Shown one piece after another: positions 1 to 64,000 of a DNA stretch of 64,000 bases. The notes under the pieces were generated by a model. It saw nothing but the letters and a program-made list of their open reading frames with translations, did no database searches and had not been told where the DNA came from. A program made the position numbers and the translations under genes. The first letter of the stretch is position 1, and every line of letters starts with the position of its first letter. The stretch covers positions 1 to 64,000 of the forward strand of contig JAGCVK010000049.1 of assembly GCA_017962415.1 (NCBI GenBank). Direction: 5' to 3'. The stretch comes from Treponema sp. (GTDB lineage Bacteria > Spirochaetota > Spirochaetia > Treponematales > Treponemataceae).

Positions 1-634
1 CATATGGATATGTACCTGAATCGAGGTCAAGCATAGCACCCTGAGCACCTTCGAAAAGAATGTTGTCGTTGCGGAACTCATACATTTTTGCAGCGATATT
101 TACGCGCATAGAAAGGAGCTTGTCTTTGAACTGTTCAAGGAATTTCTTGTCTGCATCGTCGAGGTCATTCCACTTTTCATCCCAGTCAAGGTCTGCAAGG
201 CGGATACCGTCGCGTTCTGATTTCATAGAATAAGTTGTTCCGATTCCGCGTCCTGTTGTTCCGATAGGGCGCTTGCGAGCTGCGTCGCGAGCCTTATCCA
301 TTTCGCGGTAACCTGGAAGTGTAAGGTGAGCGCGGTCTGAAATGAATACGCGGCCTTCCCAGTTAATGCCATTATCTTTGAGCATCTGAAGTTCTTTAAA
401 AAGTGCTTCAGGGTCAATTACCATTCCACTACCAAGGAAAACTGATTTTTCAGGGTAGAGGATTCCAGACGGAACCTGATGTAAAGCGTACTTTTTTCCA
501 TCTACTACAATTGTGTGACCTGGATTAGCGCCGCCCGCTAAACGAACAACGTATTTAGCATCCTGTGCAAGGTAGTCAACGATTTTTCCCTTGCCTTCAT
601 CGCCCCACTGGGCACCCATAACAACAACGTTCAT
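1..634 (-). CDS. purA: Adenylosuccinate synthetase, C-terminal part missing (window edge)
   Basis: This enzyme joins IMP and aspartate using GTP, the first committed step towards AMP, in the cytosol. About 211 N-terminal residues are visible and the rest lies left of the window. The start reads MNVVVMGAQWGDEGKGK, with the family's GDEGKGK phosphate loop, followed by GGANPGHT carrying the conserved histidine and a TTGRGIG segment near residue 125. The ATG at 632-634 is preceded by a GGAAGGAAG ribosome site. It diverges from guaB, so both branches from IMP start in one intergenic region. The leader of about 90 nt carries two matching hairpins, described separately. The call is firm from motif density. 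Confidence 0.95.
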   Translation of the reverse strand, partial: MNVVVMGAQWGDEGKGKIVDYLAQDAKYVVRLAGGANPGHTIVVDGKKYALHQVPSGILYPEKSVFLGSGMVIDPEALFKELQMLKDNGINWEGRVFISDRAHLTLPGYREMDKARDAARKRPIGTTGRGIGTTYSMKSERDGIRLADLDWDEKWNDLDDADKKFLEQFKDKLLSMRVNIAAKMYEFRNDNILFEGAQGAMLDLDSGTYPY

Positions 635-648
635 AGGTATACTTCCTT

Positions 649-713
649 CCGCAGAATCATCGCGGATTAAAGAGATTTTTTAGAACGTAATAACCACCGA
701 CGAATCATCTCGG
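649..713 (-). promoter_or_regulatory. Twin 17-nt hairpins in the purA leader
   Basis: Positions 649-665 (CCGCAGAATCATCGCGG on the plus strand) and 697-713 (CCGACGAATCATCTCGG) have the same length and the same inner block GAATCATC, flanked by 4-bp complementary arms. The two copies differ at the fourth arm position, C/G in one and A/T in the other, so pairing is kept by a compensatory change. Both lie between the predicted purA transcription start near 723 and its ATG. They could be RNA hairpins in the leader or two DNA operator half-site pairs. The function is unknown. Confidence 0.55.
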
Positions 714-729
714 CGATTTTTACTAAATC

Positions 730-758
730 AATATATCACAAAACTTGGGTTGTGTCAT
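730..758 (-). promoter_or_regulatory. Predicted sigma-70 promoter of purA
   Basis: Read on the minus strand, ATGACA (753-758) and TATATT (730-735) are separated by exactly 17 bp, and a TG two bases before the -10 box makes it an extended -10. Transcription would start near 723, giving a leader of about 90 nt. The prediction comes from sequence only. Confidence 0.6.
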
Positions 759-779
759 TCGTATAAAAAAAGATTTTAT

Positions 780-945
780 GTCCGGCGGTTTGATTTGCGG
801 TTTGACTTTGCTGGTGTGAGACGGGGAAGCGCCCCAAGCGTGGAGCCGCGCCGAAGGCGGCCAACGCAAGCGACCGAGCGAACGAAGTGAGCGAGGGAGT
901 GCGTAGGCTGAGCGATTAGCGAACGGCGGAAGGCGTTTTGTACAA
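780..945. repeat. GC-rich intergenic repeat, copy 1
   Basis: A GC-rich stretch sits abruptly inside very AT-rich intergenic DNA between purA and guaB. It shares ordered blocks with 4110-4262: a GGAGC..GCCGAAGG block, then short GCGAR-type units, then GGCTGA-GCG-TTAGCG followed by GGCG. An open frame crosses it on the minus strand, but its composition and lack of a ribosome site speak against a gene. It looks like a dispersed chromosomal repeat of unknown role. Confidence 0.6.
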
Positions 946-975
946 AAAATTTAGGGCTAAAATAAAGAAAAATAT

Positions 976-1005
976 ATTCCATATTGTTTGATTTTGTTGT
1001 ATAAT
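976..1005 (+). promoter_or_regulatory. Predicted guaB promoter
   Basis: A perfect TATAAT lies at 1000-1005, with a poor -35 box (TTCCAT, 977-982) 17 bp upstream. The start would be near 1012, leaving a leader of about 38 nt ahead of AGGAG and the guaB ATG. I see no purine riboswitch in so short a leader. Confidence 0.5.
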
Positions 1006-1049
1006 TCCCGATTAATATTTTTATAAAATTTTGATAGGAGAAACCACCA

Positions 1050-2555
1050 ATGGCATACTTTTTTGAAGAACCGTCGCACACTTTTGATGAATATCTGTTG
1101 ATTCCAGGATATACTGGACCGGATTGCATTCCTGCTAATGTCTCTTTGCAGACACCTGTTGTTCGTTACAACAAGAAGGCTGGCGAAAAGTGTCCGCTTA
1201 CTATGAATATTCCGATGACTTCGGCTGTTATGCAGTCTGTTTCAGACGATAAACTTGCGGTTGCGCTTGCCAAGGAAGGTGGTATTTCCTTTATTTTTGG
1301 TTCACAGACTATTGAAAATCAGGCTGCTATGGTTGCCCGTGTAAAAGCTTATAAGGCTGGTTTTGTTTCTTCTGATACTAATATTCGCCCTGATCAAAGC
1401 CTTACTGAGCTTGTTGCTGCCATTGAAAAATCAGGCCATTCAACTGTTGCTGTTACTGAAGACGGAACTTCTAACGGAAAACTTGTTGGTATTATTACAG
1501 ACCGCGACTTCCGCATTTCTCATTGTGCTGCTGATGCTAAAGTAAAAGATTATATGACTCCGCTTAGTTCTCTTGTAATGGCTCAGGAAGGCATTACTTT
1601 GGAAGAAGCAAATGATATTATCTGGCAGAAAAAGGTAAATCAGCTTCCTGTTGTTGATAAAAACGGCCGCCTTTTGAGTTTTGTATTCCGCAAGGACGCT
1701 GCAAGCCACGAAGAACACCCAAATGAACTTTTGGATTCTCAGAAACGCTATATTGTAGGTGCCGGTATTAATACCCGCGATTATATGGAACGAGTGCCTG
1801 CTTTGCTTGAAGCTGGTGTTGATGTAATGACTTTGGATTCTTCTGAAGGATTTACTGAATGGCAGCGACGTGCTTTGCAGGATATTCACGCTAAATGGCC
1901 TAACGCAAAAGTTGGAGCTGGAAACGTTGTTGATGCAGACGGTTTTAACTTTCTTGCAGAAGCTGGTGCTGATTTTATTAAAATTGGTATTGGCGGCGGT
2001 TCTATTTGTATTACCCGCGAGCAAAAAGGTATTGGACGCGGTCAGGCAACTGCAACTATTGAAGTTGCTAAGGCACGCGACGCTTACTACGAAAAAACTG
2101 GTATTTATATTCCAATTTGTTCAGACGGTGGTATTGTACACGATCATCATGTAACTTTGGCTTTGGCTATGGGTGCTGATTTTGTAATGCTTGGCCGCTA
2201 TTTTGCACGTTTTGATGAATCTCCAACTAACAAGTTGATTGTAAACGGCTCTTATGTAAAAGAGTATTGGGGTGAAGGAAGTAACCGCGCCCGCAACTGG
2301 CAGCGCTACGACCTTGGCGGAAAGAAAGGTATGGCATTTGAAGAAGGTGTAGACTCTTACGTTCCTTATGCAGGAAGCCTTCACGACAATGTAAACACAA
2401 CCACAAGCAAAGTTATTCACACAATGTGTAACTGTGGTGTTCTTACAATTCCAGAACTTCAGAAAAATGCAAAAATCACACTGCTGTCGCCAGCTTCGAT
2501 TCGCGAAGGTTCAGCACACGATGTTATTGTAAAAAATAGCATTAAGGCTAATTAA
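1050..2555 (+). CDS. guaB: IMP dehydrogenase
   Basis: Oxidises IMP to XMP with NAD+, the committed step to GMP, in the cytosol. The 501 residues have the usual IMPDH layout: a TIM barrel interrupted by a CBS pair at about residues 105-220, the catalytic loop GGGSICITR with nucleophile Cys320, and the mobile flap with Arg419-Tyr420 followed by [11 protein letters not shown]. The flap dyad and CBS insert favour IMPDH over GMP reductase. The loop after the cysteine (EQKGIGRGQ) differs from the commonest bacterial form, so this belongs to a divergent subgroup. AGGAG lies 10 bases before the ATG. An intrinsic terminator follows 8 bases after the stop, so the gene is probably monocistronic. Confidence 0.95.
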
Positions 2556-2563
2556 GTTTAATA

Positions 2564-2585
2564 GGGGCGTTTAGCCCCTTTTTTT
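2564..2585 (+). terminator. Intrinsic terminator of guaB
   Basis: GGGGC (2564-2568) pairs with GCCCC (2574-2578) around a GTTTA loop, and seven T follow directly. It begins 9 bases after the guaB stop codon. Confidence 0.9.
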
Positions 2586-2662
2586 ATCTAAAAAATCTGT
2601 AACGTTCTTAATAGTTCAATGTTCTTGATTTTATTAGGTAAAAAATAATTGTTTTTTTGCCA

Positions 2663-2691
2663 TTGTCAGGATTTTGTAATTAATTTATGAT
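2663..2691 (+). promoter_or_regulatory. Strong sigma-70-like promoter
   Basis: TTGTCA (2663-2668), a 17-bp spacer and TATGAT (2686-2691) give five of six consensus matches in each box. It lies downstream of the guaB terminator and upstream of an octamer repeat and a second terminator, so the first thing it transcribes is about 100 nt of non-coding sequence. Confidence 0.65.
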
Positions 2692-2720
2692 AAGAACTCA
2701 AGAACTCAAGAACTCAAGAA
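2692..2720 (+). repeat. Tandem octamer repeat AAGAACTC (3.6 copies)
   Basis: Three perfect copies of AAGAACTC run from 2692 to 2715 and a partial copy AAGAA follows. The array starts directly after the -10 box at 2686-2691, so it would form the very 5' end of the transcript. GTTCTTGA at 2621-2628 is complementary to the unit. Confidence 0.85.
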
Positions 2721-2797
2721 GCTAATTCTGTTTTTATTGTTTAGAAATTAAGAGACACACTTATTATTCGTAAAGAATAATGGCGTGTCTTTTTTTT
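2698..2797 (+). ncRNA. Candidate small RNA or terminated leader
   Basis: A well-formed promoter (2663-2691) and an intrinsic terminator (2753-2797) bracket about 100 nt with no open frame. The RNA would start in the octamer repeat, contain a weak hairpin near 2723-2749, and end in the terminator. It could be an independent small RNA, or the attenuated leader of the lipoprotein gene starting at 2889. No known RNA family is recognised. Confidence 0.4.
2753..2797 (+). terminator. Intrinsic terminator, two-part stem
   Basis: AGACAC (2753-2758) pairs with GTGTCT (2785-2790), and ATTATTC (2763-2769) pairs with GAATAAT (2775-2781) around a GTAAA loop, with a small internal loop between the two helices. 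A T run follows. It lies 92 bases before the lipoprotein ATG and 198 bases after the guaB stop. Confidence 0.75.
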
Positions 2798-2888
2798 AAG
2801 CACTTTTTGCGAAGCAAAAATGTGCCAATCAAAAAATGACGTGTACGGCATTTTTTTGATTATATTTTTATATAAAGGAGTTTTTTTT

Positions 2889-4097
2889 ATGAAAAAAACA
2901 AAATGGATTGCTGCAGCGGCAATTATGGCAATGCTTGCAGCATTTGCTGGCTGTTCGGGTACAGTTGGAAATGATGATGTTGTTCAAAATGAGAATAATA
3001 CTCAGAATGAAAGCAACAATGATAATGTAAATCCTGCTGATTCAAATGATAATGGTGAAAATTCTGGTGATGTCCCAGAAGAAGATGTTGTTTCTATTAT
3101 ACCAGCTCTTTCTGCTATGAAAATTGATGGAGTTGACTTAGAAAAAACTGGCGAAATTCAGGTTATGGATCGAGAAGTAACAATAAATGGAGCCACGAAT
3201 ACAAATAATGATGAAGGTGTGTTTATTGAATATCGTATAGTTAAACTAAGCCCGTTTATTATGGGAAAATATGAAGTTACACAGGAATTGTATACTACTG
3301 TAATGGCTAATCAAAAGGTTATAATAAATGGCGTTGAAAAAACTCTTAATGCAAAACCTTTTGTTTGTATAGAAGAAGGAACTTATCCACTTGTAAGCGG
3401 TGAAACACAAAAACTTAGAGCGGCAGAAGGAATGTCTTGGTTTGATGCAGTATATTTTTGCAATGCTCTTACTGAAAAAACAATGAGTGCTTCTGACAAA
3501 GCATATGATATTACTGTTACAAATGTCAATGCTAATGGAAATATTACGTCTGCAACAGTAAGTTTGGTGGAAGGAGCAAAAGGTTATCGTCTTCCAACAG
3601 AAGCAGAGTGGGAATTTGCAGCACGTGGTGGAGATCAATCAAAAGCAGACTGGAATTACACATTTAGCGGAGCTGATAGTGCAAAAGATGGAAAGTATTT
3701 TGCAGATGCAAATTATGGACTTGATGCAGTAGGCTGGTATATTTATAACATACAAAATGGTGGTAAAACAAATGCTAGTAAATCAGCCATAGCTGGAAAA
3801 ACTGGTTTTGGAACACACGAAGTTGGATTAAAAGCTGCTAACAGACTTGGACTTTATGATATGAGTGGAAATGTACGAGAGCTGTGTTATGATTGTTATG
3901 GTAATATGTTTAGCGGCGGCGTTACAACAGGAACTGAGATAAACCCTAAAGGGGAGGAAAATGCTTCTTTTTGTGTTATTCGTGGTGGTTGCTGGGACGA
4001 AACTGCTTTTTATAGTACAGTTTGTGTTTGGGAACGCAATTTTAAGGGTGAATACTATCGCAACATTGGCTTCCGCGTTGTTCGCTCAGCAGAATAA
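2889..4097 (+). CDS. Lipoprotein with formylglycine-generating-enzyme-like (SUMF1) domain
   Basis: A predicted lipoprotein of 402 residues. The start was set at 2889 because AAAGGAG precedes it and it begins a clear signal peptide ending in AFAGC (Cys22); an upstream frame start at 2820 would spoil that signal. After the cysteine comes a low-complexity linker rich in Asn, Asp and Glu, to about residue 65. The rest is an FGE-sulfatase (SUMF1-like) domain: MGKYEVTQELY, GYRLPTEAEWEFAARGG, NRLGLYDMSGNVRELC, VIRGGCW and IGFRVVRS. The spaced cysteine pair of true formylglycine-generating enzymes is not evident, so a binding or structural role is more likely than sulfatase activation. Such proteins are commonly multiplied in treponemes. 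Confidence 0.85.
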   Translation: MKKTKWIAAAAIMAMLAAFAGCSGTVGNDDVVQNENNTQNESNNDNVNPADSNDNGENSGDVPEEDVVSIIPALSAMKIDGVDLEKTGEIQVMDREVTINGATNTNNDEGVFIEYRIVKLSPFIMGKYEVTQELYTTVMANQKVIINGVEKTLNAKPFVCIEEGTYPLVSGETQKLRAAEGMSWFDAVYFCNALTEKTMSASDKAYDITVTNVNANGNITSATVSLVEGAKGYRLPTEAEWEFAARGGDQSKADWNYTFSGADSAKDGKYFADANYGLDAVGWYIYNIQNGGKTNASKSAIAGKTGFGTHEVGLKAANRLGLYDMSGNVRELCYDCYGNMFSGGVTTGTEINPKGEENASFCVIRGGCWDETAFYSTVCVWERNFKGEYYRNIGFRVVRSAE

Positions 4098-4109
4098 TAT
4101 TTTTTATGC

Positions 4110-4262
4110 GTGAGGGATTGTAGCCACGGAGCAGCCGAAGGTTGCGAACGGCCACCGCAGCCAGCGGCGCGAAGCGCCGCTGGCGAGGAGGCTGAAGCGT
4201 TAGCGCAATGGCGAAAAGCCCGACCTGGCGGCGCCGAAGGCGCCGGCAGGGCACGCCCTTAT
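4110..4262. repeat. GC-rich intergenic repeat, copy 2
   Basis: A GC-rich block between the lipoprotein gene and uvrA resembles 780-945 in the order of its motifs: GGAGCAGCCGAAGG, then GGCTGAAGCGTTAGCG, then ATGGCGAA. It contains a strong palindrome, CCAGCGGCGC-GAA-GCGCCGCTGG, near 4161-4183, and a second one, GGCGCCGAAGGCGCC, near 4229-4243. It ends about 40 bases before the uvrA start codon. Nothing in it looks coding. Confidence 0.6.
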
Positions 4263-4263
4263 C

Positions 4264-4292
4264 TTTCAAAACTCTGCTGATTCTGCTATAAT
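4264..4292 (+). promoter_or_regulatory. Predicted uvrA promoter, apparently leaderless
   Basis: A perfect TATAAT (4287-4292) has a TG one base upstream of it, so it is an extended -10. A weak -35 (TTTCAA, 4264-4269) lies 17 bp upstream. Transcription would start near 4299, about 2 bases before the ATG at 4301, and no Shine-Dalgarno sequence is present. Confidence 0.6.
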
Positions 4293-4300
4293 TGTTTTAT

Positions 4301-7135
4301 ATGAAAGACGAAATGATTGTAATTCGCGGGGCGAGAGAGCATAATTTAAAAAATATTGATGTTACATTTCCGCGTAATAAGCTGGTTGTGATTTCGGGGC
4401 TTTCGGGCTCTGGAAAAAGTTCGCTTGCTTTTGATACTCTGTTTGCGGAAGGCCAGCGCCGCTATATGGAAAGTCTTTCGAGTTATGCGCGGCAGTTTCT
4501 TGGCCGTATGGATAAGCCTGATGTTGATTTGATTGAAGGGTTGAGTCCGGCTATTTCTATTGAACAAAAATCTACTAATAAAAATCCGCGTTCTACTGTG
4601 GGAACTATCACAGAAATTTACGACTTTTACCGCCTGCTTTATGCCCGCTGTGGTCATGCGCATTGTCCTGAATGTGGACGCGAAATTCGCGAGCAGTCTG
4701 TTGATCAGATTATTGATACTGTAATGTCGTGGGAAAACGGCACTAAAATGCAGATTCTTGCTCCTGTTATTCGTGGCAAAAAGGGTGAACATCAGAAAAT
4801 TATTGATGATGCTAAGGCTTCTGGTTTTGTGCGTGCGCGAATTGACGGTGTTATGGCTGAACTTGATGACGCTATTAAACTCGATAAGCAGAAAAAGCAT
4901 ACTATTGAAATTGTTGTTGACCGTATTATTAAAAGCGACGATGTTAGAAGCCGCCTTGCTGATTCTATTGAAATTGCTTTGAAAAACGCAAACGGCATTG
5001 TTATTGTAACTCGCCGCGTTGGCGACAAAGACGAAGAGGTTTTTTTTAGTCAAAAAAATGCCTGCCCGGATTGTGGTATTTCTATTCCGGATTTGCAGCC
5101 GCGCCTTTTTTCTTTTAATAATCCGTTTGGTGCCTGCCCTGAATGTACCGGGCTTGGCGAAAAAATGGAATGGGATTTTAATAAGATTTTGCCAGACCGT
5201 TCTTTGAGTTTTAATGAGCGTGCTTTTCCTTTTTTTAATCCGGATAGTGAATGGAATCATTCTATGTTTCAGGCTGTAGCCGAAGCTGCGGGTTTTTCTT
5301 TGGATACTCCGATTAGCCGCCTTTCTGCCCAGCAGTTTGATTTTTTGTGGTCTGGTGATTCTGAAAAAAAGATTCATTGGGTTTACAAAAAGCAAAGCGG
5401 TGAGGGCTTTAGCGAATATAACCGCGTTTGGCCTGGTGTATTAAACGAAATGAAGCGCCGTTATGCCGAAGCTTGGGGCGATTCTATGCGCTCTAATATA
5501 GAAGAAAAGTTTATGAAGGTTGGGCATTGTTCGTGTTGTAATGGGCAGCGCCTTCGTAAAGAGGCTCTTGGTGTTACTGTTGGCGGCAAAAATATTTGGG
5601 AACTTTGCTGTCTTTCTGTTGCTGATTCTATTGAATTTTTTGATAATCTTGAACTTTCTGAAAATGAACAGAAAATTGCTGTTCAAATTTTAAAAGAAAT
5701 TCGTGCGCGCCTTCGCTTTTTGCGTGATGTTGGCCTTGATTATCTTACTATGGAGCGCGCCGCAGAAACTTTAAGCGGCGGCGAAGCACAGCGTATCCGC
5801 CTTGCAACACAAATCGGCTCAGCCCTCTGCGGCGTTATGTACATTTTAGACGAACCAAGTATTGGCTTACACCAGCGCGACAATCAGCGCTTGATTGATA
5901 CACTTTTGAGTCTTCGCGATAACGGAAACTCTGTTATTGTTGTTGAGCACGACGAGCAGACACTCCGCACAGCCGACTATCTTATAGACATTGGTCCTGG
6001 CGCTGGTGTAAATGGCGGCCGTGTTGTTGCTGCGGGAACTCCTGCAGAAGTTGCGGCTGTAAAAGAAAGTCTTACCGGCCAATATCTTGCTGGAACTCTT
6101 AAAATGGACGTGCCAACCGAGCGCCGACAAGGAAACGGAAACTTTATCAAAGTAAACGGAGTTACAGAGCATAATCTTAAAAATGTAAGTATTCAGATTC
6201 CACTTGGAACTTTTACTTGTATTACAGGGGTTTCCGGAAGCGGAAAATCTACGCTTTTGAGCGATGTTCTTTATCCGGCTCTTAGCAACCGCATTATGCG
6301 CACAAACTATGATGTTGGTGAATGCGAAAGTATTGAAGGCGAAAAGTTTATTGATAAGGTAATCAATATTGATCAAAGTCCGATTGGTCGTTCTCCGCGT
6401 TCAAATCCTGCAACTTATATTGGTGTTTTTGATGCAATTCGCGATTTGTTTGCGAGCCTTCCGGAAAGTAAAGCGCGCGGTTATTTAAAAGGCCGATTCA
6501 GCTTTAATGTAAAAGGCGGTCGCTGCGAAGCGTGTCAGGGTGCTGGTGAAAATGTAATCGAAATGAATTTTTTGCCGGACGTTTATGTTCAATGCGAAGT
6601 TTGCGGCGGAAAGCGTTTTAATAAAGAAACTCTCGAAGTTACATACAAAGGAAAATCTATAAATGATGTTCTTAATATGAGCATAGACGAAGCCTGCGAC
6701 TTTTTTGCAAGCATTCCGCATATTGCCCGCAAACTTGAAACTATGAAATCTGTTGGTTTGGGCTATATTCAGCTTGGTCAAAATGCTTTGACTTTAAGTG
6801 GCGGCGAAGCGCAGCGTGTAAAACTTGCAAATGAGCTTGCCCGCGTTTCTACCGGAAAAACTCTTTATATTATGGACGAGCCTACAACTGGTCTTCATTT
6901 TGCAGATGTAAAACAGCTGATGACTGTAATTCAGCGGCTTGTTGATCAGGGAAATACGGTTGTTATGATTGAGCATAATCTTGATGTAATTTGCCAGGCT
7001 GATTATATAATTGATCTTGGCCCTGAAGGCGGCTTTCGTGGCGGAAACATTGTTGCAACGGGCACGCCGGAACAGGTTGCAAAGGTTGATCAAAGTTATA
7101 CCGGCCAGTTTATTAAACAGCAGCTGGGGTTATAA
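4301..7135 (+). CDS. uvrA: Excinuclease ABC subunit A
   Basis: The damage-recognition ATPase of nucleotide excision repair, which loads UvrB at lesions in the cytosol. The 944 residues match the usual length of about 940. Both ABC modules are complete: Walker [13 protein letters not shown] near the N-terminus and [14 protein letters not shown] in the second half, each with an LSGGEAQR signature and a Walker B (ILDEPS, IMDEPT). Zinc-binding CxxC pairs appear as CPECG, CPDCG and CEAC/CEVCGG. The start is ATG 4301; a TTG at 4292 lies inside the -10 box and a second ATG is at 4313. There is no ribosome site, in keeping with a leaderless message. lptD follows 51 bases later in the same direction, as in T. 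pallidum (from memory). Confidence 0.97.
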
Positions 7136-7149
7136 AAAGTAAAATATAG

Positions 7150-7167
7150 TTTTTGGAAATCCAAAAA
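7150..7167 (+). other. Small hairpin between uvrA and lptD
   Basis: TTTTTGG (7150-7156) pairs with CCAAAAA (7161-7167) around AAAT. It lies 14 bases after the uvrA stop and just before the lptD ribosome site. It lacks a following T run, so it is not a classical terminator and could tune lptD translation. Confidence 0.35.
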
Positions 7168-7186
7168 TCAGGAATCAGGTTTGATA

Positions 7187-10100
7187 ATGACAAAACGTTT
7201 GGTTTTTGCGACATTTTTTGTTTTTCTCTTTAGTTTTGCAGTTTTTTCTCAAAATGATGATTCTGGAAAGAAAACTGAAACTACAATAATCACAATTAAT
7301 AATGCGCGCCAAACTTCGTACAAAAAAGCCGAAGATTCTGGAAACGATACAATTGTGTTGGAAGGCTCGGTTTCGCTTTCGGTGGAAAAGGGCAGTTCAA
7401 AAAATGAAATTAGAGCCGACAAAGTAACTTACGACCGCCAAACAGAAATGCTTTACGCCGAAGGCAATATCGAAATCATAATGAAAGGCGGCTCTTCTGG
7501 TGAAAATACCGCTTCGGCTTCTTCTTTAATGTTAAATACAAGCACGCTTGAAGGAGTTTTTGACGGCGGAAGAATTGTGCAAACTCAAAGCGATGCGCTG
7601 AATCTTCCTTCGGGTTCAACTCTTATTGTTTTTTCTGAGATTTTTGCAAAGGGAAATGAAAACGTTATAACTTTTAAAAATTCAAGTCTTACGTTTTGTG
7701 ATGAAGATCCGCCGCACTGGCATATTGATGCAACGCGAACCTGGCTTTTGCCTGGCGGTGAGTTTGCTTTTTTTAATGCGCTGCTTTATGTTGGTGTTGT
7801 GCCGGTTTTGTATTTTCCGGCTTTTTATTATCCAAAAGATGAATTGATTTTTAATCCTGTTTTTGGATATGCAAAGCGCGAAGGTTTTTATGTTCAAACT
7901 ACAACTTATCTTTGGGGAAGAAAGCCGCTTGCAACCGACAATGTTTCAAATTCATCAGATTCAAAGGACAGTTCTTCCGCTGAATCTTTAAGGGCGGTTT
8001 ATAATTTTGTAAAATCTTCGAGCTTAAAAGAGCAGGTGCGCGAAGGCCTTGTACTTCATAATCTTGATGAAGATTTTACCGGAAGCACTTCGCAATATGT
8101 AAAAGTTTTGGCCGACTGGTATTCAAATATCGGGTTTATGCTTGGCGTAGACGGAAAAATTCAGCCTTCGAGCGAGTATATTTCGCATTTGAATTTTAAT
8201 TTTATGCTTGGTTTTTCAAATACGGTTTTTAAGCAATCTGTCCAGTATTTTCCATATTCTTCTAATGGAAAAAAATATAATGATGAATCTGTTTTTCTTG
8301 GAATGAAATTGCCGTTTCGTTATGGTGCTTCAATTGATTTTGAACTTTCCAAGCCGTTTAAGCTGAATGTTCAGCTTCCAATTTATTCAGATCCTTATTT
8401 TGAAAATGATTTTAAAAACAATCGAACTGAAACAATGGACTGGATTTCTTATTTTCTTGACAGTTCAAAAAATGCAGGAAAAGATCCGGTAGAAAGCGAA
8501 ACTTCCGAATTAAACTGGAAGATTTCTTCTTCGTATTCGCCGCCGCTTCCGGCTGTTGTAAATCCTTATATAAGTTCGCTTTCGTTAAATTTGGATAGTG
8601 ATGTTCGCTTTTCAAAGAAAAATACAACTTCGTTTGAGTATGATGATGCTGAATGGAAAAAAAATACGCCAATGCGGAAATTTTATTATCCGTCTTCTGT
8701 AACTCCGCTAAAAACTGTAGTTTCAGTTAACGGAACAATTTTTGCGTGGCCGCCAACTTCAAAAGCTTCAAAAACTCCTTCGTATATAATTACAATGAAT
8801 AAGCCAGATGAACTTAAAACGCAAAAGGAGCTTGAAGAAAATAATAAATCAGACGAACAGGAAAATCAAAAAAAATCAGAAACAGCTAAAACTGAAGATT
8901 CGGACGAAAAGGCTTTTGATTATCTGAATCCGGAACTTGATTTTGCAGTTCAAAAAGAAAATGTTTATGATTCGTTTAAGTACAGCCTTAAATATGATGT
9001 AAAATTTAAGTCTACTTCGCAGCTGGATTATTCTTCTTCAAATCTGACAAAATCAGAAGATTTTGACTGGAGCAATATCCGCTCGTCTATGTATAACATC
9101 AATTTGCCAATAAGATTAACCAGCGACTTAAATTATGGTGAATCATTTTTTACACTTAGAAATGCAATTAGTTTTACGCCGGTTTTTCAGGAACATACTT
9201 ATATTTCAACCGATACAGAAAATGGCGGCTACAACGAGAATAGCAAAAACAATCTTATTTGTGATGATTATAAAGCCGAAAAACGCGACCTTACAAATGA
9301 AAATACAATTACTTTAAAACCTTTTGTTTGTTTTCCATTTTTTTCAGATACTTCAATAAAGTGGGATTTAAATACCAATTTGTATCAAAGAAAATTTACA
9401 GGAACTGCTGATGAAGTAAAATGGGAAAACAATTTTATTGATTTGACCGATGAAAATACAATTACACGAAATGAATTGGCTTTTAAGTTTGCGCTTAAAG
9501 AAATGGACAATAAATTTTCACAGTCGCTGACTTTTTCTGCAATAATGCCGCCGATTTTAAGAAAATATTCAGTAATGCTTAATCTTGAATTTCCTTTTGT
9601 AAAGGCTGGAATTGGAACCGGTTTTAAGGAAGTTCGGGTTAATAGCAATGAAAAGGAATTGAAAAATAAAGACGCACAAAAAGAATGGCAAAAAGATTTA
9701 TTGACGCAGAATTTAAGCATAAGTTTGTTTGATTCAAAGTTGTCGCTTTCGGAAAATTATTCTTATGATTTAGAAAATAATCATTCTTCTTCTTTGTCGC
9801 TTTCGGCTGCGGCTTTTGGAATGCACTTGAATTATAATATGTCTTATGTAAAAGGCTATGATTTTGATAAAGTTAACGGCTGGTCGCAGCGAACTAACGA
9901 AGAATTTCTTCCTACAAGACTTTCGTTTAGTTATGAACTTCCGCAAAAAACTTATTTCAGATGGTTTAATAGAATTACAGTTGCGCCAACACTTAGCACA
10001 AGCATAGAAGCAAATCTTTTAAAAGCAACAGACAGTTATTTTTTGTTTAATCCGGGCTTAAAGTTTAAAATTAACGAACTTTTTGATATTTCGTTTTCTG

Positions 10101-10462
10101 CAACAATAAAGAATTCAATTATTTACTGGTACTTTCATAATCAGGAAAATGATTATTATAGCGATTGGGGCGGATTTCCGGGAAATATTGCAAAAGATCT
10201 TATAGATTCTTTTAGATTTGATAATGAAGAATTACGAAAAGGCTCTGGCTTTAAGTTAAAAGCGCTTAAACTTGATATTTCACACGATTTGCATGACTGG
10301 AAATTTAATATGTCGTTGAAAATTGAACCGCGAATCATTAGCGATAGCAATAATAAACGAACAGATTATACGCCGTACATTACAATCGGAATCGTTTGGA
10401 ATCCAATGGAAAGTATGAAAACTACTATTATAGATGATTACGGAGAATGGAAGTTAGAATAA
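7187..10462 (+). CDS. lptD: LptD/OstA-like outer-membrane assembly protein
   Basis: A large predicted outer-membrane beta-barrel of 1091 residues. The start is ATG 7187, preceded by an AGG-containing site, and begins the signal peptide MTKRLVFATFFVFLFSFAVFS. Residues of about 50-190 form an OstA/LptA-type beta-jellyroll (repeats such as IVLEGSVSLSVEKG and MLYAEGNIEIIMKGG). The remainder is barrel-like, with alternating strands and many aromatic residues, interrupted by a charged Glu/Lys/Asp-rich stretch near residues 545-575. Treponemes lack classical LPS, yet T. pallidum carries an LptD-like protein beside uvrA (TP0515, from memory), so this is probably its orthologue. The exported substrate is unknown. 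A nested inverted repeat begins at its stop codon. Confidence 0.8.
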   Translation: MTKRLVFATFFVFLFSFAVFSQNDDSGKKTETTIITINNARQTSYKKAEDSGNDTIVLEGSVSLSVEKGSSKNEIRADKVTYDRQTEMLYAEGNIEIIMKGGSSGENTASASSLMLNTSTLEGVFDGGRIVQTQSDALNLPSGSTLIVFSEIFAKGNENVITFKNSSLTFCDEDPPHWHIDATRTWLLPGGEFAFFNALLYVGVVPVLYFPAFYYPKDELIFNPVFGYAKREGFYVQTTTYLWGRKPLATDNVSNSSDSKDSSSAESLRAVYNFVKSSSLKEQVREGLVLHNLDEDFTGSTSQYVKVLADWYSNIGFMLGVDGKIQPSSEYISHLNFNFMLGFSNTVFKQSVQYFPYSSNGKKYNDESVFLGMKLPFRYGASIDFELSKPFKLNVQLPIYSDPYFENDFKNNRTETMDWISYFLDSSKNAGKDPVESETSELNWKISSSYSPPLPAVVNPYISSLSLNLDSDVRFSKKNTTSFEYDDAEWKKNTPMRKFYYPSSVTPLKTVVSVNGTIFAWPPTSKASKTPSYIITMNKPDELKTQKELEENNKSDEQENQKKSETAKTEDSDEKAFDYLNPELDFAVQKENVYDSFKYSLKYDVKFKSTSQLDYSSSNLTKSEDFDWSNIRSSMYNINLPIRLTSDLNYGESFFTLRNAISFTPVFQEHTYISTDTENGGYNENSKNNLICDDYKAEKRDLTNENTITLKPFVCFPFFSDTSIKWDLNTNLYQRKFTGTADEVKWENNFIDLTDENTITRNELAFKFALKEMDNKFSQSLTFSAIMPPILRKYSVMLNLEFPFVKAGIGTGFKEVRVNSNEKELKNKDAQKEWQKDLLTQNLSISLFDSKLSLSENYSYDLENNHSSSLSLSAAAFGMHLNYNMSYVKGYDFDKVNGWSQRTNEEFLPTRLSFSYELPQKTYFRWFNRITVAPTLSTSIEANLLKATDSYFLFNPGLKFKINELFDISFSATIKNSIIYWYFHNQENDYYSDWGGFPGNIAKDLIDSFRFDNEELRKGSGFKLKALKLDISHDLHDWKFNMSLKIEPRIISDSNNKRTDYTPYITIGIVWNPMESMKTTIIDDYGEWKLE

Positions 10463-10557
10463 GCCTGCAATCGAAAAGCCGTTAAAATCTGGCGTGCAAC
10501 AATGGGCCAGTTTAGGCTTATCAAAAAAAATGGCTCAGAGAACAGACTGTGCGAGCC
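10459..10557 (+). other. Nested inverted repeats after lptD
   Basis: ATAAGCCT (10459-10466, overlapping the stop codon) is complementary to AGGCTTAT (10514-10521). Within it CTGGC (10489-10493) pairs with GCCAG (10506-10510). A separate stem GGCTC (10532-10536) and GAGCC (10553-10557) follows. No T run follows on the plus strand, so it is not a simple terminator. It may be a structured 3' end or an unidentified RNA. Confidence 0.4.
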
Positions 10558-10570
10558 GACTTATTTATGA

Positions 10571-10602
10571 TTGACAATATTCTTTTCATAAATAATAATA
10601 TT
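10571..10602 (+). promoter_or_regulatory. Predicted promoter of the phoH-ybeY operon
   Basis: A perfect TTGACA lies at 10571-10576. The -10 region is an AT-only stretch: AATAAT begins after a 17-bp spacer and TAATAT after 19. Transcription would start only a few bases before the ribosome site AGAGG at 10606-10610. Confidence 0.55.
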
Positions 10603-10615
10603 ATAAGAGGTTTTT

Positions 10616-11551
10616 TTGAACGAATATACAATTGTAGTTCCGGACAATGACGTGCTTTCTTGTGTATGCGGAACCAACGATAAAAATTTACAGCTCATTG
10701 AAGAACATCTTGGCGTGCCTGTTTTTTCTCGTGGAAATGAACTGTCGGTTGAAAATGCCGCTCCAGAAATTTGTCAGAAATTTCAGTTTATAGTAGACAG
10801 AATCGTAGACGAATTTCAGGCTGGTGGAAAAAACAGCGACGACATTATTCTTACAGTGCTTAATACAAAGAAAAAAGTTGATGCCGAAGAAATGGTAATT
10901 ATGATTCCTGGTGCAATTCGCAGAGTTTATCCGCGTACACAAGGCCAGGCAGAATATGTAAATCTTCTTCAAACTCGCGATATGGTGTTTTGTACTGGTT
11001 CTGCCGGAAGCGGAAAGACTTATCTTGCAGTTGCCGAAGCCCTGCGCGAAATCCTGAATCATAAAAAAAATAAGCTCATAATTACCCGCCCTGTTGTAGA
11101 AGCCGGTGAAAGTCTTGGTTTTTTGCCAGGCGCTTTAGAAGATAAAATCGACCCGTATTTGCGTCCTTTGCGCGACGCAATGGAATCAATTTTGCCGGCA
11201 GAATCAGTTAAGCGGCTATTTGAAGCGGGCATTGTAGAAGTTGCGCCTCTTGCTTATATGCGCGGCCGCACTTTAAATAATGCTGTTGTGATTCTCGATG
11301 AAGCTCAAAATACAACTTGCGCGCAAATGAAAATGTTTTTAACACGAATGGGTGAAAATTCAAAAGTGTTTGTAACTGGCGATCCTTCGCAAATAGATTT
11401 GCCTAAAAAAATAACTTCTGGGCTTATGCATTCAATCAATATATTAAATAAAATAGAAGAAATCGGATTTATGGAACTTACAGCCGAAGATGTTGTAAGA
11501 AATAATCTGGTTCGTAAAATTGTAAAGGCGTATGAAAATGAAAGTGAATAA
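10616..11551 (+). CDS. phoH: PhoH-like ATPase (YbeZ type)
   Basis: A predicted cytosolic P-loop ATPase of the PhoH family (311 residues), usually linked to RNA metabolism and found beside ybeY in many bacteria. An N-terminal KH-like region (about residues 1-95) precedes the ATPase, with Walker A GSAGSGKTYLAVAEAL, Walker B VVILDEAQNTT and a VTGDPSQIDLP segment. It starts with TTG at 10616, chosen because AGAGG lies 5 bases upstream and no in-frame ATG fits. It overlaps the next gene by 20 bases and heads an operon with the HD protein, ybeY, tlyC and the TPR gene. Confidence 0.9.
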   Translation: MNEYTIVVPDNDVLSCVCGTNDKNLQLIEEHLGVPVFSRGNELSVENAAPEICQKFQFIVDRIVDEFQAGGKNSDDIILTVLNTKKKVDAEEMVIMIPGAIRRVYPRTQGQAEYVNLLQTRDMVFCTGSAGSGKTYLAVAEALREILNHKKNKLIITRPVVEAGESLGFLPGALEDKIDPYLRPLRDAMESILPAESVKRLFEAGIVEVAPLAYMRGRTLNNAVVILDEAQNTTCAQMKMFLTRMGENSKVFVTGDPSQIDLPKKITSGLMHSINILNKIEEIGFMELTAEDVVRNNLVRKIVKAYENESE

Positions 11552-13334
11552 TTCAAAAAGGGTGATTAGTCATTCAAATATTACAAATTCGGTAATGTCA
11601 ACTGCGGCTCAATATATCAGAGCAAATATTCCGTTTTTGATTTTGTTTTTTGCAGGGCTTCTTGCTGTTTCTGTATTAAATTTTATGAAAGTTAGCACTG
11701 CTCAAACAATCGCAAATTTTTCTATAAGTGATTTTGAAATTGGCCAGATTGCAGACCGTACAATTGTCGCAGACAGAACTCTTTCGCCAGACAATATTGA
11801 TCCTGTTGCAGTTAGAAAGGGTGAAAAAATCATAAAAAAAGGCTTTCCAATTACAGAAGAAGGCCTTGCTAAACTTAAAAAAATGTCGGCATCTCCGCTT
11901 TATATTGATTACCGGGCTTTTGCAAACAGCGAGCTTTATCTGCTTTTGCTTTCTATAATGTGGTATCTTTTGTTTACGTTTATTTCTGTAAACAGAAAAC
12001 TGCCGTTTAAAGAGCCTCTTCTTCAGGTGATTTTCTTTCTGACAGTTTATGCGGTTACTGCGTTCTGTGGAAAGCTTACTTTGTTTTCAAGCGCGTATAG
12101 TATTTGTATCGTTATTCCGTCTTCGCTGTTTATAATGATAGTGACTATTCTTTACGGAAACCTTTCTGCTTTGCTGCTTTCTATTGTAATGTCAATGGGC
12201 GTTTTGTGTGCAACCGGCTGGCAGATTCCAACTTTTTTGTTTACTCTTGCTTCTTCTCTTACTGCAGCAGCAATTGTCCGCAAAATTGAACGCCGCTTAG
12301 ACCTTGTTTTTGCCGGCCTTATGATTGCGGTTTTCAATATTGTTTATATTCTTTTGTTTTCTGTAATTCATAATGAAACTTTTAATGAAGTTCCAAAACT
12401 TATGATTGGTCTTGCAATTAACGGTTTTATTTCGGGCATTTTGACTTTGGGATTTTTGACTCCGCTTGAAATTATGTTAAATACGGCTTCTGTTTTTCGT
12501 CTTATGGATTTGAGCGATACAAATACTCCGATTTTTAAGCAAATGCAGATTCAGGCAAATGGAACTTATAATCATTCTATGATGGTTGCTCAGCTTGCAG
12601 AAGCTGGTTGTCGTGATATTGGTGCAAATGCGCTTTTGGCTCGCGTTGGTGCTTATTATCATGATATTGGAAAAATGGATCAAAGTGAGTATTTTGTAGA
12701 AAATCAGGTTAATGGAATGGAAAATAAGCATGATGACTTAAATCCAAGCCTTTCTGCCTCTGTAATTAAAAGTCACGTTCGCAAAGGTGTTGAAAAAGCT
12801 CATCAGCTGCATCTTCCACACGCTGTAATTGATATTATTGCCGAACATCACGGAAACAGCATAATTACTTATTTTTATAATCTTGCAAAAGAAAAAGATG
12901 ATTCAGTTGAGCCTGATGATTTCCGTTATCCAGGACTTCCGCCGACAACTAAAGAATCGGCTGTTGTAATGCTTGCCGATACAATCGAAGCTGCATGTCA
13001 TACTCTTGATAATCCAACTTCTTCGCGCCTCGACAAATTTATTATGATGCTTATTAATCAGAAAGTTGAAAATAAACAGCTCGATAATTGTGATTTGACT
13101 TTCCGCGATATTTCTAAAATAAAAGCGGCTTTTGTAAATCTTCTTACAGGTTATTATCACAATAGAATTAAGTATCAGAATCAGCAGGATCCAGATGATG
13201 CTTCGGCTCAGCCAACAGTTTCTGAAATTATAACAGAAAAGGTTAGCGAAGAAAAACCGAAAACTACAAAAACAGCAAAATCAACTTCTGCAAAAAAAGA
13301 AAAAAGTACAAAATCAACTAAGGAAAAAAAATGA
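11532..13334 (+). CDS. 7TM-HD phosphodiesterase, PgpH-like
   Basis: A membrane protein of 600 residues. One transmembrane segment at about 33-52 is followed by a short outer region (about 55-135), then several membrane segments to about 310, then a cytosolic HD domain with His348 and the HDIG motif (YYHDIGKMD, about 376-383). This layout is the 7TMR-HD family, whose characterised members (PgpH) hydrolyse cyclic di-AMP. The outer domain is much shorter than in firmicute PgpH. The last 30 residues are a Lys/Thr/Ser-rich tail. The gene overlaps phoH by 20 bases and its stop overlaps the ybeY ATG in ATGA, so translation is likely coupled. Activity on cyclic di-AMP is inferred from family only. 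Confidence 0.85.
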   Translation: MKMKVNNSKRVISHSNITNSVMSTAAQYIRANIPFLILFFAGLLAVSVLNFMKVSTAQTIANFSISDFEIGQIADRTIVADRTLSPDNIDPVAVRKGEKIIKKGFPITEEGLAKLKKMSASPLYIDYRAFANSELYLLLLSIMWYLLFTFISVNRKLPFKEPLLQVIFFLTVYAVTAFCGKLTLFSSAYSICIVIPSSLFIMIVTILYGNLSALLLSIVMSMGVLCATGWQIPTFLFTLASSLTAAAIVRKIERRLDLVFAGLMIAVFNIVYILLFSVIHNETFNEVPKLMIGLAINGFISGILTLGFLTPLEIMLNTASVFRLMDLSDTNTPIFKQMQIQANGTYNHSMMVAQLAEAGCRDIGANALLARVGAYYHDIGKMDQSEYFVENQVNGMENKHDDLNPSLSASVIKSHVRKGVEKAHQLHLPHAVIDIIAEHHGNSIITYFYNLAKEKDDSVEPDDFRYPGLPPTTKESAVVMLADTIEAACHTLDNPTSSRLDKFIMMLINQKVENKQLDNCDLTFRDISKIKAAFVNLLTGYYHNRIKYQNQQDPDDASAQPTVSEIITEKVSEEKPKTTKTAKSTSAKKEKSTKSTKEKK

Positions 13335-13803
13335 ACAGAATATATGTAGCTATGCACGATGGCGTAAACGAACCTGAGTGGTTTAATAATGTAGAGCCAT
13401 TTATCAATAAGGCAATGAAAATTCTCAAATTTGACGGCCAGGAAATTTCAATGCTTTTATGCGATGACGTTTATATGAAAGAGTTAAACAGCGCTTATCG
13501 CGGAATCGACAGCACAACAGATGTTCTTTCTTTTGAAAATGATGAAGAATACGAAGATGATGAAGGCAAATGGAAATGTGTTGGCGATATTGTAATTAGC
13601 CTTGATACTTTGCCTGTAAATGCCGATTATTTTGAAGAAGACAGAAACAGCGAACTTAAGCGGCTCATAGTTCACGGGCTTTTACACTTAAACGGAATGG
13701 ATCACGGTGAAGAACATATTGAAAAAGGCGTTGAGCCGGTTTGCGAAATGCTTGTTCTTCAGGAAAAAGTTTTAAATCAATTAAAGGATGAAAAAATAAT
13801 ATA

Positions 13804-13804
<1 letters not shown>
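13331..13804 (+). CDS. ybeY: Endoribonuclease YbeY
   Basis: A metal-dependent ribonuclease involved in 16S rRNA 3'-end maturation and ribosome quality control. At 157 residues it has the family length. The zinc-binding signature HGLLHLNGMDHGEEH (about residues 114-128) gives the three histidines of the HGxLHxxGxDH motif, and the segment STTDVLSFE precedes it as usual. The ATG overlaps the preceding stop (ATGA) and the gene's own stop shares one base with the tlyC start. Being next to a PhoH-like ATPase fits the ybeZ-ybeY pairing of other bacteria. Confidence 0.95.
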
Positions 13805-14578
<774 letters not shown>

Positions 14579-14586
<8 letters not shown>

Positions 14587-16657
14587 AATTTTCAAGCGGA
14601 CAATTTTTTCACTAATTTTTATTTCCTCGCTTACAGTTTTTGCCGGCGCGGAATCTAAAAATATCCTCAAAACTTATAATGAGGCTGTTGAACTTCAAAA
14701 CGAAGAAAACTGGTATACAGCTTCGCAGTATTTTATTGAGGTTGTGAATAATAATCCGGCTTTTAGCGAAGCCTGGTTTCGGCTTGCAGATTGTTCGTAT
14801 CATCTTGGTGAATTTGATTTAGCGTTTCAGTATCTCGAAAGTGCTGAAAAATACGAAAAAAATAAGCCTGAAATTATTAATTTAAAAGGCTTGATTTTGC
14901 TTGCGCTTGGCAAAACAACTCAGGCGCGAAATCTTTTTAATGAAGTGTTAAAAAAATATCCAAATGATATTGATGCACATTTTGGACTTGCAGAAATTGA
15001 ACTTTATGACGGAAAATTTTCCGGTGCAGAAAATCAATATATTGAAGCTTTAAAACGACAGAATATAAACAGAAAGGCTTTGCTTTCTTTGGCTTTAGTT
15101 TGTGCCGAAACAAAACGCTACAGTCAGTCGGAAAAATATTTGCGCCAGGCAATGCTTTATTATTCAGGCGAGCCTGAAGTTCACTATCTTGCAGCTATTA
15201 TTTATACAATGAAAGGCGATTATGCCGATGCAGAAAAACATGCCAGAATTGCAGTTGAAATTCGCGGCGGTTATGAGCAGGCTTACGAGCTTTTAGCGCA
15301 AATCATTTATCTTCAGCATCGTTATAGCGAAGTAGTTGATTTATCAGATTTTATAATCAGCAGAAACAGAAATAATAATACAGCCTGGTATTTAAAAGGA
15401 ATTGCGTTTTTTAAACTTGGCAATATGGAAGAAGCGCTTACCGCGTGGAACACCGGACTTTCTGTAAGTCCTCAAGACGAACTTATGCGAATGCAGCTTG
15501 AGCTTTCTGTAAAATCTTATCTTGATTTAAATGATTCTTCGAGAAAAAATCTTGCAAATTATCATTTGAATAATGCCCGCCAATATGAAAGCCGCTATGA
15601 CAAAGCTGGAAGCACTTATGAATATCAGCGTGCTCTTATGCTTGACCCGTCGAATGCAGCTGCCCGCCTAGCTTATGCAGAAATTCTTGATTTAAATGGA
15701 ATGCATGAACTTTATCTCGAGCAGTTAAAGTTTGTAAAAAATAATTCAGAAAAAAATCTTCCAACTGCGATAACAGATAAAATTGAAGCTTATGAATCGC
15801 TTTTGAATGATACACTTGCAAAAAAATGGAACGTTGACGCTTTTTATCTCGATAAAACAAGATGGAATATTGCCATTTTTTATACAGAAAGTAATTCAAC
15901 TTTTAATCATGCAGATTCAGACAGACTTACAGCTCTTGCCTGTGGCGATATTTTTTCTGGTGTTGCAATTACTTCTGTAAAAACTCAAGTTACGCCGGTT
16001 TCTGGTTATGGTGAAGCATTTAAAAATGCCCGCGCTAATAATTTTGATTATTTTATTATGGTAAATCTTAGCGAGGGTGATGATGATGTGAGCCTTAGCA
16101 GTACAATGTATTGCGGTAGAACAGGAACGCAAACTTTCAGCGAAAAATATTATGCAACTGGAAATAATAGATATTCAACAGTACTTCGCCGTTTTAGAAA
16201 TTCTGTGCTTGAAAAACTTACCGTTCGCGGAAAAATCCTGCAAAGAAACGGAAAATCAGTTCTTATAGATTTAGGCCGCTCTGAAAATATTATAAAAGAC
16301 GCACAGTTTAAAATTGTAAAAAAAGGTGCGGTAAAAACGGCCGATTCTGGAATAGGGCTGTTTTTCCGAGATGAAGATGTTGTTGGTAATCTTGTTGTTA
16401 GTGATGCTGGAGAAGAAGTTTCGGAAGCAGTAATTACAAGTCACGGTTTTTATGACAGAATTAATGAAGATGACGAGCTTATTCTAGTGAGTATGCCTTC
16501 ACAAAAAGCTGAAACTGGAATTGATACAGTTCCAAATGCAGATGAAAAAGGAAATCCTGTTGTAAAAAATACTGTAAAAGGTGACGAGCTTGTTGCAGAA
16601 ATAAAAAAATCAGTTGAAAAACCGGCTATCATCGATTTGTTGAGAAAAATAAGATAA
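14579..16657 (+). CDS. Secreted tetratricopeptide-repeat protein
   Basis: A protein of 692 residues with a signal peptide (MNKIFKRTIFSLIFISSLTVFAGA) and about ten TPR units from about residue 30 to 390, for example AWFRLADCSYHLGEFDLAFQYL and AWYLKGIAFFKLGNMEEALTAW. The C-terminal third is a different domain holding the segments GKILQRNGKSVLIDLGRSENI and ITSHGFYDRINEDDELIL. The ATG at 14579 was chosen because GGAAAAG lies just upstream; 14576 is also possible. It overlaps the tlyC end by 8 bases. It is probably periplasmic and mediates protein contacts; the partner is unknown. It ends 22 bases before the convergent gene on the other strand. Confidence 0.8.
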
Positions 16658-16679
16658 TTTTTGCTGCTTTCTTTAAGTT

Positions 16680-17555
16680 TTATAATCTGTCTAAAGAATC
16701 TTCCAGCCATTTTTTTGATAAAGTTGGATAGATTTGTTGAACGCGTACAAAACTTTTTACAGCTTCATCATAATCAAAATTAAAATATTGTGCTTCGCCA
16801 AGATAAAAATAGGCGCGGTTTCTTGTTTGCTCGTTGATGTTTGTTCCTACAAGCTGCTTAATTTTGTCGATTGTTTCTGCATATTTTCTTGTGACAAATG
16901 AAGTTTTTAAGATTTCAAAAAGAAGATAATCGTCTCCACCGTCTGGCGAAACCTGATCTTCTTCAAAAATATACGGCGTGAGAAGTGGAGTTTTTGAAAC
17001 TTTAGATGAACCTTTTGTAAGTGCAGAAACATCGGAAGCGGCTTTATTTGAAACTAAAGGCTCCGCATTAATTCCTTCGAGTATGCCAAGAGTTGGAAGC
17101 GGCGTTCTTCTAAGAGTTCCGTCGGGGTAAGTAATTTCCGGCTCAGCTTTTTTAGAATTATCTGAAGATGATTTTTTTGCAATCAGATGAACGCCGGTAA
17201 CTGTTGTATTGAACGAACGAAGAATAACATCATAAGTTCCAGTTGTAGTCCTTGAAATTACCGTGTAATAATAATCGCTTAAATCTTCGAGAGTATCAGT
17301 GTACGAGACCCGGTCCGCTTCGAGTTCGGCAATCGGGTCGAGGTCTTTAATCTGCTCGTACGAAGTAACCTGCTTTGAGGTTCTGTACAAATAAAGCGCC
17401 AGAATTTCAGGTTCAGTATTCTGAGGAACTTTCCAGCTAATAATCATTTTAGTTCCATTGCCCGGCCGGGCCTGAATATCGTGTACTAAAGGCCGCTCGG
17501 CAAACAAAAAAGCTGAGGAAAAAATCAAAAAAACTGCGCAAAATATTTTCTTCAT
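16680..17555 (-). CDS. Secreted protein with fibronectin-III-like and TPR-like parts
   Basis: A protein of 291 residues with signal peptide MKKIFCAVFLIFSSAFLFA. Residues of about 22-125 resemble a fibronectin type III fold (ISWKVPQNTEPEILALYLYRT, VSYTDTLEDLSDYYYTVISR). A low-complexity linker follows, and about 215-288 look like two TPR-type helical hairpins (RNRAYFYLGEAQYFNFDYDEAVKSFVRV). It is probably a periplasmic scaffold and I know no function for it. It is divergent from prfB with only 58 bases between the start codons. No Shine-Dalgarno sequence precedes the ATG, and a TATATT box 10 bases upstream suggests an almost leaderless message. Confidence 0.75.
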   Translation of the reverse strand: MKKIFCAVFLIFSSAFLFAERPLVHDIQARPGNGTKMIISWKVPQNTEPEILALYLYRTSKQVTSYEQIKDLDPIAELEADRVSYTDTLEDLSDYYYTVISRTTTGTYDVILRSFNTTVTGVHLIAKKSSSDNSKKAEPEITYPDGTLRRTPLPTLGILEGINAEPLVSNKAASDVSALTKGSSKVSKTPLLTPYIFEEDQVSPDGGDDYLLFEILKTSFVTRKYAETIDKIKQLVGTNINEQTRNRAYFYLGEAQYFNFDYDEAVKSFVRVQQIYPTLSKKWLEDSLDRL

Positions 17556-17578
17556 ATTAATTAATAATATAGTTAGAA

Positions 17579-17607
17579 TTGCAGAAAATCAAGTTTGCTG
17601 ATATTCT
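17579..17607 (+). promoter_or_regulatory. Predicted prfB promoter, apparently leaderless
   Basis: TTGCAG (17579-17584), a 17-bp spacer and TATTCT (17602-17607), with TG at 17599-17600 making an extended -10. Seven bases after the -10 box falls the A of the prfB ATG at 17614. No ribosome site is present. Confidence 0.5.
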
Positions 17608-17613
17608 AAGCGT

Positions 17614-18751
17614 ATGTTAGAAGAATTAAAATTACCAATCGAAGAGTTGAGAGAAGAAATTATGAATGTTTGGGGGCGTCTTTGACTCTGCTGCAATAGA
17701 AAAAGCAATAGCAGAAAAAGAAAAGCTTACCGAAGCTGACGGTTTTTGGGACGATCATGAAGCGGCCGAAAAAGTTATGAGCCAAATTAGAAAACTCAAA
17801 AACCGCATTGAGCCATGGAAAAAAATCATTTCTGAAATAGATGATTTAGATGCAATGTACGAGCTTGCTATGGAATCTGGCGAGCAAAGCGACGAAGACG
17901 AAGTTCGCTCAATGTACGAAGCTGCAAAAACACAGTTTGACAAATTAAATATTTTGAATCTTCTTTCTGGCGAAGTTGACCAAAATGATGCCTTTCTTAC
18001 AGTTCATGCGGGAGCCGGCGGAACCGAAGCGTGCGATTGGGCTTTTATGCTTAGCCGAATGTATTTGCGCTGGGCGGAACGTCACGGTTATAAAACAGAA
18101 GTTGTTGATGAACTTGAAGCTGAAGGCGGAATAAAATCAATTACGATTCAGATAAGCGGAGATTTTGTTTACGGCTATTTAAAAGGCGAGGGCGGAATTC
18201 ACCGGCTTGTTAGAATCAGTCCGTTTGACGCAAATGCGCGCCGCCACACAAGTTTTGCTTCGGTTTATGTTTATCCTGTTTTGGACGATACAATTGAAGT
18301 TGATATTAAGCCCGAAGATTTGCGCGTAGATACTTACCGCGCCGGCGGAAAAGGCGGCCAGCATGTAAACAAAACCGATTCGGCCGTTCGCTTTACGCAC
18401 CTTCCAACAGGAATTGTTGTAGCGTGCCAGACAGAACGCAGCCAGCTTATGAATCGCCAGACTTGTATGAATATGCTTAAAGCCCGACTTTACGAATATT
18501 ACCGCGAACAGAAAGAAAAAGAAAACTCAAAGTTTATGGCAGAAAAAAAAGATATTTCTTTTGGAAGCCAGATTCGCTCTTACGTTTTCTGTCCGTACAC
18601 AATGGTAAAAGATCATCGTACACGCCATTCAGTTGGAAATATTCAGGCTGTAATGGACGGCGATTTAGATGATTTTATGAATGCATATCTTGTTGCAAAA
18701 TGGAAAGGGCTTCCAATGGACGGCTCTGGAGACGATGACGACGAAGAGTAA
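17614..18751 (+). CDS. prfB: Peptide chain release factor 2, with programmed +1 frameshift
   Basis: RF2 recognises UGA and UAA stops and triggers peptide release. Translation starts at 17614, gives MLEELKLPIEELREEIMNVW-GRL and meets UGA at 17683-17685. The site is the classic autoregulatory one: a GGGGG run (17672-17676) acting as internal Shine-Dalgarno, then CTT TGA C. Slipping by +1 continues with GAC at 17684, giving DSAAIEKAIAEKEKL, so the coding path is 17614-17682 joined to 17684-18751. The body has the RF2 SPF tripeptide (RISPFDAN) and the catalytic GGQ (RAGGKGGQHVNKTDSAVR). An acidic tail ends the protein. The next gene overlaps its end by 17 bases. Confidence 0.96.
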
Positions 18752-20351
18752 AGTTTTTTTTCTGATATTTTTGTGTTTCTCAATGGCGCCGCTTTTCTGC
18801 GAAAGCGGTAAGTGGACTATCGGTGCACAAAAATTCACTTATACTCGCGGCCAGAAAACTGGAAATGTTGAAGATAAAATTGCGCAAACCTTGCCTTCTG
18901 CGATTCTTGAAAATCTGAATCGTGCAATGCAGCGAAATGTTATGCCAGACGAAAAACTCGAACGCACACGTTATAAACTTCGTCTTGAGCGGCAATCTCT
19001 TTATCTTCAGCTTTCCAGCGAGTATAAAAAACGCGATTCTCTTATTTTAAATCATTATTCAGATTCGAAGCTAAAATCTGCAATTCAGGCAGAAGAAAAA
19101 AAAATCCAGGAAATTCAAACTAAAATTGATGAAAATCTGCAAAAGCTAAAAACTGAAACTCAAATTGCAGAAGAAAAAATGAAACTTTTGGAAAGCGGCG
19201 AAGATAATCCGCTTGAAAAAGGCGAACTTTCAGAACGCGAAAAATTTAAATCGCTTTTTAAAAATATCTTTATAAAAGATGAAAGTCTTATTTCGCTTGA
19301 GCAGGTTGCATTTTACAAAAATGATATAACAAATCTTTTTACCGCGTCCAAAGAAGCTCAACAAGAAGGCGCTGGTTCTGCAGTTTATGAGCGCGAAGCG
19401 TATGCTGCTGGCCTTAATGCTCTTGTTTGCGGTTCAATTACAAGTTACGCAGATTATATTTCTGTTACGGCGGAACTTTATTTATATCCCGGAAGTAAAC
19501 TTTGCGGGCAGGTTACAGAAATCGGCTCGATTAGTGAGCTTGAACTTTTGAGTTCATCGCTTGCAAATCAGCTTTTGCCGTGTTTAACAAATGCAATGCC
19601 GGTTGAGCTTTTGCTTGAAATCTCTCCAAAAGAAGCGGCTCAAAATTGTAAAATCTATATAGATGATATACTTCAAAATTCAAATGCAAGAACAATTGTT
19701 TTGGATTCTGGAGTTCATAATATTCAGTTTATTTCGGAAAATTACAGAACGGCCGGCACTTCTTATTATTTTGAGGGAAACAAAAAATATGGCGTTTCTG
19801 TGAATTTTGAAGAATTGCATTCGGGCGTGATTCAAGTTGATTTAAGAAATCCGCTTTTGGGTGATATTTATATGAATGGCGAAAAGGCAATTAATGTTGA
19901 ACAAGGAAAAAGTCAGATTTCGATTAACGGAAATGCGATTCTTGGCGAATTTATTGCCGAAAATGGAGAAACTTCATTTTTTTACATTCCAAAAAATAAG
20001 GTTTGTGACCAGAATGTTGTTACAATTAAGGCAAAGCCAATGGACAGAATGTCTTATATCGATTCAAGGCGAAAATGGATGTATGGAGCCTGGTCTGCTT
20101 TTATGATTTCGCTGATTCCGGCTTTTTATACTTACGGAAATTATGTGAATAATGCAAATCTTTATAATAAAGGCCAGATTGATTATAACACGGCAAATTC
20201 CTGGCAAATGGCTTCAAATGTTACGCGCGTAATTGCGATTGGCTGCGGCCTTTTTTGGGGCTATGAACTTGTTCGTTATTTGATTGCGGCAAATTCTGTG
20301 CTTCCGCAAAACGCGAAAGCGGGGGATTTGGCGGATTTTGTGAATTATTAG
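18735..20351 (+). CDS. Secreted or membrane coiled-coil protein, function unknown
   Basis: A protein of 538 residues. The start is ATG 18735, with GGAG just upstream, inside the 3' end of prfB. A signal peptide (KVFFLIFLCFSMAPLFC) is followed by a predicted coiled coil at about residues 75-165 (LRLERQSLYLQLSSEYKKR, then EEKKIQEIQTKIDENLQ). Short beta-rich domains follow (VELLLEISPKEAAQNCKIYI, IDDILQNSNARTIVLDSG) that resemble PEGA-like modules. Near the C-terminus are two hydrophobic segments (AWSAFMISLIPAFYTYG and VIAIGCGLFWGYELVRYL) separated by a tyrosine/asparagine-rich stretch. I do not recognise the family. It is probably an envelope protein restricted to treponemes. Confidence 0.7.
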   Translation: MTTKSKVFFLIFLCFSMAPLFCESGKWTIGAQKFTYTRGQKTGNVEDKIAQTLPSAILENLNRAMQRNVMPDEKLERTRYKLRLERQSLYLQLSSEYKKRDSLILNHYSDSKLKSAIQAEEKKIQEIQTKIDENLQKLKTETQIAEEKMKLLESGEDNPLEKGELSEREKFKSLFKNIFIKDESLISLEQVAFYKNDITNLFTASKEAQQEGAGSAVYEREAYAAGLNALVCGSITSYADYISVTAELYLYPGSKLCGQVTEIGSISELELLSSSLANQLLPCLTNAMPVELLLEISPKEAAQNCKIYIDDILQNSNARTIVLDSGVHNIQFISENYRTAGTSYYFEGNKKYGVSVNFEELHSGVIQVDLRNPLLGDIYMNGEKAINVEQGKSQISINGNAILGEFIAENGETSFFYIPKNKVCDQNVVTIKAKPMDRMSYIDSRRKWMYGAWSAFMISLIPAFYTYGNYVNNANLYNKGQIDYNTANSWQMASNVTRVIAIGCGLFWGYELVRYLIAANSVLPQNAKAGDLADFVNY

Positions 20352-20368
20352 CCGGAAAAAAAGCCGGC
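20351..20368 (+). other. GCCGG hairpin between the coiled-coil gene and ftsY
   Basis: GCCGG (20351-20355) pairs with CCGGC (20364-20368) across an A-rich loop, starting at the last base of the stop codon. No T run follows, so readthrough into ftsY is plausible. Confidence 0.35.
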
Positions 20369-20401
20369 AGAAGAAATAAAAAATGATGAGGAATAACAAA
20401 G

Positions 20402-21277
20402 ATGAAAAAGTCTTTTGGTGAAAAATTAAAAGCCCTTTTTTCTAAGGGAAGTTCTATTAACGATGATTTTTATGATGAACTTACAGATATGCTTGTAGAA
20501 GGCGATATTGGCGCAAAAACGGCCTTTAATATTGTAGATGAACTCCAAAAAATCTGTTCGCAGGAAAAAATCCGCGAGCAAAACCAGATTGTAGAAAAAC
20601 TTCGAGAGCTTCTTTTGCGCGATGTTCGTTCTGTTTGTCTTGAGCCACAACAAGGCAAACAAAACGTTTGGATGATGCTTGGAGTAAACGGAGTTGGAAA
20701 AACAACTTCGGCAGCAAAACTTGCAGCTTATTTTAAAAACAACGGAATTGAAAACCTTGTGCTTGCAAGTGCAGACACTTTCCGCGCGGCTGCAATAGAA
20801 CAGCTTGCCCTTCATGGAGAGCGGCTTGGTGTGCGTGTTGTAAGTCACCAGCACGGTTCAGATCCTTCTGCTGTAGTTTTTGATGCAGCTGATGCAATGA
20901 AATCAAAAGGTTCTGGGCTTGTAATTGCAGATACAGCCGGCCGATTGCACAATAAAGAAAATCTTGTTCGCGAGCTTCAAAAAATCGACAGAACTTGCAA
21001 ACTAAAGGCCGACGAAGGTTGTTATAAAAAAATTCTTGTAATTGACGCTACAACCGGCCAAAATGCGCTTCGCCAGGCAGAAGTTTTTAACGAAGCTGTG
21101 GGAATTGATGCTATAATTATGACAAAGTATGATTCAACAGCAAAGGGCGGCGTTGCAGTTTCTATTGGCCGCGAACTTTCGCTACCAGTTGCTTTTGTTT
21201 GTACAGGCGAAAATTACAAAGATATTACAACTTTTGATGCAACTTCTTATATAAATGATTTTCTTGGATTGGAGTAA
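20402..21277 (+). CDS. ftsY: Signal recognition particle receptor FtsY
   Basis: The SRP receptor GTPase, which docks ribosome-SRP complexes at the membrane. The 291 residues form just the NG domain: a helical N part (about 1-75), G1 GVNGVGKTTSAAKLA, the DTFRAAAIEQL insertion box, G3 DTAGRL and G4 TKYDSTAKGG. The acidic A domain of the E. coli protein is absent, as in many bacteria. GAGGA lies about 9 bases before the ATG. It opens a long same-strand run through the lipoprotein, Lol and mcsAB-clpC genes, most with little or no spacing. Confidence 0.95.
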   Translation: MKKSFGEKLKALFSKGSSINDDFYDELTDMLVEGDIGAKTAFNIVDELQKICSQEKIREQNQIVEKLRELLLRDVRSVCLEPQQGKQNVWMMLGVNGVGKTTSAAKLAAYFKNNGIENLVLASADTFRAAAIEQLALHGERLGVRVVSHQHGSDPSAVVFDAADAMKSKGSGLVIADTAGRLHNKENLVRELQKIDRTCKLKADEGCYKKILVIDATTGQNALRQAEVFNEAVGIDAIIMTKYDSTAKGGVAVSIGRELSLPVAFVCTGENYKDITTFDATSYINDFLGLE

Positions 21278-22399
21278 GTGAAAAAAAATCAGTTTAAGCC
21301 GGCAGCTTTTTTATTCGGCAAAAAAAAGAGCGTTCTCCTTTTTGCAGCAATTTTGGCTGCGGTTTTTGTGATTTTTTCTTCGTGCAAAAAATCAGCTTTT
21401 GCAAAATCAAAAGAACAAGCGTTTTTAGAGTCAGATGCGGAAAATCAGATTGCGGAATTTAATTTGTATAATCCGGCTTTGGACGATGCAACTTGGGTTG
21501 AACAATTGCTTTCCAATCTCGAAGAAGAAAGAATTGCGCTTGAGCTGAGCCAAATGGAAGAAAGCCGTTTTGATTATCAGCTTACAGAAAATCAAAATGA
21601 TTTGGAAAATACCGAAGCTGAAGCAGATTTAACAGAAGTTGAAAAATTTTTTAGCGAAATAAAAAATGGCCAGGTTTTTAGCGGAAAAAAAGGCGAGCTT
21701 GATTTTTTTGAATTTGAAAATGAAATCTTTTTGCCGCAAAAAATAGACGGAAAACTTGTGCTTGTTCATTCGCTTGGAAAAGATGTTTTTCGATATTTTT
21801 ATGATGAGCAGTTTCGGCTTTCAAAACAAGAAAGCTGGAATATTCCTTCGGCTTTGGCTAGTGAACTTGAGAAAACTGAACTTTTTGAATACTATAGCGA
21901 TTCAAATATTTTGCAAAAAAAAATTACAAAATCAAAAAATCTTGTAGAAGAAATTTCGTATAACGAAAACGGTTTTGCAACAGATATTTTGCGATTTGTG
22001 ATTTTAGACCAAAAAAATCAGATACTTTCTAAGCGCCACTTTGTTTATAATGATGAAAACAAATTACTTAGCGATGAATTAACGGAAAATTTTTTCAAAG
22101 ATTCAGAATATCTGGAATTTGATTACAGTTTTGTAAAAAAGTATGTTTATTCTTATACGAATAGTGATGTTCCGTCGGATTTTAAATATTATGAGAACGG
22201 AATTGTAAAAATGTGGAACAAATATTCTTCGGTAAAAGGAACTTACACAAGCCAGATTTATTTTGATGAAAAACTTTCTGTAAAAACTTATTATGAAAAT
22301 GATCTTAGAAAAAAAGATGTTTTCTACAATGGAAAAAAGATTTTGAGGGAAAAACTATATGAAAATGATAATCAGGAGATTCACCGTGATGTGCAATAA
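21278..22399 (+). CDS. Predicted lipoprotein, MORN-like C-terminal part
   Basis: A 373-residue protein starting with GTG, with GGAG close upstream and only the ftsY stop between them. A long signal peptide ends at the lipobox FSSC (Cys36). The first third is acidic and helical (VEQLLSNLEEERIALELSQM). From about residue 150 it has repeated short beta units with Tyr-Asn-Glu motifs (YNENGF, YNDENKL, YYENGIVKMWNKY, YENDLRKKDVFYNGKKI), like MORN or bacterial toxin-repeat modules. It directly precedes a lipoprotein-release ABC system and overlaps its first permease, so it may be a client or accessory of that exporter. The function is not known. Confidence 0.7.
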   Translation: MKKNQFKPAAFLFGKKKSVLLFAAILAAVFVIFSSCKKSAFAKSKEQAFLESDAENQIAEFNLYNPALDDATWVEQLLSNLEEERIALELSQMEESRFDYQLTENQNDLENTEAEADLTEVEKFFSEIKNGQVFSGKKGELDFFEFENEIFLPQKIDGKLVLVHSLGKDVFRYFYDEQFRLSKQESWNIPSALASELEKTELFEYYSDSNILQKKITKSKNLVEEISYNENGFATDILRFVILDQKNQILSKRHFVYNDENKLLSDELTENFFKDSEYLEFDYSFVKKYVYSYTNSDVPSDFKYYENGIVKMWNKYSSVKGTYTSQIYFDEKLSVKTYYENDLRKKDVFYNGKKILREKLYENDNQEIHRDVQ

Positions 22400-23690
22400 A
22401 ATTGTAAAAAGTCTCCGTTGGATAACTTCGGTTTCGCGCCGATTTGCGCGAGTTGACCGAAAAGGTCGTTCTGCTGTAACTTCTGCGCTTGCAACACTTG
22501 GAATCTGTTTTGGCGTAATGACTTTAACAGTTGTTATGAGTGTAATGAACGGTTTTCAAATGAGCTTTATAGATGCAATACTTGAAGTTTCGTCATATCA
22601 TCTTAGAGTAACAGAAGTTCCAAAAGCTTTGGAAACGGAACTTGTGCAGTTTTGTCAGAATAATAAACAGTTTACAGCCTGCGTTCCTTTTTATGAAGCT
22701 CAAGCTCTTATGACCGGCGAAAAAGGCGGCGCTCTTGCAGTAAATTTAAGGGCTGCAAGTGAAGATATTTATGATAAAGATGAAGGTTTTCAAAAAGAGC
22801 TTAAAATGATTTCGGGCGATTTTGATTTTTCTGAACCCGATTCAATAATTTTGGGAAGTACACTTGCAAGAAATCTTGGAGTCCGCATTGGAAGCACCGT
22901 AAATCTTATGGTTATGAGCGGCGGCAGCGACGTTGACCTATTTTCGAGCGACAGAATTTTTACAGTTACGGGCGTTTTTACAACCGGCTACAACGAAATC
23001 AATAATTCCTATGCTTTTACAAGTTTGGAAGCGGCTCAAAAATATTTTGGAAGTTCAGCTAAAAAAAATTGGGGAATAAAAATCCGGAAATATGATGATG
23101 ATTTGCGTTCGCTTTCCTTGTTGAAAAAAGAGTTTCCGGAACTAAATGTTGATACCTGGCGTTCGTTTAACCGAACTTTTTTTGGCGCGCTTAGAATCGA
23201 AAAAAATATACTTTTGCTTCTTGTTGCGCTGATTTTTGTGGTTGTTGCAATAAATATTTACAATGGAATGCGCCGCCTTGTTTTTGAGCGAAAAACTGAA
23301 ATTGCAGTTTTTGCGGCACTTGGTGCAAAAAAAAGCGAAATAAAATCAATTTTTATAATGCGAGGTTTTATAACCGGAACAGTTGGCGCAATTACCGGTG
23401 TAATTCTTGGAGTTTTAATCAGTTTGAATACAGATGTGGTTTTTAGCGCTGCTGCAAAAATAATGTACTTTTTCCAATATATTTTTACGGCAATTACAGA
23501 TCATCAGAATCTTGAATATGTTCAAATAAATTCTTCTTACAGCTTATATGCTTCAATTCCGGCTAGAATTTTCCCAAAAGAAGCGGTTGCAATTACGCTT
23601 TTTGGTATTTTTTCTCCATTGATTGCTTCTTGGGCTGCAAGCAAAAATGTTTTAAAAATGACAGTTTCGGAGGTGCTCCATAATGAGTAA
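22359..23690 (+). CDS. LolC/LolE-type ABC permease, first copy
   Basis: The membrane subunit of a lipoprotein-releasing ABC system (MacB/FtsX superfamily), which extracts lipoproteins from the inner membrane. It has a first transmembrane helix near residues 45-65 (ALATLGICFGVMTLTVVMSVMNGFQ is split around it), a large periplasmic domain, then three helices from about 285 with the FtsX core (FVVVAINIYNGMRRLVFERK, EIAVFAALGAKKSEI). Two starts are possible: ATG 22359 behind GAGGGA, or ATG 22389 behind AGGAG; the longer one is given. It overlaps the lipoprotein gene upstream and the ATPase gene downstream. Confidence 0.85.
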   Translation: MKMIIRRFTVMCNKIVKSLRWITSVSRRFARVDRKGRSAVTSALATLGICFGVMTLTVVMSVMNGFQMSFIDAILEVSSYHLRVTEVPKALETELVQFCQNNKQFTACVPFYEAQALMTGEKGGALAVNLRAASEDIYDKDEGFQKELKMISGDFDFSEPDSIILGSTLARNLGVRIGSTVNLMVMSGGSDVDLFSSDRIFTVTGVFTTGYNEINNSYAFTSLEAAQKYFGSSAKKNWGIKIRKYDDDLRSLSLLKKEFPELNVDTWRSFNRTFFGALRIEKNILLLLVALIFVVVAINIYNGMRRLVFERKTEIAVFAALGAKKSEIKSIFIMRGFITGTVGAITGVILGVLISLNTDVVFSAAAKIMYFFQYIFTAITDHQNLEYVQINSSYSLYASIPARIFPKEAVAITLFGIFSPLIASWAASKNVLKMTVSEVLHNE

Positions 23691-24354
23691 TATTTTGACA
23701 ATCAAAAATCTTGATAAAATTTACAAAACCGACAGCGAAGAGCTTACAGTTCTAAAAGGTTTGAATCTTGAAGTAGAAGAGGGCAGTAAACTTGTAGTTG
23801 TTGGCGAAAGTGGCAGCGGAAAAAGCACGCTTCTTAATATTATTGGCGGAATTGATTCGGCTACGGCGGGAACTGTTACAGCTGGAAAATGGGAAGTCAC
23901 AAAATTGAGCGAAGCTCAGATGTCGGAATATCGCTCAGGTTTTATTGGATTGATTTTTCAGTTTCATTATTTGCTTAAGGATTTTACAGCACTTGAAAAT
24001 GTTTATATGCCTTCTTTGATTGCCGGAGTTCCAAAAAAAGAAGCAATTGAGCGGGCAAATCAACTTTTAGCCGATGTTGGCGTTACAGAACGAAAAAATC
24101 ATTTGCCTTCGCAACTTTCTGGTGGAGAGCGGCAGCGAGTTGCAGTTGCGCGTTCTCTTATTAATAATCCGGAATTGATTCTTGCAGATGAGCCGACAGG
24201 AAATCTTGATCCGGCAAATGCAGAAAAAATTGGCGAATTGCTTTTTTCAATGGCCGAACGCTATAAGAAAACTTTGATACTTGTTACTCATGATATGAAA
24301 CTTGCTTCTCGTGGCGATAAACAGTTTAGAATAGTTGAAGGCAGGCTTAAATGA
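23683..24354 (+). CDS. lolD: LolD-type ABC ATPase
   Basis: The ATP-binding subunit driving lipoprotein release. At 223 residues it has Walker [14 protein letters not shown]-loop FQFHYLL, signature [13 protein letters not shown], Walker [13 protein letters not shown] and the H-loop VTHD, typical of the LolD/MacB group. The ATG is preceded by GGAGGTG, overlaps the first permease by 8 bases and ends in a 4-base ATGA overlap with the second permease. Sitting between two different permeases, it probably serves a LolC-LolE heterodimer. Confidence 0.92.
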
Positions 24355-25676
24355 AGTTGAGTTATACTTTAAAATTTGCAGAAAGCCTTATTTTCCCAAA
24401 AACAGAAAGAAAATCGATTGCGCGAAGAAGCCTTTTTGGTGCAATGCTTTGCATAGGATTGAGCATTATTCCTTTGGTTGTTGTTACTTCTATTTGTAAT
24501 GGAATGATAGACGGAATGACAGAGAGAATAATCGGGCTTTCTTCAAGTCATATACAGGCCTTTGTTGCTCCTAATATCAGCAAAGTAAAAACAGCAGAGG
24601 CTTTTGTTGAATATGCAAAAAAGGCAAAAGAGTGCCGCGGGGTTAAAAATGTTTATCCCGAAGTTCAGATTTCCGCCCTCGCGGCTGGAAAAAACGGGCG
24701 CACAGGAATAGAGTTACGCGCGGTTGAAAGAGATATCTTTGAAAAAAATGCGTCTTTCAAAAAATTGTTTGATGTGTGCGAGGGAGAACTAGTAGACTTC
24801 GCAGAAATTGCTGCTGGGGGCGGTGTAACATCTTTGCCGCCAGCAATAATCGGGCAAAAAATGTCTTCAGATATGAATCTTCATTCGGGCGATACACTTA
24901 GAGTGATAACTACAAGGGCTTTTGGAGACCGCATTATTCCAAAGCTCACAAGCTATCGCATCGCGGCGGTAGTCTCTTCCGGCTATCAAGAGCTCGATCA
25001 GTTTTGGGTGTTTGTGCCTATAGAATCAGCGTACAAGTCGCTTTCAATGGAAAGTGCATCGTACAATATTATGATAGAAACTGCCGATGCTTTTTCGCCA
25101 GAACTCGTTGCAATACAAAAGCGGCTTGATGATTTTTTTGGCCGTTACGCAAATGTTTACCGCTGGGATCAGATTCATACAGCCGAGTTTGAAAATTTTT
25201 CTTCAACAAAAGTTATGCTTGTTTTTGTAATGATGCTGATTGTGCTTGTTGCAACGGTAAATATTTCTTCTGCGATTGTAATGCTTGTTATGGAACGTCA
25301 GAAAGAAATTGCGATTTTAAAGAGTATTGGTGCAAAGCCAAGTGGAATTACTTTTGCATTTTTGCTTGCAGCAGTTTCGTGCGGAGCCGGCGGAATTATT
25401 TTAGGAGTTCCAATCGGAATTATTTTGACAGTTTTTTCAAATCAGATTGTGCATGGACTTGAGCGACTTATGAATCTTTTTTCTGCATTTGGCGGTGGCG
25501 GACAGGTTCATCTTATGGATCCGGCTTACTATCTTGCAGAAATTCCAGTTGAAATTCCTGCAAATCAGATTATCCTTATAGTAGTTGCAGTTTTGCTGCT
25601 TTCTGTTATAGTTTCTTTTATTCCGGCAAAAAAAGCTGGTAAAGAAAAGCCGCTCGATATTTTGAGGAATGTTTAG
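24351..25676 (+). CDS. LolC/LolE-type ABC permease, second copy
   Basis: The second membrane subunit of the same exporter (441 residues), with the same FtsX architecture: a helix at about 28-50 (GAMLCIGLSIIPLVVVTSIC), a periplasmic domain, and a C-terminal three-helix core (FVMMLIVLVATVNISSAIV, EIAILKSIGAKPSGITFAFL). It shares only scattered identity with the first permease, which argues for a heterodimer and not a recent duplication. The stretch near 24640-24990 uses more G/C-ending codons than its surroundings. Its TAG stop abuts the mcsA ATG. Confidence 0.85.
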   Translation: MKLSYTLKFAESLIFPKTERKSIARRSLFGAMLCIGLSIIPLVVVTSICNGMIDGMTERIIGLSSSHIQAFVAPNISKVKTAEAFVEYAKKAKECRGVKNVYPEVQISALAAGKNGRTGIELRAVERDIFEKNASFKKLFDVCEGELVDFAEIAAGGGVTSLPPAIIGQKMSSDMNLHSGDTLRVITTRAFGDRIIPKLTSYRIAAVVSSGYQELDQFWVFVPIESAYKSLSMESASYNIMIETADAFSPELVAIQKRLDDFFGRYANVYRWDQIHTAEFENFSSTKVMLVFVMMLIVLVATVNISSAIVMLVMERQKEIAILKSIGAKPSGITFAFLLAAVSCGAGGIILGVPIGIILTVFSNQIVHGLERLMNLFSAFGGGGQVHLMDPAYYLAEIPVEIPANQIILIVVAVLLLSVIVSFIPAKKAGKEKPLDILRNV

Positions 25677-25991
25677 ATGAAATGTTGCAGCGTGTGCGGA
25701 AGCACTTTTGATCAGATTGTAAAATCTCAAAGCATTGGTTGCGCAGAATGTTATTATACTTTTGCACAGGAGTTTCGGCAGACTTTAGAAAGTTACGGAA
25801 TTTCTGGCGAATACAAAGGCTCTCTTCCAAAGCGGCTCAAAGGTTATCGTTCAACTTTAGTTGACCGAATGACAATGCAGATAAAACTTGAAGAAGCTGT
25901 TGCTGCTGAAGATTACGAAAAGGCGGCTCTTTATCGCGATTATTTAAAGGTTTTGAATCATGGCACACAAACAGATAATGGACAAGAATAA
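25677..25991 (+). CDS. mcsA: McsA-like zinc-finger and UVR-motif protein, short form
   Basis: A 104-residue protein with one four-cysteine zinc site (CSVCGSTF near residues 4-11 and CAECY near 22-26) and a UVR motif at about 70-100 (LEEAVAAEDYEKAALYRDYLKVL). Firmicute McsA, which activates the McsB arginine kinase, has an additional N-terminal zinc domain, so this version corresponds only to the C-terminal half. It begins directly after the second Lol permease and overlaps mcsB. Position ahead of mcsB and clpC supports the name, and the shortened form may reflect the altered McsB. Confidence 0.8.
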   Translation: MKCCSVCGSTFDQIVKSQSIGCAECYYTFAQEFRQTLESYGISGEYKGSLPKRLKGYRSTLVDRMTMQIKLEEAVAAEDYEKAALYRDYLKVLNHGTQTDNGQE

Positions 25992-27054
25992 ATCAGACAA
26001 CATTTGGTTTTCTCAAAGTGGAAAATTTGATGATGTTGTGATTTCAAGTCGCGTAAGGCTTGTTAGAAATCTTGCAGATTTTCCGTTTCCGTCAAAAATG
26101 AGCATTGATGATAAAGAGCGAGTTATGTCGCTTTCTTATGATGCCTTTAATGGAATAAATGGCTGGCATTTTCTTGATTTGAATTCAATTTCAACGCCAG
26201 GAAAGCAGATTTTGCGCGACAAAAATATTTTAGATGAAGATTGTGGTGCTGCAATTATAAATTATGGCGATGAAAGTTCTTTTTGCCTTGTAAACGGAAA
26301 TGCTCACATAAAACTTGTTTCTTTTTGTTCCGGGCTTGATTTTGAAAAAGCAATGGAAAAAGTTTACAAAACAGACGAGTTTTTGCAGGAAAAACTTCAG
26401 TTTGCCGCAAGCATAGATTTTGGTTATCTTACTTCACAAATAAAAGACTGCGGAACCGGCTTAAAATTTAGCGCGCGTGTTTTTACACCGGCGCTTGTTC
26501 TTTCCGGCCAGTTTGATTCTACGGTTTCGATGATTCGCTCTAAAAAACTTGGTGTAATTCCGGTTATTCAAAGCGAACAGAATGCAGATTTTTCCAGCTG
26601 CCTTTCTGATATTTATACTACAAATTCTGCGGAAGGCACGGAATTAGATCAAATGGCGGTAATTCATTCTGCAGTAAGCGTTATTTTAAAAACTGAGCGC
26701 AAGATTCGCAAGAATTTTGCCGATAATAGTCCTACAATGGTCTTAAATTTTTTTAAGCAAAGTTATGCGCGTGCAATGTACTCGCTGCTGCTTTCTTATG
26801 AAGAAGCGGTTAATATAATTTCCGCTGCAAAATGGGGACTTCAGATGAAGCTCATTCAAGGAGTTAGTGAAAATGAGCTGAACAGTCTTTACTATCGTGT
26901 AAAAGACGGCCATTTGAAATACCTTTGCGACAGTTTTGCGTTTACTTTTGAAGATGATGTAAAAGAAAGCGAAGCTTTGAAAATCAAAAGATTAAGAGCC
27001 ATTGTAATTCAGCAGGCTTTTGAGGATATTGTCAATGAAAAATCTTTCTCCTAG
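25960..27054 (+). CDS. mcsB: McsB-like protein arginine kinase homologue, active-site motif degenerate
   Basis: A guanido-phosphotransferase-fold protein of 364 residues. Family features are present: VISSRVRLVRNLADFPFP (about 27-44), GYLTS (155-159) and GTGL (165-168), then TPALVLSGQ. McsB of firmicutes phosphorylates arginines to mark proteins for ClpCP. There the catalytic region reads NEEDHIR, whereas here residues 112-118 read NGNAHIK, so both glutamates, the aspartate and the arginine are changed. The later GEGSEA-type loop and the C-terminal RDxxRA motif are also altered. The fold is kept but kinase activity is doubtful. ATG 25960 overlaps mcsA by 32 bases, with AAAGG upstream. Confidence 0.82.
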   Translation: MAHKQIMDKNKSDNIWFSQSGKFDDVVISSRVRLVRNLADFPFPSKMSIDDKERVMSLSYDAFNGINGWHFLDLNSISTPGKQILRDKNILDEDCGAAIINYGDESSFCLVNGNAHIKLVSFCSGLDFEKAMEKVYKTDEFLQEKLQFAASIDFGYLTSQIKDCGTGLKFSARVFTPALVLSGQFDSTVSMIRSKKLGVIPVIQSEQNADFSSCLSDIYTTNSAEGTELDQMAVIHSAVSVILKTERKIRKNFADNSPTMVLNFFKQSYARAMYSLLLSYEEAVNIISAAKWGLQMKLIQGVSENELNSLYYRVKDGHLKYLCDSFAFTFEDDVKESEALKIKRLRAIVIQQAFEDIVNEKSFS

Positions 27055-29659
27055 AGCAAAACGTATTATTATGGTTCTGGCACAAGATGAAGCCAGAAAA
27101 CTCGGAAGTTCTCAACTTTTGCCCGAGCACGTTCTTCTTGCGATGTTAAAATCTAAAGACGGGCTTGGCTATTCTGCAATTTCTGAGCTTGGCCTTGATG
27201 CTGCAAAGCTCGAAGCGCAAATTGAAACTTTTTTTAGAGATGATATTCATAATCCAACGCTTGATTCAATTCCCAAAAGCCGCCGTTATCAGTTTTTGAT
27301 TGATATTGCAGATATTGAATCGTCGGCTTTGCATAATAATTACATTGGAACAGAACATCTTTTGCTTGCTGCAATTCGTGATGAAGGAAGTGTTACTGCA
27401 AAGTTTTTTTCTTCCGAAGGCTTTACAATTATGGACGCCCGTTTTACAGTTATGGAACTTCAGTCTGAAGGTTCTTCTTCAATTCGTCAGCAAAGTGCAG
27501 AAAATCTTGTTGATTCCGTTTTTAGAAGCATTTTAAATGATGATGCTGGTGGCGGGCTTTTTGGCGTTTTTGATGATAAAAAATCTGAAAAAAAACAGCC
27601 TTCCGATAAATCAAATTCTTCGCAAAAACAGTCGTTCCTTTCTGAATACAGTCGCGACCTTACAAAACTTGCGCGCGAAAATAAAGATGATCCGGTTGTT
27701 GGCCGTGACAAGGAAATTCACCGCGTAATTCAGATTCTTTCGCGCCGAACAAAAAATAATCCGGTTCTTACTGGAGAGCCTGGCGTTGGAAAAACTGCCA
27801 TTGTAGAAGGACTCGCACAGCATATAGCCGCGGGTAAAGTTCCCGAAGGCCTTATGAAAAAACGCATTCTTTCGCTTGATCTTGCGGCAATGGTTGCCGG
27901 AACTAAATACCGCGGCGAATTTGAAGAGCGTATGAAAAAGATGATGAAGGAACTTCAGGAAAACAAAGACATCATTTTGTTTATTGATGAACTTCACACA
28001 ATTATTGGCGCCGGCGGCCCGGAAGGTACAATGGACGCTTCAAACATTATGAAGCCAGCCCTTTCTCGCGGCGAGATTCAAATTATTGGTGCAACAACAA
28101 CAAAAGAATATACTCGCCATATTGAAAAAGACCTTGCTTTAGAGCGTCGCTTTCAGGTTGTAAAAGTGGAAGAGCCTGGCGACAAGGAAACCGAAGAAAT
28201 TTTAAACGGAATTAAAGTTAAATACGAAAATTATCATCGTGTGCTTTATGAAGACGGTGTTGTGCAAGCAATTGTAAAACTTAGCCGCCGCTACATTCCA
28301 GAAAAAGTTTTGCCGGATAAAGCAATTGATATTTTGGACGAAGCCGGCGCTGCAAAAAAGATTCAGGAAGAAGCGCGCCCAAGCGAACTAGCCGAACTTG
28401 AGCAGAATATCAGCCAATTAATTGAAGAAAAAACAGCTCTCGTAAAAAATCAGGATTATGAAAGTGCAGCTTTAGTTCGCGACAAAGTGATTGACCTTAA
28501 GCGCCGCCTGAATGTTTACAGCGACCTTTGGAAAAAAAGCGGAAATACAGGAACAAAGCGCGTTACTGTTTCTGATGTAGAACACATAATAAGCGAGATG
28601 ACAGGCGTTCCTGTTGAACGGCTTTCTTCTTCAGAATCAGAGCGAATTGTACATATGGAAGATGAACTTCATAATTCTGTAATCGGGCAGAATAGCGCGG
28701 TAAGCGTAATAAGCGGAGCAATTCGCCGTGCGCGCGCAGGTATTTCTTCTCCAAAACACCCGGTTGGCTCTTTTATCTTTTTGGGGCCAACCGGTGTTGG
28801 AAAAACTCAGCTTGCAAAAGCGCTTGCAAAATATCTTTTTGGAAGCGAAGAATCTTTGATTAGAATTGATATGTCGGATTATATGGAAAAACATACGGCC
28901 AGCCGCTTAGTTGGAGCGCCACCTGGATACGTTGGTTATGAAGAAGGCGGTGTTCTTACAGAAAAAGTTCGCCGCCACCCATATTCAGTTGTTTTGCTCG
29001 ACGAAATTGAAAAAGCACACCCAGACATTTTCAACCTGCTTTTGCAGCTGCTCGAAGAAGGCGAACTTTCTGATAATCTTGGCCATACAGTTAATTTTAG
29101 AAATACTGTAATTATTATGACAAGCAATGCAGGTGCTCGTCAGATTACAAATGAGGGCCGCGTTGGTTTTGGAACTCGCGACGGTGTTATGCCTTACGAA
29201 GAAATCAAAGCCGGCGCTATGAATGAACTTAAAAAACTTTTGAGCCCAGAGCTTATCAATCGAATTGATGATGTTATTGTTTTTGATGCACTTTCCAAAA
29301 AAGAAGTTTCAAAGATTTTGGACATTCAGCTTGCAGAACTTGGCGAGCGACTCGCTGAAAAAGGACTTTGTATCAATTTAAAGCCAAAAGCTAAAGAATA
29401 TTTAATTGATAACGGTTATAATCCTGCAATGGGAGCGCGCCCAATGAAGCGTCTTCTTAGAAAAGAAATTGAAGATCCGCTTTCAATGGAGCTGCTTTCA
29501 AATGTCGGAAAAGATTTTAATACAGTTACAATTGAATGCAACAGCGGAAAAATCAAAGTCAAACTGGAAAAAATCGATTGCAATACGGAAAATCAAAAAA
29601 ATGATAAAGATAATCCGATTGTTGAGCCAGTTAAAAACTCCCGCCATTCTCGCGTTTAA
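27035..29659 (+). CDS. clpC: ATP-dependent Clp protease ATPase subunit ClpC
   Basis: A two-ring AAA+ unfoldase of 874 residues that feeds substrates to ClpP. It has the repeated N domain ([15 protein letters not shown]-like helices, EHLLLAAI), the first ATPase with [15 protein letters not shown] and [15 protein letters not shown], a middle segment with a UVR motif ([19 protein letters not shown]) typical of ClpC, and the second ATPase with [15 protein letters not shown] and the GYVGYEEGG pore region. The start is ATG 27035 behind GAGG; it overlaps mcsB by 20 bases. Downstream of mcsA-mcsB it mirrors the firmicute operon, but without the CtsR repressor gene. Confidence 0.95.
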
Positions 29660-29668
29660 GGATTTTTT

Positions 29669-30658
29669 ATGAAACGTAAAATTGTGTTTTGTTTTGCTGC
29701 TTTTTTTTGCAGCTTTTTGATTTTTGCTGAAGGTGAAAACTTAAAAATTCGTGTTGGTTTATTAAACGGGCCAACTTGCATTCCTTCGGCTTATTTAATG
29801 GAAAACACAAAATCAGTTTCAAAAGATGATTTTTCTGCTGAGCTGGAGTTTCAAAAATTTGCAGATCCGCAAGCGCTTTTGCCAAAGTTAATCAAAAAAG
29901 AAATTGATATTGGTTTTATGCCGCTTAATGTTGCAGCAAAAGTTTATAATTCGGGAAATAAGTCGCTTGTTTGTGTTGCAGTAACCGGGCTTGGAAATCT
30001 TAGTCTTATTACAAATGATTCTCAAATTCAAAGATTTTCTGATTTAAAAGGCAAAACTGTTTATGTTGCAGGGCAGGGCGCAACTCCAGAATATCTGCTA
30101 AAATATCTTTTGCAAGAAAACAAAATCTCTTATGGCGAAAAAGGCGACGTAAAACTTGATTTTTCGATTCCAACGGCGCAACTTGCTTCTCAATTAATTT
30201 CGGGAAAAATCCAATATGCTGTAATGCCAGAGCCTTTTGTTACAATTGCAAAATTGAAGTCTGAAAATCAGTTTTATATTCTTGATCTTCAAAAAGAATA
30301 TCTTGAACTTTCGGGTGCAAAAAATATTTATCCGCTTTCGGTAATGGTTGTTCGCGCAGATTTTGCAAAACAAAATCCACAGCTTTTAGAAGTTTTTCTT
30401 AGCGAGTTTGAAAAATCAGTTGCGTGGACAGTTGAAAATCCTGTTTTGGCGGGCGAACTTTCACAAAAATTTGAGCTTGGGCTTTCGGCTTTAGTTGTGG
30501 AAAAATCAATTCCGCTTTCAAATTATGTTTTTATTTTTGCAAAAGACGCAGAATCAGAAATTAAGGATTTGCTTTCGATTTTTATGAAAGGCGATAAGAA
30601 TTCAATCGGCGGAAAATTGCCGGATTCGGGATTCTATTATGACAAAAAAAAGTCTTAG
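29669..30658 (+). CDS. ABC transporter substrate-binding protein (NMT1/SsuA-like)
   Basis: A periplasmic binding protein of 329 residues with signal peptide MKRKIVFCFAAFFCSFLIFA. Features of the NMT1/THI5-like fold are LKIRVGLLNGPTCIPSAYLM, a KEIDIGFMPLNVAAKVYN segment and FSDLKGKTVYVAGQGATPEYLL. Related proteins bind sulfonates, nitrate, thiamine precursors or similar small molecules; the ligand cannot be read here. It follows clpC by 9 bases with AAGGA in the gap. Its end overlaps the permease gene by 20 bases. No ATPase gene is adjacent. Confidence 0.85.
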   Translation: MKRKIVFCFAAFFCSFLIFAEGENLKIRVGLLNGPTCIPSAYLMENTKSVSKDDFSAELEFQKFADPQALLPKLIKKEIDIGFMPLNVAAKVYNSGNKSLVCVAVTGLGNLSLITNDSQIQRFSDLKGKTVYVAGQGATPEYLLKYLLQENKISYGEKGDVKLDFSIPTAQLASQLISGKIQYAVMPEPFVTIAKLKSENQFYILDLQKEYLELSGAKNIYPLSVMVVRADFAKQNPQLLEVFLSEFEKSVAWTVENPVLAGELSQKFELGLSALVVEKSIPLSNYVFIFAKDAESEIKDLLSIFMKGDKNSIGGKLPDSGFYYDKKKS

Positions 30659-31400
30659 CACAATAATTTCGCCAGTTGTTTTTATTGCTGTTTGGTATGC
30701 GGCTGCCTTTGGAGTTGGCGCGCCGCTTATTTTGCCGTTTCCGCATAAAGTTTTGGCGAAGTTTTTATTTATGTGCAAAACTCAAATCTTTTGGCAAAGT
30801 TTTTGTCTTACTTTTTTTCGTGTGCTTTTTGCTTTTTTGATTTCTTTTGCGCTTGGTTTTTTCATTGGCCTTTTTTCAGCTGATTTTCCGTGTTTTAAAG
30901 AGTTTTTAAGATTTCCGCTTTGTGTAATTCGCGTAACGCCTGTTGTTGCGCTGATTTTAGTTGCATTTTTTTGGTTTAAATCTGATTTTGTGCCGGTTTT
31001 TGCTGCGGTTTTAATGTCGCTTCCGGTGATGATTTTTTCTTGCGAAAAAGGTTTTGAAAAAAACGCTGAAAATCAGGAAAAACTTTTTAAGGCAAGTTGT
31101 TATGGTTTTACAGGATTTAAAGCGTTCCGATATTTGCGCTTGCCGTCTGCTTTACCTTCAATTACAGCCGGCTTGGAATCTGTTTTTGGCCTTTGCTGGA
31201 AAGTTGTTGCTGCCGGTGAAGTTTTAAGTCTTCCGCGCCGTTCAATTGGTTCTTTAATGCAAAAATCACAAGTGCATTTGGAAACTGATGAGGTTTTGGC
31301 ATTAACTTTTGCTCTTGTTTTATTCAGCTGGATTTTTCAATTTTGCTTGAAAATTGCTCTTAGCAAAATCAGTAGTAAAAATCGCAGAAAGGCGCTATAA
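30639..31400 (+). CDS. ABC transporter permease (SsuC/TauC-like)
   Basis: An inner-membrane permease of 253 residues with about six helices and the BPD-type loop KASCYGFTGFKAFRYLRLPSALPSI-like segment near residues 155-180 (EAA motif with the G at FKAF..LPS). It pairs with the preceding binding protein, as their genes overlap. In this family an ATPase normally completes the set, yet the next gene is a phosphoribosyltransferase, so the ATPase must be encoded elsewhere or shared. The substrate is unknown. Confidence 0.83.
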   Translation: MTKKSLSTIISPVVFIAVWYAAAFGVGAPLILPFPHKVLAKFLFMCKTQIFWQSFCLTFFRVLFAFLISFALGFFIGLFSADFPCFKEFLRFPLCVIRVTPVVALILVAFFWFKSDFVPVFAAVLMSLPVMIFSCEKGFEKNAENQEKLFKASCYGFTGFKAFRYLRLPSALPSITAGLESVFGLCWKVVAAGEVLSLPRRSIGSLMQKSQVHLETDEVLALTFALVLFSWIFQFCLKIALSKISSKNRRKAL

Positions 31401-31401
31401 T
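31396..31401 (+). promoter_or_regulatory. Possible -10 box for the phosphoribosyltransferase gene
   Basis: A perfect TATAAT overlaps the permease stop codon, 26 bases before the next ATG. There is no convincing -35 box. The next gene also has its own GAGG site, so separate transcription is plausible. Confidence 0.35.
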
Positions 31402-31426
31402 TAATTGTTATACAATGAGGTTTTAA

Positions 31427-32044
31427 ATGATTAAAGAATTTGTACCATATAATACGGTACGCAATGATGCACTAAAACTCGCTTACAAAATTCACAAGGA
31501 CGGTTTTATTCCAGATGTAATTTACTGTTCTCTGCGTGGCGGAGCCTACATGGCAAACGTTATTAGTGAATATTTTAAGATTGTAAGCAAAAAGGAGAAG
31601 TTTCATCCTGTTTTGTATGCTGGCGTTGTAGCCCGTTCTTATTCTGATGTTGCGCAGCATACTAAAGTTTTTATTGACGGTTGGACTTATCCGCCTGAAA
31701 ATCTTCGGCCTGGAGATAAAATTCTTTTAGTTGATGATATTTTTGATTCAGGAAGAACAATCAATTCGCTGGTTGAAACGCTTATGAATAGCCGCGGTAT
31801 TCCTCGCGAAGATATTAAAGTTGTGGTTCACGATTACAAGTATTTTACTTATCAGGAAGAACAGCTTGCCATTCAGCCTGACTATTTTTGCCGAAAATTT
31901 GTAATCACAAAACCAGAAGAAAATCGCTGGATTCATTATATGAGCCACGAACTTGTTGGACTTTCTAGTGAAGAACTTGAAAAAAATTATTATTCACAGG
32001 ATCCGGAACTTAGAGATATTTTAGGTCCGTTCCTGGAATCTTAA
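31427..32044 (+). CDS. Purine-type phosphoribosyltransferase
   Basis: A cytosolic type I phosphoribosyltransferase of 205 residues. The PRPP-binding motif is ILLVDDIFDSGRT (about residues 98-110), and DVIYCSLRGGAYMANVIS carries the N-terminal phosphate loop. The C-terminal ENRWIHYMSHE, an aromatic base-stacking segment, resembles xanthine/hypoxanthine-guanine enzymes of the Gpt group. It probably salvages guanine, xanthine or hypoxanthine, which would link to purA and guaB elsewhere in this window. Specificity cannot be decided by eye. GAGG lies 8 bases upstream of the ATG. Confidence 0.8.
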   Translation: MIKEFVPYNTVRNDALKLAYKIHKDGFIPDVIYCSLRGGAYMANVISEYFKIVSKKEKFHPVLYAGVVARSYSDVAQHTKVFIDGWTYPPENLRPGDKILLVDDIFDSGRTINSLVETLMNSRGIPREDIKVVVHDYKYFTYQEEQLAIQPDYFCRKFVITKPEENRWIHYMSHELVGLSSEELEKNYYSQDPELRDILGPFLES

Positions 32045-32059
32045 ATCACAGGATAAAAT

Positions 32060-34156
32060 ATGAATAAAAAGTTTCTGACGGTATTGCTTTTATTATCATT
32101 CTTTGTTCCGCTTGTTGCCGAAATTAATATGCTCAGCCCAGTTGAAGGTGAATGGGCTAACCGGCAAATGCTTGTAATTGATAATAATGCCGACGGAGAC
32201 TTTTTTTATTCTATTGACGGCGAAGATCCTGAAACTTTTGGTTTTGCTTATGACGGGCCTGTTCTTCTTGATGTTACTGGCGAAGTAAAACTAAAAGTTA
32301 CGCACATAAGCCGCGACGGTAAAAAAGAAAATCAAAGTGTTTCTTTTACTGTTCGGCCAGACGATGCTTCTAAAACTAATTACAAAAATTTTGTACAAAC
32401 TTTTTATGATGCCGGAATTATAAATTATAGTGCCGGCTCTGAGCTTGTAATTCCAAAAGAACTTTCGTTTTATCTTGGGCTTCCACCGGAAAATTATATG
32501 GCGGCGCGAACGCTTCGCCTTTCAGAAAGCAGCGTGCTTTCGCGCTACATTCCTTGCACAGTTTTGGACGGCGCCCGCAGCTTAAAATATCGTTTTATTA
32601 TAAAAACATTCCCGCAAACAGCTGGTGCTCATGTTCGCTCTGATGTTCCTTTTGAAATTACTGATTGGGAAACAATAACTTTTACTGATATAAATCTGAT
32701 TTACAAAATTGATTCTGAATATTGGGGACTTCCAACAAAGCCTGTAAAAATTGACCGTTCGGTAAGTCATATGATTTCATGGCAAAATCTTGAATATGAG
32801 CCTTCAAATCCGGTTGAGTTTTTTGTGCTTCCACCGCGCCCAAAAATTGAAAAAGAGGAAACTCCTGAGGGAAGCTTTTCTTATTCAGTTTTAAACGAGC
32901 GTTCTTACAGTCTTAGCATTCAAAATCAAAATGACGGTTCGTATTCCGAGCTTTTTCAAACAGTTGGAGTTGATGCTTTTTACGGCGATTTTGCCGAAGG
33001 AAAACTTACAATCGGAGTTTTTGCAAATTCTGTTTATCAGGGAAGTTTTGATATTGATTACAATATTGATAAACGGCCGGCGCAGCTTCCTGTTGTAAAA
33101 TCAAATGCTCAAGGATTTTGCTCAAGGAATCCTGTTGATGTAAAAATTTCAGTTCCTCGCGGTTCTGAATTGTATGTTGCTTTAAGCGAGCCTTTGACTC
33201 TCGAGCCAAAAGAAGTAAATTATTCTGCTGACGACAGAATTTTTAAATCAGTTTCTACTGGCGAATATAAAAAAGTGAAGGGCGAAAATTTTGCAATCCG
33301 ATGGGGTCAAAACGGAATCAAACCTGTTTATTATAAAGTTTCTGCTTATTCTAAGCGCGATGATAATTTTAGCAATTCTGTTGAGTTTGCAGTAATTATT
33401 GATCAGTCAAATTATTATTTTGATTCTTTGGCTGATTCTGCTGTTGCTGACGGAACGCTTACAAATCCTTTTACAGATTTTTCTCAAATTGAAATGCTTT
33501 TGAAAAATCAGCGTGCTGTAAAACTTTGTGTAAAAGGCGAATTGCAAATCAACGAGCGTTTTAATATTTCTTCTAATTTTGAAATTATAAATGGCGGAAA
33601 TGCAAAAATCAATTTTGGGCCAAATGGTTCTTTAGAATTTAAAGGCGCAACTTTTGAGATTTCTGATTGTCACATAAGCAATGTTTGTGATTCAACTGTT
33701 GAATCGATTGTGCCTTTTATAAAACTTGAAAATTCTGTTCTTACTATGAAAAATTGCGTTATCGACGCTCAATTTTCGAAAAATGGAACTGTAATTGATT
33801 CTTACAATTCGATTCTCAATATTTCAGATACAATTGCTTCTTCGAGCGCGGTTACTTATGTTTCGTTTATTTCGGCTGTAAAGTCGCGAATGACAATAAA
33901 TTCTTGTTCGCTTTCTTCAAATGCCGAAACCTGCGTTGTGATTTCTGCTGATAACGGAAACATAAATGCAAAGCGAAATGAATTTTTGATTAATGGCGGA
34001 AGCGGAAGAATTGCAGAATTGTTTTCTGTAAAGGCTTTGTTTGTTGAAAATACATTTAAAGCGCGGCTTTCTGATTCTTCTAATAAAAATCAGCCGATTT
34101 ATTTTGATAAAGCAACAAAACTCACGGATTCTAAAAATGAACGAAGCGGTTTCTGA
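32060..34156 (+). CDS. Secreted protein with Ig-like N-terminus and beta-helix-like C-terminus
   Basis: A protein of 698 residues with signal peptide MNKKFLTVLLLLSFFVPLVA. The N-terminal part holds a chitobiase/FN3-like module (FFYSIDGEDPETFGFAYDGP, then VKLKVTHISRDGKKE). A middle beta-rich part follows. From about residue 470 repeated short strands suggest a right-handed beta-helix (FEISDCHISNV, LTMKNCVIDAQ, LNISDTIA, MTINSCSLSS). It is probably exposed in the periplasm or at the surface. The specific function is not recognised. It starts 15 bases after the phosphoribosyltransferase stop, with AGGA upstream, and overlaps rnhB by 20 bases. Confidence 0.72.
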   Translation: MNKKFLTVLLLLSFFVPLVAEINMLSPVEGEWANRQMLVIDNNADGDFFYSIDGEDPETFGFAYDGPVLLDVTGEVKLKVTHISRDGKKENQSVSFTVRPDDASKTNYKNFVQTFYDAGIINYSAGSELVIPKELSFYLGLPPENYMAARTLRLSESSVLSRYIPCTVLDGARSLKYRFIIKTFPQTAGAHVRSDVPFEITDWETITFTDINLIYKIDSEYWGLPTKPVKIDRSVSHMISWQNLEYEPSNPVEFFVLPPRPKIEKEETPEGSFSYSVLNERSYSLSIQNQNDGSYSELFQTVGVDAFYGDFAEGKLTIGVFANSVYQGSFDIDYNIDKRPAQLPVVKSNAQGFCSRNPVDVKISVPRGSELYVALSEPLTLEPKEVNYSADDRIFKSVSTGEYKKVKGENFAIRWGQNGIKPVYYKVSAYSKRDDNFSNSVEFAVIIDQSNYYFDSLADSAVADGTLTNPFTDFSQIEMLLKNQRAVKLCVKGELQINERFNISSNFEIINGGNAKINFGPNGSLEFKGATFEISDCHISNVCDSTVESIVPFIKLENSVLTMKNCVIDAQFSKNGTVIDSYNSILNISDTIASSSAVTYVSFISAVKSRMTINSCSLSSNAETCVVISADNGNINAKRNEFLINGGSGRIAELFSVKALFVENTFKARLSDSSNKNQPIYFDKATKLTDSKNERSGF

Positions 34157-34787
34157 TTCTTTGATTTTTTCTGTTGGTTTTGATGAAGCGGGGCGCGGGC
34201 CTTTGGCAGGTCCGGTTAGCGCAGCTGCGGTAATTTTACCTTTTGATTTTCCTTTTGAAATTTTAAATGATTCAAAAAAACTTTCGGAAAAAAAACGCGA
34301 GGCTGCCGAAGTTATAATCAAAGAAAAAGCGTGTTTTGGAATTGCCCTTGTGGATCATAAAACAATTGACGAAATTAATATTTTGCAGGCAAGTATGCTT
34401 GCAATGAAAAATGCATTTTTGCAGTTGCAGAAAAACTTTGTTCCATGGCTTAAGCAAAACGGTTTTTTGGGCGGCCAGGAAATTGGCGCAGATTTTGGAG
34501 AACTGGTTTTTGGTCGTTTTTGTTTACGCGGAATTGTGGACGGAACTAAATGCCCTGATGTTGCGATTGAATGCCGGTGTGAGCCGAAAGCCGATTCAAA
34601 ATATCCAGAAGTTATGGCGGCAAGTATTCTTGCAAAAACTTGCCGAGACCGCTTAATGCTTGAAATGGATAAAAAATATCCTGATTATGGTTATGCAAAG
34701 CATAAAGGTTATCCAACAAAAGCTCACCGCGATATTTGTCACCGGCTCGGGCCTTCACCGATACAGCGGCTAACTTTTAAGTATTAG
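34137..34787 (+). CDS. rnhB: Ribonuclease HII
   Basis: Removes ribonucleotides and RNA primers from DNA. Read from ATG 34137 it has 216 residues. The signature GFDEAGRGPLAGPV gives the first catalytic Asp-Glu pair, DSKKLSEKKRE the next motif, and YPEVMAASILAKTCRDR with DYGYAKHKGYPT the C-terminal motifs. A longer frame opens at 34041, but that part is the upstream gene in another frame. It overlaps the preceding gene by 20 bases. Its TAG stop shares bases with the stop of the convergent MATE gene. Confidence 0.94.
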   Translation: MNEAVSDSLIFSVGFDEAGRGPLAGPVSAAAVILPFDFPFEILNDSKKLSEKKREAAEVIIKEKACFGIALVDHKTIDEINILQASMLAMKNAFLQLQKNFVPWLKQNGFLGGQEIGADFGELVFGRFCLRGIVDGTKCPDVAIECRCEPKADSKYPEVMAASILAKTCRDRLMLEMDKKYPDYGYAKHKGYPTKAHRDICHRLGPSPIQRLTFKY

Positions 34788-36148
34788 TTTTCTGAATCAG
34801 AAATATCTCTTGTAATATTGTTAAGCCAGCCTTTTTTAAGATAATGGCGAATCACAAAAGGCATTTTTTCAAATTCATCGAGATACAAAACAAAATAAAC
34901 CCATAGTGGTGGAAGTTTAAATACAAAAGCGGCAAGCAATCCCAAAGGAACTGAAACACACCACATATTTATACTGTCGGCAACAAAACCGAATTTTGAA
35001 TCTCCGCCAGCTCTAAAAATTCCGCAAATTAAAACCGTATTTACAGCTGCACCAATTAAAGAAACCGCATTAATAAAAAGCAAAACATTTCGGTAGTGTG
35101 CGGCGGTTTCGTTCAAATCAGCAATAAAAGGAAGCACCGGATAAAGACAGATAATCAAAATGGCGCCAAGTACACCCGAAAAAATCGTGATTCTTGCAAG
35201 CCGGCTCGCATTTCGTTCGGCAAGCTTAAGGTTTCCCGAGCCCATATATTTTCCAAGAACAATTGCTCCGCCGTAAGCCATTCCAAAACACAAAACGGCT
35301 CCAAGCTGGCGCACCGTGTTTACAACTGAGTTTGCAGCAACAATATCTTCTCCAAGATGCCCCATAATTACAGAGTACATAGAAAAGCCTGCGCCCCAAA
35401 CAAGTTCATTTCCAACTGCGGGAAGCGAAAATTTTATAAAATCATGGGTAAGAATTTTATTTCTTCTGAAAATGCAGGAAAGTGAAAAATGAACGTCCTT
35501 CTGGCGGTTTGCATAAATAAAGCAAATCATCATTTCGATAAAGCGCGCAATTGAAGTTGCAATTCCAACGCCTGTAATTCCCATTTTTGGAATACTAAAA
35601 AGCCCGAAAATAAAAACGGCGTTCAATCCGATATTCAAAAACAAACTTGTGGTTGAAGTGATTGTTACAATTTTTACGCGTTCAATACTTTTAAAGCCCG
35701 CCTGATACATCTGCGAAAAAGAAAGGCAAACGTAAGAAAAACTTGCAGCTCTCAAATATCGGCAGCCTTCTGCAATTAAAGCTTCATCTTTTGTGAAGAT
35801 TAACATTAAAATTCGCGGATAAATTGCTGCAATCAAGGCAACTAGAATTTCAACTGTGCAGCAGATTCTAAGTCCAATTCCCAAAAGGGTTTTTATTGAA
35901 TCTGTATCTTTTTTTCCCCAGTATTGTGCGCCAAGCATTACAAGTCCCGAAGAAAGACCGGTTGAAATCATAAAAAGTATGAATGCAATATTTTCTGCAA
36001 GTGAAGCTGCCGCAATTGCGGTTTGTCCAATGTAACCTAGCATAATTACGTCGGCAGAATTTACTGCAGAGGAAATAAGGTTTTGAATGGCCATCGGCTG
36101 AACTACATTCCGAAGGTCTTTGTAAAATGATTTTGCTTCTTGTGTCAT
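34784..36148 (-). CDS. MATE family multidrug/Na+ or H+ antiporter
   Basis: An inner-membrane efflux protein of 454 residues with the usual two sets of six helices. Typical stretches are NLISSAVNSADVIMLGYIG near the start, LVMLGAQYWGKKD after the second helix and IVLGKYMGSGNLKLAERNA, its counterpart in the second half. Export of drugs or metabolites is inferred from family. No Shine-Dalgarno sequence precedes the ATG at 36148; instead the leader carries two mutually exclusive hairpins (36160-36208). It lies downstream of the PUR-alpha gene on the same strand, 76 bases away, and its stop overlaps that of rnhB. Confidence 0.9.
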   Translation of the reverse strand: MTQEAKSFYKDLRNVVQPMAIQNLISSAVNSADVIMLGYIGQTAIAAASLAENIAFILFMISTGLSSGLVMLGAQYWGKKDTDSIKTLLGIGLRICCTVEILVALIAAIYPRILMLIFTKDEALIAEGCRYLRAASFSYVCLSFSQMYQAGFKSIERVKIVTITSTTSLFLNIGLNAVFIFGLFSIPKMGITGVGIATSIARFIEMMICFIYANRQKDVHFSLSCIFRRNKILTHDFIKFSLPAVGNELVWGAGFSMYSVIMGHLGEDIVAANSVVNTVRQLGAVLCFGMAYGGAIVLGKYMGSGNLKLAERNASRLARITIFSGVLGAILIICLYPVLPFIADLNETAAHYRNVLLFINAVSLIGAAVNTVLICGIFRAGGDSKFGFVADSINMWCVSVPLGLLAAFVFKLPPLWVYFVLYLDEFEKMPFVIRHYLKKGWLNNITRDISDSEN

Positions 36149-36159
36149 AGTTTTTTGTT

Positions 36160-36208
36160 AGAACGAACTTGTTTCGTTCTCTTGTTAAAAAAGAAGCCGA
36201 AACAAGTT
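36160..36208 (-). promoter_or_regulatory. Alternative hairpins ahead of the MATE gene
   Basis: AGAACGAA (36160-36167) pairs with TTCGTTCT (36173-36180) around a 5-base loop. Alternatively AACTTGTTTCG (36166-36176) pairs with CGAAACAAGTT (36198-36208). The two pairings share bases and cannot form together. They lie 12 bases before the MATE start codon, in the leader of the minus-strand message. This suggests conditional folding. Confidence 0.45.
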
Positions 36209-36224
36209 TTGTATGACGTTGTTT

Positions 36225-36635
36225 TTACTCAGAATCAGATTTTTTACTTACAATGTGAATTACTTTTCCGGTTCTTTTTATTCCGTCGTCTGCGCGTTTT
36301 TCTGATTTACCGTTTTTGTCTGATTTTACGCGGTAGATTTTTTTGCCGCTGCCATATTTTGCTTCTTTTTCAGCTTTCTTTTCTTTTGCGGCTTTCTGGC
36401 GCTGTTTGCGATCTTTTTCTACATAATCAAGAGATTTTTCGAGCCCCTGAAGGAACTTCTGCATATCTTCAGCAAAAATTGCAATTTGATGACGGTCTGC
36501 TTCAACACCGTCGCGGTTCTTGCTTTCTACAATCTGCAGAAAAACATCACCTGTGCGATTTTCTTTTACATTGAAAAAATATGAACGATTGTCAAGATAG
36601 ATTTGTGTTGTGAAAAGTTCTCCACGCGCTCCCAT
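36225..36635 (-). CDS. PUR-alpha-type nucleic-acid-binding protein (BpuR-like, DUF3276)
   Basis: A basic protein of 136 residues. Its N-terminal half (MGARGELFTTQIYLDNRSYFF is split here as MGARGELFTT and NRSYFFNVKENRTGDVFLQI) matches the PUR domain of Borrelia BpuR and Bacteroidetes DUF3276 proteins, which bind single-stranded DNA and RNA. The C-terminal half is Lys/Glu/Arg-rich and probably disordered. BpuR acts as a regulator in Borrelia and, as I recall, controls its own message. AGGAG lies 7 bases before the ATG. The leader of about 90 nt starts with a hairpin (36708-36726), which could be an autoregulatory site. Confidence 0.82.
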   Translation of the reverse strand: MGARGELFTTQIYLDNRSYFFNVKENRTGDVFLQIVESKNRDGVEADRHQIAIFAEDMQKFLQGLEKSLDYVEKDRKQRQKAAKEKKAEKEAKYGSGKKIYRVKSDKNGKSEKRADDGIKRTGKVIHIVSKKSDSE

Positions 36636-36707
36636 AAAAAAACTCCTTATAGCAAGGGAAAGCCCAAAAATAAACGTAAAGAACCTTCCCTAAAAATTTT
36701 AAAATAA

Positions 36708-36761
36708 GCCGCTTTTATTTTGCGGTTCTAGTAATGTATCACAAAGTTAAACAAAATGCAA
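36708..36761 (-). promoter_or_regulatory. Predicted promoter and start-site hairpin of the PUR-alpha gene
   Basis: On the minus strand TTGCAT (36756-36761), a 17-bp spacer and TACATT (36733-36738) form a moderate promoter. CCGC (36709-36712) and GCGG (36722-36725), extended by G-T and A-T pairs, form a hairpin at the predicted 5' end of the RNA. Confidence 0.45.
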
Positions 36762-36800
36762 ATAGATTACTGGAATTGCGCAAATCAAATTCTAAAAATC

Positions 36801-38300
36801 TTAAAAGATATTATCACCGGCTCCGCGCCCTGCAGTAACTTTTAATGAAGAAGGAAGCTTTAATGTTCCTTGTTTTTCATCAACTTCAAATGATTTTATA
36901 TCTTTGTCGTTTACAATAAATTCATCATTATCGATAACCTGATTTAAAGTTTGATTATCATAATCATCTAAATCTTCGCTGGCATATTCAATAGGCTCGT
37001 AATTCTTTGTTGTAATAAAGATGTTGTTTTTTATAATATTGTCAGCATCATTTGCTTTTTGAATCACAAATGCAGAACCACTTTCGCCATTTCCTTTACA
37101 GAAAACTGTGTTGTTAATGATTTTGCAGGCTGTTGCTTCGCCGTTTTCTATACCGGCTCCGCCCATACTGATTCCAGCCCAGCTGTTAGTATTAGAGTTG
37201 TAAATAATATTATTATGAACTCTTATGTCGTTTGTTGCATAACCTTCGTGTTCACTTGCAACTTCAATACCAATGTCGCAATCAATAATCAAGTTATTTT
37301 GAATTTCAACATCTGTTCCGCCGTCAACATAAATACCGCCGGCACAACAATCTTTATATGTATAATTATTCTTTGAAGAAATGTTTTTAACAATATTTCC
37401 TTTTATTAAGCCGTTTCTTGCTCTGTTTGTGCTTGAAAAATTTCCGGCTTCATAACCAATAATATCAATTCCAATATTGTCGCAATCGTGAATATAATTG
37501 TTAATAATTTGGAAGTTAGTAACATTTCCATTTAAAACAAGCGATTCACTATTTCCAATTTTCAGATTATAGATTTCGCAATTGTAAATGTATACGCCGT
37601 TAATTTCGGCTCCGCCTTTTTTTTGCGAACCAATCCAAATTCCGTGCCCGTTATAGTGTGAATCAGGATCGCTTCCTTTTGGATACGTTTTATAACCAAT
37701 ATCATGAATTTTACAATTTATGATTTTGATGTTATTTGCTCCTGCTTCTACTCGAATTCCGCAAGGATGATTTTTGTCATTATTTGATTTTTCTGTCAAA
37801 CCACAGATTTCAAGATTATCAAGCGTAACATAAGGCGCTGTAATTGTGATTATCGAACTGTCACCATTAACTTTTACCTGGCTGGCATCAATCTTTACAT
37901 TTTCTAAGCCTTTAAGTGTAATTGATTTATTGATGTTAATAGTTTCTGTTGTTCCAAGATTAATTGTTTGCGAATCAATCATAATTACATCACCATTTTT
38001 TGCGTCTTTGATTGCAGACGAAAGTGTAGTGTATTTTTGATTCTCGCCAACTGTGCGTACGATTCCTTTTTCAGGATTTTCTTGAATTACAGAAGAAGGC
38101 TGTTCGTCATTTTTGTTTTGCTGTTCTTGCTGGTCATTTTGCTGATTGTTTTGCGGATTTTCTTGTTCTTCCTGCGTTTCTTGTTGATTTGCTACAGGTT
38201 TTTCATTTTGTAAATGTGCTGAAAAAGTACAGCCGGCAAGGTTAATCAGCATAAGAGCTGCACAATTTATGTTCATAAGTGATTTTACTAGTTTCTTCAT
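36801..38300 (-). CDS. Lipoprotein with right-handed parallel beta-helix
   Basis: A predicted surface or periplasmic lipoprotein of 499 residues, with lipobox NLAGC (Cys24). A Gln/Asn/Glu-rich linker spans about residues 30-70. From about 80 to 440 are regular parallel beta-helix coils marked by Ile-x-Asn-Cys and Asn-Asn-x-Ile units (IKIINCKIHDIG, VYIYNCEIYNL, FQIINNYIHDC, VEIQNNLIIDC, IRVHNNIIYNS). Such folds occur in pectate lyases (PL9 group), other polysaccharide lyases and epimerases. Pectin use is known in gut treponemes, so a lyase role is possible, but I cannot identify catalytic residues. AGGA precedes the ATG. Confidence 0.75.
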   Translation of the reverse strand: MKKLVKSLMNINCAALMLINLAGCTFSAHLQNEKPVANQQETQEEQENPQNNQQNDQQEQQNKNDEQPSSVIQENPEKGIVRTVGENQKYTTLSSAIKDAKNGDVIMIDSQTINLGTTETININKSITLKGLENVKIDASQVKVNGDSSIITITAPYVTLDNLEICGLTEKSNNDKNHPCGIRVEAGANNIKIINCKIHDIGYKTYPKGSDPDSHYNGHGIWIGSQKKGGAEINGVYIYNCEIYNLKIGNSESLVLNGNVTNFQIINNYIHDCDNIGIDIIGYEAGNFSSTNRARNGLIKGNIVKNISSKNNYTYKDCCAGGIYVDGGTDVEIQNNLIIDCDIGIEVASEHEGYATNDIRVHNNIIYNSNTNSWAGISMGGAGIENGEATACKIINNTVFCKGNGESGSAFVIQKANDADNIIKNNIFITTKNYEPIEYASEDLDDYDNQTLNQVIDNDEFIVNDKDIKSFEVDEKQGTLKLPSSLKVTAGRGAGDNIF

Positions 38301-38473
38301 TAAAATATCCTATTGTTTTATAAAAACAGTTTAATGGTTGTAAAATATTAAAACAGTAATTTTTTTGATTGGTTACATTAATTTTTTAAAAGTCATTAAT
38401 AATTCTAAGTCTAAAAAAGCAGTTTTTTTATAAATCATTTTCGAAATCAAAATTGGAATACTTTTTAAATGAC

Positions 38474-38502
38474 TTGTACAAATGCTTTTAATCAGATATA
38501 TT
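38474..38502 (+). promoter_or_regulatory. Predicted promoter of the VUT-family transporter gene
   Basis: TTGTAC (38474-38479), exactly 17 bp, then TATATT (38497-38502). The start would fall near 38509, giving a leader of about 78 nt with a palindromic hairpin. Confidence 0.55.
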
Positions 38503-38515
38503 CATTTTTGGCAAT

Positions 38516-38558
38516 TTGTCCGTGCAGTTTATGATTCCTCATAACACTCCTGCGCGAA
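38516..38558 (+). promoter_or_regulatory. Structured leader of the queuosine-precursor-type transporter
   Basis: TTATGA (38529-38534) pairs with TCATAA (38539-38544) around TTCC. GTGCAG (38522-38527) can pair with CTGCGC (38550-38555), closing the hairpin in a longer stem. No match to the preQ1-I consensus is visible, so any riboswitch would be of another type. Confidence 0.35.
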
Positions 38559-38586
38559 ATAAATTAAAATTCTTATCGAGGTTGAC

Positions 38587-39336
38587 ATGAAAAATATTTC
38601 TTCCTGGCTCAAGGCTGAACTTGACGACACTAAAGTTCTGCTTAGAAGCATTCCTTCCCTTACAGTTTGTTTTTTTGTACTTTCTGTTGTTTGCGCAAAT
38701 CTTATGGCAAACAAAGAACTTATTGCTCTTAAATACATAACTTTAGACTGCGGTTTTGTATTCAGCTGGATTATGTTTCTTTGTATGGACGTAATTTGCA
38801 AGCGTTGGGGCGCAAAGGCTTCTATTAAAGTTTCTTTGATTGCACTTTTTGTAAATCTTGCTGTTTGCGGTTGTTTTGCTCTTTTGTCTTTTGCTCCTGG
38901 AAAGTGGGGCGAATTTTATTCAAACGAAAATGCTGTAATTGGCGACGCTGTAAATACTGCGCTCAATAATACTTTTGGCGGCGCGTGGTATGTTGTGCTT
39001 GGTTCTGCTCTTGCGTTTATAGTTTCTTCTATTGTAAATGCGCTTTTGAATGTTCGGGTTGCAAAACATACTTCAAAAGAAGGTTTTAAGGCTTTTGCTT
39101 TGCGTTCTTATATTTCAACTGCAATTGCCCAGTTTGTTGATAATATGATTTTTGCAACTGTAGTTTCAAAAGTCTTTTTTGGCTGGACTTGGACGCAGGT
39201 TGTAATTTGTTCTTTGATTGGCGCTGTATGCGAACTTTTGTGCGAAGTTTTCTTTTCGGGAATCGGTTACCGGGTTGTTTGCCGCTGGGAAAAAGAAAAT
39301 GTTGGCTCCGCCTATTTTGAACAAAAAAGAGCCTGA
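38587..39336 (+). CDS. VUT (YhhQ/DUF165) family transporter, probably for queuosine precursor
   Basis: An inner-membrane protein of 249 residues with about six helices. The family pattern is present: VVCANLMANKELIALKYI, then FSWIMFLCMDVICKRWGAK (compare the FPxxFLxxDxxxxxxG segment of YhhQ), and YISTAIAQFVDNMIFATVV near the end. Members of this family import preQ0 or preQ1 for tRNA queuosine synthesis; that substrate is inferred from family. GAGG lies 7 bases before the ATG. It is followed after 17 bases by an SDR gene, so the two may be cotranscribed. Confidence 0.82.
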   Translation: MKNISSWLKAELDDTKVLLRSIPSLTVCFFVLSVVCANLMANKELIALKYITLDCGFVFSWIMFLCMDVICKRWGAKASIKVSLIALFVNLAVCGCFALLSFAPGKWGEFYSNENAVIGDAVNTALNNTFGGAWYVVLGSALAFIVSSIVNALLNVRVAKHTSKEGFKAFALRSYISTAIAQFVDNMIFATVVSKVFFGWTWTQVVICSLIGAVCELLCEVFFSGIGYRVVCRWEKENVGSAYFEQKRA

Positions 39337-39353
39337 AAAGGAGAACTGCAAAA

Positions 39354-40067
39354 ATGAAAGTTGTAATTACCGGTGCAAGCAGGGGAATGGGAAAAGCCGC
39401 TGTAATTTTGTTTCTTAAAAACGGCCATAATGTTTTTGGCATTGATGTAAATGAATCTCCTTTTAAGGATAATTCTGAACTGGAATTAGAATGTGGCGAA
39501 AATCACGGAAAATACACTCATTTTATAGCAGATATTTCTAAAAAAGAAACTTTGCCGCAAATAGAAGAGGTTGAAATTTTGATTAACAATGCAGGCGTTC
39601 AAACCCCGATTGTTAATGCGGAAGATTCATTGCGCGATATAAATACAAATCTTGTTGGAACAATTTACGTTACGCAAAAATATGCTTTTCAGCCAAAAAT
39701 CAAATCTGTACTATTTAATGCTTCTGTTTCAGGAATTACAGGTAACGAATTTCCGGTTTATGCAGCTTCAAAAGCGGGCGTTATCGGCTATATGAAAAAT
39801 ACCGCAATTCGCCTTGCAAATGATTTTAAGGCAACTTGCAACGCTTTGTGTTTTGGCGGAGTAGAAACAGAGCTTAATAAATCAGTTATGGAAGATAAAG
39901 CGCTCTGGCAAAAAATTATGGACGTAACTCCGCTAAAAAAATGGCTAAAACCTCAGGAAGCTGCTCAATGGATATATTTTTTAACCGTAACAAACACATT
40001 TTGCACAGGTCAGGCAATTGATGTTTCGGGCGGTGAGCGAAATTGCGCGGATTTGTTTGTGTGGTAA
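39354..40067 (+). CDS. Short-chain dehydrogenase/reductase
   Basis: A cytosolic NAD(P)-dependent oxidoreductase of 237 residues. It has the Rossmann motif TGASRGMG (residues 6-13), NNAG, the catalytic serine in NASVSG and the YAASK active-site pair, plus the C-terminal IDVSGGE typical of FabG-like SDRs. The substrate is not evident. AAGGAG lies 9 bases upstream. Its stop ends one base before the end of the convergent cysteine desulfurase gene. Confidence 0.9.
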   Translation: MKVVITGASRGMGKAAVILFLKNGHNVFGIDVNESPFKDNSELELECGENHGKYTHFIADISKKETLPQIEEVEILINNAGVQTPIVNAEDSLRDINTNLVGTIYVTQKYAFQPKIKSVLFNASVSGITGNEFPVYAASKAGVIGYMKNTAIRLANDFKATCNALCFGGVETELNKSVMEDKALWQKIMDVTPLKKWLKPQEAAQWIYFLTVTNTFCTGQAIDVSGGERNCADLFVW

Positions 40068-40068
40068 G

Positions 40069-41217
40069 TTATTTATTGAATTGCGCGTTGATTTCGGCGA
40101 CGGCGGTAAACAATTCGGTTACGGCGTTTTGAGTTGTGTGCGGGCCAAAGCTAAAGCGAACGGCGTTTTCGCGGAGTTTTGGATCTACATGCATTGCTTC
40201 GAGAACGGGGCGCTTATTTTTTTTTGCAGAGCAGGCGCTTCCGGTTGAAATGAAAAAGCCTTTTGAATCTAGCGCGCGAAGCATTACATTGCCCGGAATA
40301 TTTTTAAAGGCTGCCTGAACAACGTACGGAGAAAATAAATCTGGTTTTTCGATTCGGCTTGGCGGAACTATTGTGCAGCCGGCTAGGGCAGAAAGTTTTT
40401 CCACAAAATTATTTGTGCGCTCTGTATCCTGAGGATTTTGTTTGTTGTAATAGCGCTCAAGGCATTTTGAAAAAGCAACGGCACCAAATACATTTTCGGT
40501 TCCGCTTCTGATTCCTCTTTCCTGGCCACCGCCGCGCAAAAATGGTTCGATTGTGTCTTTTGAGTACAAAATGCCGATTCCGCGCGGGCCGCAGATTTTG
40601 TGAGAACTCAAAGCGGCGCTGTCGATTCCTTTGTATGAAAGGTTTAAGCTGATTTTTCCGGCAGCCTGAACGCAATCAACGTGGAACTTTGGGCGGCGCT
40701 TTCCTTCGCATACTTTTGTAATTGTATCTGCTATTTCGTAAATCGGCTGAATTACGCCGGTTTCGTTGTTTACTGCCATTATGCAAATTAAAACTGTGTC
40801 GTTTGTTATGAGCTTTGCAACGGTTTGCGGCTGAATAATTCCGTCTGAATCTGAAGGAATCTGAATTACATTCCAGCCGCAGTTTTTGAGTGCTTCGGCC
40901 TGTTCTCGAATTGCAGGGTGTTCAATTGAACTTACAAGAACTGTGCCTTTCATTGGCTTTGCAAGAACTGACAAAAGCGGAATCTGATCGCTTTCTGTTC
41001 CGCCGCTTGTAAAATAAATTGTTTCTGGTTTTACGCCAAGTGCTTTTGCAGCGCGAATTCTTGCACTTTCTAAAAGTTCACGCGCTTTTTTTCCAACGGT
41101 GTGTGTGCTCGAAGGATTTCCCCAGCATTCAAGAGTTTGTTCAAGTGAATCTTTTAGAATATCTTCATCTGCCGGGCTTGTTGCAGCCCAGTCAAAATAG
41201 TGCTCTTTATCGTTCAT
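40069..41217 (-). CDS. Cysteine desulfurase (NifS/IscS family)
   Basis: A PLP enzyme of 382 residues that removes sulfur from cysteine for Fe-S clusters or tRNA thiolation. The N-terminal YFDWAATSP, the TSGGTESDQ cofactor loop, the PLP lysine in SSHKICGPRGIGILY, and the catalytic-loop cysteine in STGSACSAKK are all visible. SACS followed directly by AKKNKRPV suggests the shorter, group II-like loop. No scaffold (IscU or SufU) gene is adjacent. It follows aroB by 9 bases on the same strand, so the two are probably cotranscribed although unrelated in pathway. Confidence 0.93.
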   Translation of the reverse strand: MNDKEHYFDWAATSPADEDILKDSLEQTLECWGNPSSTHTVGKKARELLESARIRAAKALGVKPETIYFTSGGTESDQIPLLSVLAKPMKGTVLVSSIEHPAIREQAEALKNCGWNVIQIPSDSDGIIQPQTVAKLITNDTVLICIMAVNNETGVIQPIYEIADTITKVCEGKRRPKFHVDCVQAAGKISLNLSYKGIDSAALSSHKICGPRGIGILYSKDTIEPFLRGGGQERGIRSGTENVFGAVAFSKCLERYYNKQNPQDTERTNNFVEKLSALAGCTIVPPSRIEKPDLFSPYVVQAAFKNIPGNVMLRALDSKGFFISTGSACSAKKNKRPVLEAMHVDPKLRENAVRFSFGPHTTQNAVTELFTAVAEINAQFNK

Positions 41218-41226
41218 TTTTTGCCT

Positions 41227-42351
41227 TTATTTTGTAAGAACGCCTAAAATCTCTTTATCTTCAAATTCTCTGATAAAGGTTTCGCAAATACCTTTTTGCA
41301 AAATGATTCTGATTTTTTCATTTTCGTTCTTTTTATCTTTATGCATTACAGAAACAATTCGCTCTCCAATTGCGCCGCCTTTTATGCAAGACGGAACTGG
41401 TTTGTTGTCCCAGCCGTAAAAATCAAGAACGTCAAGAATATCATTTTTATAGCTGCTTGAACATAAATCAAGTTTGTAAGCAAGTTCTGCTGCGCGGCCA
41501 ATTCCCCATGCAACAGCGGCTCCGTGAGTTACTGTTCCAAAGCCTGCAACTGCTTCTAATGCATGGCCAAAGGTGTGACCAAGATTCAAATATGCGCGAA
41601 CGCCCTGTTCTGTAAAATCTTCTTCTACAATTTTTGCCTTTGCTGTTGCGCAACGTTTGATTATTTCAACAAGAAGTTCTGTGTCGCGTTTATTGATTTT
41701 TCCTGCCTGAGTTTTAAACATTCCGTAAAGTTCTTTGTCAAAAAGAAGGGCAGTTTTAAATGCTTCTGCAAGTCCTGAATTATACTGATTTGCAGGAAGT
41801 GTTTTTACAAATTCCGGGAAAACAAAAAGTTTTTCGGCCGGGTAAAATGAACCGATTATATTTTTTACGTTATCAAAATCGCAGCCTGTTTTTCCACCAA
41901 TTGAAGCGTCTACCATAGAAAGCAGAGTTGTTGGAACAAACTGAACTTTTGCACCGCGTTTAAAAATTGAAGCTGCAAATGCTGTGATGTCGGAAATTAC
42001 GCCGCCACCAATGCCTACAAATAAATCTTTGCGGGTAAAGCCGGCTTCAACTGCTTCTGAAACAATGCGGAGTACGCTTTCGATTGTTTTGTATTTTTCG
42101 CCAGAGCCAAGTACGCAAAGTATGTCTTTTCCGTGAATCTCGTCATTAAATGATTCAAGAAAACTCTTCATACAGTCGAGGCTTGCGACAGAAGAATCTG
42201 TTACAAAAAATCTTCTGCGGCCATCGTTTGCTTCGTTTGGTTCGCTAAAGAAAAGTTTTGCTAAATCTGGAACACCTTCAATAAAAAATACTTCAGTTTT
42301 TTCTGTTCCGCTGTGAATTGCTGGGTAAGATATGTTCAGTTCATTTTTCAT
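41227..42351 (-). CDS. aroB: 3-dehydroquinate synthase
   Basis: The second step of the shikimate pathway, converting DAHP to 3-dehydroquinate with NAD+ and a metal. At 374 residues it has normal length. Motifs include the NAD-binding GIGGGVISDITAFAASIFKRG, VPTTLLSMVDASIGGKTG, the metal ligands in GLAEAFKTALL, then NLGHTFGHALE and THGAAVAWG. An intact gene suggests the cell makes chorismate, unlike T. pallidum. It lies between a treponemal secreted-protein gene upstream (9 bases away) and a cysteine desulfurase gene downstream. No Shine-Dalgarno sequence precedes its ATG, so coupling to the upstream gene is likely. Confidence 0.95.
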   Translation of the reverse strand: MKNELNISYPAIHSGTEKTEVFFIEGVPDLAKLFFSEPNEANDGRRRFFVTDSSVASLDCMKSFLESFNDEIHGKDILCVLGSGEKYKTIESVLRIVSEAVEAGFTRKDLFVGIGGGVISDITAFAASIFKRGAKVQFVPTTLLSMVDASIGGKTGCDFDNVKNIIGSFYPAEKLFVFPEFVKTLPANQYNSGLAEAFKTALLFDKELYGMFKTQAGKINKRDTELLVEIIKRCATAKAKIVEEDFTEQGVRAYLNLGHTFGHALEAVAGFGTVTHGAAVAWGIGRAAELAYKLDLCSSSYKNDILDVLDFYGWDNKPVPSCIKGGAIGERIVSVMHKDKKNENEKIRIILQKGICETFIREFEDKEILGVLTK

Positions 42352-42360
42352 AAGAACATT

Positions 42361-42975
42361 TTAGTATTTTTTGTCCATTGTGTTAAGTTCTTTTATGTTT
42401 TTTTCGAGACGTTCTATCTCGCGATTAAGCATTTTTTCATAATCAAGTTTTCCGCTGGCAATGCGTTCGCGTTCGTCTTCCCAGTTTTGCTTTGCGGTTA
42501 TGTACAAAAAGTTGAATGAAGCGGCATTTGATTTTTCGCACCACACTTTTGCTTCCTGCCAGTAATATAAGCCGGCCTTGTAGCAGGTGAGTGCTTTTTC
42601 CATATTGCGAAGATATTCGTCTTTCCAGGGTGCGTCAAAAAAATAAATACATTTTTTGTCGTAAGTGCGGCCAAGTCTAAGATGTTGTTCAATTAATTTT
42701 AGATTTATATGCATTTGAAAAAGATAGCGGTATTTTTCCCATTCTTTTTCGGTTGTGATTTTTGCGTCTGTAAACTGGGGATTGCAGAAATCTGCTTGGG
42801 CGGCTTTTTCAAGCCAGTAAATATTTTCGATGCAATCATCTGGATATTGCTGGTAATGAACATGATATAGTTTGTACCAATCTTCCTTGTACTTTACCAT
42901 ATAGGCATAAATTGGCGAGGTGTTTATGAAAATAATTAATGCTGTAAGAATTAAAGAAAAAACGCGCTTTTTCAC
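42361..42975 (-). CDS. Secreted protein of unknown function (treponemal family)
   Basis: A protein of 204 residues with signal peptide MKKRVFSLILTALIIFINTSPIYA. The mature part is helical and rich in Trp, Tyr and Lys: WYKLYHVHYQQYPDDCIENI, YWLEKAAQADFCNPQ, NMEKALTCYKAGLYYWQEAK, ending in a charged helix. It resembles a TPR-like helical repeat without matching the consensus. A similar gene lies beside tmk in T. pallidum (from memory), and tmk is also its neighbour here, so it is probably a conserved treponemal envelope protein. Confidence 0.65.
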   Translation of the reverse strand: MKKRVFSLILTALIIFINTSPIYAYMVKYKEDWYKLYHVHYQQYPDDCIENIYWLEKAAQADFCNPQFTDAKITTEKEWEKYRYLFQMHINLKLIEQHLRLGRTYDKKCIYFFDAPWKDEYLRNMEKALTCYKAGLYYWQEAKVWCEKSNAASFNFLYITAKQNWEDERERIASGKLDYEKMLNREIERLEKNIKELNTMDKKY

Positions 42976-43059
42976 AAATAAATTATCGGTCGAATTGGAA
43001 AAATGTTGATATTATAAATTCGTATAAGTTTTTCAAAAAAAATACTTTTCGAGATTTCC

Positions 43060-43223
43060 AAAAAAAATGAGCTCCCGTGTAAAAATACCTTTTGCTGCGG
43101 GCGAGCTAGTTTTTGTGTAAAAATCCTGCGGTTTTCTTCGAAAAATCCTCGGATTTTTTTTATGGCAAATGCCAAAACTCCTCGATGCAGCAAAAGGTAT
43201 TTTTTCACTCCGCTCATTTTTTT
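43060..43223. mobile_element. MITE-like long palindromic repeat
   Basis: A 164-bp imperfect palindrome has outer arms of 12 bp (43061-43072, AAAAAAATGAGC; 43212-43223, its exact complement) and inner arms of 18 bp (43081-43098, AAAAATACCTTTTGCTGC; 43187-43204, exact complement). The centre has further hairpins at 43141-43158 and 43163-43174. The right end overlaps the tmk stop codon. It has no coding capacity of its own that I trust. It fits a non-autonomous element or dispersed palindromic repeat. It could alternatively act as terminator or processing site of the tmk message. Confidence 0.5.
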
Positions 43224-43845
43224 AGCAACAAGAAATATGTTTCCAAATATTTTTAGCAATATTTTCAATTGTATCAGCGGCATTTATTCTGATTATTTTC
43301 ATTCCGGTTTGGCTGGAAGTTTTTTCGTATTCGGAAATTATTTTTTCATAGCGCGCTGCAATTGCCTTTTGTTTTTCGAGTGTTTCGTAGATTTCTTTGT
43401 GTTCGCCACGCGCATTTACGCGGCCAAGAGAAATTTCTGGATTAATTTCAAAATAAAACAGAATTTCTGGCAGCGGAAACGGTGAATTTAAAAGGGCAGG
43501 TAACTCATCACCACAAGAAACCGACTGATAGGCCATGCTCGAAAAAAAATATCTGTCGCTTACAACAATTTTGCCGCTTTCGCAAAGTTCTTTTACGCCG
43601 CCTTTTCCAAAAATGTGCTCGCAGCGGTCTGCGGCAAAAAGATAAGCATTTGTGCGCTCATCAACAGAAAACTCGCCGCCAAGCATTTTGCGCAAAAACT
43701 TTCCAGTTTCTTTTGTTGTTGGTTCTGCGGTTGCAACAAATCGGCCAGCAGCACAATTATTTCCGCGTTCAACAAGTTTTTTTATTTGAGTCGAAGTTCC
43801 GGCTCCGTCAATTCCTTCAAATACAATAAAATTTTTTAAAATCAT
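43222..43845 (-). CDS. tmk: Thymidylate kinase
   Basis: Phosphorylates dTMP to dTDP. At 207 residues it has family length. FIVFEGIDGAG starts the P-loop and SDRYFFSSMAYQS carries the DRY motif; the lid region reads GEHKEIYETLEKQ. The P-loop ends in G16-T17-S18, so threonine replaces the usual lysine, a variant I also recall in other treponemal Tmk proteins. The stop lies inside a long palindrome. A TATAAT box sits 6 bases before the ATG with no ribosome site, which suggests a leaderless message. It diverges from tamB. Confidence 0.9.
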   Translation of the reverse strand: MILKNFIVFEGIDGAGTSTQIKKLVERGNNCAAGRFVATAEPTTKETGKFLRKMLGGEFSVDERTNAYLFAADRCEHIFGKGGVKELCESGKIVVSDRYFFSSMAYQSVSCGDELPALLNSPFPLPEILFYFEINPEISLGRVNARGEHKEIYETLEKQKAIAARYEKIISEYEKTSSQTGMKIIRINAADTIENIAKNIWKHISCC

Positions 43846-43851
43846 AAGATG

Positions 43852-43857
43852 ATTATA
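43852..43857 (-). promoter_or_regulatory. -10 box of tmk, apparently leaderless
   Basis: On the minus strand TATAAT (43852-43857) ends 6 bases before the ATG at 43845, which puts the expected start on or next to the A of ATG. There is no clear -35 and no Shine-Dalgarno sequence. Confidence 0.5.
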
Positions 43858-43898
43858 AACGCTTGCTTAAATTTGTACTATAAGAATCTTTGGAAATT

Positions 43899-43907
43899 TG
43901 GTATAAT
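43899..43907 (+). promoter_or_regulatory. Extended -10 box of tamB
   Basis: TGGTATAAT (43899-43907) is a perfect extended -10. The expected start near 43914 leaves about 6 bases before the ATG at 43920, too short for a ribosome site, and none is seen. Confidence 0.55.
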
Positions 43908-43919
43908 ATTTTGGCTAAA

Positions 43920-46900
43920 ATGGGCTCTTGGTACAAAAACGGACGTATCCGTAGTTACATCATAATTATTCTCGCAATTGTAGCCCTGTTTGTTTCCGCT
44001 CCAATCAAAAAGGCAATTATTTTGAGCGTAAATAACAGAGTTTCTGATTTTATAAATCAGTTGCACGAAAAAACTGGGCTCAGCATTTCTTACGATAAAC
44101 TTTCGCCGTCCATTCTTTCAAACTTTTATATACGAAATATTTGTGTTTTTGATGATTCTGGAAATCAGATGCTTACTATAAATAAAACCCGAATTACTTA
44201 CAGCATTTTTAGTATTTTGCGAAAAAATATGCAGAAAGGTATTTCGAGCGTTGTTGTAGATGGAATCAAACTTGATGTTGATGAACTTGCAAAAATTATG
44301 CAGGCGTTTGGCACAAATGAAAATTCAAATCAGGGAATTGCAGAAATCAAAAAAATGATTCCTGCGAATGTAAAACTTAAGAATATTTATCTCGAATATG
44401 ATGATAATAATGTAAACGCAATTTTGAATATAAAGTCGCTGAATGTAAGTAATCCGCTAAAAAGAAAAGCGGTGAATATTCAAGGCGATGCTTTAGTAAA
44501 TGCAACAGTTTACGCAATTAACAAAAAGATTTCTGGAAAAGCCTCTGTTTCTGGCTCAATTACAGATAATTTTGACGGCTCGCAGCTCAACTTAAAATTG
44601 CGCGATTTTACAGACGGCGATTTCAGGCTTAACAAGCTGAATCTTCACGCTTCGTACAATCAAGACACTTTTGAAGCGCACACAATTCAAGCTGTAAATC
44701 CGGTTTCGCTTGGCATTTTTTACGATGTAAAATCTGGCGAACTGAATGCAAATCTTCAGACTCAAAAACTCAAGCCGCTTGCTTTGCTTTCGGTTAATTC
44801 AAAATTAGAAGAGCTTAAAAAATATCAAAATCTGATTGTTGATACTGATACTGTTGTAAAATGCAATCTAAATGAAAAAACTTTTGATTTTAGCTCTGAT
44901 ACTCAATTTGAAATTCCAAATGAAGTTTTTTCTGGCGGACTTTTGGTTGGCTTTGAGCTTAGCGGAAATGAAAAAAAAGCAGATCTTTCACGCTTTTTTG
45001 TGAACGGCGAGCGTTGTACGGCTTCTGCAACTCTTTCTTATATTTATGATTCAATGCAGCTTTCTGGTGTTATTGAACTTCCTCAGTTTATTCTCGAAAA
45101 CGGAAATACAATTTCAACAGAAGTTTATATTGATAGTCAAAAAAAAGGATTTATGGCCTTTTCTCCGCAGGTTTTTGTAGGAAATCGTGCGCTTACAGCT
45201 TTGCAGCTTAATTTTAATCCGCAAGATGATGAAACTTATGATTTTGACTTTGAACTTTCTGATTATTCGCATACCGAGCAGTCTGAGCCTGGAATGTTAA
45301 AGGTTGACGGAAGTTTTTTGAAAGTTTCAAATTATTTCCAAACAAATATTACTTTAACAAGCCTTTATCTCGATAGCATTGCAGCTCTTGCAGCTCAGTT
45401 TTTGCCTTCACAGCAGGCTGGTGCAATCGAAGCAATGCAGTCAAATCTTGCGCAATTTGTTTTTTCATCAGATGTTTATTTATCAACTGATTTAAAGACT
45501 GTTTCGTACAATATTCCGGTTGTAATTCTTGCTAATACAAAATCAGATAATCAGTTAATTAAATTTGCCTTAAACGGAAGCGAAAAAAATATTCAGCTTA
45601 ATGAATTTTCGCTAATTGCCGGCTCTTATACGTTAGACGCTTTTGCTTCTGTTGAGCAGGCTCCTGATTCTTCGGATATGTTTTTTACCGCAGATATAAA
45701 TGCGGCTTCAATTCCGTATCATTTTTCTGGAACAATTATGCCGGAAGTTTGCACGATTTTTGGTGATTATGGAATGGATTTTGAAGTTCGAAAGCAAAAA
45801 AATAATTCGCTTTTGGGCCATATTTCAATGAAGAGTCTTCCGTTAAAAGTTTTAGATTCTTCCTGGATTTTCAGTACCTCATCTGACTTTTCGTACGATT
45901 TTATAAACGGGCCTTCAATCAAAATCTCGCAGCTGGAAATAGAAGAGGCGGGAAGTGCTTCTCAAAATCCAAAGCTTGTGCTTTCTGGAAATGCAACTAA
46001 ATATGGCGCGCAGTTTGATTCAATTTCTTATGCAGATCTTTATTCTGACCTTGAAGGTTCTGCGGATTTAATGATTAATATTAACGAAGGTATTTTTGAT
46101 TCTGTTGGCGTTATGGTAAATCTTAGAAATCCAATGAGCGCCGAAAGTTTGATAATTGACGGAAATGTTTCAAATCCGGAACATTTGCCGCTTACAAAAG
46201 ATAATCTGCTGCAAAAAGTTTATATGAATCTTCAGCTAAAGTTTAATACTTTTAGTTTGAATCGTTTTATGACTCAAAAAAGTCTGAAAAATTATATTAC
46301 CGGAACGGTTTTTACTTCGGGAACTTTGGAACATCCTTATGCGGCAATTTCGGTAGATAAACTTTCGCTTCTTATTGCAGCTGATACTCTTACTGGAAGT
46401 GGAAATATTGTTCTTGAAGACCGCGACCTTACAATCAGCGATTTAGGTTTTGCTTTTGAAGCTGATGATATTAGATTTTCAAATATTCAGGCAAAAGGCT
46501 CTTTAACCGATTTTACGCTTGATGCAACCGGCCAGTTTGATTTTAGTGAAATGGGAAAAACGCTTCACGCGCCGCTTTATTTAACAATTGGAAATGCAGT
46601 TGTTCCAGAAGGAAAACTTTTTCCGGATTCTATTTCTGCAAAACTTTCAACGCCGCAATTTTCAGGAACGCTTTTGAAAAAGAATTTTCCGCTTTCGTTT
46701 TCTGTTTTCTATGAAAATAAGATTTTTTCGATTTCTTCTTCAAATAATTGCGGGCTTCATGGAAATTATTATCTTGAAAGCGGCCTGCTTGAGCTGGATT
46801 TAAATAATAAGAATTTTTTGTCTGCAAAAATGGACGGTCTTATAGATTTTAATCAGATGAATCTTACTATTTATGATATTAAGGCTGACCTGCCGAAAAT

Positions 46901-48317
46901 GTGGACTTATCTTGATTTAGATGAATTTTTGATTGTTGAAAAAGGGCTTTTGACCGGCGAAATTGGCTTGACAGGCTCTGTAGATGAACCTGAATTAAAT
47001 GGAAGTGCTTTGATTGCTTCTCCGGTTGCAAAAGTTCCGCTTCTTACAAAACAAAAACTTACAACTCCAAATATTTATTTTAATATTGTAAATAACGAAA
47101 TTCAGATTCCAGAAACTATTGTTGCTGCAAAAAATAATCAGCGGCTTGTAATGGATTTTACAATTTTTATGAATAAATGGGATTTTGACCATATGGACGG
47201 TCACATAAAAACTTATGTAAATCCAAAAACAAAAGAATCTGATCAATTCCTTGTGAATTTTAAAACTCCGGAAGTTTCACTTGACGGAAATATTATTGCA
47301 GATTTAACTGAAATTCATCTCGAAAATGATATTCTTACTGTTCGCGGTAAAATTTCTGGCGAAAATATTGATCTTGGTGCTCAACTTTTTGCTATTGCAA
47401 ATATGACTTCGGGCGCAGTTGAAACAATGGAAAGCGATATGCAAGTTATTGCAGATCTTACCATAAATCTTGGAACACACGCTTCTGTTCGCCTTGACCC
47501 GCTTTTGCGCTGTGTTTTTGTTCCAAATACATCAATGCATATTGAAGTGAATCAGCCAGATGGTTATTACAGTGTTGACGGAGAATTGAATCTTAAAACC
47601 GGCGATATTGCATATTTGAACAGAAGTTTCTATATAAAATCCGGTTCAATAAAATTCAATAAAGAAGATATTACAAATCCTTTGATTACGATAAATGCAG
47701 AAACCCGCGAAAAAGATGCTTTGGGACAAACTGTAAAAATCATTCTTTCTGTTGAAGAACAGCATTTGCTTGATTTTCAGCCAAAAATTTCTTCAATTCC
47801 GCCAAAATCAGAAAATGAACTGCGTACACTTTTGGGCGATATTGTAATGGCTGATTCAAACAGCATTGGTGAAATCAGTTTTGTTCTTGCAGATTATGCT
47901 TTGCAATCAACATTCTTGCGGCAAACAGAAAATAAGTTGCGAAATTTGATTAATTTTGATATATTTTCTTTACGCACCAATTTAGCTCAAAATGTTTATA
48001 ATATGAGCTCTTCAGGAAATTTCAAAGAAAACTTTACGATTGGTAACTTTCTTGATAATACAACTGTTTATATTGGTAAATACATTGGCAGTTCGCTTTA
48101 TGTCGATGGTATGGTTCATTTTTCATTTGAAAATGGAAATACTGCTGATTTTGAAGCTGCCACTAAAAATATGTATGTTCAACCGGAAATCGGTTTGGAA
48201 TTGGAGTCACCGTTTGTGAACGTTCGTGTGAACATGGCTCCAGATATAAATGCGTTATTAAAAAATCAATTTGTTCCTTCCACGTCTGTGACTCTCTCTT
48301 GGAAATTTACATTTTGA
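43920..48317 (+). CDS. tamB: TamB-like translocation and assembly protein
   Basis: A very large envelope protein of 1465 residues from ATG 43920. A signal anchor at about 13-31 (SYIIIILAIVALFVSAPIKK) is followed by long beta-rich repeats typical of the TamB/AsmA-like bridge proteins, and the C-terminal part (GEISFVLADYALQSTF through SVTLSWKFTF) corresponds to the conserved TamB/DUF490 domain ending in a terminal aromatic. TamB proteins link inner membrane to the BamA-family barrel and are thought to carry lipids or help barrel assembly. Its position just before bamA matches T. pallidum TP0325-TP0326, as I recall. A TTG at 43890 in the same frame lies before the promoter and is rejected. Confidence 0.85.
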   Translation: MGSWYKNGRIRSYIIIILAIVALFVSAPIKKAIILSVNNRVSDFINQLHEKTGLSISYDKLSPSILSNFYIRNICVFDDSGNQMLTINKTRITYSIFSILRKNMQKGISSVVVDGIKLDVDELAKIMQAFGTNENSNQGIAEIKKMIPANVKLKNIYLEYDDNNVNAILNIKSLNVSNPLKRKAVNIQGDALVNATVYAINKKISGKASVSGSITDNFDGSQLNLKLRDFTDGDFRLNKLNLHASYNQDTFEAHTIQAVNPVSLGIFYDVKSGELNANLQTQKLKPLALLSVNSKLEELKKYQNLIVDTDTVVKCNLNEKTFDFSSDTQFEIPNEVFSGGLLVGFELSGNEKKADLSRFFVNGERCTASATLSYIYDSMQLSGVIELPQFILENGNTISTEVYIDSQKKGFMAFSPQVFVGNRALTALQLNFNPQDDETYDFDFELSDYSHTEQSEPGMLKVDGSFLKVSNYFQTNITLTSLYLDSIAALAAQFLPSQQAGAIEAMQSNLAQFVFSSDVYLSTDLKTVSYNIPVVILANTKSDNQLIKFALNGSEKNIQLNEFSLIAGSYTLDAFASVEQAPDSSDMFFTADINAASIPYHFSGTIMPEVCTIFGDYGMDFEVRKQKNNSLLGHISMKSLPLKVLDSSWIFSTSSDFSYDFINGPSIKISQLEIEEAGSASQNPKLVLSGNATKYGAQFDSISYADLYSDLEGSADLMININEGIFDSVGVMVNLRNPMSAESLIIDGNVSNPEHLPLTKDNLLQKVYMNLQLKFNTFSLNRFMTQKSLKNYITGTVFTSGTLEHPYAAISVDKLSLLIAADTLTGSGNIVLEDRDLTISDLGFAFEADDIRFSNIQAKGSLTDFTLDATGQFDFSEMGKTLHAPLYLTIGNAVVPEGKLFPDSISAKLSTPQFSGTLLKKNFPLSFSVFYENKIFSISSSNNCGLHGNYYLESGLLELDLNNKNFLSAKMDGLIDFNQMNLTIYDIKADLPKMWTYLDLDEFLIVEKGLLTGEIGLTGSVDEPELNGSALIASPVAKVPLLTKQKLTTPNIYFNIVNNEIQIPETIVAAKNNQRLVMDFTIFMNKWDFDHMDGHIKTYVNPKTKESDQFLVNFKTPEVSLDGNIIADLTEIHLENDILTVRGKISGENIDLGAQLFAIANMTSGAVETMESDMQVIADLTINLGTHASVRLDPLLRCVFVPNTSMHIEVNQPDGYYSVDGELNLKTGDIAYLNRSFYIKSGSIKFNKEDITNPLITINAETREKDALGQTVKIILSVEEQHLLDFQPKISSIPPKSENELRTLLGDIVMADSNSIGEISFVLADYALQSTFLRQTENKLRNLINFDIFSLRTNLAQNVYNMSSSGNFKENFTIGNFLDNTTVYIGKYIGSSLYVDGMVHFSFENGNTADFEAATKNMYVQPEIGLELESPFVNVRVNMAPDINALLKNQFVPSTSVTLSWKFTF

Positions 48318-48335
48318 TGGAAGTAGGAGTATGTG

Positions 48336-50729
48336 ATGCATCGAAAAGTTTGTGCATTGGTTGTTTTGTTTTTTGCAACAGTTTTTTCTTGTTTTGCTGA
48401 AAGCAGCGAATGGTATTGGGAAAAGCCGATTGCAAGAATCGAGTTCAATGGTTTAAAAAATGTTAAAAAATCAGATCTTCAGGGAATTACAAGTTCTTTT
48501 GTTGGTCAGCCTTTTTCGGCAGATGTTTATAATGAACTTCTTGACCGCTTATACAGCCTTGATTTTTTTGATGATATTACTCCTTTTGCTAAAAACGATA
48601 CAAAAGATGAAAATAAAGTTCTTCTTGTTTTTGAAGTTGTTGAGAGACCAATTATTGCTTCGGTAAATTTTATTGGAAACAGAAAAATCAGAAACAGCGA
48701 TCTTCGCCCGCAAGTTAAAACAAAACCAAATGATATTTATATTGAATCTAAAATTTTGCTTGATGAACGTGTAATCAGAAATTATTATCTCGAAAAAGGA
48801 TATACAGCTTCCTATATTACACACTCAATAGAAGAAACTCCAGACGGAGTTGTTGTAAATTTTCAGATTCAGGAAGGAAATAGTTCTATAATCCGCGAAA
48901 TCAATTTTGTGGGAAATACAATTGTTTCAAGCAGAACTTTAAGAAATAAACTTACCTTAAAAGAAATTGGTTTTATGAAAGACGGTGCGTATCAGCCTTC
49001 TACTCTCGAGCAGGATAAACAAAACATCATAAATTATTATCTCGAAAAAGGTTATGCTGATGTTTCTGTTCTCGATGTAAAAGTTGATTCAACTCCAAAT
49101 GAAGAAAAGCAGCGCGATGAACTTACAATTACTTTTATTATTCAGGAAGGCGCTCAATATACTTATGCTGGAATGGATATAAAAGGCAATGAAGTTTTTA
49201 CAACAGAAGAGCTTTTGAAACAGCAGAAACTTAAAAAAGGCGCAATTTTTAACGCTACAAAATTCCAGGAAGATTATCAGGCGATTCAAAAAATTTATGC
49301 AGATTTTGGTTATATGACCAATGAATATTATCCTGTTCCTACAAAGAATTCAGACCGCCACGAAATTTCTTACGAAATTACAATTCGCGAGCATTCTCGC
49401 AGCCATGTTGAAAATATCATCATCAAAGGAAATACAAAAACAAAGGAATACGTTATAAAACGTGAAATTCCAATTGAAGCGGGTGATACAATCACTACCG
49501 ATAAAATTTATAACGGTTTGAGAAACCTTATGAATCTTCGCTACTTTTCAAATGTGGTTCCAAATGTTCAGCAGGGTGCCGAAGAAAATCTTGTTGATTT
49601 GATTTTTGCTGTAGAAGAGCAGTCTACAAATCAGGTAATGGCTTCTATTCAGATTTCTGGACAGGACACCGGATTTTTGCCAGGTGCTGTAAGCTTCAGG
49701 TGGGAAAATTCAAATCTTTTTGGTGAAGGCCGAACTATTTCTACAGGTGTTCAAATTTCTAATTCGGTTCAGACTGTTGACGTTTCTTATTCTCAAGGCT
49801 GGATTGGAAATCTTCCTATTACATTTAATACTTCGCTTGCATATAGTCATTCTATTGAAAAGGCATATAAAAACGATTTTGGCCCTAATATGAATTTTTA
49901 TCAGAATAGATTTACAATGAAATATGATAATCATAATGCAACGCTTAGTGCAGGATTAGGAAGAAGGTGGTTCCCGGATTACGCAGTTATTACACTTTCC
50001 GGCGGTGTTTCAACTTCTTTGCAGACAAATATTTATGATGAATCAAATAATGTTCCTGTTGATACTGGTGTTTCGCTTTATGCTAATCGTTTGGGAATTT
50101 CAGATTCGATTTATGGTTCAATTTCTATTGATAACCGCGATTATATGTATGATCCTTCAAAAGGCTGGTTCTTTAAAGAGCGTTTGTCTTGGCACGGTTT
50201 GCTTCCGGGTCTTGAAAAAGAGTTCTTCCTTAAATCAGATACAACGCTTGAAGGTTACTTAAAGTTGATTGATTTGCCGGTTTCGGAAAAATGGTCGTTT
50301 AAGACTGTTCTTGCCGGTTATACAGGAATTACTGCAATTATTCCTCGCACAGAAATCAGCGAAGGAAACAATGTTTATATTGACGGTATGATAAATGGAC
50401 GCGGCTGGAACGACGGTTCAACTTCAAGAGATACAAAAGGTATGTTTATGCTATCTAACCGCCTTGAACTTAGAATTCCAATTATTCCAAATATTCTTGG
50501 TATCGACGGATTCTGGGACGCAGCAGCTGTTTTGCCAAAGGCTTCTGATTTTTCAAATCTTAAAATTGAAGATTTCTATTTCAGTTTTGGTCCGGCAGTT
50601 CGATTCCTTATTCCACAGTTGCCGCTGCATCTTATGTGGGCTTGGAGATACCGCATTGAAGACGGACAGCCGAAATTCGCTGAAAAGCCGATGTCGTTTG
50701 TACTTTCATTCAATATTGTGAACTATTAA
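48336..50729 (+). CDS. bamA: BamA outer-membrane barrel assembly protein
   Basis: An essential insertase for outer-membrane proteins, 797 residues, in the Omp85 family (T. pallidum TP0326). A signal peptide (VCALVVLFFATVFSCFA) precedes five POTRA-type units starting near residues 27, 110, 190, 285 and 370 (for example IARIEFNGLKNVKKSDLQ, IIASVNFIGNRKIRNSDLR, IIREINFVGNTIVSSRTLR). The C-terminal barrel includes a SRDTKGMFMLSNRLELRIPI strand region and ends with SFVLSFNIVNY. AGGAG lies 6 bases before ATG 48336; a GTG one codon earlier is less likely. The gap to tamB is 18 bases, so the two are coupled. Confidence 0.95.
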   Translation: MHRKVCALVVLFFATVFSCFAESSEWYWEKPIARIEFNGLKNVKKSDLQGITSSFVGQPFSADVYNELLDRLYSLDFFDDITPFAKNDTKDENKVLLVFEVVERPIIASVNFIGNRKIRNSDLRPQVKTKPNDIYIESKILLDERVIRNYYLEKGYTASYITHSIEETPDGVVVNFQIQEGNSSIIREINFVGNTIVSSRTLRNKLTLKEIGFMKDGAYQPSTLEQDKQNIINYYLEKGYADVSVLDVKVDSTPNEEKQRDELTITFIIQEGAQYTYAGMDIKGNEVFTTEELLKQQKLKKGAIFNATKFQEDYQAIQKIYADFGYMTNEYYPVPTKNSDRHEISYEITIREHSRSHVENIIIKGNTKTKEYVIKREIPIEAGDTITTDKIYNGLRNLMNLRYFSNVVPNVQQGAEENLVDLIFAVEEQSTNQVMASIQISGQDTGFLPGAVSFRWENSNLFGEGRTISTGVQISNSVQTVDVSYSQGWIGNLPITFNTSLAYSHSIEKAYKNDFGPNMNFYQNRFTMKYDNHNATLSAGLGRRWFPDYAVITLSGGVSTSLQTNIYDESNNVPVDTGVSLYANRLGISDSIYGSISIDNRDYMYDPSKGWFFKERLSWHGLLPGLEKEFFLKSDTTLEGYLKLIDLPVSEKWSFKTVLAGYTGITAIIPRTEISEGNNVYIDGMINGRGWNDGSTSRDTKGMFMLSNRLELRIPIIPNILGIDGFWDAAAVLPKASDFSNLKIEDFYFSFGPAVRFLIPQLPLHLMWAWRYRIEDGQPKFAEKPMSFVLSFNIVNY

Positions 50730-50748
50730 AATATATTATATTATTAAG

Positions 50749-50785
50749 AAAATACCTGAAATATTTCAGGTATTTTGATTTTTTT
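50749..50785 (+). terminator. Palindromic terminator or attenuator between bamA and skp
   Basis: A perfect 28-bp palindrome (50749-50776) has arms containing AATACCTGAAAT and its complement, and is followed by GA and a run of seven T. The skp ATG lies 17 bases after the T run, so the element would either end the bamA message or set how much skp is made by readthrough. Confidence 0.65.
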
Positions 50786-50802
50786 GAATTGGAGATTTTG
50801 TT

Positions 50803-51327
50803 ATGAAAAAATATTCTAAAATTATTGTTTTGATATTGGTTTTAGTTTTTGCAGGTTTGCCAGCTTTTTCTCAGCAGATTACAAAGTTTGGTGTAGTTGA
50901 TACTGCAAAAGTTTATAATGCATATTTTAGAAATTCGGCACCTGTTAGAAATTACGAAAAAAAGAAGGCAGAATTTCAGGCTGAAATTAATTCTCAGGTT
51001 GAAGCAATTAAAAAACTTCAGCAAAAAAAACTTGATTATCAGAATAGCGGAAATGAAGCTGCTGCAATGAAAACAGAAGCTGAAATCACAAAGAAAACCG
51101 ATTATCTTTCTGAATATACAAATGCAAAAAATGTTGAGCTTGAATCTATGCAAAAGACTTTGCAGAATTCAGATGATTTTTATAAGAAACTTTATAATAC
51201 TCTTGCAAAAATTGCTGAAAGCGGCAGCTACAGTATGATTTTGAGTTTGCAGGATTCTAATTCAATTCTCTGGTATTCTTCTTCAGTTGATATTACAAAT
51301 CAGGTAATTACAGAGCTTGGACTATAA
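50803..51327 (+). CDS. skp: Skp/OmpH periplasmic chaperone
   Basis: A periplasmic holdase for unfolded outer-membrane proteins. The 174 residues start with signal peptide MKKYSKIIVLILVLVFAGLPAFS, followed by the family opening FGVVDTAKVYNAYF and a long charged coiled coil (KKKAEFQAEINSQVEAIKKL to about residue 125) that forms the tentacles, then a short strand SYSMILSLQ. GGAG lies 8 bases before the ATG. Placed between bamA and mutS as in T. pallidum (from memory), it supplies clients to BamA. Its TAA stop shares one base with the mutS start. Confidence 0.9.
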   Translation: MKKYSKIIVLILVLVFAGLPAFSQQITKFGVVDTAKVYNAYFRNSAPVRNYEKKKAEFQAEINSQVEAIKKLQQKKLDYQNSGNEAAAMKTEAEITKKTDYLSEYTNAKNVELESMQKTLQNSDDFYKKLYNTLAKIAESGSYSMILSLQDSNSILWYSSSVDITNQVITELGL

Positions 51328-53927
51328 TGGCTGGTGAAGAAAATCTAACCCCGATGATGATTCAATATCGGGGAATTAAAGAAAAGTACAAAAACGAAGT
51401 TGTTTTTTTTCGACTCGGTGATTTCTATGAAATGTTTAATGAAGATGCGGTAGAAGTATCGCGTCTTTTGAATTTAACTTTAACTCACAGAGCTGCACAG
51501 CCAATGTGCGGAATTCCTTATCATGCTGCAAAAATCTATATTGCGCGCCTTTTGCGTTTTGGAAAAAAAATCGTAATCTGCGAGCAGGTTGGCGAAATTC
51601 CAAAAGGCGGAAAGGGAATTGCCGAGCGTAAAGTTGTTGAAATAATTACTCCGGGAACTGCCGTTGAAGCTGAATATTTGGACGGCTGCCGCGCAAATTA
51701 TCTTGCGGCGCTTTCTATTACAAAGGGGCGGGCAGCCTTTGCCTTTATTGATGTTACAACTTCAAGTTTTAAAGCAACTTCATGGCCGGCAAGTAAAATG
51801 GCAGAAAATTTTGGAAAAGAGTTGAATCGTGCCTGCCCGCGCGAGCTTTTGCTTCCAAATTCCTTAAAACATAATAGTGATATTCAAAGCGTGCTTGCTT
51901 CTTACGGCGCAATTTCAGTTTCATATTATCCTGATTGGGATTTTTCTTTAGAACTTTCTTATAAGAAACTTACAAATCAGTTTAAAACTGCAAATCTAAA
52001 GGCTTTTGGTCTTGAAGCCGAAAGTGCAGAAATTGTTCCAGCGGGTTTTTTGCTTGATTATCTTGAAAAAACAACGAACGCTGCGCTTCCTCATATTAGT
52101 TCAATTCGTATTTACAGCGATTGTGAATATCTTATGCTTGATGATTCTTCGCGCCGTAATCTTGAAATTATTTCTAATATGCGCGACGGAACTTCGCAGT
52201 TTACTTTATATGAATGTGTGGACTTTACAAAAACTGCAATGGGCGGCCGTTTGCTTAGAAACTGGCTTTTGTTCCCTTTAACAAATTTGCGCCAGATTCA
52301 AGAGCGGCAGAATCGTGTTTCAAGTTTTGTAGAAAATCGCAATCTTTTGGATAAAGTAAAAAATGATTTAAATTCAATTTTAGATGTTGAGCGCCTTGCC
52401 GGAAGAATCGCAATGGAAAAAGCTCATGCAAAAGATTTGCAGGCTTTGCGAGCGAGCCTTGAAGCCTGGAATCGTGTAAAAGATTATTTGAACAGCTTTG
52501 ATTTTTCGTTTGTTTCAAGTGACGAAGCGCTAAAAATCTGCGGTTTAATTGAAAACTCAATTTTGGAAGATCCTGCAACATCTTTAACCGACGGTGGAAT
52601 TATTAAAACCGGCTGGTCTGAAGAACTTGATCATTGGCGAAGTGTTCATGATAATTTTAATCAGATTTTGTCTGAATATGAAGCACAGGAACGCGAAAAA
52701 ACTGGAATTACAAATCTAAAAATCAAATATAATAATGCTTCTGGCTATTTTATTGAAGTTAGTAAGGGAAAACTTTCGAGTGTGCCACAGCATTTTATTA
52801 TGCGCCGTGCACTTGTAAATGGCGACCGCTATACTACAGAAAAACTTCAGAGTCTTGAGCAGGAATTAAATGAATCTTCAACAAAAATTCTTGAGCTTGA
52901 GCGCGATCTTTTTGTTGAAATAAGAGCTTCTCTTAAGCAATATATTCCGTATTTGCTGCAAGTTGCAGATGAAATTGCAAATACAGATGCTTCTTGTTCT
53001 TTTGCGCAGGCTGCAATTGAGCATAACTGGGTAAAACCTGAAATTGAAGATTCAAATCATTTTGAAATAAAAGACGGGCGGCATCCGGTTGTCGAAAATC
53101 ATCTTCCGCGCGGAGAATTTGTTCCAAATGACGCTTTGCTTTCTGGTGATGAAGATGATATACCAGCCTTTGCTTTAATTACCGGCCCGAATATGGCTGG
53201 TAAAAGTACATATTTGCGCCAGAATGCTTTGATTGCGCTTTTAGCTCAAACAGGCTCGTATGTTCCGGCAAGTATGGCTCGGCTTGGAATTGTCGATAGA
53301 ATTTTTTGCCGCGTTGGAGCTTCTGATAATCTTGCAAAAGGTGAATCAACTTTCCTTGTTGAAATGACAGAAACTGCAAATATTTTGCACGCAGCAACTT
53401 CGCGCTCGCTTGTAATTATGGACGAAGTGGGGCGCGGAACTTCCACCGAAGACGGACTTGCAATTGCGCGCGCTGTTTCTGAATATCTGCTTGATACAAT
53501 TAAGTGTAAAACTTTTTTTGCAACGCACTATCACGAACTTTCGAGAATGGAACATACAAGACTCAAAATGCTTTGTATGGACGTGCTTGAGCAAAACGGT
53601 TCGGTTGTGTTTTTGCGAAAGGTGAAAGAAGGTGTTACTGAAAATTCTTACGGAATTCATGTAGCAAAACTTGCTGGAATTCCTCAAAATGTAATTGACC
53701 GCGCAAATGTGATTTTGTCGCATATTCAGGCTTTGGCTTGTGAAAATCCGATTATTCTCGAAGATATTCCAGAAAAAACGCAGGTGCAGCCTTGTGTAAC
53801 TCCAGGCCTTTTTAGTGATGAAGAAATCATAATTTCAGAAATTCTTTCTGTGGATCTTGATAATATTACGCCGTTAAATGCTTTGCAAACAATCAGTCGC
53901 TGGAAAAAAACACTTTCAGGGCAATAA
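51327..53927 (+). CDS. mutS: DNA mismatch repair protein MutS
   Basis: A mismatch-recognition ATPase of 866 residues. The N-terminal mismatch-binding part has FFRLGDFYEMFNEDA with the Phe-x-Glu wedge and PMCGIPYHA. The ATPase domain has Walker A TGPNMAGKSTYLRQ, SRFSTFLVEM-type segment GESTFLVEMTETANIL, and Walker B LVIMDEVGRGTSTEDGLAIA. All of this is typical of MutS1. The ATG overlaps the skp stop by one base. No mutL is present in the window. Confidence 0.96.
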   Translation: MAGEENLTPMMIQYRGIKEKYKNEVVFFRLGDFYEMFNEDAVEVSRLLNLTLTHRAAQPMCGIPYHAAKIYIARLLRFGKKIVICEQVGEIPKGGKGIAERKVVEIITPGTAVEAEYLDGCRANYLAALSITKGRAAFAFIDVTTSSFKATSWPASKMAENFGKELNRACPRELLLPNSLKHNSDIQSVLASYGAISVSYYPDWDFSLELSYKKLTNQFKTANLKAFGLEAESAEIVPAGFLLDYLEKTTNAALPHISSIRIYSDCEYLMLDDSSRRNLEIISNMRDGTSQFTLYECVDFTKTAMGGRLLRNWLLFPLTNLRQIQERQNRVSSFVENRNLLDKVKNDLNSILDVERLAGRIAMEKAHAKDLQALRASLEAWNRVKDYLNSFDFSFVSSDEALKICGLIENSILEDPATSLTDGGIIKTGWSEELDHWRSVHDNFNQILSEYEAQEREKTGITNLKIKYNNASGYFIEVSKGKLSSVPQHFIMRRALVNGDRYTTEKLQSLEQELNESSTKILELERDLFVEIRASLKQYIPYLLQVADEIANTDASCSFAQAAIEHNWVKPEIEDSNHFEIKDGRHPVVENHLPRGEFVPNDALLSGDEDDIPAFALITGPNMAGKSTYLRQNALIALLAQTGSYVPASMARLGIVDRIFCRVGASDNLAKGESTFLVEMTETANILHAATSRSLVIMDEVGRGTSTEDGLAIARAVSEYLLDTIKCKTFFATHYHELSRMEHTRLKMLCMDVLEQNGSVVFLRKVKEGVTENSYGIHVAKLAGIPQNVIDRANVILSHIQALACENPIILEDIPEKTQVQPCVTPGLFSDEEIIISEILSVDLDNITPLNALQTISRWKKTLSGQ

Positions 53928-53950
53928 AATCTGATTTTTTGAAAATTTTT

Positions 53951-54766
53951 ATGATATTTTTTCCTCTTTTCGATAAGTTTGACTATATATATAGTGTGAA
54001 AAAAATATATTTTGAAATTAAACAGATTGTTGTTTCCTTTTTAAGATTATTTTATGCGCTGATTTGTGGGCAAAGTGAATGTGCGGTTTGTGGAAAGAGC
54101 GTTTTTTCTAAGCCAGTTTGTAAAGCGTGCCTGGAAAAGTATTTTTCTGTAAAAAAGATTTTTGAAGTGCAAAGATGTGAGCGTTGCGGAAAAGAACTTA
54201 TTTCTGAACAAAAACTTTGCACAAAATGCAGGCAGCAAACAGTTTTAAAAAGTACAGATAAAATTATTCCTTTGTATTCTTATAGACTGTGGAATCGTGA
54301 ATTAATGTTTCGCTGGAAAATGCTTGGAGAGCGAAGTTTGTCGCCAATTTTTGCAAAACTTATGAATAATGTTTTAAAACAGAGCGGGCAAACAGTTCTT
54401 ATTCCAATTCCGCCACGCAAAGGAAAAATCAGAAAGCAGGGCTGGGATCAGATTGATGAACTTTGTCAGTTTCTTGAAAAACGTTATGGTTTTACAGTTT
54501 TAAAGATTTTGGAAAGAAATTCAGTTGTGCAGCAAAAAACGCTTTCGCGAACAGAGCGTTTGCAATCAATAAAAAGTGCTTATTCGCTTTGTAAAACAAA
54601 ATTGCTTAATAAAAGGCTAAAAAGTTTTGGTGGAATACTTCCAGAATCAGTTTGTTTAATAGATGATGTTTGTACAACAGGTGCAACGCTTGAAAGTTGT
54701 GCAGAAATCTTAAAATCAGCTGGAGTAAAAACTGTAAACGCAGTTACGCTTTTTACCGTAGATTGA
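53951..54766 (+). CDS. comF: ComF-family phosphoribosyltransferase-like protein
   Basis: The protein has a four-cysteine zinc motif (CAVCGKSVF...CKAC, then CERCGKELI...CTKC) and a C-terminal phosphoribosyltransferase fold with IPIPPRKGKIRKQGWDQ and the PRPP motif VCLIDDVCTTGATL. ComF proteins assist DNA uptake in competent bacteria, but homologues are widespread and may have other roles. The start is uncertain: ATG 53951 (271 residues) or GTG 53996 (256 residues), neither with a Shine-Dalgarno sequence. A TTGAC-TATATA region at 53979-53991 could be a promoter, which would favour the GTG. Confidence 0.82.
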   Translation: MIFFPLFDKFDYIYSVKKIYFEIKQIVVSFLRLFYALICGQSECAVCGKSVFSKPVCKACLEKYFSVKKIFEVQRCERCGKELISEQKLCTKCRQQTVLKSTDKIIPLYSYRLWNRELMFRWKMLGERSLSPIFAKLMNNVLKQSGQTVLIPIPPRKGKIRKQGWDQIDELCQFLEKRYGFTVLKILERNSVVQQKTLSRTERLQSIKSAYSLCKTKLLNKRLKSFGGILPESVCLIDDVCTTGATLESCAEILKSAGVKTVNAVTLFTVD

Positions 54767-54773
54767 GCGATTT

Positions 54774-54829
54774 ATTAAGGTGAAAAACTAAGTTTTCAAA
54801 ACTATAAGTTTGCATTGCAAAACCTTAAT
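54774..54829. other. Nested inverted repeat between comF and cheW
   Basis: ATTAAGGT (54774-54781) is complementary to ACCTTAAT (54822-54829). Inside lie AGTTTTCAAAACT and TTTGCATTGCAAA, each self-complementary. No T run follows, so it is not a classical terminator. It precedes the presumed cheW promoter region (TATTAT/TATAAG near 54838-54848). Confidence 0.35.
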
Positions 54830-54877
54830 TTTCGGGGTATTATTATAAGGTAGGTTTTATTTATCTTGGAGGTATCT

Positions 54878-55351
54878 ATGGCTAGTGATATTCAATATCA
54901 ATTAGTAACGTTTCATCTGGGGGAAGAATTATACGGCGTTAACATCATGGATGTTAAAGAGATTGTAAGACTTCAAAATGTCCGCGTTATTCCTAATGCT
55001 CCTTATTATGTTGAGGGTATTATTAATCTTCGTGGAGATATTATTCCTATTATAGATTTGCACAAGCGCTTTAAGATTCAGTCTGTAACAAAGTCTGAAG
55101 ATATTGAGATGGAAGGCGGTTTTATTATTCTGAATATAGATGGTGGTAAAATCGGAATCATCATAGATAAAGTTGAGCGTGTTGTTTCCGTTAAGGGCGA
55201 AGATGTAAAGGATCCGCCTCAGATGTTGAGCGGAATCGGAACAGAGTATATCGAAGGTGTTGTTCGTGAAAATGACGGATATTTAATTATGCTCAATACA
55301 CGAAAACTCTTCAACGCAAAAGAATTACAGAAAATTATCGATAACCAGTAA
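54878..55351 (+). CDS. cheW: Chemotaxis coupling protein CheW
   Basis: Couples chemoreceptors to the CheA kinase at the membrane. The 157 residues show the CheW pattern: QLVTFHLGEELYGVNIMDVKEIV is split across the first two strands, then VIPNAPYYVEGIINLRGDIIPIIDL and the C-terminal IDGGKIGIIIDKVERVVS. The start is ATG 54878, with GGAGGT just upstream; a TTG at 54866 is inside that region and rejected. No other chemotaxis gene is in the window, so this is an orphan cheW. A DegT-like gene follows 5 bases later. Confidence 0.94.
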   Translation: MASDIQYQLVTFHLGEELYGVNIMDVKEIVRLQNVRVIPNAPYYVEGIINLRGDIIPIIDLHKRFKIQSVTKSEDIEMEGGFIILNIDGGKIGIIIDKVERVVSVKGEDVKDPPQMLSGIGTEYIEGVVRENDGYLIMLNTRKLFNAKELQKIIDNQ

Positions 55352-55356
55352 ATTAA

Positions 55357-56412
55357 ATGATTCAGACTTACAGTACAACTATTCGTAGAAAAGAAATGGA
55401 TGCGGTTTTAACATGCATGGTTGACGAAAAAATTGGTCCAGGCGAGTTAAACGCGAGATTGATCCAGACGGTAAAGGAATTTACCAAGTGTGACGGTGCA
55501 GTTGCTTTGAGAAGCCCTGCAATTGCTTTAAAATATGCGCTTGAAGCATTAGATTTAGAAAAGGGCTCAAAGATTATGATTTCTGCCCTGGCGCCAGCCT
55601 GGCAATATCAGGCGGTAGAAAATTTGGGATATGAGCCGCTTGTTCTTGATGTAGATGAAGTTTCGGGTCTTGTAACAGCCGAGCTTGCTTCTGAAGGAAT
55701 AAAAAACGGTGGACGTTTGCTTTTGCTTCATGAGACAGAAGGAATTCTTCCTGATTTTGAAGCAATTATGCAGCTTGGTGTTCCTGTGATTGAAGATATT
55801 TCGCAGAGTGCAGGCGCAAGTGTTCCTGTTTTGAACGGCGAGGGTGTGCCAACAGAAGAACGAAAACTTGCAGGTTCCTTTGGTGTTTATACAATCATGG
55901 GGCTTGAAGAACGTGATGTTATTACAGCTGGCGGTGGAGCTGTACTTTTTGCTCCTGGCCGCCGTGAATGGATTGTTTTGAAAAAATATGCAGATGAAGC
56001 TCCTGTTACAGATTTGCTTCCTGATATTAATAGTGCGCTTGCCTGGGTTCAGGTTCGCGAATATCCGCGAAACGAAAAAACTCGTAAAGAGCTTTTTGCA
56101 ATGTTTCATCAGGCATGTCTTATTGGCCGACATAAAATGTTTGCCCGCGAAATGGAAGAAGGGTCAACAATGAGTTGTTTCCCATTGATTCTTTCAAGTT
56201 CGTTTAAAGATGTTAAGCAATATGCGGGGAAAAAGGATATAGAAGTGCAGCTTGCTTATAATAATTCTGTAATTGCACTAAAAGATGAATTATCTGAAAA
56301 ATGTATTCACGCAAAGTCTTTGTATTTGCGATGTGTTCATATTCCGCTTTATCCGCGTTTGACTCATGCAGAGAGTGCTAAAATTGTAAAAGTTTTGAGC
56401 TCTTTGCCATAA
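55357..56412 (+). CDS. DegT/DnrJ/EryC1-fold protein lacking the PLP lysine
   Basis: A protein of 351 residues with the fold of sugar aminotransferases of the DegT family. VIEDISQSAGA (about 144-154) carries the aspartate and glutamine that normally contact PLP. In active enzymes a lysine follows about 40 residues later in a KxIxTGEGG segment; here the matching stretch is RDVITAGGG (186-194), with Arg186 at the lysine position and glycine for glutamate. Normal transamination is therefore unlikely. It may be a dehydratase-like or structural relative. It sits between cheW and nadK, with 10 bases or fewer on each side. Confidence 0.75.
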   Translation: MIQTYSTTIRRKEMDAVLTCMVDEKIGPGELNARLIQTVKEFTKCDGAVALRSPAIALKYALEALDLEKGSKIMISALAPAWQYQAVENLGYEPLVLDVDEVSGLVTAELASEGIKNGGRLLLLHETEGILPDFEAIMQLGVPVIEDISQSAGASVPVLNGEGVPTEERKLAGSFGVYTIMGLEERDVITAGGGAVLFAPGRREWIVLKKYADEAPVTDLLPDINSALAWVQVREYPRNEKTRKELFAMFHQACLIGRHKMFAREMEEGSTMSCFPLILSSSFKDVKQYAGKKDIEVQLAYNNSVIALKDELSEKCIHAKSLYLRCVHIPLYPRLTHAESAKIVKVLSSLP

Positions 56413-56422
56413 AAAGGATATA

Positions 56423-57265
56423 ATGAAAAAGGCTCTTTTAATTATAAATGTAAGTAAAGATGAATCTATGTCTCTGGCGCAGGAAATTGCAGCGTACCTT
56501 GAAAAAAAAGGTATTGCTCATGATTTTTTGAGTTTTGACGGCTTTGTAGATAATTCTGATTTTAAAGAATATCAGTTTGTGATTTCGCTTGGAGGCGACG
56601 GCACAGTTCTTTATGCTGCCAGAAATGCTTCTAAATATGGAATTCCGGTTTTTCCTGTGAATCTTGGTGAGTTTGGTTTTATAGCTTCTGTTCAGCCACA
56701 AGACTGGAAGAAGGAGCTCAACGCCTTTTTAGACGGAAAATCCGTTTTCCAAAAGCGCTCGCTTCTTAAAGTGGAAGTTTCGCGCGCTTCAAAAAAAATC
56801 TATTCATCACTTAGCCTGAACGACGCCGTAATTTCAGCCGAGCGAGGCGTTTCTACCATAACACTTTCCGTTCTCAGAAATTCGCTCCCGTTGTGCCGCC
56901 TCAAAGCCGACGGATTAATCCTCGCCACGCCCACCGGCTCGACAGCTTACTCAGCCGCCGCCGGCGGACCAATCGTTTCTCCAGACTTAGAAGCCTTTGT
57001 CCTTACTCCACTTAATTCTTTTTCACTGTCGAGCCGGCCAATTGTGCTCAGCCCAGACAGCAAACTCGAAATCACAGTAGAAAAATGCCGTGCACGCGGA
57101 ATCTGCATTACTGTAGACGGCCAGGAGCCGTTTTCAATAGAATGCGGTGATGTAATTACAGTTTCATTAAACAAGAAAAAGGCAAATCTTGTCGCAGGTT
57201 CTGCTGAAAAATTTTATAATGCCCTTAGATCAAAATTAAACTGGTCGGGAGTTCCACATGCTTGA
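56423..57265 (+). CDS. nadK: NAD kinase
   Basis: Phosphorylates NAD+ to NADP+. At 280 residues it has the GGDGT motif (LGGDGTVLYAARNA, about residues 57-70), NLGEFGFIA, NDAVISAERG (NE/D motif) and the glycine-rich PTGSTAYSAAAGGPIV. The segment from about 56690 to 57190 uses many C-ending codons: 39 of 60 bases are G/C at 56881-56940, unlike the genes around it. AAGGA lies 5 bases before the ATG, and the end overlaps the recN start by 8 bases. Confidence 0.95.
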   Translation: MKKALLIINVSKDESMSLAQEIAAYLEKKGIAHDFLSFDGFVDNSDFKEYQFVISLGGDGTVLYAARNASKYGIPVFPVNLGEFGFIASVQPQDWKKELNAFLDGKSVFQKRSLLKVEVSRASKKIYSSLSLNDAVISAERGVSTITLSVLRNSLPLCRLKADGLILATPTGSTAYSAAAGGPIVSPDLEAFVLTPLNSFSLSSRPIVLSPDSKLEITVEKCRARGICITVDGQEPFSIECGDVITVSLNKKKANLVAGSAEKFYNALRSKLNWSGVPHA

Positions 57266-59000
57266 AGATTTAACCATCAAAGATTTTGCGCTTATAGATT
57301 CAGATTATCTTGAATTCTCAAAAGGTTTTACCGTTCTTTCTGGTGAAACTGGAGCTGGTAAATCTATTCTTATTGGCGCGCTTTCTTTTTTGCTTGGCGG
57401 AAAAGCCGATGTTCAGCAGATTCGTGCCGGTAAAAAAGAGGCGAGTGTAAGCGGAACTTTTTTACTTCTCAAAAATCTTCCGGTGCGAACAAATTATTCT
57501 GATGATGATGAACCTCGCAATGCTCTTGAATGGCTTTTTGTTCACGGAATTGAAATTGAAAATGACCGTGTTCTTTTGCGACGCATAATCCGCGATACTG
57601 GAAAAAACGGCGCCTGGATTAATGATACGCCGGTTACCCGAATTGATTTAGCTCAGTTTTCTTCTTTTTTGGTTGATATTCACGGTCAGCATGAACATCA
57701 GTCTTTGATGAAAGTTGCTGAACATCGAAAATATCTTGACGCAAGAGCCGGAATTACTGCACAAGTTGATTCATTTACTGCAAAGTATGCAGTTCTTGTT
57801 GCAAAGAGAAAGCAGCTTGCGCAGTATAATCTTTCAGACAGCGAACGCCTTAGAAAACTTGATATGATGAGTTTTGCTGTAAAAGAAATTAACGAGGCTA
57901 AAATAAAACCTGGCGAAGATGTTGCGTTAGAAGAAGAACAGGCTCGCCTTTCTTCTTATGAAAAAATCTTTTCTGATGCAGATTCGATTGAACAGCTTCT
58001 TGGCAGCGATGAAAATTCAGTAATTGGTTTGATGAAGAAAATCCGCAGAGATTCAATGCACATTACTGAACTTGATAAATCGTTAGCAAATTTAGATGAG
58101 CGCGTAGAAGCGGCTTTTTACGAGCTTTCTGATATTGCGCAGGAATTTTCGTCTTATAAAAGCAGGCTTGTTTATGATCCTTCTCGGCTTCAGACTGTCG
58201 AAGAACGGCTTTCTTTGATTTATAATCTTAAGAAAAAATACGCTTCGTCGGTAAATGCTCCTTTAAGCGAGGTTTTTGCTTATTTTGAAGAAGCTCAGCG
58301 TTACATCGAAGAAAATGGCGATGGAAACAACAAAAAAGAAGCGCTAACTGCCGAAATTAAACAGCTGGAAAAAGAAGTGCTTTCTCTTGCAGAAAAGCTT
58401 TCTGCGCAGCGAAAAGCCGCCGCTTCAACTTTAAATAGCGAAGTTGATCAGATTCTTTCAAAACTTGGAATGAAAGGCACAACTTTCAAAGTTCAAATAA
58501 ATCAAAAAGCCGGAACTGAGCTTGAACAGCTTTGCGGCCCTTATGGTAAAGATGATATTGAATTTATGATTAGTGCAAATCCTGGAAATCCGCCGCTTCC
58601 GCTTGCAAAAATTGCTTCTGGTGGTGAACTTTCGCGCGTTATGCTTGCCTTAAAAACCATTTTTGCCCGCACAGATAATGTTGAAACTCTTGTTTTTGAT
58701 GAAATTGATACTGGAATTGGTGGCGAAGTTGCGGTTGCTGTTGGTGCGCATATCAAAAATTTATCAAAAAACAAGCAAATTTTCTGTATTACACATCTAG
58801 CGAGCATTGCAGTTTATGCCGATAATCAGATAAAGATAGAGAAAACTGTCTCCGGAGAAATTACCTCTTCAAATGTTTATCCTGTGGAAGGCGAAGCTCG
58901 TGTGGCTGAAATTGCCCGAATGCTTTCCGGCGATTCTGATACCTCGCAGTCTCTGGAACATGCACGTTCTCTTCTTGCTAAATTTAGCGGAGGTAACTGA
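57258..59000 (+). CDS. recN: DNA repair protein RecN
   Basis: An SMC-like ATPase in double-strand break repair. At 580 residues it has Walker A SGETGAGKSILIGAL at the N-terminus, an INDTPVTRIDL segment, coiled-coil arms in the middle and, at the C-terminus, the signature SGGELSRVMLALK with Walker B TLVFDEIDTGIGG. This is the standard RecN layout. It overlaps nadK at its start, and its stop shares a base with the next ATG, so it is tightly coupled within the cheW-to-HD gene run. Confidence 0.95.
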   Translation: MLEDLTIKDFALIDSDYLEFSKGFTVLSGETGAGKSILIGALSFLLGGKADVQQIRAGKKEASVSGTFLLLKNLPVRTNYSDDDEPRNALEWLFVHGIEIENDRVLLRRIIRDTGKNGAWINDTPVTRIDLAQFSSFLVDIHGQHEHQSLMKVAEHRKYLDARAGITAQVDSFTAKYAVLVAKRKQLAQYNLSDSERLRKLDMMSFAVKEINEAKIKPGEDVALEEEQARLSSYEKIFSDADSIEQLLGSDENSVIGLMKKIRRDSMHITELDKSLANLDERVEAAFYELSDIAQEFSSYKSRLVYDPSRLQTVEERLSLIYNLKKKYASSVNAPLSEVFAYFEEAQRYIEENGDGNNKKEALTAEIKQLEKEVLSLAEKLSAQRKAAASTLNSEVDQILSKLGMKGTTFKVQINQKAGTELEQLCGPYGKDDIEFMISANPGNPPLPLAKIASGGELSRVMLALKTIFARTDNVETLVFDEIDTGIGGEVAVAVGAHIKNLSKNKQIFCITHLASIAVYADNQIKIEKTVSGEITSSNVYPVEGEARVAEIARMLSGDSDTSQSLEHARSLLAKFSGGN

Positions 59001-59803
59001 TGTCTAAAATTTCAGAAGAAACAAGGCTCCATTTTAGTGAGGCAATTCAGCCTTACAAGGGAAAAATAACTGCAACCCTCGAAAAAGAAAAGACTATGCT
59101 CAACGGTATGCATAAAGGCGATATTGATTTTGAAAACAAAAAATTAATTTTATGCGAAGATATGATTTATGCCGCTTCTCTTTATATGGCGCAAAATAGT
59201 CTTTCTCTGCGACTTATGGAAGTTAAAAACAACGACGCACTAAATGATGCTCGAAAACTTCTTTATAAAGCAATTATTTATTTGGAAGAAATTGTTTCTG
59301 ATACAATAGACGTTCCTTATTCTGATTTGGCTCCGCTCCTTGAAACTATAAAAAACGTTACAATTATCCGCCGTTATACAATTATCCGAAAGCTCGGACT
59401 TGCAATCACAATGTTAAAAGATGCCTTTGGTGATAACAGTAAGTGGAAGTGGTCTTTTGTAGAACTCGAAGGCCGTTTTGCAACTGTTTCAAAAAACCTT
59501 ATTGATATGAAAACTTGCGTAAAAGATTATTTTGATCCGGCAAGCGCTGATTATGAAACAACTGTTCTTTATATCAGAATGGTTTCAAAGCAGCTCAATG
59601 ATTCTGCAACTGCTTACCGCGATAAATACGAACTTTCTACGCGCCGAATTGACGATATGCGTAATGCCATAAAATATCTTCTTGCCCTTAGAAAACTTTA
59701 TATTGCTATTGGCGATTCAAATCAGGCTGAAGAAGTTAAAAAGAAGGCTGTTGTCTGGAAAGATAAAATGGACGCAGATCAAAAGGCTGGTTTAAGCAAC
59801 TAG
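59000..59803 (+). CDS. Helical protein of unknown function
   Basis: A soluble all-helical protein of 267 residues with no signal peptide. Segments such as DARKLLYKAIIYLEEIVSD, TIIRRYTIIRKLGLAITML, and MRNAIKYLLALRKLYIAIGD suggest a helical-repeat (TPR-like) fold, but no domain is recognised. Its ATG overlaps the recN stop and it is followed after 13 bases by the HD hydrolase gene. Its position is probably conserved in treponemes, which suggests a shared process with recN or the HD protein. I do not know the function. Confidence 0.65.
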   Translation: MSKISEETRLHFSEAIQPYKGKITATLEKEKTMLNGMHKGDIDFENKKLILCEDMIYAASLYMAQNSLSLRLMEVKNNDALNDARKLLYKAIIYLEEIVSDTIDVPYSDLAPLLETIKNVTIIRRYTIIRKLGLAITMLKDAFGDNSKWKWSFVELEGRFATVSKNLIDMKTCVKDYFDPASADYETTVLYIRMVSKQLNDSATAYRDKYELSTRRIDDMRNAIKYLLALRKLYIAIGDSNQAEEVKKKAVVWKDKMDADQKAGLSN

Positions 59804-59816
59804 GATTTACTTATTT

Positions 59817-61040
59817 ATGGAAAAAAAACTCGCACTTAAAATCTTTGAAGGCTTTTCGATTCAACGGTGGAACGATTTGATTCGTCCGTTTGACCTTGTT
59901 GAAATGGACAAGGCGGGCGAAAAAATGGTTCTTGCGTATATAATCGGAAAGTACGAAGAGCATAATGGCAATTTTATTGACTGGAAATGGCTGATTTATG
60001 CTTCTCTTTTTGATTTGCTTAGAAAGATTTCTTTGTGCGATATTAAAGCTCCAGTTCAGCAAATGCTTCGCCGGCAATTTCCTAATGAATATATGCATCT
60101 TAATGAATGGGTTTTGAATCAGTATAAAAAAATTATGCCTGATGAAGAACTTTTTTCTGAATTTACGATTTATGTTGGCCAGCATGCCGGCTATTTTGAT
60201 ATTCCGCAAGAATTAAAAACAACAATGGAAGTTTATAAAGCGGCTCACAAATTTTCTACAATGCGCGAACTTGAAATGCTTGCCGTTGTGAACGAAAAAG
60301 AGCGCTTAAAAAATATCCGCATTGAGCTTGAAGCAGAAATTCAGCCGTTTTTACATCTTGAAGGCTTGCAAAAACTTGTAACACATCAAAAAGCTTTTGA
60401 TTTTATTTTGAAAATTGAGCAGCTGCGTTTTCAGACAAGGTGGAATCAAACTCCGCGCGTTCCTGCAACTTCGGTTTTGGGACATTGTTTTTATGTTGCA
60501 ATTATGACACTTCTTTTGGGGCGTGAATCAAATCCTGATATGTGCAACCGCCGCATTATTAATAATTTTTTTAGTGCGCTTTTTCATGATCTTCCTGAAT
60601 CTGTTACGCGTGATATTATTTCGCCTGTAAAAACTGCAACTGATGATCTTCCAAATATCGTAAAAAAAATCGAAGATGAAATTGTAAACCGCGAACTCGT
60701 TCCTCTTATGGAGCCTTTTTTTGTTGATGAAGTGATTTATTATACAAGTGATGAGTTTACCAATAGAATTTTAGATAAAAAGGGGCACATAAAGCACGTT
60801 AGCTGGGAAGAACTTAATTCAAAATATAATTCTAATGAATTTCAGCCGATTGACGGGCGGCTTGTTCGTATTTGCGACCATTTTTCAGCTCTTATGGAAG
60901 CTGATATTTCTATTAAACACGGAATTACTTCCGCTCATCTTACTGGCGGCCGCAATGCAACGTTGAATCGCTATAAAAGTGATGAAATTATCAGCGGAAT
61001 TAATGTTTATGAGTTTTTTCATCAGATTGTAACTGATTGA
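59817..61040 (+). CDS. HD-domain hydrolase (YfbR-like)
   Basis: A cytosolic protein of 407 residues. An N-terminal helical region of about 215 residues precedes an HD domain: GHCFYVAIMTLLLG with the first histidine (about 223), FHDLPESVTRDIISP with the HD pair (about 260), and RICDHFSALMEADIS with the final aspartate (about 355). The last segment, EADISIKHGI, matches COG1896/YfbR-type enzymes, which act as nucleotide phosphohydrolases. The substrate is unknown. The ATG follows the preceding stop by 13 bases. Confidence 0.78.
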   Translation: MEKKLALKIFEGFSIQRWNDLIRPFDLVEMDKAGEKMVLAYIIGKYEEHNGNFIDWKWLIYASLFDLLRKISLCDIKAPVQQMLRRQFPNEYMHLNEWVLNQYKKIMPDEELFSEFTIYVGQHAGYFDIPQELKTTMEVYKAAHKFSTMRELEMLAVVNEKERLKNIRIELEAEIQPFLHLEGLQKLVTHQKAFDFILKIEQLRFQTRWNQTPRVPATSVLGHCFYVAIMTLLLGRESNPDMCNRRIINNFFSALFHDLPESVTRDIISPVKTATDDLPNIVKKIEDEIVNRELVPLMEPFFVDEVIYYTSDEFTNRILDKKGHIKHVSWEELNSKYNSNEFQPIDGRLVRICDHFSALMEADISIKHGITSAHLTGGRNATLNRYKSDEIISGINVYEFFHQIVTD

Positions 61041-61103
61041 TAAGATTTAAAAATCTCGTATAATTCAATAAAATCTTTATGTAAAAATGCCGATAATAGT
61101 GTT

Positions 61104-62009
61104 ATGAAAACTTATATTTGTAAAAGAATTGCACTTGTTTGTGTCTTATTGCTTTGTTCATCAGTTGTATTTGCTGATATAACTTATAAGGTAGAAAAGG
61201 GCGATACATTATATTCAATCAGTAGAAAATATCAGATTACGGTTGCAGAATTGCGCACCGCAAATAATCTTTCTGAAAATGATATTATAAAAGCTGGCCA
61301 AAAACTCATAATTCCTGATGCGGATATTGGAACTGCGGCGGCTCTTTCTTCAAATAATAAATCAAGCAATGCTTCAAGTTCTGCAAAAACAAAAACTTAT
61401 GTTGTAGCAAAAGGCGATACTTTGTATGGAATTGCCCGTAAAAGCGGAATGTCGGTTGCAGATCTTATGGCAATTAATAATCTTGATTCATCAAGCGTAA
61501 TAAAAGTAGGACAGAAACTTAAAATTAATGATGTTCAGGTTGTTTCTAATACAAAATCTCAAACTTCATCTTCTAAGCCTGGCGAAACGGTTATAAAGAT
61601 TAATGACAGTCTTCCTGATACCCGAACTTATGGAGCAACTGTTTTCGCAGATTCTAATACAAAGTGGCCTGTAAGTTCGCCAAAAATTACTCAGGTTAAA
61701 GGGAAAATTTCTGGCGTTCAGCTTTCTGCAAAAAACAATGAAGTTGTTAGCTGCATTCATGAAGGAACTGTAATGTACGTTGGTGTTTATCGTGGTTTTG
61801 GGCAGGTTGTTTTTGTTCAGTCTAAAACCGGTTTGATTTACGCGTACACTGGTCTTGGTTCTGTAAAAGTTCATAAAGGTGAATATGCAGTTTCGGGCTG
61901 CGAACTTGGAACTGCCGGTTTAGATTCTCTTAGTCAGAAATATCAGATTACATTTATGGTATTTCAAAATGGTCAGCCGATTGACCCGGCAAAAGCTCCA
62001 AGAAGCTAA
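61104..62009 (+). CDS. LysM protein with degenerate LytM (M23) domain
   Basis: A secreted cell-wall-binding protein of 301 residues. A signal peptide (RIALVCVLLLCSSVVFA) is followed by two LysM domains (about 28-71, YKVEKGDTLYSISRKYQITV; about 98-141, YVVAKGDTLYGIARKSGMSV), a Ser/Thr-rich linker and a LytM-like domain (about 200-300). The metal ligands of active M23 peptidases are missing: the Y-x-HL histidine is YAYTGL, and HLHFE is replaced by YQITFMV. Like EnvC or NlpD it may activate an amidase. No ribosome site precedes the ATG, and GATAAT lies 6 bases before it. Confidence 0.85.
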   Translation: MKTYICKRIALVCVLLLCSSVVFADITYKVEKGDTLYSISRKYQITVAELRTANNLSENDIIKAGQKLIIPDADIGTAAALSSNNKSSNASSSAKTKTYVVAKGDTLYGIARKSGMSVADLMAINNLDSSSVIKVGQKLKINDVQVVSNTKSQTSSSKPGETVIKINDSLPDTRTYGATVFADSNTKWPVSSPKITQVKGKISGVQLSAKNNEVVSCIHEGTVMYVGVYRGFGQVVFVQSKTGLIYAYTGLGSVKVHKGEYAVSGCELGTAGLDSLSQKYQITFMVFQNGQPIDPAKAPRS

Positions 62010-62593
62010 AGTCTTTTTAATTTGTGAATTCTTTCGCTGCAAAGACAGCTGTTAAAAAGTTCCATGCAGGTAATGGCATCGTCCATTGCGCGGTGGGACT
62101 TTCCTTTGTCTATTCCAAGATAATCTGCTAAAAAATCAAGTTTGTGATATTCTGCCTCTGGAAAAACTATGCGCGAAAGTTGTAGTGTGTCTACTGCGTA
62201 ATTTTTTGTAACCGGAAAACCGCAGTTTTCGCATTCGGCATTTAAAAAGTTTAAATCAAATTGAGCGTTGTGAGCCACTAAAATCGTGTCTTTTATAAAA
62301 TGCAAAAAGCCTGGCAAATGAACATTTATCGGGTCTTCTGCATCAACCATTTGCTGTGTGATGTGAGTTAAATCAATAATAAAAGGTGAAAGTATTTGAT
62401 CGGGAGCAAAAAGGTGAGTCCATTTTGCAAGAATTTGGTCTTTTGTAAAACGAACTGCACCAATTTCAATGATTCGGGAAGTTGTTGGAGTAACTCCTGT
62501 TGTTTCCGTATCAAAAGCTGTAAAGACTGCGCCGTCTTCATAAAGGCGGCGCAGTCTTCTTAAATCTGTAATTTTTTTATTTGGATGCTGCAT
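62006..62593 (-). CDS. DEDDh 3'-5' exonuclease (DNA polymerase III epsilon-like)
   Basis: A protein of 195 residues with the three exonuclease motifs: FTAFDTETTGVTP (ExoI with Asp and Glu), ILVAHNAQFDLNFL (ExoII) and SHRAMDDAITCMEL (ExoIII with His and Asp). It could be the proofreading subunit or a separate DnaQ-like nuclease. ATG 62593 lies inside the end of the upstream mutase gene (17-base overlap); a longer frame to 62662 would overlap the mutase by 86 bases and is less likely. Its stop shares bases with that of the convergent LysM gene. Confidence 0.87.
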   Translation of the reverse strand: MQHPNKKITDLRRLRRLYEDGAVFTAFDTETTGVTPTTSRIIEIGAVRFTKDQILAKWTHLFAPDQILSPFIIDLTHITQQMVDAEDPINVHLPGFLHFIKDTILVAHNAQFDLNFLNAECENCGFPVTKNYAVDTLQLSRIVFPEAEYHKLDFLADYLGIDKGKSHRAMDDAITCMELFNSCLCSERIHKLKRL

Positions 62594-64000
62594 CAATAAT
62601 CTTTTGAATGTCAGATTCAATTCCGTCGCAAAGAACGCCGGCTTTTTTCTTAGCTTCAGCAAACCAAGCGTCTGAACCGTCGCCTGCTGGAATCATAGAG
62701 TTGATGTAGAACTTAATCTTAGGCTCAGTTCCAGAAGGGCGCGCACTTACGATTGTTCCGCTTTCGAGGTAGAACTGAAGAACATTGCTCTTTGGAAGGT
62801 CTGAATCGCACATAATGTCACGAACTTTGATAACCTTTTCGCCGCCAAGAGTTGCAGGTGGCTCTTTTCTAAGTTTTGCCATCATACCCTTCATAATTTC
62901 GCCACCCTGAGCACCCGGGAAGTATTGAGAAATTGCGCGGTCTTCAAAGTAACCATATTCTTTGTACATATCATCAAGATGTTCAAGAAGGCTCTTTCCT
63001 TTGCTTCTCCAATAGAGAATCATTTCTGCACACATTGCTGCAGCTGAAACGCCGTCTTTATCCATAACTTCGCGTTCGATTTTGTAACCGTAGCTTTCTT
63101 CTAAACCGAATACATAGTTGTGAGTTCCAGCTTTTTCAAATTCTGCTTCTTTTGCGGCAATCCACTTAAAGCCAGTAAGGCAGTCGAACATTTTTACGCC
63201 GTATTTTTTACAGATATAATCTCCAAAAGGCGAAGTTACAATTGAGCGAACAACAGCCGGATTTACAGGCATTTTGTTGAATTCTTTGCGTGAAAGAAGA
63301 ACATATTCCATAAGCAAAGCGCCCATCTGGTTTCCGTTCAAAAGTACAAAGTTTCCGTCTTTGTCTGGGAAAGCTGTACCAAAGCGGTCTGAATCTGGGT
63401 CAGTTGCCATTACACCGTCTGCCTTTTCTTTTTTTGCAAGTTCAACAGCAAGCGTAAGAGCTGGCTTTTCTTCTGGATTTGGTTTTTCAACAGTAGGAAA
63501 GTTTCCGTCTGGTTCGCGCTGTTCTGGTACTGTGATGATTTTCAATCCCAAATCACCAAGAACTTTTTCTACATGCATTGCACCAGTTCCGTGAAGCGGT
63601 GTGTAAACAATGCGAACATCTTTTGCCTTTTCTTTGATGAGTTCAGGGCGGAAAAGCTGTGCTTTACACATTGCCCAGAATTTTTCATCAATTTCTTTAT
63701 CGATAATAACAAGTTTTTCGCTGGCAATAGCTTCAACTCTTGTCATTGTTTTTACTTCTTTTACTTTATTTACTTCTTCAATAATACCAACATCGTGTGG
63801 TTCAATTACCTGAGCACCGTCGTCCCAGTAGGCTTTATATCCGTTATACATTCTTGGATTGTGAGATGCTGTAACAACAACACCAGTTTGAGCACCAAGA
63901 GTTCTGATTGCGTAAGACAATTCTGGAGTAGGGCGAAGACTTGAAAAAAGATAAGCTTTGATTCCGTTTGCAGCAAAAATAAGAGCTGTAGCTTCGGCAA
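62577..64000 (-). CDS. Phosphoglucomutase/phosphomannomutase, N-terminus beyond the window
   Basis: An alpha-D-phosphohexomutase interconverting sugar 1- and 6-phosphates. About 474 residues are visible; the start lies past the right edge. Motifs seen are VVVTASHNPRMYNG with the phosphoserine, the metal loop ATDPDSDRFG, sugar-binding GLEESYGY and phosphate-binding SARPSGTEPKIK. The size and the EESYGY form fit the long PGM2-like phosphoglucomutase group. It would feed glucose 1-phosphate into glycogen or envelope sugars. The exonuclease gene overlaps its 3' end. Confidence 0.92.
   Translation of the reverse strand, partial: AEATALIFAANGIKAYLFSSLRPTPELSYAIRTLGAQTGVVVTASHNPRMYNGYKAYWDDGAQVIEPHDVGIIEEVNKVKEVKTMTRVEAIASEKLVIIDKEIDEKFWAMCKAQLFRPELIKEKAKDVRIVYTPLHGTGAMHVEKVLGDLGLKIITVPEQREPDGNFPTVEKPNPEEKPALTLAVELAKKEKADGVMATDPDSDRFGTAFPDKDGNFVLLNGNQMGALLMEYVLLSRKEFNKMPVNPAVVRSIVTSPFGDYICKKYGVKMFDCLTGFKWIAAKEAEFEKAGTHNYVFGLEESYGYKIEREVMDKDGVSAAAMCAEMILYWRSKGKSLLEHLDDMYKEYGYFEDRAISQYFPGAQGGEIMKGMMAKLRKEPPATLGGEKVIKVRDIMCDSDLPKSNVLQFYLESGTIVSARPSGTEPKIKFYINSMIPAGDGSDAWFAEAKKKAGVLCDGIESDIQKIIDAASK

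Follow-up and report, generated by a model that had tools for sequence, protein, structure and literature searches.

A tandem pair of covarying hairpins in the purA leader of a Treponema clade: a candidate cis-acting RNA element

Introduction

Ahead of purA, the gene for adenylosuccinate synthetase, the initial annotation of a Treponema sp. contig (JAGCVK010000049.1, assembly GCA_017962415.1) noted two short hairpins with one loop sequence and suggested that they might be a bound RNA element or a twin operator. The window analysed here comprises positions 1 to 64,000 of this contig. Do these hairpins act as RNA or as DNA and, if they act as RNA, what reads their loops and to what effect?

The purA locus and its two hairpins

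The purA gene is on the minus strand, where it begins at 634 and is cut off by the start of the contig, and guaB (IMP dehydrogenase) is divergent from it and begins at 1050 (Table 1). Another contig of this assembly (G000:C20:3-227) opens inside a purA fragment with 97% identity to residues 137–211, which fits a contig break in purA. Residues about 31–45 of the window's PurA are VVRLAGGANPGHTIVV, and most relatives seen have VVRFAGGANAGHTIVV; the motif is highly conserved, and its two changes here are possibly an assembly or sequencing error near the contig end. Between purA and guaB lies a repeat-like GC-rich stretch (window 780–940, core 875–895), whose CGAGCGAACGAAGTGAGCGAG has 11 copies in the genome at ≤2 mismatches (the reversed control has 0), and the stretch is probably a dispersed palindromic repeat. 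The predicted purA promoter has 10 of 12 matches and a TG before its −10 box, and it puts the predicted transcription start at about 723–724, just ahead of the first hairpin. The hairpins had been said to lie after the predicted start, and a start downstream of 649 was to count against the proposal; the predicted promoter (758–730, minus strand) is upstream of both.

The two 17-mers lie where they had been placed (plus strand, 649–665 and 697–713, with cores at 654–661 and 702–709, 48 bp apart). Since purA is on the minus strand, the RNA carries their reverse complements: hairpin 1 (H1), CCGAGAUGAUUCGUCGG, comes first (713–697, CCGA-GAUGAUUCG-UCGG) and is followed by hairpin 2 (H2), CCGCGAUGAUUCUGCGG (665–649, CCGC-GAUGAUUCU-GCGG). 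The shared loop core described by the initial annotation is present, its letters having been read from the other strand, and in the RNA this core is GAUGAUUC; the compensatory change between the arms (C-G to A-U at the inner pair) is genuine. The H1 stem extends to a perfect 9 bp, G-U pairs included, and in its predicted fold a G-C and an A-U pair close a UGAU tetraloop with one 3′ bulge. The loop core by itself is not rare (9 occurrences in the window against 2.3 expected); the core with the G-C pair and two further pairs has a frequency of 7.6e-5 per dinucleotide-shuffled leader, and two such motifs together were found in 0 of 13,200 shuffled leaders.

Table 1. Features of the purA leader, listed from the gene outward (window positions)
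Feature	Position	Strand	Evidence or detail
purA (adenylosuccinate synthetase), first 211 codons	2..634	minus	Pfam Adenylsucc_synt, E 1.7e-72
Shine-Dalgarno AGGAAG, directly 3′ of H2	642..647	minus	sequence
Hairpin 2 (H2), 5-bp stem UCCGC/GCGGA around GAUGAUUCU	648..666	minus	30 distinct sequences
Invariant H2 loop core GAUGAUUC	654..661	minus	conserved among relatives
Pyrimidine-rich tract (about UCUCUUUAA), candidate anti-SD partner at H2 base	670..678	minus	single-sequence folding only
Hairpin 1 (H1), 9-bp stem AAUCGCCGA/UCGGUGGUU around GAUGAUUCG	692..718	minus	conserved and covarying, 28 distinct sequences
Invariant H1 loop core GAUGAUUC	702..709	minus	conserved among relatives
Predicted promoter	730..758	minus	−35 ATGACA (758–753), 17-nt spacer, extended −10 TGa-TATATT (735–730)

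The hairpins covary as RNA

Comparison of the purA upstream regions of relatives, on which the proposal had been staked beforehand, found arms and loop conserved at the same place. A first covariation test of 20 hairpins from ten species gave 34 two-sided changes compared with 18 ± 3 in shuffles, and sliding this alignment by 1–3 columns lowered the paired cells from 78% to ≤46%. Taken by itself, H1 (28 distinct sequences) has 47 two-sided changes against 23 ± 4 in shuffles, and H2 (30 distinct sequences) has 20 against 4.3 ± 1.6; in H2, 97.6% of cells are paired and four pairs have changed on both sides. Against a background of diverging linkers and stems, the loop GAYGANUC is the same in all 64 copies, and the G-C pair one step outside the loop-closing pair is likewise invariant; the closing pair alternates among C-G, A-U and U-A, and at the base 3′ of the core U, A and G occur but C does not. 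When folded freely, most loops form G-C and A-U pairs that close a UGAN tetraloop with one 3′ bulge, a drawing on which covariation says nothing because these inner pairs never vary. Compensatory stem changes beyond those of shuffles, and a shared genomic context in many species, are the marks of a conserved structured RNA element and both are present here, so that the sequence comparison supports well the view that the pair is a cis-acting structured RNA element.

A twin DNA operator, that is, a repressor site just past the promoter and ahead of purA, would explain why H1 overlaps the predicted transcription start, the expected position of an operator, and why the core includes the palindrome GANTC. 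However, the arms vary across many sequences with pairing kept, G-U pairs included, as RNA does, and the position of H2 is fixed relative to the Shine-Dalgarno (SD) sequence and ATG, not to the promoter. Because the stem sequences vary freely as long as pairing is kept, we regard an operator as highly improbable; of the two readings offered at the outset it is the RNA element, with arms that covary across many species, that is well supported. Two other architectures were considered and rejected: a K-turn or C/D box, because by inspection the 3′ strand has no GA, and loop-loop kissing, because the H1 and H2 loop variants do not co-vary.

Distribution and specificity to purA

A PurA search of 84,980 species genomes led to 80 named loci. 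Near relatives (GTDB genus Treponema) keep both hairpins before purA with no visible similarity in the intervening sequence, and the pair is present in T. bryantii XBD1002, B25 and NK4A124, T. porcinum ATCC BAA-908, Treponema sp. JC4 and C6A8, and many rumen assemblies. Under a strict pattern, both hairpins are present in 31 of the leaders that were read, a count that includes the window's own, and at least one is present in 33; covariance-model searches found additional Treponema genomes with the tandem pair. Order- and phylum-wide scans gave no tandem pair outside the genus Treponema, and tandem pairs were found only ahead of purA. In the window's own genome the purA H1 and H2 are the only covariance-model matches below E 0.01, and the next match (E 0.098) lies inside the cheB coding sequence. 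A wider regulon was considered and rejected, since the covariance model gave no second gene and the other single matches read were in coding sequence or solitary (e.g., cheB). Downstream of purA, the principal loci read that carry the element mostly have a PGA_cap-domain lipoprotein-like gene and an HrpA/HrpB-type helicase (e.g., L069 3737–5633).

In the PurA tree the element is limited to one clade of 44 sequences, of which 33 have it, two have a contig that ends there and nine have lost it. All nine belong to a T. porcinum subclade and lack both loop motifs together, and several of them, with altered loops, retain the promoter together with either the outer H1 stem or some stem where H2 would be (e.g., L103, L104, L108 and L109). 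Seven label changes are needed on this tree, so repeated loss is involved; the simplest history that the sequences suggest is one origin and then loss of both loops in one subclade, as if whatever recognises them had disappeared.

The initial annotation knew of no described purA element of this kind, and we likewise found none in Rfam or the literature searched. An Rfam 15 scan of the window's leader and a T. bryantii leader brought no family near its gathering threshold (the best weak matches were to the S15 leader, with 12.2 bits inside purA in the window and 16.3 bits in L069, versus 39.5 required), and no such element was reported in the literature searched on the purA leader, Treponema, riboswitches and RNA-binding enzymes.

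Placement of the hairpins and the Shine-Dalgarno sequence

Among the relatives core 1 lies mostly 17–25 nt, usually 19–20 nt, past the −10 box, which makes H1 the predicted 5′ end of the message, and H1 is often nested in an outer GUAAAA...UUUUAC stem. In the leaders of L104, L108 and L131 the GATGATTC loop is gone, and an outer stem, GTAAAAA...TTTTTAC, remains where the transcript is predicted to begin; an outer stem kept without its loop suggests a separate role for it in 5′ end protection. Core 2 is mostly 25–33 nt upstream of the ATG, with H2 directly before the SD; in two genomes H2 is 59 or 116 nt ahead of the annotated ATG. The two cores are 39–138 nt apart, and some of the linkers between them hold hairpins of their own. 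The linkers of L069, L070 and L073 contain palindromic inserts such as GATCCCGAATCGAGTTCGGGATGACA, both hairpins being kept, and inserts of this type look like dispersed repeats inserted between H1 and H2.

In most relatives a UCUU(UUA)-type tract precedes H2 and is predicted to pair with the SD. The SD bases are unpaired with an average probability of 0.33, compared with 0.46 for a shuffled upstream part (Wilcoxon p = 5e-4, from related sequences that are not independent), and this occlusion, which is inferred from folding, is uneven between leaders (e.g., 0.80 unpaired in L128). Predicted pairing of the SD with the H2 lower flanks supports translational control, although it does not amount to proof.

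Might the hairpins serve only mRNA stability or ribosome access, either structurally or as AUG-bearing upstream starts, with no specific partner? H1 opens at the predicted 5′ end, stems persist in relatives that have no loops, and there is an AUG inside each loop, all of which such a role would explain. A stability hairpin, however, needs no loop that is invariant in 64 copies, and upstream starts fit poorly with frames from the loop AUG that are not conserved, with an ACG in one H1 and with a variable loop base that occupies the central position of the second codon. An upstream open reading frame from the loop AUG was rejected on these grounds (unconserved frames, ACG in one genome and non-synonymous variation), and a partnerless role as a whole seems to us improbable.

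A proposed mechanism and candidate partners

We propose, with a probability of about 0.5, that the pair acts in cis, as RNA, on purA translation by means of a trans factor at both loops, likely an RNA-binding protein. H1 would form where the transcript begins and H2 directly before the ribosome-binding site, and the factor would recognise the bulged hairpin with its GAYGANUC loop and occupy both copies. Its binding would stabilise H2, the lower flanks of H2 would pair over the SD, and purA translation would be turned down; H1 would be a second contact and may also shield the 5′ end of the message. Computational comparison of genomes is the source for the two covarying hairpins, for where they lie, for their presence at purA only, for the apparent single origin and for the joint loop loss; that a protein is involved, which one it is, what signal it answers and whether it raises or lowers translation we infer.

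A protein partner is favoured because the hairpins are discrete, freely spaced and lost jointly. The variable core spacing is easier to reconcile with a pair of independent protein sites than with a single folded aptamer, and nine genomes with both loops gone, several of which keep a stem, are what would be expected if a trans factor had been lost; joint loop loss could instead follow a lost need for ligand sensing. Several candidate partners were rejected: CsrA, because the loops have no GGA and csrA is found in genomes with and without the element; RRM proteins, which are missing from the main element-bearing clade; PUR-domain proteins, which are found throughout, with and without the element; and the HrpA-type helicase near purA in many of these genomes, whose presence does not follow the element. 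Phosphoribosyltransferases were uninformative as candidates by presence and absence.

It is less likely, in our view, that the pair is a new minimal tandem-hairpin riboswitch class or a PurA self-binding site, in which the twice-repeated 9-nt bulged loop would sense the adenylate/guanylate branch point and control purA translation. As a minimal riboswitch, the hairpins would bind a purine-related metabolite in a pocket made by the single loops or by a dimer of the two, and tune SD access. The tight constraint on the 8–9 nt loop in both copies, the single metabolic gene controlled and the lack of a partner protein from the CsrA, RRM, PUR-domain and HrpA searches are in keeping with this, as is a layout like that of guanidine-II (two tetraloop-type hairpins, the second by the SD, with anti-SD pairing; PMC9300104). 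Yet the loop is not the ACGR of guanidine-II, the cores are 39–138 nt apart with hairpin-forming inserts in the linkers, the variants at the N position of the loop are mismatched between H1 and H2, and a purine ligand would have little room in a 9-nt loop; we judge a riboswitch unlikely.

If PurA itself bound both hairpins, it would repress its own translation when substrates are scarce or product is high. That the element stands solely before purA and within one PurA clade agrees with such autoregulation, and metabolic enzymes that bind their own mRNA exist, for example AcnB (PMC4150767). Against it, several PurAs of the same clade have a normal sequence and have lost the element, and the literature searched gave no report of RNA binding by a bacterial PurA, which leaves self-binding decidedly unlikely in our estimation.

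Significance

Structured regulatory mRNA leaders are a known kind, and the GAYGANUC motif is new in that it is not in Rfam or the literature searched. It is limited to one branch of gut and rumen Treponema, in which at least 30 related genomes keep both hairpins, and these sequences point to an undescribed RNA switch of purA, an adenine-nucleotide enzyme gene, in spirochaetes, whose post-transcriptional control seems thinly described. Binding of a metabolite or of PurA would make the element a new, compact sensor at the IMP branch point, and binding of a protein would reveal a sequence-specific hairpin-binding regulator. Since the element is small, is resolved to single bases and is carried by named strains (T. 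bryantii, T. porcinum, and Treponema spp. JC4 and C6A8), the hairpin can be used as bait for the partner.

Comparison with known systems

The guanidine-II (mini-ykkC) riboswitch has two tetraloop-type hairpins, the second of which adjoins the SD, and anti-SD pairing (PMC9300104). The purA leaders are like it in having two small hairpins with the same loop in a 5′ leader, a variable linker and SD sequestration as the proposed output, and their second hairpin is also by the SD (core 2 mostly 25–33 nt before the ATG). They are unlike it in that the guanidine-II loops are ACGR, whereas all 64 copies here have GAYGANUC, and in that guanidine-II controls guanidine export genes and has no bulge of this type; the purA leaders have no Rfam match. 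Purine riboswitches are likewise leader RNAs of purine genes, but the purA leader has neither their three-way junction nor a match to the Rfam purine family.

Among protein-bound leaders, CsrA/Rsm binds as a dimer to two hairpin loops of an mRNA leader, one of them at the SD, and requires GGA in the loop; the purA loops differ in having no GGA, and csrA occurs both with and without the element. Operators of the phage MS2 type are protein-bound short stems with one bulged base and a tetraloop at a ribosome-binding site. The purA hairpins resemble these in their short stem, predicted single bulged base and tetraloop, and ribosome-binding-site location, and differ in their 3′-side bulge, YGAN loop, presence in two copies and association with a chromosomal metabolic gene.
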